The notes below the pieces were generated by a model. That model ran no database searches, was not told the origin of the DNA, and saw only the letters and a list, made by a program, of their open reading frames with translations. A program made the position numbers and the translations under genes. 36,504 bases of DNA from Nitrospirota bacterium (GTDB lineage: Bacteria; Nitrospirota; Thermodesulfovibrionia; Thermodesulfovibrionales; Dissulfurispiraceae), in NCBI GenBank assembly GCA_023476565.1, contig JAMCVZ010000028.1:1-36504 (forward strand), in the 5' to 3' direction. This document shows positions 1 through 36,504 of this stretch, one piece after another; position 1 is the stretch's first letter; each line of letters opens with the position of its first letter.

Positions 1-143
1 GACAGCATAATGAGCTTGGAGAAAAATGAAAGGGCAACCTGGGTTGAGGGAAAGGGGATTTACCCGTCTAAAACCGCTGTTTTACGGGGTCGGGTACGAT
101 GAATTCAGATTATCTTGGACAGCAGTGGTTTGACAACCGTTGT

Positions 144-1394
144 TTAAACACCCCTTAAGAACGGTGCAAGGTCGTTTATTTCCACTTCTCCCTGCCCGCC
201 TTTTTTCAGATTCTTCCATTGAATCTTCCCCACCTTCAGTTCGTTTTCCCCAATGATAAAGGCGAACTCTGCGCCGAGCCTGTCTGCCTTTCTCAGTTGG
301 CTTTTCAGGGATGCTCCTCCGTAATTAGGCTCAACCCATAAACCTATAGTCCTTAAATCTTCGGCTATCTTAAAGCCTTCAATCTCCGCCTCTTTGCCGA
401 GCGTAGCGATAAAGACCCTGGGAGCCGGGGAGTCTACAGGCGCGATTTCCTTCAAGAGAGCCGCGATCCTTTCCATGCCTATGGCAAACCCGAGCGCCGG
501 GGTCGGAGGTCCTCCGAATTCCTTGACGAGCTTGTCGTACCTGCCTCCGGCAGCTACGGCTTTCTGGGCTCCCAGATGCCCGCTCGTAACCTCAAAGGCC
601 GTCCTTGTGTAATAATCGAGTCCCCGCACCAGGTTCGGATTCAGGGTATACCGTATGTTCATGGATTGCAGCATGGATAGAAGTTCGTCAAAGTGCTCCC
701 TGCATTCGCCGCACAGGTAATCCGTAACAGCAGGCGCTCCCTGCCGCAGTCCTATGCACTGCTCAACCTTGCAGTCGAGTATCCTGAGCGGGTTTGTGGC
801 ATACCTGCGCCGGCAGTCAGGGCAGAGCTCGTTGAGGTTCTTCCCGAAAAAATCGACCAGTGCTCTCTTGTAGTTCGGCCTGCACTGTTCATCCCCTATG
901 GAATTAATCTCAAAGCCGAGATCCCTGAGACCTATGCTTTCGAGGATATTTTTGAGCATGACGATGACTTCGGCATCCAGGGACGGCTGAGAGACACCGA
1001 AAGCCTCCACGCCTATCTGGTAGAACTGCCTGAAACGCCCCTTTTGCGGCCGCTCGTATCTGAACATGGGGCCTGAATAAAAGAACTTCTGCGGTGACGG
1101 CAGGTTGTAGAGGCTGTGCTCCACATAGCCCCGGACAGCGGACGCCGTGCCTTCCGGTCTCAGCGTGATGCTTCTGCCCGCCTTGTCCTGAAAGGTATAC
1201 ATCTCTTTCTCGACAATGTCGGTCGCCGCGCCTATGCTCCTGACAAAGATGTCCGTGGATTCGATTATAGGGATTTTAATTTCCTGGAACCCGTATCTGA
1301 AGAATAGTGACCGCGCTGTGGATTCTATATGCTGCCAGAGGTAGATATCAGGGGGCAGGATATCCTGCATGCCCTTGGGGGCGCTATACTTCAC
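144..1394 (-). CDS. hisS: Histidyl-tRNA synthetase
   Basis: Class II aminoacyl-tRNA synthetase that charges tRNA-His in the cytoplasm. The 416-residue product has the usual HisRS length. It begins with the family hallmark KGMQDILPP (residues 7-15). Motif 2 is visible around FRYERPQKGRFRQFYQ. The histidine-binding signature LVRGLDYYTRTAFE is near residue 255, and AAGGRYD follows. The C-terminal third is the anticodon-binding domain. The start is GTG and overlaps the end of divIVA by 11 nt, with a purine-rich AAGGAG about 9 nt upstream, so translation is probably coupled to divIVA. It is the last gene of the minus-strand proC-yggT-divIVA-hisS run. No clear terminator follows in the 143 nt to the window edge. 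Confidence 0.97.
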   Translation of the reverse strand: MKYSAPKGMQDILPPDIYLWQHIESTARSLFFRYGFQEIKIPIIESTDIFVRSIGAATDIVEKEMYTFQDKAGRSITLRPEGTASAVRGYVEHSLYNLPSPQKFFYSGPMFRYERPQKGRFRQFYQIGVEAFGVSQPSLDAEVIVMLKNILESIGLRDLGFEINSIGDEQCRPNYKRALVDFFGKNLNELCPDCRRRYATNPLRILDCKVEQCIGLRQGAPAVTDYLCGECREHFDELLSMLQSMNIRYTLNPNLVRGLDYYTRTAFEVTSGHLGAQKAVAAGGRYDKLVKEFGGPPTPALGFAIGMERIAALLKEIAPVDSPAPRVFIATLGKEAEIEGFKIAEDLRTIGLWVEPNYGGASLKSQLRKADRLGAEFAFIIGENELKVGKIQWKNLKKGGQGEVEINDLAPFLRGV

Positions 1395-1857
1395 CCGATT
1401 CTTCTCCTTCTCTCTCCTTGTCGAATTCGAGCATCTTCATATGGCTGTCGATAAGCCTCTTGATCTCCTCTTTGAAGTGGCGTCTTATTCCCTTGAGATC
1501 CACGATGTCCTCGTGTATCTTCACGACTTTCTCCTGGGCCCCTTTGATCATGGTATCCGCTCTGAGTTCGGCCTCCTTGATGATAAGCTCGGCTTCCTTT
1601 CTCGCGTTTGTCTTGTAGTCCTCTACCATCTGCTGGGCAGTCATCAGGGTCTCGCGAAGCGTGGTCTCCATGTTCTTGAATTCCTGCAGCTGCTCATCGG
1701 CCCTGGCCAAATGTTCCTTTTGCGACGCATTCTCCCTCAGGAGCTCCTCCAGTTCCTCCCTTACCAGTTCAAGGAAAGAGTAGACTTCATCTACGTCAAA
1801 TCCCCTGAACCTCATGGGGAACTGCTTTTGCTGAATATCAAGCGGCGTAATTCTCAT
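1384..1857 (-). CDS. DivIVA-domain protein
   Basis: A coiled-coil protein of 157 residues in the DivIVA/GpsB family, which marks negatively curved membrane and septa and recruits division or growth proteins. The N-terminal signature is clear: ITPLDIQQKQFPMRFRGFD followed by VDEVYSFLELV (residues 3-33). The rest is a long heptad-rich coiled coil with many Glu, Lys and Leu, and it ends in an acidic tail. It overlaps yggT by ATGA and hisS by 11 nt, so the genes are almost certainly co-transcribed. In many bacteria divIVA, yggT and yggS lie together near cell-division genes. Its exact role in this organism cannot be read from the sequence. Confidence 0.9.
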   Translation of the reverse strand: MRITPLDIQQKQFPMRFRGFDVDEVYSFLELVREELEELLRENASQKEHLARADEQLQEFKNMETTLRETLMTAQQMVEDYKTNARKEAELIIKEAELRADTMIKGAQEKVVKIHEDIVDLKGIRRHFKEEIKRLIDSHMKMLEFDKEREGEESGEV

Positions 1858-2168
1858 AGCACGGCCCCTCCTTTAATTTTATAGCCAAATTCTATCAGCG
1901 AACTGATTAAAAACATTCTGACAAACATAATAACAAGAATCGCTATGAGAGGGGAAATGTCTATCGGGCCGAGCCTGTAGCCGATGAGCCTTCTTATGGG
2001 TCTGAGCACAGGCTCGGTGACCGAATAAAGAAACCGCACTATGGGGTTGTAAGGGTCGGGGCTGACCCAGCTCAGGAGGGCAGAGATGATGATTACCCAG
2101 TTATAAATATTCAGCACGACATCAAGAATCTTCGCTATCGCAATTATGAGATTGGCAAATATAAACAT
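1854..2168 (-). CDS. yggT: YggT family integral membrane protein
   Basis: A small membrane protein of 104 residues. It has two hydrophobic stretches: an N-terminal one (about residues 2-35) ending in the polar ALLSWVSPDPYNPIVRFL motif, and a C-terminal one (about 68-90). The segment TEPVLRPIRRLIG between them is the YggT family signature. The family is linked to membrane and division functions, but its molecular activity is not established. It starts 13 nt after proC and overlaps divIVA by ATGA, the conserved proC-yggT-divIVA order. Confidence 0.9.
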   Translation of the reverse strand: MFIFANLIIAIAKILDVVLNIYNWVIIISALLSWVSPDPYNPIVRFLYSVTEPVLRPIRRLIGYRLGPIDISPLIAILVIMFVRMFLISSLIEFGYKIKGGAVL

Positions 2169-2181
2169 TATACCTCCCTGA

Positions 2182-2970
2182 TCAATTTTTTATACCCAGT
2201 TCCTCGGCCCTTTTTACCGCTGCGTTCAGGGTATCCGCCACGATACCCTTCAAATCCCGCTCTTCAAGCACCTTCAGCCCTGCTGCGGTGGTCCCCCCCG
2301 GTGAGGTCACCATTTCCCTGAGCTTTTCCGGCGCCATGCCCGTATCGAGGAGCCGTGCAGTGCCGAGGAGTGTCTGCACCGCAAGCTCGGCGGCGCTGTC
2401 CCTGCGTAAACCCATCTTTACACCCGCCTCTGTCATCGCCTCGGTAAAAAGCGCTATGAAGGCGGGCCCGCTGCCGGACAGGGCGGTTACCGCGTTCATG
2501 TATTTCTCGGGCAGGGTAAGCACTTTGCCGATCGATATGAAGATCTCTCTTACCGTGGCGATGTCCTTATCGGAAAAACACTCGCACAAGGACATGACCG
2601 ACATGCCTTCCTGGACAAGGGCAGGTGTATTGGGCATGACCCTGATGAGCTTTTTCGTATTGAGCTTTGAAGCCAGATAGGAGAGTGTGATCCCTGCAGC
2701 TATGGATACAACTGTCTTTTCGCCGGTTACGGCATCCGCCATCTCATCCAGGATCGGCGCCATGATCTGGGGCTTGACGGCAAGTATTATAATAGCGCAC
2801 CGTGATACCACCTCTTTGTTGGACTGCGTTGCTTTTATGCCGTAGGTCTGCTGCAGATAGGCCCTCCGGTCCTCCCTCGGCTCTGATACGAGTATGTCCT
2901 TCATTCCCTGTGCCGTCATTCCTTTTATCAGGGCTTCTGCCATGTTGCCGCCGCCTATAAAACCGATCAT
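2182..2970 (-). CDS. proC: Pyrroline-5-carboxylate reductase
   Basis: Reduces pyrroline-5-carboxylate to L-proline with NAD(P)H, the last step of proline synthesis. The 262-residue length is normal. The Rossmann motif GFIGGGNMAEALIKG opens the protein. The C-terminal P5CR dimerisation domain carries GSGPAFIALFTEAM and TSPGGTTAAGL, which contribute to the active site. A good Shine-Dalgarno (AGGAG, 7 nt spacing) precedes the ATG. It leads the proC-yggT-divIVA-hisS run. The yggS gene usually found next to proC in such clusters lies 940 bp upstream, beyond an inserted toxin-antitoxin module. Confidence 0.96.
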   Translation of the reverse strand: MIGFIGGGNMAEALIKGMTAQGMKDILVSEPREDRRAYLQQTYGIKATQSNKEVVSRCAIIILAVKPQIMAPILDEMADAVTGEKTVVSIAAGITLSYLASKLNTKKLIRVMPNTPALVQEGMSVMSLCECFSDKDIATVREIFISIGKVLTLPEKYMNAVTALSGSGPAFIALFTEAMTEAGVKMGLRRDSAAELAVQTLLGTARLLDTGMAPEKLREMVTSPGGTTAAGLKVLEERDLKGIVADTLNAAVKRAEELGIKN

Positions 2971-2989
2971 TTACCTGCTCCTATCCTCT

Positions 2990-3352
2990 TTATTTCCCTT
3001 CCATAATTTCCTGTAGATACCTGTTTATCCTATCTTTATTAGTTGCTAATGTTGAAAATTGCCTGTCGCATATGTCGCTGAACCGTGCCAGCACTTTTCG
3101 GTTTATTGATTCCTGATCTTCAAAAACAGCCATTGACCGGAAAGGTATTCCAAACTTTTCATATTGCAAGCATGAGATAGTAACATCCCTTGACTTTATC
3201 CATGAATCAATTTTTTCTGCATTGTCTTTCTTGCATAAATGTTCAACAAACCTTTTTTCAGGTTCTGCCCGTGTAAAAATAACACCAAGAGGGGTGGGAA
3301 TCTACACTTCAACAGATTGGAAACCAAAATCTTGAATTTCCTTGTTATTCAT
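2990..3352 (-). pseudogene. Broken ORF coupled to the toxin; resembles part of a type III restriction/helicase-like protein
   Basis: On the minus strand an ATG at 3352 overlaps the RelE stop as ATGA and opens a 120-codon frame ending in TAA at 2990-2992. The frame is broken by a single TAG at 3302-3304 (codon 17). Past this stop it stays open with ordinary protein-like composition: it continues IPTPLGVIFTRAEPEKRF and later has ENAEKIDSWIKS-like text (seen as DNAEKIDSWIKS). From memory of the family, this segment resembles the C-terminal region of type III restriction or DEAD/DEAH helicase-like proteins just before their nuclease part. The remainder (about residues 70-120) does not follow that family, so an internal deletion or junction is likely. 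The reading frame is seen directly; the family link is tentative. Confidence 0.55.
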
Positions 3353-3630
3353 TCCGGCATCCTTTTGCCTATTTCCTCATAGACTTGCTTGCGGTGAATA
3401 ATCCCGAATATCCGGACTTCATTATCCACAATCTTAAATGCCACCCTGTAATCTCCAACCCTTAGCTTCCAGTATCCTTTAAGTGTTTTTCTCAGAGGCT
3501 CTCCGTATTGATGAGGTGCTGTTGCGAGGCGGGATTCTATGGCGGTTTTAATGCGTTTTTTCATTTTCTCGTTCAACAGCGGAATATCTACAGCTTTAAC
3601 ATCAGGGTGATATTTAATCTCAAAGGGCAA
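3349..3630 (-). CDS. RelE/ParE-type toxin
   Basis: A 93-residue type II toxin of the RelE/ParE superfamily, usually a ribosome-dependent mRNA endonuclease. The fold signature is the C-terminal run GYWKLRVGDYRVAFKI followed by IFGIIHRKQVYEEI, typical of RelE/StbE. It starts 2 nt after the antitoxin stop, the standard antitoxin-first operon. Its own stop overlaps the next (broken) ORF as ATGA. The pair sits between yggS and proC on the same strand, so it looks like a later insertion in a conserved cluster. Whether it is RelE-like or ParE-like in target cannot be settled here. Confidence 0.85.
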   Translation of the reverse strand: MPFEIKYHPDVKAVDIPLLNEKMKKRIKTAIESRLATAPHQYGEPLRKTLKGYWKLRVGDYRVAFKIVDNEVRIFGIIHRKQVYEEIGKRMPE

Positions 3631-3632
3631 AT

Positions 3633-3857
3633 CTACCAGACCTCGCTGTGTTTTAATGTCTTTGCCCTGATCAAGGTTTTCTCCCTCTTTTCTGCAAATG
3701 CAGCTAAGGCGGCGTCTTCCTCTAATTCCAGAGCCTCTCTTATCAGGTCACGAACCTTTAAAGAAAGTGAAACTCCTTCTTTCTCTGCAAGCTGTTGAAC
3801 GCTTTTATAGAGAGGCATTTCAAGAACTACATTAATTCTCGGATTCTTTGTAGGCAT
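3633..3857 (-). CDS. RelB-like (ribbon-helix-helix) antitoxin
   Basis: The partner of the RelE-type toxin, probably a DNA-binding antitoxin that represses its own promoter. The chosen start at 3857 gives 74 residues. It has a textbook Shine-Dalgarno (AAAGGAGGTAAT) 4-5 nt upstream; an in-frame ATG 33 nt further upstream has none. The N-terminus (PRINVVLEMPLYKSVQQLAE) looks like the strand-helix-helix of a ribbon-helix-helix protein, followed by KVRDLIREALELEED. The C-terminal acidic and basic part would wrap the toxin. A sigma-70-type promoter lies directly upstream. Confidence 0.8.
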   Translation of the reverse strand: MPTKNPRINVVLEMPLYKSVQQLAEKEGVSLSLKVRDLIREALELEEDAALAAFAEKREKTLIRAKTLKHSEVW

Positions 3858-3880
3858 TGGTATTACCTCCTTTTTGTGAT

Positions 3881-3909
3881 AGTGTAACACTTATAACGCA
3901 CCAAATCAA
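3881..3909 (-). promoter_or_regulatory. Sigma-70-type promoter of the toxin-antitoxin operon
   Basis: On the minus strand TTGATT (3909-3904) and TACACT (3886-3881) are separated by exactly 17 bp. The -10 lies 23 nt upstream of the antitoxin ATG, leaving room for its Shine-Dalgarno. The site falls between the yggS stop (3913) and the module, so the module can be transcribed independently of yggS. Confidence 0.65.
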
Positions 3910-3912
3910 CGC

Positions 3913-4602
3913 CTATTTTCTTTCCCCAAACAATGCCGCCCCGATTCTCACCAGCGTCGCACCTTCTTCTATAGCCGCTTCAAAATCGCCCGACATGCCC
4001 ATCGAGAGCTCGGGCAGTCCAAATCCCGCACTTTCCGCCTCATCCCTGAGCTCTCTTAATTTCCTGAAATAGGGCCTTACCTTCTCAGGATCTTCGAAAA
4101 ACGGGGGTATAGTCATCAAACCCTCGGCCCTTAGATTGCCAAGCTCCCTTATTCTACCAAGAATGGTCATCAATGCTCCTTCAGACGCCCCGTGCTTTGT
4201 TTCCTCTTCAGACAGTTTCACCTGCACGAGAATCCTCTGGACCTTGCCCGCCTTTTCAGCCTGCCTGTTCAGCTCTTCCGCGAGACTGACGGAATCAACA
4301 GTATGGATAAGGTCGAAGAGCTGAAGCGCATACTTTGCCTTGTTTTTCTGCAAATGCCCGATCAGATGCCACTCAATTTTCACATTTGAGATTTGAGATT
4401 TGAGATTTGAGATTTTTCTCTGCGCCTCCTGGACCCTGTTTTCTCCGAGTATCCTGAGCCCAGCGTTGATTGCTTCTCTGATAGTATCTATATCTACAGT
4501 CTTTGTAACCGCAACAAGTTTAATATCCACAGGGGACCTCCCGGCACGCACAGCGGCCCCGCCCACCCTTTCAAGGATGTTTGATACGTTCTCCTTAAGC
4601 AT
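3913..4602 (-). CDS. yggS: YggS/PLPBP family pyridoxal-phosphate homeostasis protein
   Basis: A PLP-binding protein with a single alanine-racemase-like barrel and no known catalytic activity; it buffers PLP and affects amino-acid pools. The chosen start gives 229 residues, the family norm. Signatures: LVAVTKT with the PLP lysine, GENRVQEA, EWHLIGHLQKNK, and near the end LSMGMSGDFEAAIEEG and VRIGAALFGER. A longer frame upstream (to 4668) gives a cysteine-rich nonconserved extension and is rejected. There is no Shine-Dalgarno; a TATAAA box ends 6 nt before the ATG, suggesting a leaderless mRNA. The gene contains a 7-bp tandem repeat at about codons 63-72, between VQEA and EWH, in a tolerant loop. 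Confidence 0.93.
   Translation of the reverse strand: MLKENVSNILERVGGAAVRAGRSPVDIKLVAVTKTVDIDTIREAINAGLRILGENRVQEAQRKISNLKSQISNVKIEWHLIGHLQKNKAKYALQLFDLIHTVDSVSLAEELNRQAEKAGKVQRILVQVKLSEEETKHGASEGALMTILGRIRELGNLRAEGLMTIPPFFEDPEKVRPYFRKLRELRDEAESAGFGLPELSMGMSGDFEAAIEEGATLVRIGAALFGERK
4384..4415. repeat. Heptamer tandem repeat inside yggS
   Basis: Four perfect head-to-tail copies of ATTTGAG (4384-4411) plus ATTT. They lie in frame within yggS and encode the repetitive ISNLKSQISN stretch. The unit is not a multiple of three, so gain or loss of a single copy would shift the frame. Confidence 0.95.
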
Positions 4603-4632
4603 TTGTAATTTATAGTAGTAACAATTACAAAT
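4601..4632. promoter_or_regulatory. Perfect 10-bp inverted repeat over the yggS start and -10
   Basis: ATTTGTAATT (4601-4610) and AATTACAAAT (4623-4632) form a perfect inverted repeat with a 12-nt centre. It covers the yggS start codon and the TATAAA box (minus strand 4614-4609). Its position suggests an operator, but it could also be a chance AT-rich palindrome. Confidence 0.5.
4603..4614 (-). promoter_or_regulatory. Putative leaderless -10 element of yggS
   Basis: TATAAA on the minus strand (4614-4609) is followed by 6 nt and then the ATG. No Shine-Dalgarno is present. No convincing -35 is seen at 17 bp. Confidence 0.4.
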
Positions 4633-4705
4633 AAATGCAAGGATCAGGATAGTCTCAAAAGTGCGCATGCATCCGCCACCGCCGCTGACCGCCGGCTCCT
4701 GACTG

Positions 4706-4714
4706 TGTTATTAT
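4706..4714 (+). promoter_or_regulatory. Extended -10 just before the kinase start
   Basis: TGT followed by TATTAT (4709-4714), then 5 nt and the ATG at 4720. Transcription would begin at or near the start codon. There is no Shine-Dalgarno before this ATG, which fits a leaderless transcript. Confidence 0.45.
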
Positions 4715-4719
4715 TACTT

Positions 4720-6165
4720 ATGTTCGGGAAAGCTTATTTCAATTTCTCACTGAACAAGAAGCTTATCTTCATGATGATGTTCCTGAGCTTTATCCTCATC
4801 TCCATCCTCATGTTCTTCTATTCACAGGCAGAGCAAAGCCTTTCCCGCGAGATAGAGCGGCAGACAAAAGAACTCACCAAAGCCATCCAGATAGGAGTTG
4901 AGGAGGTGACGGGCTCCGGTACCACGGACGAAGCACGACTGTCCAAGTATCTGAAGGAGCTCAACGCAAAGGGAGTCAAGGAAATATCCATCATCAGCAA
5001 TGCGGATGAGATAGTGGCAAGCACCAACCCCTCGAAAATCGGCCAGCCCCTTACTCATAAAAAGAAGGAACTTATAATCAAAGCGGAACTGGGGGAGCCT
5101 GTTTCCGAGGAGGGAAGGACTTACAATATCATAATCCCCGTTGTTGCAGGCGAAACCCAGTACGGGTATGTTCACCTGAAGATCAACAAGGACGACTTCT
5201 CCGATCTCCTCCGGGTAAATGCGGCGAAAAGGATTCTGGCCACGGTTTTTGTCTTCGGGCTCGGGACAATAATGACGATCATCCTTTCCCGTCAATATAC
5301 GCGGCCGATACAGAGGATCGTCGATGCCTCGATGAGAGTTGCCGCGGGAGACCTGAACCAGAACCTCCCTGTCAAAGGCAAGGATGAGATCGGGCAGCTC
5401 TCCGAGACCTTTAATTTCATGGTAATGAAACTGAAGGAGAACCGTATTCTCGAGGAACGGCTGAGGGAGGCCGAGCATCTGTCCGGCCTGGGGCAGCTCT
5501 CAAGGAGCATGGCGCATGAGATCAGGAACCCACTGAATTTTATTAATCTGAGCATCGATCACATAGGGGAGAAATACAGGCCCGAGGATCCCGGAAGGCA
5601 GGAGAAGTTCACTAATCTTATCAGCGGCATTAAGCAGGAAATACAGAGGCTCAACAGTCTGGTGAACGATTTTCTCGATTACAGCAGGCCCCTGAAACTT
5701 AACAGGCAAAGGGTAAGGATCGGCTTGCTCCTGGAGGATGTCCTGGCCCTGGTCTGGGCAAAAGCTGAAGCGGACGGTATAAATATAACCAGGCAACGCA
5801 CTTCAGATGTTGAACTCACTGTTGATCCCGTCCTCTTTAAATCGTGTATATTAAACGTCATAACCAACGCTTTCCACGCTATCGGCAGCTCCCAGGGCAT
5901 AGGCACGCTGAAAATAGATGAGGAAGTATCAGGCAATGAATTCTGCTTATCGATAGCCGACAACGGAGAAGGCGTCTCTCCGGAAAATATCGAAAAGATT
6001 TTCGAGCCCTTCTTCTCAACGAAGCAGGACGGCCTCGGCCTCGGCCTTCCCATGACCAGAAGGGTCATGGAGGAGCACGGCGGCAGGGTTGAATTTAACA
6101 GCAGCGCAGGCGAGGGGAGCGAGGTAAAACTGATCCTCCCCTTGGCAGGAAATTGCAAATTTTAA
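4720..6165 (+). CDS. Membrane sensor histidine kinase (HAMP-HisKA-HATPase)
   Basis: Sensor half of a two-component system, 481 residues from the ATG at 4720; a GTG 15 nt upstream is possible but falls inside the likely promoter. Transmembrane segments lie at about residues 14-35 and 171-190, enclosing a periplasmic sensor domain of about 135 residues. A HAMP linker follows (about 190-243, with RPIQRIVDASMRVAAGDL), then the H-box SMAHEIRNPLNF with phospho-accepting His266. The ATPase end shows N-box NVITNAFHAI, G1 DNGEGVS, and FEPFFSTK with GLGLGLP. It resembles kinases paired with NtrC-type regulators, and such a regulator follows 54 nt downstream. The signal sensed is unknown. Confidence 0.92.
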   Translation: MFGKAYFNFSLNKKLIFMMMFLSFILISILMFFYSQAEQSLSREIERQTKELTKAIQIGVEEVTGSGTTDEARLSKYLKELNAKGVKEISIISNADEIVASTNPSKIGQPLTHKKKELIIKAELGEPVSEEGRTYNIIIPVVAGETQYGYVHLKINKDDFSDLLRVNAAKRILATVFVFGLGTIMTIILSRQYTRPIQRIVDASMRVAAGDLNQNLPVKGKDEIGQLSETFNFMVMKLKENRILEERLREAEHLSGLGQLSRSMAHEIRNPLNFINLSIDHIGEKYRPEDPGRQEKFTNLISGIKQEIQRLNSLVNDFLDYSRPLKLNRQRVRIGLLLEDVLALVWAKAEADGINITRQRTSDVELTVDPVLFKSCILNVITNAFHAIGSSQGIGTLKIDEEVSGNEFCLSIADNGEGVSPENIEKIFEPFFSTKQDGLGLGLPMTRRVMEEHGGRVEFNSSAGEGSEVKLILPLAGNCKF

Positions 6166-6172
6166 AATTCCT

Positions 6173-6200
6173 TAATTTTGCATTTTCCATTTTGCATTTT
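6173..6200. repeat. Degenerate heptamer repeat between kinase and regulator
   Basis: Consecutive 7-bp units TAATTTT, GCATTTT, CCATTTT, GCATTTT occupy 6173-6200 in the 54-nt gap. This is the same 7-bp periodicity seen in four other places of the window. Confidence 0.7.
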
Positions 6201-6219
6201 GAAATGGAGCGTGGCGACC

Positions 6220-7617
6220 ATGGCAGTAATTATTGTAATAGATGACGAGCAGCGTCAGCGGGACATTATTAAAACCATCCTTGAGGATGAGGGTCACGAA
6301 GCGCACACCGCGCCTTCTGCTGAAAAAGGGCTGGAGCTCATTGAAACCCTTATCCCCGATGTGGTCATTACAGACCTGAAGATGGGAGGAATGAGCGGTG
6401 TTCAGCTTCTGGATGCCCTTCCCGGGGACCCGGTCAGGCCGGCGGTAATTATAATGACGGCCTTCGGGACCATATCATCCGCAGTCGAAGCCATAAAGAA
6501 AGGCGCTTTCGACTATCTTACAAAGCCCCTTGAAAAAGATGTGATTGTCCTGACGGTCAAGAAGGCCGTGGAAAGGATGCAGCTCCTTAAGGACAATATC
6601 AGATTGCAGGATGCGCTTTTCGGAAAGTTCAAAATGGAAGGCATTATCGGCAATTCCAAAAGGATGAGGGATGTCATAGAAGTCGCGAAAAAAGTGGCCC
6701 CGACCTCGGTAACCGTCCTTGTATACGGAGAGAGCGGAACGGGAAAAGAGCTCATTGCAAAGGCGGTTCATTACAACAGCCCGCGACGGACCGGCCCCTT
6801 CACGGCGATTAACTGCGCTGCAATCCCCGATAATCTCATAGAAAGCGAATTGTTCGGCTACGAGCCGGGGGCATTCACCGGCGCGGCCCACAGGAAGATA
6901 GGGCTCTTTGAGTCCTCGGACAGGGGGACCCTCTTCCTCGATGAAGTGGGAGACCTGCCGCTCCTTACCCAGACAAAGATATTGAGGGTCCTGCAGGACA
7001 AAGAGGTGAGGAGGCTCGGAGGAAAGGATAATATCAAGGTCGATGTAAGGATCATAGCGGCGACAAACAAGGACCTTGAGAAAGAAGTCGCCAATGGGAA
7101 ATTCAGAGAGGACCTGTATTACCGGCTCAAAGTGGTGGCGATCGAGCTCCCTCCCCTGCGGGAGAGAAAAGAAGACATCGCGGTCCTTGCAGGCTTTTTC
7201 ATCGAGAAATACAACAAGGAGTTCGGCAAGAGGATAAAAGGGTTGAGCGACGGCTCGGTAAAAGCGCTGGCGGACTATCACTGGCCCGGCAATATCAGGC
7301 AGCTTGAGTTTGTCGTTGAGCGGGCCGTGTTAATGAGCGATTCGGATACGATACAGGTGAACGATATCCGGGGCGAAATAAGGCTTCCGCCTGAAAAGGG
7401 CATGCTGGATATAGAGCTACCCGAAGAGGGCATAAACTTTGAAGAGCTCGAAAAGGAATTGATCAAAAAAGCGATGTTTAAAGCGAATAATGTTGCTGCA
7501 AAGGCTGCCCGGCTGCTCGGCATGACCTATAAGACCTTCTGGTACAGGCTCGAAAAGTTCGGCCTCCATAATAATGTCTCCCCGAAAGAGGATATATATC
7601 CCGAAAAGAGGAACTGA
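6220..7617 (+). CDS. NtrC-family sigma-54-dependent response regulator
   Basis: Activates transcription by sigma-54 RNA polymerase after phosphorylation. The start at ATG 6220 (GGAG 10 nt upstream) gives 465 residues and places the receiver domain directly at the N-terminus; a longer frame from 6178 starts inside the repeat. Receiver domain: VIDDE acidic pair and phospho-acceptor Asp52 in VITDLKM, with Lys102. AAA+ domain: Walker A GESGTGKE (about 170-177), the sigma-54 contact loop GAFTGA (217-222), and Walker B TLFLDEVGD. The C-terminus is a Fis-type helix-turn-helix (KAARLLGMTYKTFWYRLEKF). It is paired with the kinase upstream. A -24/-12 promoter lies 119 nt downstream, so the next gene is the obvious first target. 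Confidence 0.95.
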   Translation: MAVIIVIDDEQRQRDIIKTILEDEGHEAHTAPSAEKGLELIETLIPDVVITDLKMGGMSGVQLLDALPGDPVRPAVIIMTAFGTISSAVEAIKKGAFDYLTKPLEKDVIVLTVKKAVERMQLLKDNIRLQDALFGKFKMEGIIGNSKRMRDVIEVAKKVAPTSVTVLVYGESGTGKELIAKAVHYNSPRRTGPFTAINCAAIPDNLIESELFGYEPGAFTGAAHRKIGLFESSDRGTLFLDEVGDLPLLTQTKILRVLQDKEVRRLGGKDNIKVDVRIIAATNKDLEKEVANGKFREDLYYRLKVVAIELPPLRERKEDIAVLAGFFIEKYNKEFGKRIKGLSDGSVKALADYHWPGNIRQLEFVVERAVLMSDSDTIQVNDIRGEIRLPPEKGMLDIELPEEGINFEELEKELIKKAMFKANNVAAKAARLLGMTYKTFWYRLEKFGLHNNVSPKEDIYPEKRN

Positions 7618-7640
7618 TTACACTTCAGGCAATAGGCACG

Positions 7641-7653
7641 TGGCGATAAGCCA
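7641..7653. promoter_or_regulatory. Candidate upstream activator site
   Basis: TGGC-GATAA-GCCA is a 4-bp palindrome with a 5-nt centre, located about 90 bp upstream of the -24/-12 promoter at 7736. NtrC-family proteins bind such dyads 80-150 bp upstream of their promoters. The dyad is short, so this is a suggestion. Confidence 0.3.
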
Positions 7654-7735
7654 TAGGTAAGTAAAAGCAATTATCCGGTTAAAATCCTTGTTAATCAGTT
7701 TATCTCTTCTCGTCCTGTGCCCCTCGCCTGCTTGC

Positions 7736-7751
7736 TGGCATCAGATTTGCA
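7736..7751 (+). promoter_or_regulatory. Sigma-54 (-24/-12) promoter
   Basis: TGGCATCAGATTTGCA matches the consensus TGGCACG-N4-TTGCW at every position except two (C6 to T, G7 to C), with the invariant GG and GC correctly spaced. Transcription would start near 7762, about 20 nt before the strong Shine-Dalgarno of the gene at 7799. An NtrC-type activator gene lies immediately upstream. Confidence 0.75.
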
Positions 7752-7798
7752 AACATCTTATCTCTGAACTAGAAAATTACAAAGGAGGTGATTTGAAG

Positions 7799-8029
7799 AT
7801 GAAGAGAATAATGGCATTGATTGTAGCGCTTCTTTTTGCATTTGCAATGACAACAGTTGCTTTCGCAGCTGATAAGGCTGATAAGGCAGCAACTCCCAAG
7901 GTTGAGGAGAAGAAGGCTGACGCAAAGGCTGAGAAGAAGGCTGAAAAGAAGGCTGAAAAGAAGGCTAAAAAGGCTAAGAAGGCTAAGAAGGCTGAGAAGG
8001 CTGAAGAGAAGAAGGAAGAGAAGAAATAA
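7799..8029 (+). CDS. Small exported Lys/Ala-rich protein
   Basis: A 76-residue protein with an N-terminal signal peptide (about residues 1-22: MKRIMALIVALLFAFAMTT followed by VAFA, cleavage after AFA). The mature part is almost entirely Lys, Ala and Glu in repeats of the type KKAEKKAEKK, so it is highly basic and probably unstructured or helical. The start is fixed by a near-perfect Shine-Dalgarno (AAAGGAGGTGAT, 7781-7792). It follows a sigma-54 promoter and the sigma-54 activator. No enzymatic function can be named; envelope or nucleic-acid binding through charge is a guess. The coding DNA is itself repetitive (AAGGCTGA-type units), which makes it prone to length change. Confidence 0.8.
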   Translation: MKRIMALIVALLFAFAMTTVAFAADKADKAATPKVEEKKADAKAEKKAEKKAEKKAKKAKKAKKAEKAEEKKEEKK

Positions 8030-8044
8030 TTACTTCTTGATCCA

Positions 8045-8078
8045 GAGGGCAGGCGCTCATAACACCTGCCCTCATTTA
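8045..8078 (+). terminator. Hairpin terminator after the Lys/Ala-rich gene
   Basis: GAGGGCAGG (8045-8053) pairs perfectly with CCTGCCCTC (8065-8073), with an 11-nt loop followed by ATTTATTAT. The T-tract is weak, so it may be leaky and allow read-through into the next gene. Confidence 0.6.
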
Positions 8079-8107
8079 TTATCAATACTGTCCGTCAGGG
8101 AGGTGCT

Positions 8108-8503
8108 ATGAAGAAATCACTATCGTTCATAATTTTGTTGTTTTTTGTAATCTCTATGGCTGGAGTTGCTGCTGCCGCAGGAAAAGTAAAGGTCAAACAG
8201 ATCACCGGGGATGTCGCAGCAGTTGATGTCGCAGCAAAATCCTTGACTGTAAAAGGGAAAAAAGCCGAGGTTGTCGTCATGATAGATGAGCAGAAGACAG
8301 CCGTGAGAATGGATAAAGAAAAGAAGTCCCTCTCCGATGTCAAGGTTGGCGATAAGGTAATCGTAAAGTATTCAGAGGCTGACGGGAAAAATATTGCCAG
8401 AAACATAGAAATAAAACCGGCAAAAGCTGATAAAAAGGGCGCGGAACCCGCAAAACCCGTAAAACCTGCTGCCAAACCAGCTCATACTAAACCCGGTTAT
8501 TAA
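8108..8503 (+). CDS. Small exported protein of unknown function with beta-rich core (DUF5666-like)
   Basis: A 131-residue protein with a clear signal peptide (about 1-24, hydrophobic IILLFFVISMAGVAAAA). The mature core alternates short strands: VKQITGDVAAVDVAAKSLTV, AEVVVMIDEQKTAVRM, and SLSDVKVGDKVIVKYSEADG. That pattern is typical of small OB-like periplasmic domains such as DUF5666; the assignment is a resemblance only. The C-terminal 30 residues are Lys/Pro/Ala-rich and end in HTKPGY. GGAGG 4 nt before the ATG sets the start. It follows the Lys/Ala-rich exported gene by 78 nt and may share its transcript. Confidence 0.8.
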   Translation: MKKSLSFIILLFFVISMAGVAAAAGKVKVKQITGDVAAVDVAAKSLTVKGKKAEVVVMIDEQKTAVRMDKEKKSLSDVKVGDKVIVKYSEADGKNIARNIEIKPAKADKKGAEPAKPVKPAAKPAHTKPGY

Positions 8504-8522
8504 TACAGTTGCAAAAAGTTAA

Positions 8523-8560
8523 AAGGAGGGGACATCGTACAATCGATGCCCTTCTTTTTT
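8523..8560 (+). terminator. Rho-independent terminator
   Basis: The arms AAGGAGGGGACATCG and CGATGCCCTTCTT pair with one bulge and a wobble around a short loop, and are followed by a run of six T (8555-8560). It closes the exported-protein pair. Confidence 0.8.
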
Positions 8561-8641
8561 GACCTTTCTTGTCTGTCTGCGATAAAATAACACGTTTCCA
8601 GAATCCGTTATAGTTATCATTAGTCTTGGGAGGCATTGTTT

Positions 8642-9799
8642 ATGATTAAGGTCCAGTTGGCAGACCGTGTTAGAAGCTTACCGCCATACCTGTTTGCATC
8701 TATTGATAAAATGAAACAGGAAGCCCTCTCAAAGGGCGTTGATGTGATAGATCTGAGCATCGGCGACCCGGATATCCCGACGCCTGAACACATTGTCGAG
8801 GCCATGAAGAGCGCTGTTGAAAAACCGGCCCACCACCGCTATCCGTCTTACGAGGGAATGCTTTCGTACAGGGATGCCGTAGCCCAGTGGTACAGCCGGA
8901 GGTTTCAGGTAACCCTGGATCCGAAAACAGAGGTGCTGTCCCTCATCGGGTCTAAAGAGGGCATCGGGCATATTCCCCTGGCATTTGTAAATCCGGGGGA
9001 CGTTGTGCTTGTTCCCTCTCCGGGATATCCTGTGTATCCGGTTGGGACATTGTTCGCGGGCGGAGAATCATACATAATGCCCCTGGAGGAAGCAAACGCT
9101 TTCCTGCCCGATTTCAAAGCAATACCAGGGGACGTTTTAAAAAGGGCCAGGCTTATGTTCCTGAATTATCCCAACAACCCCACTGCTGCCGTGGCTCCTG
9201 AAAGCTTCTACAAAGAAGCCATAGAGCTTGCCGCGCGGTACAATATCATCATATGCCACGACGCAGCGTATTCAGAGGTATACTATGACGGCGAGAAGCC
9301 CATGAGCTTCCTCGAAGTCGAGGGCGCAAAAGATGTGGGAATAGAATTCCACTCACTCTCCAAAACGTACAACATGACCGGCTGGAGAATCGGGTTTGCC
9401 GTCGGGCACAAGGATGTTATAGCGGGACTGGGAAAGATCAAAACCAACCTCGATTCGGGAGTGTTTCAGGCAATCCAGGACGCTGGAATTGTTGCGCTCC
9501 GGACAAAAGAGTCAGTTCTGTCCGGGATCAGAGACATCTATCAGAAGCGCAGGGATGCATTGTGCGAAGGGCTTAAGGGAATCGGCATTCAGATTGATAA
9601 ACCGAAAGCAACGTTTTATCTCTGGGCAAAAGTTCCGTCCGGCTTTGATTCAACAACCTTTGCAGCACATCTGCTGAATAAGGCAGGCGTGCTCGGAACG
9701 CCGGGTGTCGGGTTTGGCGCCCCCGGTGAAGGCTATATACGCTTTGCCCTTACACAGCCCGTCGAAAGGATCAAAGAAGCGGTAGAGAGAATCAGATAA
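8642..9799 (+). CDS. dapL: LL-diaminopimelate aminotransferase-type class I aminotransferase
   Basis: A PLP aminotransferase of 385 residues. In the DapL pathway it converts tetrahydrodipicolinate directly to LL-diaminopimelate, for lysine and peptidoglycan. The family opening SIGDPDIPTPEHIVEAMKSA and the PLP lysine in SLSKTYNMTGWRIGF are present. The central NYPNNPTAA and HDAAYSEVYYDG also fit. The ATG at 8642 has GGGAGG 8 nt upstream. Closely related aspartate aminotransferases share these motifs, so substrate is inferred from overall resemblance. folK follows after 7 nt. Upstream, TTGACC (8559-8564) could be a -35 for a GATAAA box at 8582, but it overlaps the terminator. Confidence 0.82.
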   Translation: MIKVQLADRVRSLPPYLFASIDKMKQEALSKGVDVIDLSIGDPDIPTPEHIVEAMKSAVEKPAHHRYPSYEGMLSYRDAVAQWYSRRFQVTLDPKTEVLSLIGSKEGIGHIPLAFVNPGDVVLVPSPGYPVYPVGTLFAGGESYIMPLEEANAFLPDFKAIPGDVLKRARLMFLNYPNNPTAAVAPESFYKEAIELAARYNIIICHDAAYSEVYYDGEKPMSFLEVEGAKDVGIEFHSLSKTYNMTGWRIGFAVGHKDVIAGLGKIKTNLDSGVFQAIQDAGIVALRTKESVLSGIRDIYQKRRDALCEGLKGIGIQIDKPKATFYLWAKVPSGFDSTTFAAHLLNKAGVLGTPGVGFGAPGEGYIRFALTQPVERIKEAVERIR

Positions 9800-9806
9800 A
9801 CGCTAT

Positions 9807-10268
9807 ATGGCACTAGTTTACATCGGGCTGGGCTCGAATGTCGGGGACAGGAAAGCAAACTGCAGAAGGGCTATTGAGGGGCTGAACAGCAAGGGTATCG
9901 TTGTCATGAAAATATCTTCACTATACGAAACCAAACCCTGGGGACTCAAGGAGCAGCCCGATTTTATCAATATGGCTGCAGAGGTTGAAACAGGGTTGCC
10001 CCCTGAGGAGCTGCTTGCTGCAGTCAAGGACATTGAAAAGGATATGGGAAGGGATTCCACCGTTAAATGGGGGCCCCGGATCATCGATTTTGACATACTG
10101 TTTTATGATGATATAGTAGTTAATATAAACCACCTGCGGATACCGCACCCGCTGCTCCATGAGCGGGACTTTGTTCTTGCTCCGCTGTCCGAGATCGCTC
10201 CGGACAAAGTGCATCCGGTATTAAAGAAAACCGTAAGGCAACTCAAGGAGGAACTGAAGGATGCATAG
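9807..10268 (+). CDS. folK: 2-amino-4-hydroxy-6-hydroxymethyldihydropteridine pyrophosphokinase
   Basis: Transfers pyrophosphate from ATP to the pterin alcohol in folate synthesis. The 153-residue length is normal for HPPK. Signatures are GLGSNVGDRKAN at the N-terminus, YETKPWG, the magnesium site GPRIIDFDILFYDD (about residues 90-103), and HPLLHERDFVLAPLSEIAP. It starts 7 nt after dapL and overlaps yjbQ by 8 nt, so the three form an operon. Confidence 0.95.
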   Translation: MALVYIGLGSNVGDRKANCRRAIEGLNSKGIVVMKISSLYETKPWGLKEQPDFINMAAEVETGLPPEELLAAVKDIEKDMGRDSTVKWGPRIIDFDILFYDDIVVNINHLRIPHPLLHERDFVLAPLSEIAPDKVHPVLKKTVRQLKEELKDA

Positions 10269-10653
10269 GACGCTCAATGTCAAAAGCAGATCAAAGACGG
10301 AATTTATCGATATAACCGAAGAGGTCCGGGAGCTCATAAAGGAATCGGGCATCGAGAGCGGAATCTGTTATATCTACGCCCCGCACACCACAGCGGGGAT
10401 CACCATTAATGAGGGCGCGGACCCCTCGGTCAAAAGGGATATCATAGCGGCCTTGAACAAGCTCGTACCCTTCGAGGGAGATTATCAGCATATGGAAGGG
10501 AATTCCGCAGCCCATATAAAATCAACGCTGGTCGGCGCATCACAGTCCGTCATGGTAGAGGACGGCAAGCCCCTCCTCGGAACATGGCAGTCCATATATT
10601 TCTGCGAATTCGACGGCCCGCGGCATAGAAGAGTACTCGTCAGAATAATTTAA
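10261..10653 (+). CDS. yjbQ: YjbQ/UPF0047 family protein
   Basis: A 130-residue protein of the YjbQ (UPF0047) family. Members form trimers and some show weak thiamin-phosphate synthase activity; the physiological role is not settled. Family motifs are CYIYAPHTTAGITINEGAD (about residues 37-56), the conserved HMEGNSAAHIKSTL, and the end GTWQSIYFCEFDGPRHRR. The ATG overlaps the folK stop region and has AAGGAGG about 12 nt upstream inside folK. It faces the pilB-like gene, which ends 86 nt away. Confidence 0.93.
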   Translation: MHRTLNVKSRSKTEFIDITEEVRELIKESGIESGICYIYAPHTTAGITINEGADPSVKRDIIAALNKLVPFEGDYQHMEGNSAAHIKSTLVGASQSVMVEDGKPLLGTWQSIYFCEFDGPRHRRVLVRII

Positions 10654-10739
10654 CCCCTGTCTCTCACAAGGTAAAATTCCGCGGCCGCCGCAACACTACG
10701 CCCCTTCGTACTTCCGGAGGAGCGGGAAAAGGAAATGCG

Positions 10740-12635
10740 TTACTCAAGATCCAGCTCATCATAGAAGGCAAATTCGCTCGTCTTGCGTTTCTCTGCAGAG
10801 CCGCTGAGAAGGCTTTCAGGCTTATTCAGTTTCAACCGGTACTCAATGGGGATCTTTGCTATTACCTCATCAAAACTCGTGGTTCCCGACATCACCTTGC
10901 CCCATGCATCCTCAAACAGAAAAGTAAAGCCGTCCTTTTTTGCTTCGGCGAGGAACTCGTGCTCATTGATCGTCTTGGAGAGACTTCTCCTGAACTTGGG
11001 CGTCATGGGAAGATATTCATACACCGCGACTCTGCCCGAATAACCCGATTTTGAGCACTTGTCGCATCCGGTCCCGTAGTAATGCTTGTTGAGCTTCGGA
11101 AGCCCAAAGGTTTCGATAAATTTTTCTATATCTTCCGAGACCTCCACTTCAATCTTGCACTGAGGGCATATTTTTCGAATCAGGCGCTGGGCCAAAATCC
11201 CGCTGATGGCGGAACCGAGGAGATAGGGGGGGATACCGATATTGAGAAGCCGCGTAATGGTTGCAATGGTGCTGTTTGTATGAAGGGTGGTCAGGACAAA
11301 GTGTCCTGTAAGGGCCGCCTTTATTGCTATTTCAGCAGTTTCAAGATCCCTTATCTCTCCTATTTTAATGATATCCGGGTCCTGGCGGAGAACAGACCGG
11401 AGGATCTTGGAAAAGGTGCGGCCGATGGTTTCGTCTATCTGAATCTGTGTAATGCCGTCCAGCTTGTATTCGACGGGGTCTTCAATAGTGATAATGTTCC
11501 TTTTTTCAGAACGGAGCTGGCTGAGGCACGCATAAAGAGTCGTGGTCTTGCCGCTTCCCGTGGGGCCGGTTACAATGAGCATCCCCTGGGGGCGATTCAG
11601 CAATTTATTGATGGAGTCCTTTATGTACCCGGACATCGCCAGGTTCTCAAAAGGCAGCAAGCCGGTGTTTTGATCCAGCAGCCTGATGACGATTTTATCT
11701 CCATAGATCGAGGGCGCTGTCGATATCCGCAGGTCGACCTCCTTGTCGTGGAACACAACCGATGCGCCTCCATCCTGCGGCAGGCGCCTGTTGGTAATAT
11801 CAAGACGGGATATGATTTTTATCCTTGACACCACGGGACTGTGGATATCCCTGTTGTACCTGAATATATTGCGCAATTCGCCGTCTATTCTGAATCGTAC
11901 CTGGGAATATTTCTCCCGCGGCTCAATGTGTATATCACTGGCCCTTGTTTTGGCGGCCTCTGCAATGATCATCGAAACAAGTTTGACAATGGAGGGAGAT
12001 TTGCTTTTTGAATAAAGTATCTCTGCGCTTGCATCCGGCTCTTCCGTTCCCGGCCGTTCATCTAGGAATGAAATCTCCCGGTCAGAGGCCGGGGTTTCAT
12101 CGGAGATATCGAACAAATCCTTTTCCTGTGCCACAGGCCTTTCTTCAGGAAGAGGCGCCTCTTCATGCTCCCTGCCTGCAGCGACCTGCGCCGATCCGGA
12201 TGCCTTGCTTTTCCCTGAGTAATTCTGTTCTATTGCTTTAAGAATTTGGGCTGCACTGGAAATCACAGGAGATATTTTTAATTTTGTTTTAAAAGAAATG
12301 TAGTCGATCGTCCTGTAATCCAGCGGGTCTGCTATGGCAAGGACAAGGGTATTTCCTTTCCTTTCGACAGGGAGGACGGCCCGGTTTTTCGCAAGGTCTT
12401 TCGTTACAAGCCTTTTAAGCTCGTCGGATACGGCATAATCCTCACATGAGAAGACCGGGATCTTGAGCTTGGTTGAAATCGCCTCGGTAATCTTCTCCTT
12501 TGTAATAAACCCCAACCCTTCAAGGATGTCCTCAATTTTCTGCCGCGCCGCTTTTTGGGCTGAAAGGGCCTGTTTAAGCTGTTCTTCCGTAATGAGGCCC
12601 AGCTTTACAAACAGTTCTCCCCTATCCTTCCACAT
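10740..12635 (-). CDS. PilB/GspE-type secretion or pilus-assembly ATPase with MshEN domain
   Basis: Cytoplasmic hexameric ATPase driving type IV pilus extension or type II secretion. The start chosen at ATG 12635 gives 631 residues; a longer frame to 12692 adds a nonconserved stretch. The N-terminus has two tandem motifs resembling the c-di-GMP-binding MshEN repeat: RGELFVKLGLITEEQLKQAL (about 5-24) and KIEDILEGLGFITKEKITEA (about 33-52). The linker at about 140-205 is Glu/Pro-rich. The ATPase has GPTGSGKTTT (357-366), Asp box ITIEDPVEY, Walker B IIKIGEIRD, and HTNS His box. The zinc tetracysteine is intact (CPQC 490-493, CDKC 524-527). No other pilus genes are in the window. No Shine-Dalgarno; promoter abuts the start. 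Confidence 0.92.
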   Translation of the reverse strand: MWKDRGELFVKLGLITEEQLKQALSAQKAARQKIEDILEGLGFITKEKITEAISTKLKIPVFSCEDYAVSDELKRLVTKDLAKNRAVLPVERKGNTLVLAIADPLDYRTIDYISFKTKLKISPVISSAAQILKAIEQNYSGKSKASGSAQVAAGREHEEAPLPEERPVAQEKDLFDISDETPASDREISFLDERPGTEEPDASAEILYSKSKSPSIVKLVSMIIAEAAKTRASDIHIEPREKYSQVRFRIDGELRNIFRYNRDIHSPVVSRIKIISRLDITNRRLPQDGGASVVFHDKEVDLRISTAPSIYGDKIVIRLLDQNTGLLPFENLAMSGYIKDSINKLLNRPQGMLIVTGPTGSGKTTTLYACLSQLRSEKRNIITIEDPVEYKLDGITQIQIDETIGRTFSKILRSVLRQDPDIIKIGEIRDLETAEIAIKAALTGHFVLTTLHTNSTIATITRLLNIGIPPYLLGSAISGILAQRLIRKICPQCKIEVEVSEDIEKFIETFGLPKLNKHYYGTGCDKCSKSGYSGRVAVYEYLPMTPKFRRSLSKTINEHEFLAEAKKDGFTFLFEDAWGKVMSGTTSFDEVIAKIPIEYRLKLNKPESLLSGSAEKRKTSEFAFYDELDLE

Positions 12636-12642
12636 AGTATCA

Positions 12643-12670
12643 TATATACTTTCAAAGGCAGCGATGTCAA
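12643..12670 (-). promoter_or_regulatory. Sigma-70-type promoter of the pilB-like gene, leaderless geometry
   Basis: Minus strand TTGACA (12670-12665), 16-bp spacer, TATATA (12648-12643), then 7 nt to the ATG at 12635. Transcription would begin at about the start codon. Confidence 0.6.
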
Positions 12671-12703
12671 TAAAATAATAGAATCGCACCATGGCAAGAG
12701 AGC

Positions 12704-12733
12704 TTCACAGCGGCATAAGAAGTCTGCTAAAAT
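12704..12733 (+). promoter_or_regulatory. Sigma-70-type promoter of the HEAT-repeat operon, leaderless geometry
   Basis: TTCACA (12704-12709), 18-bp spacer, TAAAAT (12728-12733), then 6 nt to the GTG start at 12740. No Shine-Dalgarno is present. It is back to back with the pilB-like promoter. Confidence 0.55.
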
Positions 12734-12739
12734 GCAACT

Positions 12740-14374
12740 GTGGAAAACACCGCGGAGATAAGGGATCTTGTACAGGCTGTCCTGAAAGCCAGGAAGATTG
12801 CCAAAATATACCCTGCAGGCAATCAGACGTACATCAGAACCATCGACGCTGTATGCAAAAAATTTTCCGAGGTCTTCGAGTCCACGGAAGAAATCACCCT
12901 GCATATAAAGCAGGGTGAAGTCCTTTGCGAAGGGGAGCAGGTCGATTATAATCCCGAAAGACACGATAACCTGGCCCTGCTGCTTTACAAAGACGGGCTG
13001 AGGGAACTGACCTTCAGGAGGGATCTGTCCAGAGAGGAAGTGGAATCATTTCTGAAGGTTATCGCATGCGATGAAAAGGAGCTTATCGATATCGATATGG
13101 TCACCCTCTTGTGGGAGGAGGATTTTCAGCATATTAAATATGTAATTGACGAATCAATACTCACGGATGATGAGACATACGACCCTTCCATTGAGAAAAG
13201 GGACGTGGAGGAACCCACGGAATCAGAAGAGCTCTTCGATGCATACAGGGATGCTTGCAGCGCAGAATATGTGGAGCCCGTAGAGATAGCGCCTCTGTCC
13301 CCTGCGGATATCCACGACCTCACGATGGAGTTCGAACGGGACGCTGAGGTTAAGTCCTACAAGCTGGTCAACATTATTTTTGAACTGTGCTACCAGACGA
13401 AAGACAGCGGGGAATGCAAAGAAATCGCCTCGATACTGGAAGCCATGATGGATTTCTTTATCAGCAACAACGATATAACAAGCATCATCGATGTCCTCAA
13501 AAAGATAACCCTGCTTTTGGAGGACAGTCAGATACCGCCGGCGATGAGGGTCTTTTTATCCGGGAGGGTAAATTATGCCGGGTCCCCCGAAATCATAAGG
13601 GGGGTCGGGACACTCCTTGACAGCGGGGAGGGGATTGACGAGAACACACTCGATGAGTTTGTAAGCTACCTGGGGGCAAACGCCATACAGCCTTTTATTG
13701 ATGTCCTTGGCGGGCTGCAAAAAATCTCGGCAAGGAGACGCATTATCAGCATACTCGCCCTTCTGGGGCCCAAAGATGTCGGTACCCTCTTTGAGGGGTT
13801 GAGCGATAACAGATGGTATGTTGTCAGGAACCTGGTATGTGTTGCCAGAGCTATCGGCGACAAAAGGGCGATCGGGCCCCTGGTGGATGCGCTCAGCTAC
13901 CCGGAGGCGCGGGTGAGGAGAGAGGTCATAAGGACCCTCGGGGAAATGAGGGCATCGCAGGCATTGCCGGCCCTTCAGCAATGTCTCGACGATGCTGATC
14001 AGCAGATAAGGATTGCAACGGTCAGGGCCCTCAGGCATATGCGCACCGAGGAGGTTAAATATCTTCTCATGCGGCGGATGAGGGAAGATACCTTTATCGA
14101 CAAGAAGTATGAGGAAAAGAGATGTTTCTTTGAGTGCCTGTCCGCATGGAAAGATAAGGAGGTTGCAGATTTCCTCGCTGACATGCTCCGCAAAAGGGGA
14201 GTGGTAAAAAGAAAGAAAAATTACGAAAGCAGGGCATGTGCGGCTTACGCATTAGGCATGACCGGGGATGAGGGGCACATTGCTTTTCTCAGAAAATATG
14301 AGGAATCCGGCAATGAACTTTTAAAAGAACACGTTCAAGAAGCAATCAGGAAACTTGCAGACGAAAATGAGTGA
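12740..14374 (+). CDS. HEAT-repeat protein of unknown function
   Basis: A soluble protein of 544 residues with a GTG start. The first 230 residues are an uncharacterised helical region (YPAGNQTYIRTIDAVCKKF, TLHIKQGEVLCEGEQVDYN) rich in Asp and Glu. From about residue 310 to the end come HEAT/PBS-lyase-like helical repeats. Examples are FEGLSDNRWYVVRNLVCVA, IGPLVDALSYPEARVRREVI and LPALQQCLDDADQQIRIATV, followed by VADFLADMLRKRG. Such arrays bind proteins. It overlaps the HD-GYP-type gene by 8 nt and is divergent from the pilB-like gene across a shared promoter region. A scaffold or adaptor role in c-di-GMP or pilus control is an inference from context. Confidence 0.85.
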   Translation: MENTAEIRDLVQAVLKARKIAKIYPAGNQTYIRTIDAVCKKFSEVFESTEEITLHIKQGEVLCEGEQVDYNPERHDNLALLLYKDGLRELTFRRDLSREEVESFLKVIACDEKELIDIDMVTLLWEEDFQHIKYVIDESILTDDETYDPSIEKRDVEEPTESEELFDAYRDACSAEYVEPVEIAPLSPADIHDLTMEFERDAEVKSYKLVNIIFELCYQTKDSGECKEIASILEAMMDFFISNNDITSIIDVLKKITLLLEDSQIPPAMRVFLSGRVNYAGSPEIIRGVGTLLDSGEGIDENTLDEFVSYLGANAIQPFIDVLGGLQKISARRRIISILALLGPKDVGTLFEGLSDNRWYVVRNLVCVARAIGDKRAIGPLVDALSYPEARVRREVIRTLGEMRASQALPALQQCLDDADQQIRIATVRALRHMRTEEVKYLLMRRMREDTFIDKKYEEKRCFFECLSAWKDKEVADFLADMLRKRGVVKRKKNYESRACAAYALGMTGDEGHIAFLRKYEESGNELLKEHVQEAIRKLADENE

Positions 14375-15803
14375 AGCAGGCGCGCTGAATAAATTTTCCG
14401 TTGAACTCATTAATAATCTCGCCATAATTCTGAGGACCACCCAGGTCCACGACATTAACAATGATGCCGTGGTAAATCAGATGGAGAGGGTTGCGGCGCT
14501 CATCAATAGCGCCGCCCCGGAAGACAAGGGAATTCGCATAGATCTCGTGGGAGAGTTTTTTGTCGTCAATGACCTGAAAGTCAGGTACCTGCTTGAATAC
14601 CACCTGAATTTTGATTATCTTGTCACAGAATTTAAGAAGAGAAAGCTTGGGGCCCTTAGCTTCACCAATCGCATCGGGGTAGCCGATCTTAAGACGTTCA
14701 TCACGGCCTTTATTTCATCCGGCTTTTCAGAAAATCCCTTTGACGTCTTTCTCGACGCACTTGCCGGGGTCGGCGGCATCGGGGCTGAAAGGCAAAAAAA
14801 CCTGCGGCTGGACATCGAAGAACCGAAAGACGTGAGGAGGGCAATAAAAAAGACCTATTTCAATGCGGTATCCTTTTCAAAAGGAGTGATGACCAAGCTG
14901 AGGGGAAAAGAGCCGGTCAGCATAAAAAATGCAACAAGGGTCATCAGGTCCATGGTCGACCTCATCCTTGAAGAGGAACCCCTTCTCATCGGGATGACGG
15001 CAATAAAGGATTATGATGAATACACGTACCATCATTCCGTAAACGTAAGCATCCTTTCCATAGCAATGGGACAGAGACTGGGCCTGAGCAAACGGATCCT
15101 TACCGAACTCGGACTTGCGGCTTTCTTTCACGACATCGGGAAACTCGAGATTCCCAATGAAATCCTCAATAAGCCCACATCATTCACCGATGAGGAATGG
15201 GCCAGCATGAGACAGCATCCCGTATGGGGCTTTAAGGCTATCCTCAAGCTGAAGACTATCGATTCGGTAATGATACGCTCCGCCATCGCAAGCTTTGAGC
15301 ACCACTTGAATTACGATTATGCAGGGTACCCCAGGGTGCAGAGGGCGGCAACGCAGGACATCTATTCAAAAATCATCAGCACTGCAGACCAGTATGATGC
15401 AATGACTTCCTCGAGGGTTTACAGAAGGACGGCCATGCCGCCTGACAAGGCGTTAAGTCTTCTCGTCAGAGACAGCGGCAAAAGAACAGATCCCCTTTTA
15501 TTGAAGCTTTTTATAAATATGGTCGGCATATTTCCTGTGGGGACCTTTGTGATGCTTTCAACCAATGAGTTCGGCCTTGTATATGAAAGCAATCCGGTGT
15601 TTGCGAACAGACCGAAGGTGCGGGTAATCATTGACAGGAACGGCATAAAGAGCGATTATCTTGTCGACCTGGCGGAAAGGATCCCGGACGGAGCATTTGC
15701 GAGGAGCATCATCAAAACACTGGATCATAATAGATATAAGATCAATCTTGCCGAATATCTCGTCGAAGGGACTCCCCCCTCGGTCCTTCCTAAACGGGTA
15801 TAA
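14367..15803 (+). CDS. HD-GYP-type phosphohydrolase
   Basis: Probable cyclic-di-GMP phosphodiesterase or degenerate relative, 478 residues. The start is ATG 14367, overlapping the HEAT gene by 8 nt. Residues 1-205 are a helical region of unknown type. The HD-GYP half shows YHHSVNVSIL (His222), FFHDIGKLEIPNEILNKP (His255-Asp256), MRQHPVWGF (His284), EHHLNYDYAGYP (312-322), and ISTADQYDAMTSSRVYR (Asp341). The GYP motif is present, but the usual HHE reads HHL, and the DGxGYP glycine is Tyr; activity may be altered. About 100 further residues follow (VGTFVMLSTNEFGLVYESN), usual for this subgroup. Confidence 0.88.
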   Translation: MSEAGALNKFSVELINNLAIILRTTQVHDINNDAVVNQMERVAALINSAAPEDKGIRIDLVGEFFVVNDLKVRYLLEYHLNFDYLVTEFKKRKLGALSFTNRIGVADLKTFITAFISSGFSENPFDVFLDALAGVGGIGAERQKNLRLDIEEPKDVRRAIKKTYFNAVSFSKGVMTKLRGKEPVSIKNATRVIRSMVDLILEEEPLLIGMTAIKDYDEYTYHHSVNVSILSIAMGQRLGLSKRILTELGLAAFFHDIGKLEIPNEILNKPTSFTDEEWASMRQHPVWGFKAILKLKTIDSVMIRSAIASFEHHLNYDYAGYPRVQRAATQDIYSKIISTADQYDAMTSSRVYRRTAMPPDKALSLLVRDSGKRTDPLLLKLFINMVGIFPVGTFVMLSTNEFGLVYESNPVFANRPKVRVIIDRNGIKSDYLVDLAERIPDGAFARSIIKTLDHNRYKINLAEYLVEGTPPSVLPKRV

Positions 15804-15828
15804 TTAAGATATATAAATACCTCCCGTT

Positions 15829-16689
15829 ATGGAAACCCCGAAAAAAGAGAAAGATAAAGAGATTGCAGCTCTCAAAGCTGAAATAAAGAAGCTCAGAAAG
15901 GCCCTTGATGAACTGACGCCGTCGCTGGAGATAATGCTTAAACGGCGGGGGTTCAGGATATATAGGAAAGAACCCTCGGATGACCTCCTGATCCCGTCAG
16001 AGGAATTTATCGGCGGGTACTATGAAATGCTCACGAAGTATTCTTTCCGCCTCTTCCTGAGGGACATCATTAAGCACCAGCCGCTTTTTACTCCGGCGCA
16101 GGTGACACGGTACGCAACAAAGGAAGTTACGGAGCACTATATCGAATATCTTATGGGCATCGACCTGCTTGAGCGCAGGGGCGGCTCTTATGCATTAAAG
16201 AAAGGGCCGATCAAGAGTTTCGGCGAAACTCTCGAATGGTTTGCTGCAGAGTTGTTCAAGCGCGAATTTTCCGCTGAGGCCATCTGGGGTATAAAAATGA
16301 AAAGGCCCCTGGTAGGGGGAGATTACGACCTGATTGCAAAGATCGACGGGTCGATCCTCTATATGGAAGTAAAGTCCTCGCCGCCGAAGCAGATATATCA
16401 GACCGAGATAACGGAGTTTTTCAACAGGGTATATGATTTAATGCCGGGGATTGCAATCTTTTTTGTAGATACTGAATTGAGGATGAAGGATAAGATGGCG
16501 CCCATGTTCGGGGATGAGTTGGGGCGCAGGTTCCCGGATCCTCCTGAAGTGAAGAGAATGGAGAAGGAACTCTTCGAGATCCAAGCGGCTGAAAGGAGCA
16601 CTCCGGTGGTGTTCATCATAAACGCGAAAGACAGCATTGCAGCCAATATTGGAAAAGTCCTGGCGAGGTATTTAAAAGAGAAATCATAG
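15829..16689 (+). CDS. PD-(D/E)XK-fold protein with coiled-coil N-terminus, function unknown
   Basis: A 286-residue protein I cannot place in a named family. Residues 3-30 form a Lys/Glu coiled coil. Residues about 70-125 look like a winged helix (FTPAQVTRYATKEVTEHYIE, LLERRGGSYALKKG). Residues 130-215 carry a PD-(D/E)XK nuclease pattern: acidic ETLEWFAAELFKRE, then GGDYDLIAK (Asp165/Asp167), and YMEVKSSP (Glu180, Lys182). The catalytic set is intact to the eye. The C-terminal part (VVFIINAKDSIAANIGKVL) is of unknown type. It starts 25 nt after the HD-GYP-type gene on the same strand. It could be a nuclease or a nuclease-fold protein with another role. Confidence 0.75.
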   Translation: METPKKEKDKEIAALKAEIKKLRKALDELTPSLEIMLKRRGFRIYRKEPSDDLLIPSEEFIGGYYEMLTKYSFRLFLRDIIKHQPLFTPAQVTRYATKEVTEHYIEYLMGIDLLERRGGSYALKKGPIKSFGETLEWFAAELFKREFSAEAIWGIKMKRPLVGGDYDLIAKIDGSILYMEVKSSPPKQIYQTEITEFFNRVYDLMPGIAIFFVDTELRMKDKMAPMFGDELGRRFPDPPEVKRMEKELFEIQAAERSTPVVFIINAKDSIAANIGKVLARYLKEKS

Positions 16690-16727
16690 GAGACTATCAG
16701 GGATAATCCTGGTGGAACAGCGGATGG

Positions 16728-18341
16728 CTAGTCCCCGGAGTATTTCAGGCCCGGGGTGCCGGTACTGATCTCGGAACTGAAATGGAATTCGACTTCGGGG
16801 TAATCCTCTCGCACCCGCTTCAGGGCCCAATCGGATTCTGAAAAATAGACGAGATTCCCGTCTTTATCGGAGCCCAGGCGGTCTGAGCGGTATTTGCAGA
16901 ATTCCTCCAGCTTCTTTTTATCTTTGGCGGTTATCCAGCAGGCTTTATTATAGATGAGCGGATTAAAACGGCACGATGCCCCGTATTCATGCAGCAGGCG
17001 GTATTGGATAACGTCGAACTGCAGCTCGCCTACCGTACCGATTATCCTCTTTTTCCCCTGCTGCTGGGTGAAGAGCTGCGCCACTCCTTCATCGGTAAGC
17101 TGCTCCAGGCCCTTTTCCAACTGCTTTGATCGCATGGGATCGGTGTTGATGACCTCCTTGAAGACTTCGGGAGAAAAACTGGGAATCCCCTGGAACATTA
17201 TCTTTTCTCCCTCGGTCAGCGTATCGCCGATCTTGAAGTTGCCTGTATCGTAAAGACCTATCACATCTCCGGGATAGGCCTCCTCGATAATGCTCTTTTC
17301 CTGAGCCAGAAAACTTGCGGGACTCCTGAACCTCAAATCCTTTCCCAGTCTTACATGGTGAAAGAACTTGTTCCTTTCGAATTTGCCCGAGCATATCCGC
17401 AAAAAGGCGATCCTGTCCCTGTGGCGCGGGTCGATGTTTGCGTGAATTTTAAAAACGAACCCGCTGAAACTCTCTTCGTGCGGATGGACCGCGCGTGCAT
17501 CGGCGATCCTGCTCCTCGGTGTCGGCGCGATTGCCGTGAAGGTATCGAGCAATTCCTTCACCCCGAAATTGTTGACGGCGCTTCCGAAAAAGACCGGGGC
17601 CAGATCGGCTTCAAGATAACTTTTCCGTTCAAAGGGCTCATAAACCCCCTCTATGAGAGCCACATCCTCCCGCAGTTGCGCTGCATCCTCGCCCAACTGC
17701 CCATCGAGAAGGCTGTCCTCAAGGTTGCTTACTGCCAGCACATCTTCCGCAATGGTTGCCCCGCCCGGACGAAAAAGATAGAGGCTTTTATCGTAGAGGT
17801 TATACACGCCTTTGAAGGAAGAGCCCATGCTGATGGGCCAGCTCAGCGGACGCACCTTGATGCGCAGCTTTGCCTCGATCTCATCCAGCAGGTCAAAAGG
17901 CCGTTTGCCCTCGCGGTCCAGTTTGTTGATGAAGACGATGACCGGGGTCTTTCTCATCCGGCAGACTTCCATGAGCTTTTCGGTCTGCTCCTCCACGCCT
18001 TTTACGCAGTCGACCACAATGATGACACTGTCCACGGCGGTCAGCGTGCGGTACACGTCTTCTGCAAAGTCTTTGTGTCCGGGGGTGTCCAGAAGGTTGA
18101 TTTTCATCTCGTTGTACTCGAAATTCATCACGGACGTGGCTACGGAGATGCCCCTCTGCCTCTCTATTTCCATGAAGTCAGACGCTGTGCTTTTCTTGAT
18201 TTTATTCGACTTTACCGCACCGGCAGTCTGGATAGCCCCGCCAAACAGCAGGAGCTTTTCGGTAAGGGTTGTTTTTCCTGCATCAGGGTGGCTGATAATG
18301 GCAAATGTTCTTCTTTTATTTATTTCGTCTACGTAAATCAT
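16728..18341 (-). CDS. prfC: Peptide chain release factor 3
   Basis: Translational GTPase that recycles RF1/RF2 from the ribosome. The 537-residue length is normal. The GTPase motifs are distinctive for RF3: [20 protein letters not shown] (G1), [11 protein letters not shown] (G2), [16 protein letters not shown] (G3), and NKLDREGK (G4). The C-terminal domain has [12 protein letters not shown]. It lies convergent with the PD-(D/E)XK gene (38 nt apart), and no clear terminator is seen between them. Confidence 0.96.
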
Positions 18342-18384
18342 GCAAATAACTCTTCAGTATAGAGCCGCTACGGGATAAGCTGAC

Positions 18385-18414
18385 ATTATACCCAAAATAT
18401 CTCGTATGAGGCAA
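18385..18414 (-). promoter_or_regulatory. Candidate promoter of prfC
   Basis: Minus strand TTGCCT (18414-18409), 18-bp spacer, TATAAT (18390-18385). Transcription would start near 18378, leaving a leader of about 37 nt. A second box TATACT lies closer to the ATG. Confidence 0.45.
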
Positions 18415-18502
18415 ATGCACCCCTGCTCGTTGAAATACTATCCCGTAAGAAACGGAAAAAATATTGCATGCCGATCGAGGAAAGGGTCGGAACGACCGAA
18501 CG
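18415..18502. other. Intergenic stretch between prfC promoter and HNH gene
   Basis: Contains a compound hairpin: AAAGGG (18481-18486) pairs with CCCTTT (18507-18512), enclosing GGTCG-GAA-CGACC (18485-18497). It reaches into the HNH stop. It lacks a clear T-tract, so terminator function is uncertain. No gene or RNA family is recognised. Confidence 0.4.
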
Positions 18503-18838
18503 CTACCCCTTTAGATAATCTGCAAGAAGCCCCCTGCTGTGCTCGTCGTCGTGACAATAGATACAGAGATTCTCCCAGTTGGAGCCATCGGGGGGATTGT
18601 TCCGGTGATTCCCGTCTCTATGGTGAACAGTAAGGAGCTGCCGGTTTTTGAAATCGAACTCCCTCCCGCATTTAGCGCAGATCAGGCCGTGGATTTTCAG
18701 GGATTGCTCCCTGTAACTATCGGAGGCAGGGGCGGCGTTGCCCTCTTTTAATTCCCTGACGATTTCAGCAGCGGTTTTGTTTCCCGCGGGCTTTTGCGGC
18801 TGAGGCTTTCTGAACCTCGTTCGTTGCCTGCTTCCCAT
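18503..18838 (-). CDS. HNH nuclease-fold protein (YajD-like)
   Basis: A 111-residue protein of the small HNH/YajD type. The zinc and catalytic pattern is CAKCG, then VHHRDGNHRNNPPDG (HNH core), then ENLCIYCHDDEHSR, giving two CxxC pairs around the His-rich centre. The N-terminal 50 residues are basic and low in order (RQRTRFRKPQPQKPAGN). The start ATG 18838 follows GGAGGTGAG with a 6-nt gap. The partner or target is unknown; family members are predicted DNA-nicking nucleases. It has its own promoter and appears monocistronic. Confidence 0.85.
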   Translation of the reverse strand: MGSRQRTRFRKPQPQKPAGNKTAAEIVRELKEGNAAPASDSYREQSLKIHGLICAKCGREFDFKNRQLLTVHHRDGNHRNNPPDGSNWENLCIYCHDDEHSRGLLADYLKG

Positions 18839-18909
18839 GAAAAACTCACCTCCTCTGGTGCACTCTGATGCAGCGTTTTAATCGAACCGTGCAAGAGGCT
18901 CATATATTT

Positions 18910-18938
18910 ATTATAAACGCTCTTCATAATTGTGTGAA
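18910..18938 (-). promoter_or_regulatory. Sigma-70-type promoter of the HNH gene
   Basis: Minus strand TTCACA (18938-18933), exactly 17 bp, then TATAAT (18915-18910). The leader to the ATG at 18838 is about 65 nt and includes a good Shine-Dalgarno. The rest of the 18939-19060 gap holds nothing I recognise. Confidence 0.65.
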
Positions 18939-19062
18939 ATATTTTCGAGCCTTTCCCTTAACTTCACCATCTCCTCATCCGCCGTTTATGTGCCAATAAA
19001 CCAGAATCTTCCCCCCTTGCTTTCTGTTGGAAAAGAGGGGCGCTCAGAAAAGAGCATCCGAA

Positions 19063-19071
19063 TGTTATAAT
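19063..19071 (+). promoter_or_regulatory. Extended -10 promoter of the 112-aa hypothetical gene
   Basis: TGT followed by consensus TATAAT (19066-19071). It is 5 nt upstream of an ATG at 19077 and 17 nt upstream of the ATG at 19089. No good -35 is seen. Confidence 0.6.
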
Positions 19072-19088
19072 AGGGAATGGAGGAAGGC

Positions 19089-19427
19089 ATGAAGAGAATA
19101 ACTGATTGTTCCATCGATGCATACAACAGGTACAGGCGTCTTGAGCAGCTTCAGGACCCTGAAAACCGGGAATTATATCTCGAAGCGGTAGCATTGTGTG
19201 TGCAGACCGTAACATTTGAGCAGGGGCGTGAGCTTACTGCGGCCGAGATCAGGGACATCGAGGAAAATATCGATATCCGTAGTGATGACATTTCATCCGA
19301 GGAGTTGGAGTTCGACCTCTTATCCGAGCATATCAAAAGAGGTCTGCCGTACACTGAAGCCGTCATACAGGCGCGCGAGGAGGCGGCAAGTATCCGCTCG
19401 GAGTTATTTGACGAGACACTGAACTGA
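19089..19427 (+). CDS. Hypothetical acidic helical protein
   Basis: Not recognised. From ATG 19089 it has 112 residues and is strongly acidic and helical, with no cysteines except two near the N-terminal half (TDCSIDAYN and VALCVQTV). It reads MKRITDCSIDAYNRYRRLEQ, then LTAAEIRDIEENIDI and LPYTEAVIQAREEAASIR. The ATG at 19089 has GGAGGAAGG 5 nt upstream; an in-frame ATG at 19077 would be leaderless from the promoter at 19066, giving MEEG extra. A strong terminator follows, so it is a single-gene unit. It is a cytoplasmic protein with no signal peptide or membrane segment. Confidence 0.7.
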   Translation: MKRITDCSIDAYNRYRRLEQLQDPENRELYLEAVALCVQTVTFEQGRELTAAEIRDIEENIDIRSDDISSEELEFDLLSEHIKRGLPYTEAVIQAREEAASIRSELFDETLN

Positions 19428-19446
19428 TCAGGAGTACAATCAAAGG

Positions 19447-19480
19447 GGGTGGGGAAAAAAGCTCCTCGCCCATTTTTTAT
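19447..19480 (+). terminator. Rho-independent terminator after the hypothetical gene
   Basis: GGGTGGGGA (19447-19455) pairs with TCCTCGCCC (19463-19471) with two wobble pairs and a short loop, followed by ATTTTTTATT. Confidence 0.8.
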
Positions 19481-19513
19481 TGGTTCACTTTCCTGTAAGC
19501 AAGGGAGCGTGAT

Positions 19514-19711
19514 ATGAAACAACGTCAACAACAAACTGCCGGTTCCGGCAAAAGGCCCCCTGAAAAGGAAGGGCTTTCAGAATGCAAAGTGGAAGAGAGC
19601 AGCGAAGATAGCTGCCGATGCAAAGAGGTGGCTAAAAAAACACCCGCTGAGTTGCTCAAGCTCATGATAAGAGATCTGGCTTTCCGGAAGAAAGTGAAAG
19701 GGTCTAAATAA
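19514..19711 (+). CDS. Small hydrophilic hypothetical protein
   Basis: A 65-residue ORF not recognised as any family. It is highly charged: an N-terminal Gln/Lys-rich part, a middle with three cysteines (SECKVEESSED, SCRCKE), and a helical KKTPAELLKLMIRDLAFRKK end. AGGGAG lies 7-8 nt before the ATG. It begins 34 nt after a terminator, and its 3' end is 18 nt from the convergent RNase H-fold gene. The reading frame is short, so this is a moderate call. Confidence 0.5.
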   Translation: MKQRQQQTAGSGKRPPEKEGLSECKVEESSEDSCRCKEVAKKTPAELLKLMIRDLAFRKKVKGSK

Positions 19712-19729
19712 GACAAACGTCGGCCGGAC

Positions 19730-20287
19730 TCAATCGTTGTTATGCGGCCCAATGCTCTTGATTTCTAATTCACCCATCCAAAGGTTTAACGCTTTCCTCG
19801 CTTCCCTGTCTATAAATGAGAAGATACGGTGAGCGGCGTCGTGGGAGCATGAGCGGGAGTGCCCTGCCACCTTTATGACCTCAACCCCCAGTTCATCGTG
19901 GAATTCGTAAAATGTGCGATAAAGGGAGGCGTTTTTCAGCAGGCGGTTTGTCCTCTTGCACAGGAAGCCATTGACCTCCAGGCCGGGTCTTCTCCCCAGG
20001 AGACCCGCAACGCACTGGGAATCGGTATATACCTGGAGTTTCCCCGGCCCGGAAACCTTGAATTCATTTCGATAGACCCCAAGGGCCCACAAAACCGTCT
20101 GGACTTCAAGCCTTGTCGGGGAAGTGTCTACAAATCTTCGTACCACCAGCCGTCCGGCTACTTCGGACCTTTCAATGCTGTGAGGAGAGACTTCCAGGAA
20201 TGAGGTGGGGACGACAAGATAAGCGCCCACGCCGAGCTTGAGCTTGGGCTTCAGGCTCACATCAGTGAAAAGAGCGACCCTATTCAT
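19730..20287 (-). CDS. RNase H-fold protein
   Basis: A 185-residue protein with the RNase HI-type catalytic pattern: Asp in VALFTDVSLKP (residue 9), Glu in RLEVQTVLWAL, Asp in LQVYTDSQCVAGLLG, and a C-terminal SHDAAHRIFSFIDREARKA supplying the last Asp. It is longer than classical RnhA because of insertions between the first and second acidic residues (LEVSPHSIERSEVAGRLVV). It may cleave RNA in RNA:DNA hybrids. The substrate is not shown. It is convergent with the small ORF and divergent from the ABC-F gene. Confidence 0.75.
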   Translation of the reverse strand: MNRVALFTDVSLKPKLKLGVGAYLVVPTSFLEVSPHSIERSEVAGRLVVRRFVDTSPTRLEVQTVLWALGVYRNEFKVSGPGKLQVYTDSQCVAGLLGRRPGLEVNGFLCKRTNRLLKNASLYRTFYEFHDELGVEVIKVAGHSRSCSHDAAHRIFSFIDREARKALNLWMGELEIKSIGPHNND

Positions 20288-20423
20288 GGGAAAACCGCAC
20301 CGGCCGGCTTGAAACTATTGAGGGCCAGCCCTCTACGTAACATTCAATATGTTCTCCTATTTGCATAACAAGAGTTTAGTTTAACACGAACAGTGAACCA
20401 ACCAGGTGATGCCCTGATTCCGG

Positions 20424-20429
20424 TATAAT
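20424..20429 (+). promoter_or_regulatory. Candidate -10 of the ABC-F gene
   Basis: TATAAT at 20424-20429 gives a leader of about 85 nt before ATG 20520. A short upstream ORF opens at 20444 with its own AAAGGA. No strong -35 is visible. Confidence 0.35.
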
Positions 20430-20519
20430 AAAGTGTAAAGGAAATGAACAAGGGATCGAAGCGGCGAGCGTTCTGCACCCCTGCTGCCTGTTGGAACAGT
20501 TTCTTGTTCGAGGTGAAAT

Positions 20520-22433
20520 ATGGCATTGATAAGTTTGCAAGAGGTGAGGATTGCGTTCGGCGGCCCGGAGCTGATCGACGGGGTGACTCTGCAGCTCGAG
20601 CGCAGGGAGCGGGTCTGCCTGGTCGGCAGAAATGGGGAAGGCAAATCCACCCTTATGAAGATCGTCAGCGGCGAGATCACCCCTGATGCCGGTGAGGTCA
20701 TATACGCGCAGGGAGTAAGGATCGCCTCCCTCGCCCAGGAAGTCCCGCAGGGCCTGTCCGGAACAGTGTTCGAGATCGTCGCGGGCGGGCTCGGCAACAT
20801 GGTCGACCTGCTCTCGGAATACCGCTCCGCAAGTCACCGCCTTGCCCATGGGGAGGATGCAGGCGCTATCGCCGGGCTCGAACGGATACAGCACCTGATC
20901 GAGTCCTCGGGCGGCTGGCAGATACAACAGAAAGTCGAGACCGTCCTTTCCCGCCTCAGGCTTGATCCCGATACGCCGGTAGCCGAGCTCTCCGGCGGCT
21001 ATAAGAGGAGGGTCCTGCTTGCACAGGCGCTCGTGAGCGAGCCGGACCTGTTACTTCTCGATGAGCCGACGAACCATCTCGATATCGCATCGATCGGCTG
21101 GCTTGAGGAATTCCTCATCGAGTTCCGCGGCTCCATACTCTTCATAACCCACGACCGGAGGTTTCTCCGGACCCTGGCAACGCGCATAGTCGAGCTCGAC
21201 CGGGGCCGGATCACCGACTGGCCGGGCGATTACGCAACCTACCTAGCGAGAAGACAGGCCGAGCTCGATGCAGAGGCCACGCATAACGCGCTCTTCGACA
21301 AAAAGCTCGCGCAAGAGGAGACGTGGATACGGCAGGGGATCAAGGCCCGGCGCACCCGCAACGAGGGACGGGTGACGGCATTGAAGGAGATGAGGAGGGA
21401 GCGCCTTGCACGGCGTGAAAAGACCGGGAGCGCCGCGATGAGGCTGAACGAGGCCGAACGGTCCGGCAAACTGGTACTTGAGGCCAGGGGGGTCTGGTTT
21501 GGCTACGAAGGCAGTCCTCTGATCAAGGATTTCTCCACGATCATCATGCGAGGGGACAAAATCGGCGTCATCGGCCCGAACGGCTCAGGCAAAACCACCC
21601 TGCTTAACATTCTGCTCGGCTCGATGGAGCCGCATCACGGCTCTGTGCGCAAGGGTACCCGCCTGGAAGTTGCCTATTTTGACCAGCATCGTGCGCAGTT
21701 GGTCGACAACAGGTCGGTCATGGACAATGTGGCAGACGGAAACGAGTATGTGACGGTCAACGGAAGGACAAGGCACGTAATCGGTTATCTCGAGGATTTC
21801 CTCTTCCCCTCAACGCGCGCGCGTTCACCGGTAAAGGTACTCTCGGGCGGTGAGCGAAACCGAGCGCTCCTGGCAAAGCTCTTTACAAAACCCTCGAACG
21901 TACTGGTGATGGACGAGCCCACCAATGATCTCGACACCGATACCCTGGAGCTCCTCGAGGAGATGCTGATGGAGTACGAAGGCGCTGTTCTCCTTGTGAG
22001 CCATGACCGGGAGTTTCTCAACAATATCGTGACGGGCACAATAGTATTTGAAGGCGACGGAAGGCTCGCAGAATATGTGGGAGGGTACGACGACTGGCTG
22101 CGGCAGCGCAGATCCGCAGTGCCGGGGTTGACCGGAAAGACAGAAAAGGCGGTAAAGGCGGCGAAGCAGGCAAAGCCCCGGTCGCAGCAGGAGCGTCCGC
22201 GCACCCTGACGTTCAAGGAGAAAGAAGAGCTCGAAGCATTGCCTGCGCTCATCGAAGCCCTGGAAGCGGAGCGCGATAAGCTTTATGAAACCTTTGCGGA
22301 CCCTGACTTCTACAAGCAGGACGGAAGCAGGCTCACGGCAGCAAAGGAGAGAATCGAAGAGCTCGAAAAAGAGATCACTACAGCGTATGAGCGCTGGGAG
22401 CTTCTGGAAACAATCCGGCAAATGCCGGCGTGA
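20520..22433 (+). CDS. uup: ABC-F family ATPase, Uup type
   Basis: Soluble tandem ABC ATPase of 637 residues without membrane segments, of the kind that acts on the ribosome. First domain: Walker A GRNGEGKST, signature LSGGYKRRVLLAQALVSEPD, Walker B LLLLDEPTNHLD. A charged linker of about 80 residues follows (QEETWIRQGIKARRTRNEGR). Second domain: GPNGSGKTT, signature LSGGERNRALLAKL, and VLVMDEPTNDLD. The C-terminal KEKEELEALPALIEALEAER region is the coiled-coil extension typical of Uup. The start has GAGGTG upstream. It may also be another Uup-like paralog. Confidence 0.93.
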   Translation: MALISLQEVRIAFGGPELIDGVTLQLERRERVCLVGRNGEGKSTLMKIVSGEITPDAGEVIYAQGVRIASLAQEVPQGLSGTVFEIVAGGLGNMVDLLSEYRSASHRLAHGEDAGAIAGLERIQHLIESSGGWQIQQKVETVLSRLRLDPDTPVAELSGGYKRRVLLAQALVSEPDLLLLDEPTNHLDIASIGWLEEFLIEFRGSILFITHDRRFLRTLATRIVELDRGRITDWPGDYATYLARRQAELDAEATHNALFDKKLAQEETWIRQGIKARRTRNEGRVTALKEMRRERLARREKTGSAAMRLNEAERSGKLVLEARGVWFGYEGSPLIKDFSTIIMRGDKIGVIGPNGSGKTTLLNILLGSMEPHHGSVRKGTRLEVAYFDQHRAQLVDNRSVMDNVADGNEYVTVNGRTRHVIGYLEDFLFPSTRARSPVKVLSGGERNRALLAKLFTKPSNVLVMDEPTNDLDTDTLELLEEMLMEYEGAVLLVSHDREFLNNIVTGTIVFEGDGRLAEYVGGYDDWLRQRRSAVPGLTGKTEKAVKAAKQAKPRSQQERPRTLTFKEKEELEALPALIEALEAERDKLYETFADPDFYKQDGSRLTAAKERIEELEKEITTAYERWELLETIRQMPA

Positions 22434-22499
22434 GGGCTACGGATTGCCCCGCAGCCTCTCCGCATCGAGCACCCGCCTTATGGCGAGTTGATAGGCGGC
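22434..22499. other. Short gap between ABC-F gene and the repeat element
   Basis: GC-rich 66 nt with no gene, promoter or clear terminator. The 22434-22780 gap otherwise consists of the MITE-like element and a promoter. Confidence 0.4.
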
Positions 22500-22668
22500 C
22501 TTAGTGCTTCAATTCATAAATACGGTTGCATTCGAGCGCCGCTGCATACGCCCCGGCTTTGTTGCGCTCCTTCACTGTACGCAACAGTACGCCTCAGTCG
22601 CGCGACTCGCCGGCACGGCGCATCAACGCTCTCGGTGCGACACTGTATTTATGAACTGAAGCACTTAG
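22500..22668. mobile_element. 169-bp MITE-like element with 27-bp terminal inverted repeats
   Basis: The left end CTTAGTGCTTCAATTCATAA (22500 onward, 27 bp to 22526) matches the reverse complement of the right end (22642-22668, starting CTAAGTGCTTCAGTTCATAA) at 24 of 27 positions. The GC-rich interior is an imperfect continuation of the inverted repeat (GTTGCA...CCGGC against GTCGCA...CCGGC), so the whole element could fold into one long hairpin. It has no complete transposase gene. The short frames across it are not supported as proteins. A target duplication is not obvious. Confidence 0.75.
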
Positions 22669-22743
22669 TAATGCAAAATTATCAAATTGGTTGAAAGCTC
22701 CACGGATAGGCGGACAAAGGCTTTCCTGCATCAATGCCTGAAC

Positions 22744-22752
22744 TGTTATAAT
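22744..22752 (+). promoter_or_regulatory. Extended -10 promoter of the 51-aa protein
   Basis: TGT followed by TATAAT (22747-22752), 28 nt upstream of the ATG, leaving room for the strong AAGGAGG Shine-Dalgarno. Confidence 0.65.
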
Positions 22753-22780
22753 AGGTAATCTCCATTTCAAGGAGGCTCGG

Positions 22781-22936
22781 ATGAGCTCAAAGAAAGAAAT
22801 ATGTATTATGTGTGCCTGGAGGGCTACCTGCCAGAAGCAGTTCTCTATGAAGGCAGACCGGCGCTGCCCTGATTTTGCCAGGGATTTGACCATAAAAGAT
22901 GAGGAAGAGGACAATCATAATAAAGAAAAGGAGTAA
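22781..22936 (+). CDS. Small four-cysteine protein of 51 residues
   Basis: A short ORF supported by a consensus extended -10 and AAGGAGG 7 nt before ATG. The product has four cysteines: C8, C11 (CIMC), C17 and C29 (RRCPDF), compatible with a small zinc or iron-sulfur site. The pattern is CxxC-WRATCQKQFS and CPDFARDLTIKDEEE, with a charged tail. No function can be named. It ends convergent to the polX gene. Between them TTTCAGTA (22947-22954) and TACTGAAA (23001-23008) are complementary and may form a shared termination structure. Confidence 0.7.
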   Translation: MSSKKEICIMCAWRATCQKQFSMKADRRCPDFARDLTIKDEEEDNHNKEKE

Positions 22937-23015
22937 CTAAAGCCTGTTTCAGTAGGATGCGGGAGGAGATACTATGTTCTTCTGCATACGATAAACTGCA
23001 TACTGAAATAGATTC

Positions 23016-24755
23016 TTAGTGGCTACTCTGTCTTCCGGCTTTATGAGGTTTAAGTTTCTTCAATAGCTTGTCCGGTTCAAGCGTGTTGAGAACATCGCTT
23101 TTTTCGAGCCATCCCCGCCGTGCAATGGAGACCCCGTAGCCCATAAACCCGAACTGGTCTGTTACATGGGTATCGGTGCTGATAACCATGGCAACTCCCA
23201 TCTCCTTTGCCCGCTTTGCGTGGGTGTCGTTAAGATCGAGCCGGAAGGGTGATGCGTTGATCTCAAGGGCGGTTCCGGTCTCTTTGGCGACCCTGAATAT
23301 CTCCTCCATATCCAGCTCATATGCGTCCCGTGAGCCGATGAGCCTGCCGGTAGGGTGCGCAATGATGCTCACGTGCGGGTTTTTCATCGCTGATACCATG
23401 CGCCAGGTGAGCTGCTGTCTGGACTGTCTGAATCCAGAGTGTATGGAAGCGACTACAGTATCAAGCTTTTTGAGCGCACTGTCAGGGAAATCGATGCTTC
23501 CGTCGCTTCTGATGTCCACTTCGGTCCCATAGAGTAATCTGAACCCCCGCAGTTTCTTGTTGATAGCCTGCAATTCCCGCTTCTGTTCCATAAGCCTTTC
23601 GACAGTCAGGCCGCGTGCCACGGCAAGGCCCTGGGAATGGTCCGTTATCGCGATGTAGGAATAGCCCTGCTCTCGCGCCGCCTCGACAAGACGCTCGAAG
23701 GTTGCGCTCCCGTCGCTCCATTTTGAATGCACATGAAGATCGCCCTTCATATCCTTTAAGGTGACCAGATGGGGAAGCGCCCCTTTCAGGGCGGCTTCTA
23801 TCTCTCCCTGGTCCTCCCTTAATTCGGGCGGGATATAGGGGAGACCGAGAACCCGGTAAATATCATCTTCCTTTTCTCCTCCCAGCTTTTTATTGTCTTT
23901 CTCGCGGAATATGCCGTATTCGTTTATCTTCAGGCCCATCCTGATGGCCATCTCCCTGAGCCTTATATTATGCGCCTTGCTGCCGGTGAAATACGTCAGC
24001 GCCGCACCGTAGGATTCTTTTTCGACCACCCGCAGATCAACCTGGAGGTCCTCATAGATTATGACGCTTGATTTTGTAGGCCCGTGCACCAGGATCTCTT
24101 TTACATCCTGGAGTTGAATAAAAACCTCCATGACTTCATTCGGCCTGTCGGACGTTGCGAGCAGGTCTATATCTTTTATGGTCTCTTTCCGCCTCCTCAG
24201 GCTTCCCGCTATATCGATCTTTTTAACAGGCGCACTTTTTTTGAGGTGCTCCAGTATGGAGTCGGCGATGGGCAGGACCCTCCCGAGCGGCTGCCGCTCC
24301 TTGCCCCTCTTCAGCATCGCTATTCCTTTTAAAATGTTTTCCTCTGTCTTTTCCTTTATCCCCCGCAATCCTGAGAGTTTGTGTTCGGCAGCAAACCTTT
24401 CGAGTTCATCGAGGCTCTTTATATGCAGCTCCTTGTAGAGCAATTGCGCTGTCTTCGGCCCGAGACTCGGTACGGAGAGCAGGGCAAGCAATTCCTTCGG
24501 CAGCTCGCTTTTCAATTCTTCATATGCCCGGATCTTTCCGGTTTTGAGATATTCCGTAATCTTTCCGGCAAGGTCGCGGCCGATTCCGGGAATCTGTGAA
24601 AGCTCTTTTTCAGGAACATCTTCGATGCTCTTCGGGAGGCCTTCGACGTTTATCGCAGCCCTGCGGTATGCCCTTATACGGAATGGGTTGTCGCCCATTA
24701 TCTCGAGGCGATCTGCAATCTCATTGAATATCCGCGATAGCTCCCGGTTTTTCAT
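23016..24755 (-). CDS. polX: PolX-type DNA polymerase with PHP domain
   Basis: Family X DNA polymerase thought to act in gap-filling DNA repair, 579 residues. Helix-hairpin-helix regions lie at the N-terminus (LSQIPGIGRDLAGKITEYL, SLGPKTAQLL). The nucleotidyltransferase motif GSLRRRKETIKDIDLL holds the catalytic Asp pair. The C-terminal PHP phosphoesterase domain begins GDLHVHSKWSDGSATFE and contains ITDHSQG, VVASIHSGF, IAHPTGR and ISTDTH. These are the metal ligands for 3'-5' exonuclease and other processing. It overlaps DUF72 by ATGA. Confidence 0.96.
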   Translation of the reverse strand: MKNRELSRIFNEIADRLEIMGDNPFRIRAYRRAAINVEGLPKSIEDVPEKELSQIPGIGRDLAGKITEYLKTGKIRAYEELKSELPKELLALLSVPSLGPKTAQLLYKELHIKSLDELERFAAEHKLSGLRGIKEKTEENILKGIAMLKRGKERQPLGRVLPIADSILEHLKKSAPVKKIDIAGSLRRRKETIKDIDLLATSDRPNEVMEVFIQLQDVKEILVHGPTKSSVIIYEDLQVDLRVVEKESYGAALTYFTGSKAHNIRLREMAIRMGLKINEYGIFREKDNKKLGGEKEDDIYRVLGLPYIPPELREDQGEIEAALKGALPHLVTLKDMKGDLHVHSKWSDGSATFERLVEAAREQGYSYIAITDHSQGLAVARGLTVERLMEQKRELQAINKKLRGFRLLYGTEVDIRSDGSIDFPDSALKKLDTVVASIHSGFRQSRQQLTWRMVSAMKNPHVSIIAHPTGRLIGSRDAYELDMEEIFRVAKETGTALEINASPFRLDLNDTHAKRAKEMGVAMVISTDTHVTDQFGFMGYGVSIARRGWLEKSDVLNTLEPDKLLKKLKPHKAGRQSSH

Positions 24756-25474
24756 TGCAGCATCCCCATAAGCTCGCGTGCGTTTTTCGGCGCATACCCA
24801 TAGGCATCATTATTGAAATATATATAAACATCTTTGCCCTCCCTCATGAAATTTCTAATCATGGCAGCATCGTGTTCCAGGAACTCTTTTGAGTAATCTC
24901 CGCTGATCCCCTTTGCACCGTGCCTTCTCATATAGATAAAATCGGCAGTTGCGGGGAGCGCATTGATAAACTCTGGCGAGTCGGACATACAAAGGCTTGC
25001 ATCATGCGTCCGGCAGAGCTTGATGACCTCTTCCGTTATCCAGCTTTCGTGCCTGAATTCGAAGGTGTTCCTTACAGGATGCTTCCCGAGCAATTCAAGA
25101 AAGTGCTGCAACCTCTCAATATTGATATGAAAGCCGGGTGGGAACTGCCAGAGGACAACCTCCAGCTTTTCCTGTAATTGGAACGCCCTTTCGAAAAACA
25201 ATTCCAGAGGCTCTTCGGGATTGAGCAATCGTTTCAGGTGTGTTATATATCTGCCGCCCTTGACGGAGAACGCAAAATCAGGAGGAGTGCGGTCGCGCCA
25301 TTTCTCAAAGGTGCCGGCAAGGGGGAGCCTGTAGAAGGTGACATTCAGCTCGACGGTAGAGAAGACACCGCAATAATACTCAAGCCACTTTTTCTGCGGC
25401 AATCCGGGGGGATAGAAGACTTCCTTCCAATGTTTGTAGTTGAACCCGCTGCATCCGATATGGACGTCTGGCAT
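24752..25474 (-). CDS. DUF72 (YecE-like) family protein
   Basis: A 240-residue TIM-barrel-like protein of DUF72, function unproven. The family opening HIGCSGFNYKHWKEVFYPPG is intact, followed by FYRLPLAGTFEKW, FSVKGGRYITHLKRL and VLWQFPPGFHINIERL. The region RHESWITEEVIKL and the end VYIYFNNDAYGYAPKNAREL are typical. It is translationally coupled to polX (ATGA overlap), so the two probably form one transcript. It has a TGA-TACAAT box ending 6 nt before the ATG and no Shine-Dalgarno. A truncated copy of its first 40 codons lies at 26274-26396. Confidence 0.92.
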   Translation of the reverse strand: MPDVHIGCSGFNYKHWKEVFYPPGLPQKKWLEYYCGVFSTVELNVTFYRLPLAGTFEKWRDRTPPDFAFSVKGGRYITHLKRLLNPEEPLELFFERAFQLQEKLEVVLWQFPPGFHINIERLQHFLELLGKHPVRNTFEFRHESWITEEVIKLCRTHDASLCMSDSPEFINALPATADFIYMRRHGAKGISGDYSKEFLEHDAAMIRNFMREGKDVYIYFNNDAYGYAPKNARELMGMLQ

Positions 25475-25480
25475 ATATAA

Positions 25481-25489
25481 ATTGTATCA
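25481..25489 (-). promoter_or_regulatory. Extended -10 of DUF72-polX, leaderless geometry
   Basis: Minus strand TGA-TACAAT, followed by 6 nt and the ATG at 25474. The same element in the same geometry precedes the DUF72 remnant. Confidence 0.55.
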
Positions 25490-25502
25490 CACTGGCTGGA
25501 GA

Positions 25503-25514
25503 AGGAAGACGAGG
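25503..25514. repeat. 12-bp direct repeat, left copy
   Basis: AGGAAGACGAGG also occurs at 26293-26304. The two copies enclose the HEPN/MNT pair and are in the same orientation. Confidence 0.6.
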
Positions 25515-25531
25515 CCGAGGTATTTAGCGTT

Positions 25532-25843
25532 TTAAATCCGGCTGGATACTTTCAGCGCCTCTTCGAGAAAGGTTCCTCTTAGTTCATCAGGCGTGTAACC
25601 GATGGCCTCTATGGGTTCAAATACCCTGCCTGCTGCAAGACCCAAAAGCTCAAGTCGCTCTCTAAGGTTCATATTCTTGAAATCCTCAGAGACGATAATA
25701 ACGTCAATGTCACTGTCCTCCCGCGCGTTCCCTCTCGCATAAGATCCGTAAAGAAGAATCGCCTGAGGGGTCACCCCGAGTTTTACGATTTCTGCTGCGT
25801 AGCGGTTCAGGATTATTTTAATTTCTCGTTCTGTTTTAACCAT
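25532..25843 (-). CDS. MNT-type nucleotidyltransferase (antitoxin of HEPN/MNT pair)
   Basis: A minimal nucleotidyltransferase of 103 residues. The signature LLYGSYARGNAREDSDIDVI (GSx10DxD) is intact, followed by the third carboxylate region. MntA-like proteins neutralise the HEPN toxin by transferring AMP to it. It overlaps the end of the HEPN gene by 31 nt, consistent with co-translation. The ORF ends 58 nt from the DUF72 start. Confidence 0.88.
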   Translation of the reverse strand: MVKTEREIKIILNRYAAEIVKLGVTPQAILLYGSYARGNAREDSDIDVIIVSEDFKNMNLRERLELLGLAAGRVFEPIEAIGYTPDELRGTFLEEALKVSSRI

Positions 25844-26202
25844 TCTACAATCTCTATCGTTTTCTCAAGATACGCCGACACCACTTTTTCCGGAAAGGAC
25901 TCTGTCAGTGCGCCAAAGTCTTCCGGGTATCTGGTAACTACACTTGCATTGTTTATCTTTGCAATAAACTCAAAATGAGCCTCTGAAAAGCTGAGCCCGG
26001 CAAGCTTTGTAAGATAGAGCAGGTTATGTGTTCTTGGAGGAGACGTATCAGTGACTTCGGCTGCAACTGCTTTCAGCATTTTCTCTATAGACAGATGGCA
26101 CATGAGGACCACATAGATATAACGGCCGGTTTTTAACATATGTGCGGCAGTATCGAGATCGTATGCCGCTGATTTGACGAAATTCTCCGTATCTTTTCTC
26201 AT
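25813..26202 (-). CDS. HEPN-domain protein (probable toxin of HEPN/MNT pair)
   Basis: A 129-residue helical HEPN protein. It starts with the family pattern NFVKSAAYDLDTAAHMLKTG and RYIYVVLMCHLSIEKMLKAV. The segment PPRTHNLLYLTKLAG follows, then NNASVVTRYPEDFG. HEPN proteins paired with MNT are RNases or regulators; the classical RxxxxH catalytic motif is not clearly spaced here, only RTHN, so activity is uncertain. It precedes and overlaps the MNT gene. The pair is flanked by 12-bp direct repeats and by DUF72 sequence on both sides. Confidence 0.85.
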   Translation of the reverse strand: MRKDTENFVKSAAYDLDTAAHMLKTGRYIYVVLMCHLSIEKMLKAVAAEVTDTSPPRTHNLLYLTKLAGLSFSEAHFEFIAKINNASVVTRYPEDFGALTESFPEKVVSAYLEKTIEIVEWLKQNEKLK

Positions 26203-26273
26203 TACCTATACATTAGAACATAACAGGGCAAAAGTAAAGAATTCCGCGATGGTATTCACAGGTAAATTTTATC

Positions 26274-26396
26274 TTATTCGATAGCTTTTCCGAGGAAGAC
26301 GAGGAGGTTATACAATGTCTTGAGAGCGGCAGGATAAAAGATTCCTTTCCAGTGCCTGCATCTGCACTCACTGTATCCGATATGCATGTTTGACAT
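26274..26396 (-). pseudogene. Truncated duplicate of the DUF72 5' end
   Basis: A 40-codon frame (MSNMHIGYSECRCRHWKGIF...) that parallels the first 25 residues of intact DUF72 (MPDVHIGCSGFNYKHWKEVF), with FYPA against FYPP, then loses similarity and stops at TAA. Its upstream DNA repeats the DUF72 -10 (TGA-TACAAT) with the same 6-nt distance to ATG. The right copy of the 12-bp repeat lies inside it. Similarity is visible in both DNA and protein. Confidence 0.8.
26293..26304. repeat. 12-bp direct repeat, right copy
   Basis: Second copy of AGGAAGACGAGG, located within the DUF72 remnant just past its homologous part. Confidence 0.6.
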
Positions 26397-26402
26397 ACGT
26401 AA

Positions 26403-26411
26403 ATTGTATCA
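26403..26411 (-). promoter_or_regulatory. Duplicated extended -10 upstream of the DUF72 remnant
   Basis: TGA-TACAAT followed by 6 nt and an ATG, identical in layout to the intact DUF72 promoter. The following 100 nt to miaA (26412-26511) show nothing recognisable. Confidence 0.5.
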
Positions 26412-26511
26412 CAGTAAAAAACTGAGATAATACAGGAGTTGGATATTGCCCTGAAAGTTGCTATCGGGGTAGAGTGAAACGCATAGGTGATGAGGGAAAG
26501 ATGTTTTAGGA

Positions 26512-27486
26512 CTATCTTATAATTATTGTCGGGATTGCTTCTTTTATCCTTTGAAAGGTTTCGTCGGGATCGCCTATCCCGGTCGCATCAACCCACTGAA
26601 TGCCCTCTTCTTTCCTGAACCAGGTGAATTGCCTTTTTGCGTAATTCCTTGTCCTCTGCTTTACCAGGCTGATCGCCTCATCAAAGCTGATTTCCCCTGA
26701 TAAATGCATTGCAATTTCTTTGTACCCTATAGCCTGCATCGACGACAGTGACGAGTTTATTTCAGAGTTCGGAGCGCGGAGTTTTAAATTCAGCACGTGC
26801 TTCTTTACCATCTCTAAAATCTTTTTCACCTCATCCACAAGCCCTCTTTCCACCATTTCATCGACCCGCCCCTCGATCAGCCTGTAAAGCTCTTTTCTGT
26901 CCCGTGTAAGTCCTATCTTGATGAACTCGTAAGGCAGGGGCCTGGTCAGCGTCCTGCGCAGCTCGGATATGGTGCTGCTGCTCTTCAGGCACACTTCCAA
27001 TGCCCTGAGTATCCTCCTGGTGTCTGCAGGCATTATCCTGTCGGCAGCAGAAGGGTCAAGGGTCTTCAGATCCTCGAACAGGGACCCGGGCTCCGCCTCC
27101 TCTTTCAGGAGCAGCCCGTTTCGCAAATCCCAGTCGGCGGAAGGGCCCGTGAAGATGCCCCTCGTCATTGCTTTGATGTAGAGCCCTGTGCCCCCCACGA
27201 TCAGGGGAATGCTCCCCTTCCCGAGGAGGGTATCCATGATCGGCCTGACATGTTTGATATATTCCCCGGTGCTGTATGTCTCCCACGGCTCGACCATATC
27301 CAGCATATGGTGGTTGACCGCCAGTCTCTCCTCAGGTGAGGGCTTGGCAGTACCGATATCCATATGCCTGTAGACCTGCATGGAATCAGCGCTGATGATT
27401 TCCGTATTCAGGGCTTGTGCAAGGAGAATTGATACCGTTGTCTTGCCGACCCCGGTCGGGCCGAGGAGGACGATTACTTTTTTCAT
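26512..27486 (-). CDS. miaA: tRNA dimethylallyltransferase
   Basis: Adds the dimethylallyl group to A37 of tRNAs reading UNN codons, in the cytoplasm. The 324-residue product has P-loop GPTGVGKTTVSILLA, DSMQVYRHMDIGTAKP, GGTGLYIKAM and, near the end, MQAIGYKEI and NYAKRQFTWFR. Between residues about 230 and 245 a nonconserved stretch (LNLKLRAPNSEINSS) interrupts the usual spacing; its DNA is a 7-bp-periodic repeat, so it looks like an in-frame insertion. It is divergent from leuD across an inverted repeat. Confidence 0.96.
   Translation of the reverse strand: MKKVIVLLGPTGVGKTTVSILLAQALNTEIISADSMQVYRHMDIGTAKPSPEERLAVNHHMLDMVEPWETYSTGEYIKHVRPIMDTLLGKGSIPLIVGGTGLYIKAMTRGIFTGPSADWDLRNGLLLKEEAEPGSLFEDLKTLDPSAADRIMPADTRRILRALEVCLKSSSTISELRRTLTRPLPYEFIKIGLTRDRKELYRLIEGRVDEMVERGLVDEVKKILEMVKKHVLNLKLRAPNSEINSSLSSMQAIGYKEIAMHLSGEISFDEAISLVKQRTRNYAKRQFTWFRKEEGIQWVDATGIGDPDETFQRIKEAIPTIIIR
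26761..26788. repeat. Degenerate heptamer repeat inside miaA
   Basis: Units TTCAGAG, TTCGGAG, CGCGGAG, TTTTAAA run in 7-bp steps from 26761 to 26788 within the miaA coding region and are in frame. They correspond to the protein stretch LKLRAPNSE. Confidence 0.7.
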
Positions 27487-27507
27487 AGAAAATTATTATT
27501 TACCATT

Positions 27508-27530
27508 GTATAATAAAAAGTTTATTATAC
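27508..27530. promoter_or_regulatory. Perfect inverted repeat between miaA and leuD
   Basis: GTATAATAAA (27508-27517), 3-nt centre, TTTATTATAC (27521-27530). Each arm contains a TATAAT or TATTAT box, so it may hold overlapping divergent -10 elements or an operator. It lies 22 nt before the miaA start and 44 nt before leuD. Confidence 0.5.
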
Positions 27531-27573
27531 TTGGTTTTTAAAATGCAATGAAAACGCCCTAAGGAGGCACCCG

Positions 27574-28077
27574 ATGTTATTGAAAGGTAAAGTCTGGAGA
27601 TTTGGAGATGATATAGATACGGACGCGATCATCCCGGCACGGCACCTTAATACTTCCGATCCCAAAGAGCTTGCCCGCCATGTTATGGAGGATGCGGACA
27701 AGGAGTTTCCCGCTAAGGTCAAGGCAGGAGATATCATCGTCGCGGGGAAAAATTTCGGCTGCGGCTCTTCCCGGGAGCATGCGCCTGTCGCGCTGCAGGC
27801 CGCAGGTATCCAGGCGGTGGTCGCAAAAAGCTTTGCGAGGATCTTTTACCGCAATTCATTCAATATCGGCCTCCCCATATTCGAATCCGAAGAAGCATCG
27901 GCAAAAATCAAAGAGGGTGACACCATCGAGATCGACGCCGATAAAGGCACTATAAAAAACATCACGACAGGCGAACAGTATGCCGCGAATCCGATCCCTC
28001 CGTTTATGCAGGAACTGATTACAGCCGGCGGATTGATCGAGTGGATAAAAAAGAGAGTGAAGGGAGCAGCAGCATGA
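27574..28077 (+). CDS. leuD: 3-isopropylmalate dehydratase small subunit
   Basis: Swivelling subunit of the aconitase-type isomerase of leucine synthesis, 167 residues, short archaeal-type LeuD/HacB length. Signatures are GDDIDTDAIIPARHLNTSDP and GKNFGCGSSREHAPVAL, then AKSFARIFYRNSFNIGLP. AAGGAGG precedes the ATG. It overlaps leuB as ATGA. The large subunit leuC is not adjacent, so it must be elsewhere. Confidence 0.93.
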   Translation: MLLKGKVWRFGDDIDTDAIIPARHLNTSDPKELARHVMEDADKEFPAKVKAGDIIVAGKNFGCGSSREHAPVALQAAGIQAVVAKSFARIFYRNSFNIGLPIFESEEASAKIKEGDTIEIDADKGTIKNITTGEQYAANPIPPFMQELITAGGLIEWIKKRVKGAAA

Positions 28078-29150
28078 GCAGGACTTATAATATAGCAGTC
28101 ATACCGGGGGATGGTACAGGCCCGGAGGTAGTGGCGGAGGGTATCAAGATCCTTAACACCGCTTCGGCAAAGTTCGGATTCAAGCTCGAGTTCAGGAAGT
28201 TCGACTTTGGCGGCGAACGCTACCTAAGGACCGGAGAGACGCTCCCCGACAGCGCGATCGACGAGTTCAGGAAGTTCGACGCCATGTTTCTGGGCGCTAT
28301 CGGACATCCCGACGTAAAACCCGGCATCCTCGAAACAGGAATTCTCCTTAAGATACGCTTTGCCCTTGATCAGTACATCAATCTCCGGCCGGTCAAGCTC
28401 TATCCCAATGTGGAGACCCCGCTCAAGGACAAGGGACCCGAGCATATCGATTTTGTGGTTATCCGCGAGAACACGGGCGGCATCTACACGGGACATGGCG
28501 GGGCGACGCGTGCAGGCACGACCGAGGAGATCGCCACGCAACTGATGGTGTACGATCGCCGCACGGTGGACCGCTGTCTGAAGTATGCGTTCGAGCTGAA
28601 GAAGAAACGCAACACAAAGGACCCGAAGTACGCTGCAAAACCGATCACGCTCATCCACAAGCGGAACGTGCTCACCCATTGCGGGGACCTCTGGTACCGC
28701 GCTTTTGAAGAGATGGGCTCGAAACAGTACCCGGAGCTCAAGCGCGACTACAACCACGTCGATGCTGCGAACATGTGGCTCGTGAAGAACCCCGAATGGT
28801 TCGACGTGGCCGTCACGGAAAACCTTTTCGGCGACATCATCACCGACCTCGGCGCCATGATCCAGGGCGGCCTGGGCGTAGCTTCCGGCGGGAACATCAA
28901 CCCCGCGGGCGTTTCGATGTTCGAGCCGATGGGCGGCAGTGCGCCGAAGTATGCCGGCCGGAACGTGATCAACCCCATGGCGGCGATCGGCGCTGCAATG
29001 ATGATGCTCGATGCGCTCGGCGAAACAGAGGCATCACAGGCGATCGAGACGGCCATGATTGCAGTAATGCGCAAGATGAAAAGCCAGGCCGCAGGGAAAA
29101 TGGGGTATACAACCACCGAGATCGGGGATTTGGTAGCGGGGCTGGTTTAA
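28074..29150 (+). CDS. leuB: 3-isopropylmalate dehydrogenase
   Basis: NAD-dependent oxidative decarboxylase of leucine synthesis, 358 residues from the ATG overlapping the leuD stop. Motifs: IPGDGTGPEVVAEGIKIL, LRPVKLYP, VIRENTGGIYTG, the catalytic HKRNVLTHCGDLWYR, YNHVDAANMWLV, TENLFGDIITDLGAM, and FEPMGGSAPKYAGRN. Related tartrate, homoisocitrate and isocitrate dehydrogenases share these; leuD coupling favours LeuB. By eye this gene is richer in G+C at third positions than genes upstream, a trait shared with the next gene. Confidence 0.88.
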   Translation: MSRTYNIAVIPGDGTGPEVVAEGIKILNTASAKFGFKLEFRKFDFGGERYLRTGETLPDSAIDEFRKFDAMFLGAIGHPDVKPGILETGILLKIRFALDQYINLRPVKLYPNVETPLKDKGPEHIDFVVIRENTGGIYTGHGGATRAGTTEEIATQLMVYDRRTVDRCLKYAFELKKKRNTKDPKYAAKPITLIHKRNVLTHCGDLWYRAFEEMGSKQYPELKRDYNHVDAANMWLVKNPEWFDVAVTENLFGDIITDLGAMIQGGLGVASGGNINPAGVSMFEPMGGSAPKYAGRNVINPMAAIGAAMMMLDALGETEASQAIETAMIAVMRKMKSQAAGKMGYTTTEIGDLVAGLV

Positions 29151-29240
29151 ATTTGCAGGAATAAACCACGACAGACACGGATAGAAATCAAGGATAAAAG
29201 AGAAAAATTAAAAAATGAGAATATCTTTAGGGAGTAGGAA

Positions 29241-30353
29241 ATGATGCGGGTTGGTTTCATAGGATGGCGCGGCATGGTAGGCTCGGTGCTCATGGGCCGC
29301 ATGCGCGAAGAAAAAGATTTCGCTTTCGTCGAGCCGGTATTTTTCACAACCTCGAAGGTCGGCGGAAAGGCGCCGGACATCGGCAAGGACGTCCCTTCAC
29401 TCAAGGATGCCAAAAACATAGACGACCTGAAAGCGATGGATACCATCGTTTCCTGCCAGGGCGGCGAATACACGGGCGCCATTTACCCCAAGCTGCGCGC
29501 CGCGGGTTGGAAGGGCTACTGGATCGATGCGGCATCCACGCTCCGCATGGAGAAAGACTCTATTATAATCCTCGACCCGGTCAACCTCGAGGGAATCAAG
29601 AATGGACTGGCAAAGGGAACCAGGAACTACATCGGCGGCAACTGCACGGTGTCCCTCATGCTTATCGCCCTGGGCGGGCTTTACGAGCGCGGACTGGTGG
29701 AATGGATGAGCGCCATGACCTATCAGGCGGCCTCCGGCGCCGGCGCCAACAATATGCGCGAGCTGCTCAAACAGATGGGCTCCGCTCATGGCTCGGTGAA
29801 GGATCTGCTGGATGACCCTTCAAGCGCAATCCTGGAGATTGACCATAAAGTGGCCGAGCATGTCCGCTCCGGTGATTATCCCAAAGAGTTCTTCGGCGCG
29901 CCGCTGGCCTGCTCGCTTATCCCCTGGATCGACAAGCAATTGGAGAACGGCCAGAGCCGCGAGGAGTGGAAAGGCCAGGCCGAAACCAACAAGATTCTCG
30001 GCCGCGAGGCGAACCCTGTTATCATAGACGGTATCTGTGTGCGTGTCGGCTCCATGCGCTGCCACAGCCAGGCGCTTACCATCAAGCTCACTAAAGACGT
30101 GCCGCTGGACGAGATCCATGAAATGATTGCCGGCCACAACAAATGGGTGAAGGTGATTCCCAATCAGCGCGAGATTTCCATGCGCGAGCTCACTCCGGCA
30201 GCGGTGACCGGCGCCCTCACCGTGCCTGTCGGCCGCCTGCGCACGATGAACATGGGGCCGCAGTTCCTGGCCGCCTTCACCTGCGGCGACCAGCTCCTAT
30301 GGGGCGCGGCTGAGCCGCTCAGGCGTATGCTTCGCATCCTGGTGGAGCAATAA
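29241..30353 (+). CDS. asd: Aspartate-semialdehyde dehydrogenase, proteobacterial (E. coli) type
   Basis: Reduces aspartyl phosphate to aspartate semialdehyde, feeding lysine/DAP, threonine and methionine. The 370-residue enzyme has [14 protein letters not shown] (NADP), [12 protein letters not shown], the catalytic-cysteine motif [17 protein letters not shown], and the late [12 protein letters not shown] with the substrate His. GGAG lies 6 nt before ATG. It is directly followed by a second, distantly related Asd (12 nt apart). Third-position GC looks higher than in the second Asd and in metK, which suggests separate origin. The 90-nt spacer before it is A-rich with no clear promoter. Confidence 0.94.
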
Positions 30354-30364
30354 CGATATAAACT

Positions 30365-31381
30365 ATGCTGAAGAAAAAAAATAAATACGTCGTGGCCGTT
30401 GTAGGCGCAACCGGCGCAGCCGGCAATGAGATGATTGCCGTGCTGGAAGAAAGAGAGTTCCCGGTGGATACATTAAGGCTTTTTGCATCCGAGCGGTCTG
30501 AGGGGAAGACCTTTGAATTCGAGGGCAGTGAGCTGCCTGTTGAGACCCTTAAGGAGGATTCATTTAAAGGTATCGATATTGCCTTGTTCTCAGCCGGTGC
30601 AGAAAGATCGAAGATATGGGCCCCGGTTGCGGCACAATCAAACTGCGTTGTGGTGGACAATTCAAGCCAGTGGAGGATGGACCCGGAAGTCCCCCTCGTC
30701 GTGCCTGAAGTCAATGCCCTTGACCTGAAACGGCACAAGGGCATTATTGCGAATCCGAATTGCTCAACCATACAGATGGTTGTGGTCTTGAAGCCGATAC
30801 ACGATGCGGCAAAGATAAAGAGGGTTGTCGTGACCACGTTCCAGGCGGTTTCGGGGACCGGCAAGAAGGCTATGGATGAACTCCTGCAGCAGACAACGGA
30901 TCTTCTGAACTTCAGGGAAGTCAAATGTAATATCTATCCTCATCAGATAGCTTTCAATGTATTGCCGCATATTGATAAATTCCTCGAGAACGGCTATACA
31001 AAAGAAGAGATGAAAATGGTCGACGAGACCAGGAAGATTATGGGAGACAATTCCTTTCGTGTTACGGCCACAGCGGTGAGAGTGCCTGTTTTCAGAGGGC
31101 ATTCCGAATCGCTGAATATCGAGACCGAGAAAAAGCTGACGCCGAATGAGGTGCGCATGCTTCTTTCAAAAGCCCCCGGGATTACGATTTTCGATGCCCC
31201 GGAGAAGAACGCATACCCGCTTCCCGTACAGGTTGCGGGAAAAGACGACGTATATGTGGGAAGAATCCGCGAGGATGAAACCGTTGCATACGGGATAAAT
31301 ATGTGGATTGTATCCGACAACCTGAGGAAGGGCGCGGCATTGAATGCAGTCCAGATAGCGGAAGAACTAATAAAACAGTAA
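30365..31381 (+). CDS. asd: Aspartate-semialdehyde dehydrogenase, second (Gram-positive/general) type
   Basis: A 338-residue Asd of the other main subfamily. Motifs: VVGATGAAGNEMIAVLEER, DNSSQWRMD, the catalytic-cysteine ANPNCSTIQMVVVLKPI, VTTFQAVSGTGKKAM, HIDKFLENGYTKEE, and RVPVFRGHSESLNIET. The start ATG has no clear Shine-Dalgarno; it lies 12 nt after the first asd. The fact that both catalytic cysteines are intact makes either copy potentially active. It is followed by a heptamer-repeat spacer and then metK. Confidence 0.94.
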   Translation: MLKKKNKYVVAVVGATGAAGNEMIAVLEEREFPVDTLRLFASERSEGKTFEFEGSELPVETLKEDSFKGIDIALFSAGAERSKIWAPVAAQSNCVVVDNSSQWRMDPEVPLVVPEVNALDLKRHKGIIANPNCSTIQMVVVLKPIHDAAKIKRVVVTTFQAVSGTGKKAMDELLQQTTDLLNFREVKCNIYPHQIAFNVLPHIDKFLENGYTKEEMKMVDETRKIMGDNSFRVTATAVRVPVFRGHSESLNIETEKKLTPNEVRMLLSKAPGITIFDAPEKNAYPLPVQVAGKDDVYVGRIREDETVAYGINMWIVSDNLRKGAALNAVQIAEELIKQ

Positions 31382-31458
31382 CGAGTGACAAGTAACGGGT
31401 TTTAGGGCTTTAAAAAGAATTTACTAAACTTGTTACTCGTTACTTCTGACTTGTCACT
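31380..31458. repeat. Heptamer-repeat spacer between the second asd and metK
   Basis: Left block AACGAGT, GACAAGT, AACGGGT (31380-31400) and right block ACTTGTT, ACTCGTT, ACTTCTG, ACTTGTC, ACT (31428-31458) run in strict 7-bp steps and are partly complementary, for example AGTGACAAGT with ACTTGTCACT. The RNA could fold into a hairpin. No SAM riboswitch is evident. Confidence 0.75.
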
Positions 31459-31478
31459 AAAAAATATGGAGGTGCACC

Positions 31479-32633
31479 ATGGCGAATGGTAGAGATTTTT
31501 TATTTACTTCTGAGTCGGTTACAGAAGGACATCCCGACAAAATTGCGGATCAGATATCCGATGCGATACTGGATGCGATCATAGGTCAGGACCCTATGGC
31601 AAGAGTAGCCTGTGAATGCCTCGTCACAACAGGCATGGCGTTTGTTGCAGGCGAGATAACTACGAACTGCTATGTCCATATTCCCGATATCGTAAGGGAG
31701 ACCATCAGGGATATCGGTTATACGAGGGCCAAATACGGGTTTGATTATGAAACCTGCGCGGTCATTACATCCATAGATAAGCAGTCTGCCGATATTGCCA
31801 TGGGCGTCGATACCGGGGGAGCGGGAGACCAGGGCCTGATGTTCGGGTTCGCGTGCGATGAAACCCCTGAATTAATGCCGATGACTATTATGCTTGCTCA
31901 CAAGCTTACACGGAAGCTGACGGAAGTAAGAAAAAAAGATGTCCTCAGCTATCTCCGCCCTGACGGAAAGTCGCAGGTTTCCATTGAATATAAAGATGGC
32001 AGGCCGTACAAGGTACGCACCATTGTCATCTCTTCGCAGCACAGCCCTGATGTAACCCTGAAGGAGATGAGGGAGGACATCATCGAGAAAGTCATCAAGC
32101 CGGTAGTGCCTTCGGAACTGCTCGATGAGGAAAGCGTTGTCTATCACATCAACCCGACAGGCCGGTTTGTTATCGGCGGTCCGCAGGGAGATACAGGGCT
32201 TACCGGCAGGAAAATCATCGTCGATACCTACGGCGGTGTCGGGAGCCACGGCGGCGGGTGCTTCTCTGGGAAGGACCCCTCAAAGGTCGACAGATCGGCA
32301 TCATACATGGCGAGGTACATTGCCAAAAACATTGTGGCATCGGGAATAGCCGGTCGCTGTGAGATACAGCTTGCCTACGCAATCGGTGTGCCCCAGCCCG
32401 TATCCGTCTTTGTCGACACCTTCGGGACAGGAAAAATAGACGAGGAGAAGATATCAAAGCTGATCGTGAAAAACTTTGATATGACACCCAAAGGCATCAT
32501 ACAGAAACTCGATTTAAGAAAACCCGTCTACAGACAGACAGCGGCATACGGCCATTTCGGAAGAAACGAGAACGGGTTCACCTGGGAGCGCACCGATATG
32601 GCAGAGGCATTGAAGAAACAGGCTGGAATATAA
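31479..32633 (+). CDS. metK: S-adenosylmethionine synthetase
   Basis: Makes SAM from methionine and ATP, 384 residues, standard length. Motifs: [40 protein letters not shown], and the [20 protein letters not shown] region with [21 protein letters not shown] good Shine-Dalgarno (GGAGGTG) precedes the ATG. It sits between asd and ahcY, which complete the methionine-SAM-SAH route. Confidence 0.97.
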
Positions 32634-32648
32634 AAAGTTACGAGCATC

Positions 32649-32704
32649 AGTGTTTAGTGTCAGTTTAGTATCTTTCTGACACTGACCACTGACACTTACA
32701 CTAA
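32649..32704. repeat. Heptamer-repeat spacer between metK and ahcY
   Basis: AGTGTTT, AGTGTCA, GTTTAGT (32649-32669), a short ATCTTTC, then TGACACT, GACCACT, GACACTT, ACACTAA (32677-32704) in 7-bp steps. AGTGTCAG and CTGACACT are complementary (32656-32663 with 32676-32683), so a hairpin is possible in the leader of ahcY. Confidence 0.75.
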
Positions 32705-32720
32705 AGAATCTGGAGGATGA

Positions 32721-33980
<1,260 letters not shown>

Positions 33981-33992
33981 GCTCCTCTTTAC

Positions 33993-34022
33993 AAAAGGGG
34001 GAACGCGAGTCCCCCTTTTTTT
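33993..34022 (+). terminator. Strong Rho-independent terminator
   Basis: AAAAGGGGGA pairs perfectly with TCCCCCTTTT, with a 7-nt loop and a T-tract of seven (34016-34022), 12 nt after the ahcY stop. Confidence 0.9.
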
Positions 34023-34173
34023 ATGTCCTTCAGTTCCCTCCCTCATCCTGCGTGTGAATGTCATATTCCTTTACACTGTGAGACTCACTGTTGATGACGT
34101 AGTTGCCATTCTGGAAAATGCGTATGCGTGATGAGCATCTCAGCAGCTCTGCCGGAGAGCGGATATCTTGAAG
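34023..34173. other. Intergenic gap before rlmN
   Basis: No gene. A short plus-strand frame (34063-34132) reads VRLTVDDVVAILENAYA and stops, possibly a tiny remnant; no start signal supports it. Confidence 0.3.
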
Positions 34174-34182
34174 TGTTATAAT
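34174..34182 (+). promoter_or_regulatory. Extended -10 of rlmN, leaderless geometry
   Basis: TGT followed by TATAAT (34177-34182), then 5 nt to ATG 34188. Transcription would begin at the start codon. No Shine-Dalgarno is present. Confidence 0.6.
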
Positions 34183-34187
34183 TAGAG

Positions 34188-35219
34188 ATGGCATCGAAAA
34201 CAAACCTCAAAGCCCTTTCAAGACAGGAGCTGGAAACTTTCATCCGCGGGTCCGGCCTTCCTGTATTCAGGGCAAAACAGCTTCTCCACTGGATATACGA
34301 GAAGCGTGTCCAATCAATTCCGGAGATAACCGAGCTCTCAAAAGACCTCAGGGAAAAGCTTTCTCAAAAAGCTTACATAAGCAATCTTGAACTGCTCGAC
34401 AGGCAGACCTCAAAGGACGGGACGGAGAAGTTCCTCTTCGGGCTTGAGGATGGAGAAAGCATAGAGAGCGTCCTTATCCCCGACGAGAACCGGCTGACGC
34501 TCTGTATTTCCTCGCAGGTGGGCTGCGCCATGGGCTGCAGGTTCTGCCTTACCGGGACAAAGGGATTAAAACGAAACCTTAAGGCGCATGAAATTGCCGA
34601 TCAGATAATCCCGGTAAGCAGGCTCATCGCTCCGGGACAGATTACGAATATCGTATTTATGGGCATGGGAGAGCCCCTCGCGAATTTTGAGAATGTGGTG
34701 GAAGCCCTGTGGAGGATAACGGAACTGATGAAAATATCTCCGAAGAGGATTACGCTCTCCACATCAGGTATCGCTCCGAAAATCCTTGAGCTTGCAGAAA
34801 AAGCGCCGATGGTGAATCTTGCAATATCCCTCAATGCAACAACTGATGAAGTAAGGGATTACATAATGCCGGTGAACAGGGCCTATCCGCTCAAGGTACT
34901 GCTTGACGCCTGCCGCCGGTTTCCCCTCCCCGCGCGGAGGAGGATAACCTTTGAATATGTGCTGCTCGAAGGTGTCAACGATACGCATGAGGATGCGAAA
35001 AGATTGATAAAGTTGCTGAAGGGGATTCCCTCAAAGGTGAATCTCATTCCCTTCAATCCTCACCCGGGGGAGGAATTCAGAAGACCCGATGACAAGAGGG
35101 TGCTGGAGTTCCAGGATATTCTTATCAGCGGCAATATCACCGCGCTTATCAGAAAGAGCAAGGGGCAGGACATCCTTGCCGCCTGCGGGCAGTTGAAGGC
35201 GAAATATGTGGGTAGCTAA
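34188..35219 (+). CDS. rlmN: 23S rRNA/tRNA adenine C2-methyltransferase
   Basis: Radical-SAM methylase of 23S rRNA A2503 and tRNA A37, 343 residues. The iron-sulfur motif is CAMGCRFCLTG (CxxxCxxC), followed by NIVFMGMGEPLANFENV, RITLSTSGIAPKI, LAISLNATTDEVRDYIMPVN, and NLIPFNPHPG. The C-terminal catalytic cysteine lies in DILAACGQL. The start is supported by position of the -10 box; there is no Shine-Dalgarno. Confidence 0.97.
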   Translation: MASKTNLKALSRQELETFIRGSGLPVFRAKQLLHWIYEKRVQSIPEITELSKDLREKLSQKAYISNLELLDRQTSKDGTEKFLFGLEDGESIESVLIPDENRLTLCISSQVGCAMGCRFCLTGTKGLKRNLKAHEIADQIIPVSRLIAPGQITNIVFMGMGEPLANFENVVEALWRITELMKISPKRITLSTSGIAPKILELAEKAPMVNLAISLNATTDEVRDYIMPVNRAYPLKVLLDACRRFPLPARRRITFEYVLLEGVNDTHEDAKRLIKLLKGIPSKVNLIPFNPHPGEEFRRPDDKRVLEFQDILISGNITALIRKSKGQDILAACGQLKAKYVGS

Positions 35220-35304
35220 GAATTATGCAAGAACGATATCTCAGACCTCACATATTGAATACCTCAATTATTGCATTTTGGCTTTCTGTTTCCCTCCTTC
35301 CGCG

Positions 35305-36072
35305 CTACGCTTTTTTCTTCAGCGTCTCCTCCATCATAAGGATGAACTTGGTGTAGTCGAAGCCGAATTTCATCATTTCGGTATCATCGGCCTTCATCTT
35401 CTCCACTCTTTTTCCATCGACATCGAATGCCTCGAGAAATTTGGTCTCAAAAACGAATCTTCTGAACCTGTCCACATCATAGCAGGCCATGTAAAAAGCT
35501 TTCTGTTTCTTTTCATCAAGCTCGTGACCGGGAAGGTTTCTCCGGAAGAGAATCTCTTTCCATCCCCTGTTCATGTCATCGTATATATCGACCCCCTGGT
35601 CATCTCTCCAGCTCTTGATTGTCCATTCACTGTCTTCCTTAAAGCCGAGACAATGCTCTTCCTTCACAAAGAAATAAAATTCCTCGGTAACGGTCTCGTT
35701 TGTCTTCTCATCCGCTTTTTTAAGCGATGCCTGCCCCACCGGATAATATCTGCAGTTTGCAGGCCTGTCCATGTATATGGTACAGCCGTCTGCGGTTACG
35801 AAAGGGCATTCCCTCCCGGCATCCTCGTTCATTTTCAGAAATACAAAAGGATGGGTCGCCTTCTCATCGATATGAATGTACGTGTAATTGTTCAGAAACT
35901 CGCCTGATGATATGCCCATTCTCGTCTTCAGCCTGACGATGTCGTAGGGAGTCAGCATGATATCGATATTGCTGCAGCATTTCGTAAAGCAGCCTATGCC
36001 TTTATAGCACTTGAATTTAAACCGTGTATTAAGTGAAAGCCTTACCGGCTCTACATGTTTCATATTCAACAT
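35305..36072 (-). CDS. YkgJ-type cysteine-cluster protein
   Basis: A 255-residue protein of the YkgJ/UPF0153 zinc- or iron-chelating family, function unproven. The N-terminal cysteines C-YKGIG-C-FTKCC and then ECPFVTADGCTIYMDRPANC form the CxxxxxC..CC..C..C..RPxxC pattern typical of the family. Tyr/Asp-rich C-terminal half (EEHCLGFKEDSEW, FFVKEEH) is longer than minimal members. The start is the second of three close ATGs, because GGAGG lies 7 nt upstream. An in-frame ATG 6 nt earlier is too close to it. Confidence 0.9.
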   Translation of the reverse strand: MLNMKHVEPVRLSLNTRFKFKCYKGIGCFTKCCSNIDIMLTPYDIVRLKTRMGISSGEFLNNYTYIHIDEKATHPFVFLKMNEDAGRECPFVTADGCTIYMDRPANCRYYPVGQASLKKADEKTNETVTEEFYFFVKEEHCLGFKEDSEWTIKSWRDDQGVDIYDDMNRGWKEILFRRNLPGHELDEKKQKAFYMACYDVDRFRRFVFETKFLEAFDVDGKRVEKMKADDTEMMKFGFDYTKFILMMEETLKKKA

Positions 36073-36099
36073 ATACATACCTCCGGAAAAAGTTTGTTT

Positions 36100-36108
36100 A
36101 TTTTAACA
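36100..36108 (-). promoter_or_regulatory. Extended -10 of the YkgJ-type gene
   Basis: Minus strand TGT-TAAAAT, about 28 nt upstream of the ATG, leaving a short leader with the GGAGG. Confidence 0.55.
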
Positions 36109-36175
36109 TTTAGCGGCACAAAAAAGGATTAATTAATTCCCTGGAGAGACCTTGAAGGCCCTGCCGCAGGCGTGA

Positions 36176-36201
36176 TAAACCGGAATATACTGGTCGGTTT
36201 A
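36176..36201. repeat. Inverted repeat upstream of the rrn promoter
   Basis: TAAACCG (36176-36182) and CGGTTTA (36195-36201) form a perfect 7-bp dyad with a 12-nt centre. It may be an operator or a weak stem in the gap before the rrn promoter. Within the 36079-36401 gap the only other features seen are the YkgJ and rrn promoters and boxA. Confidence 0.4.
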
Positions 36202-36272
36202 ATTTCTGAAAAGCGATATGCCGGATCTGTTTTATTTCACATTTTCCTGCTATCATTTTTACAGGTGTACGC

Positions 36273-36302
36273 TTGACAAAAATCCCGGAAATAGGCTAGT
36301 AT
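36273..36302 (+). promoter_or_regulatory. rrn promoter
   Basis: Consensus TTGACA (36273-36278), 18-bp spacer, TAGTAT (36297-36302). It lies about 100 nt before the mature 16S end, with AT-rich DNA upstream of the -35. Confidence 0.7.
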
Positions 36303-36309
36303 GAAAACT

Positions 36310-36320
36310 CGCTCTTTGAA
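36310..36320 (+). promoter_or_regulatory. boxA-like antitermination site
   Basis: CGCTCTTTGAA fits the rrn boxA consensus (YGCTCTTTRA) and sits in the leader between promoter and 16S. Confidence 0.65.
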
Positions 36321-36401
36321 AACTACTAAATATGTGCGTGGTAAACTAAACTACAAACTTTTTTGTGCCAAGCTTTTGAATTTTGAGTATAGAGGGAAAA
36401 A

Positions 36402-36504
36402 ACTTTTGAGAGTTTGATCCTGGCTCAGAACGAACGCTGGCGGCGTGCTTAACACATGCAAGTCGAACGGGCCAGTGCGGAGCACCGGGAGCTTCAAAAG
36501 CCAA
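36402..36504 (+). rRNA. rrs: 16S ribosomal RNA, 5' end (truncated by window edge)
   Basis: AGAGTTTGATCCTGGCTCAG begins at 36409, the conserved 5' site of bacterial 16S rRNA. The mature 5' end is estimated at about 36402 by comparison with E. coli numbering. Following GAACGCTGGCGGCGTGCTTA and ACACATGCAAGTCGAACGG are universally conserved. About 103 nt of the gene are present; the sequence after position 60 is variable and not taxonomically decisive by eye. Confidence 0.97.

Follow-up and report, generated by a model that had tools for sequence, protein, structure and literature searches.

The gene for a very small Lys/Ala-rich exported protein, lying directly behind genes for a sensor kinase and an NtrC-type regulator, raises the question of how these genes are connected and which process they serve. 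This was investigated in a 36,504-nt stretch of DNA, here called the window (contig JAMCVZ010000028.1, positions 1 to 36,504, forward strand), from the Nitrospirota bacterium GCA_023476565.1 (Dissulfurispiraceae), whose 2.67 Mb genome is available as a 96%-complete assembly. The promoter, the gene order, the enhancer motif, the co-occurrence of these parts and the targets in relatives were demonstrated by sequence comparison, and kinase, regulator, tandem enhancer, sigma-54 promoter and a two-gene output very probably form one regulatory circuit. The features of the locus are:

4720..6165, plus strand: sensor histidine kinase, 481 aa, with two TM helices, a periplasmic WalK-type Cache, HAMP, HisKA and HATPase (Pfam)
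6220..7617, plus strand: NtrC-type response regulator, 465 aa, with Response_reg, Sigma54_activat (AAA+, GAFTGA) and a Fis-type HTH (HTH_8) (Pfam)
7579..7592, plus strand: proposed enhancer (UAS) copy 1, TCCCCGAAAGAGGA, within the 3′ coding end of the regulator gene; conserved tandem motif
7599..7612, plus strand: proposed enhancer (UAS) copy 2, TCCCGAAAAGAGGA, 20 bp from copy 1; conserved tandem motif
7736..7751, plus strand: sigma-54 −24/−12 element TGGCATCAGATTTGCA, with a predicted start site near 7762; aligned in 36 orthologous loci
7781..7789, plus strand: ribosome-binding site AAAGGAGGT, from the sequence
7799..8029, plus strand: output gene 1, encoding a 76-aa exported Lys/Ala/Glu-rich polyampholyte (from ORF and composition; equivalent ORF in relatives)
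8045..8073, plus strand: RNA hairpin GAGGGCAGG...CCTGCCCTC between the two output genes, with a conserved stem
8108..8503, plus strand: output gene 2, encoding a 131-aa exported OB-fold (DUF5666/CusF-like) protein with a Lys/Ala/Pro-rich tail (Pfam in the ortholog set; predicted fold)
8526..8560, plus strand: intrinsic-terminator-like hairpin with a T run, closing the output operon ahead of an aminotransferase gene

Sigma-54 regulons with NtrC-type pairs are well known, and the original prediction of a −24/−12 promoter at 7736 was borne out. The element TGGCATCAGATTTGCA has the claimed GG-N10-GC spacing, fits TGGCAYRN4TTGCW and stands 48 nt upstream of the ATG at 7799. Genome-wide the strict pattern TGGCAYN5TTGCW was found 27 times in 2.67 Mb versus 5 times for a reversed-pattern control, and once in the window. 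Other strict sites in the host genome precede nifH-, flagellar-, PilY-like- and cytochrome-like genes, as judged on the first residues of their products, and the host has a single rpoN gene for RpoN. Among the 36 orthologous loci in which the element could be aligned, GG, A5, T13 and G14 were invariant in all, and position 15 was C in 26 and T in 10. TTGTA replaces TTGCA at −12 in some relatives (L073, L092, L103, L105-L108, L110, L114, L115 and L126), which amounts to a deviation from the sigma-54 consensus at the level of lineages. Neither motif nor promoter could be recognised at L117 and L120, two orthologs that do have an output-type gene. The output genes of orthologs are likewise preceded by AAAGGAGGTGA-like ribosome-binding sites.

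The kinase and the NtrC-family activator with intact GAFTGA that had been assigned directly upstream were confirmed by their Pfam domains. The start codon of the kinase gene is backed by ortholog alignment, and the periplasmic part of the protein is predicted to be a single Cache domain with the extracellular Cache structures of WalK/YycG as its nearest neighbours. With a receiver, a sigma-54 AAA+ domain retaining GAFTGA, a Fis HTH and a partner kinase, the regulator has the make-up of a group I NtrC-type enhancer-binding protein. It resembles NtrC, AtoC and ZraR of that group in these parts, in its proposed tandem upstream sites and in its −24/−12 promoter, but falls under the equivalog cut-offs of all three. 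Identity with ZraSR was rejected on bit scores of 168.9 versus 479 for ZraS and 368.5 versus 760 for ZraR (NCBIfam equivalog cut-offs), and identity with AtoC on a score below its cut-off.

The check that had been suggested, a search for the promoter motif and the gene order in relatives, found both conserved. Most of 60 related genomes contain a best-matching ortholog of the regulator, at 57-87% identity, and the layout of the module is conserved across the Thermodesulfovibrionales (Nitrospirota). In the family of the host the usual order is regulator, sigma-54 element, Lys/Ala-rich exported gene and OB-type exported gene. Deeper lineages and two deltaproteobacterial assemblies have the Lys/Ala-rich and OB segments fused into one protein.

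An activator site had been proposed at the TGGC-N5-GCCA dyad at 7641-7653. The dyad exists, but 0.87 such dyads are expected by chance in the window and only 1 of the 36 orthologous loci carries it, which makes it private to the host genome, not conserved and unsupported as an activator site. Alignment of the upstream regions of orthologs instead revealed a tandem motif, TCCYNAAANRRGGA-N6-TCCYNAAANRRGGA, at 7579-7612 in the 3′ end of the regulator gene. The consensus is TCCYNAAANRRGGA, and the copies are 20 bp apart, in a few orthologs 18 or 21. The motif was present in 34 of 39 orthologs with an output gene and in none of 14 without (Fisher, 5e-9). By hand tally, the pair, with up to 2 mismatches, was found in 38 of 52 genomes with a regulator ortholog and in none of 8 without one (Fisher, 1e-4). 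Examined as a perfect palindrome, the motif showed no strict covariation between its arms, and it is therefore described as TCC-N8-GGA with an A-tract. In the host genome the pair is unique even with up to 3 mismatches allowed, so that the search yielded no further targets there, a uniqueness that is not absolute because the assembly is 96% complete. The other 26 strict sigma-54 sites of the host lack the motif.

The tandem motif was first spotted by eye in the orthologs; its unlinked sites are independent of that observation. They came from a blind search with the motif-pair pattern across the 60 genomes, in which 42 unlinked matches were fetched. At 22 of these 42 sites a sigma-54 element follows on the same strand within 180 bp, against 0.013 per site expected from background; four control placements gave 3, 0, 0 and 1. 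The distance from motif to promoter is mostly 51-58 bp, about 54 bp. The genes behind these sites encode exported Lys/Ala-rich proteins, ExtJ-like and ExtJ-family proteins, and triheme c7 and monoheme cytochromes; the ExtJ targets scored 78 and 70 bits versus a cut-off of 52.5 (NF040942), and the triheme c7 cytochrome scored 66.8 bits versus 40 (TIGR04257). In the reverse direction, a search from the ExtJ family protein model returned many members with the same arrangement of site and promoter, separated by about 51-55 bp. Where the regulator has lost its neighbouring target, the site occurs elsewhere with a new one. This new target is a monoheme cytochrome at L197, L198 and L200, a Lys/Ala-rich protein at L218 and a fused protein at L211.

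These sites also bear on what the tandem motif is. It sits within a coding sequence, and short hairpins can form from its arms, so that 7579-7612 might be an RNA hairpin or the conserved tail of the regulator protein, with activation through some other site. That reading is very improbable, since the same motif precedes unlinked sigma-54 promoters at fixed spacing and is lost in the orthologs that have no output gene. In several relatives, moreover, the second copy runs into the stop codon of the regulator, lies past it or is in a different reading frame, which argues that the motif is kept as DNA. The RNA hairpin in particular was rejected because arm complementarity is not maintained: in 28 of 66 copies the bases at motif positions 4 and 11 do not pair. 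On comparative grounds, the tandem motif at 7579-7612 is likely the enhancer of the activator. Possible enhancers within coding regions were raised in a study of the Desulfovibrio sigma-54 regulome, where they could not be predicted because coding regions are highly conserved (PMC4641369). The window and its relatives offer a comparative-genomics case for a sigma-54 enhancer within the coding sequence of its own activator, and the TCC-N8-GGA form with A-tract and this location set the proposed site apart from those of the NtrC family.

The output had been described as a single tiny, very basic, repetitive exported protein. The Lys/Ala-rich gene stands, but a second exported ORF at 8108-8503 had gone unmentioned, and the output is a two-gene operon. 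The 76-aa product of the first gene is small, exported and Lys/Ala-rich as claimed, with a Sec-type signal peptide of about residues 1-24. Its mature part of 52 aa consists of 23 K, 13 A, 10 E and 3 D among others, is 69% charged with a net charge of about +10 and a pI of 9.8, and is a polyampholyte, not purely basic, because 10 E and 3 D stand beside the 23 K. In being small, exported and basic with a repetitive Ala/Lys composition it resembles the acid-shock protein Asr. Homology to Asr (NF033636) was rejected at 27.3 bits against a cut-off of 50, and since shuffled mature sequences scored up to 27.2, the match reflects composition and signal peptide only.

The second output protein is predicted to have a CusF-type OB fold (Foldseek E 1e-4 to 4e-4; Z 10.2-10.7 over 67-76 residues), with CusF outranking other OB folds (Z 8.8) in a model of medium confidence (mean pLDDT 66, core blocks about 72-84). 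The sequence profile gave no significant match against the PDB, and only the fold comparison was informative. Against DUF5666 (PF18914) the protein scored 18.3 bits, under the gathering cut-off of 27, and against ExtJ (NF040942) 29 bits, under the cut-off of 52.5. DUF5666 matched 7 of 11 members of the family of the window protein at up to 0.01 (best 1.4e-8), and CusF-type Pfam or NCBIfam matches were obtained for several members. The metal ligands of CusF include His and Trp residues. The OB domain of the window protein (residues 25-104) lacks His, Trp and Cys altogether, and the His/Trp/Met metal site of CusF is not present; CusF metal chemistry is therefore not expected of it. The protein likewise differs from the CusF/SilF Cu/Ag chaperones and DUF5666 OB domains, which it resembles in predicted fold and through the weak Pfam matches of several family members, by its extra Lys/Ala/Pro tail. 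Neither output protein matched known cofactor binding by sequence. Between the two genes, the stem of the hairpin at 8045-8073 is conserved in 16 sequences, with at least one compensatory change in 9 of 12 pairs. It may act as a weak or partial terminator, giving an excess of the first protein, or as an mRNA stabiliser.

In the circuit proposed here, the WalK-type Cache kinase would sense an envelope signal and phosphorylate the NtrC-type regulator, which would bind the tandem sites at 7579-7592 and 7599-7612 in the last codons of its own gene and, through DNA looping, activate RNA polymerase-sigma-54 at 7736-7751. The operon transcribed from there would encode a periplasmic Lys/Ala/Glu polyampholyte together with a CusF-fold OB protein, and the hairpin between the two genes would probably set the ratio of the products. 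In relatives this regulator would also drive unlinked targets, namely c7 and monoheme cytochromes, ExtJ-family proteins and further Lys/Ala-rich proteins. The phosphorelay, the binding, the looping, the partial termination and the physiological role are what we infer from the comparisons. The module had been called self-contained, which fits the host species with its sole enhancer pair in the genome, but in relatives the site also precedes cytochrome and ExtJ-family genes.

Those extra targets of the regulator make control of periplasmic electron transfer or metal handling the most likely role of the module, an assignment held tentatively and with somewhat less than even confidence. The redox link rests on the relatives, because the ExtJ-like gene and the c7 genes examined in the host had neither site nor promoter, and confidence in the physiological role can for the same reason be moderate at best. 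An envelope-stress module similar to ZraSR-ZraP or Cpx-CpxP, in which small periplasmic chaperones or buffers shield the envelope and perhaps also regulate the kinase in return, follows the same logic of an NtrC-type pair and a small periplasmic target behind a sigma-54 promoter. The ZraS and ZraR models do match, though far under their cut-offs, and highly charged disordered proteins are plausible protectants. The window proteins nevertheless have no ZraP, CpxP or Spy family match, and the targets in relatives are cytochromes and ExtJ-family proteins, so that redox is favoured over folding stress and a stress module appears unlikely, if conceivable.

A response to metals of the Cu/Ag type, with the CusF-fold and Lys/Ala-rich proteins handling periplasmic metal ions, is more doubtful still. 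The predicted fold nearest to CusF (Foldseek E 1e-4; Z 10.7) and the CusF-type matches in family members speak for it, as does one distant fused homolog (L012) with its cysteine motifs; OB folds are common, however, and CusF His/Trp ligands are impossible in the window domain. In the homolog in question, a deltaproteobacterial protein (L012, 7572-7949), NPC cysteine motifs recur between the signal peptide and the OB domain, which suggests metal binding there. Returning to the favoured role in electron transfer or metal handling, a speculative extension with only a slim chance of being correct is that a so far undescribed Nitrospirota sigma-54 regulon controls periplasmic electron transfer, in which disordered Lys/Ala polyampholytes and OB-fold partners would provide a scaffold or charge matrix for small cytochromes, and the enhancer inside the activator gene would allow sensor, activator, enhancer and output to travel as a cassette. 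In the collection of papers that was searched, none describes the regulon.

Among characterised systems, ZraPSR shares the layout of kinase, NtrC-type regulator and small periplasmic target, but the target here is a Lys/Ala polyampholyte with an OB-fold protein in place of ZraP, and in relatives cytochromes and ExtJ are targets as well. ExtJ of the Geobacter extHIJKL cluster is likewise a small periplasmic protein, and bona fide ExtJ members are predicted targets of the site in relatives. The extHIJKL genes have been implicated in the reduction of metals and form part of a larger ext cluster, itself linked to that of selenite/tellurite (PMC6148476, PMC5877670). Geobacter ext clusters of the extHIJKL type differ from the window module in that a LysR-family regulator gene usually adjoins them (PMC6148476). 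The module links uncharacterised proteins, namely Lys/Ala-rich polyampholytes and DUF5666/ExtJ-like proteins, to a defined signal circuit. For a phylum that is little studied and rich in periplasmic cytochromes, it also supplies a regulator, a binding motif and a set of targets that can be put to the test.

Some minor features of the targets were also observed. Small exported targets that otherwise differ, Lys/Ala-rich and ExtJ-like alike, have in common a C-terminal tail of the form KKKAIEGC (or ...SGGY), at L195, L206, L207, L215, L227, L229 and the ExtJ loci L233-L253; no mention of the IEGC tail was found in the collection of papers that was searched. At L202 and L213, large proteins of 476 and 484 aa, similar to each other, lie behind the motif and a sigma-54-like element and are possible targets outside the small-exported pattern. 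At L212 (G009), two consecutive exported genes with Lys/Ala/Asp repeats, spaced by about 700 bp, are each equipped with a separate motif pair and sigma-54 promoter, an arrangement that, as read from the sequence, is a local duplication of the output unit.
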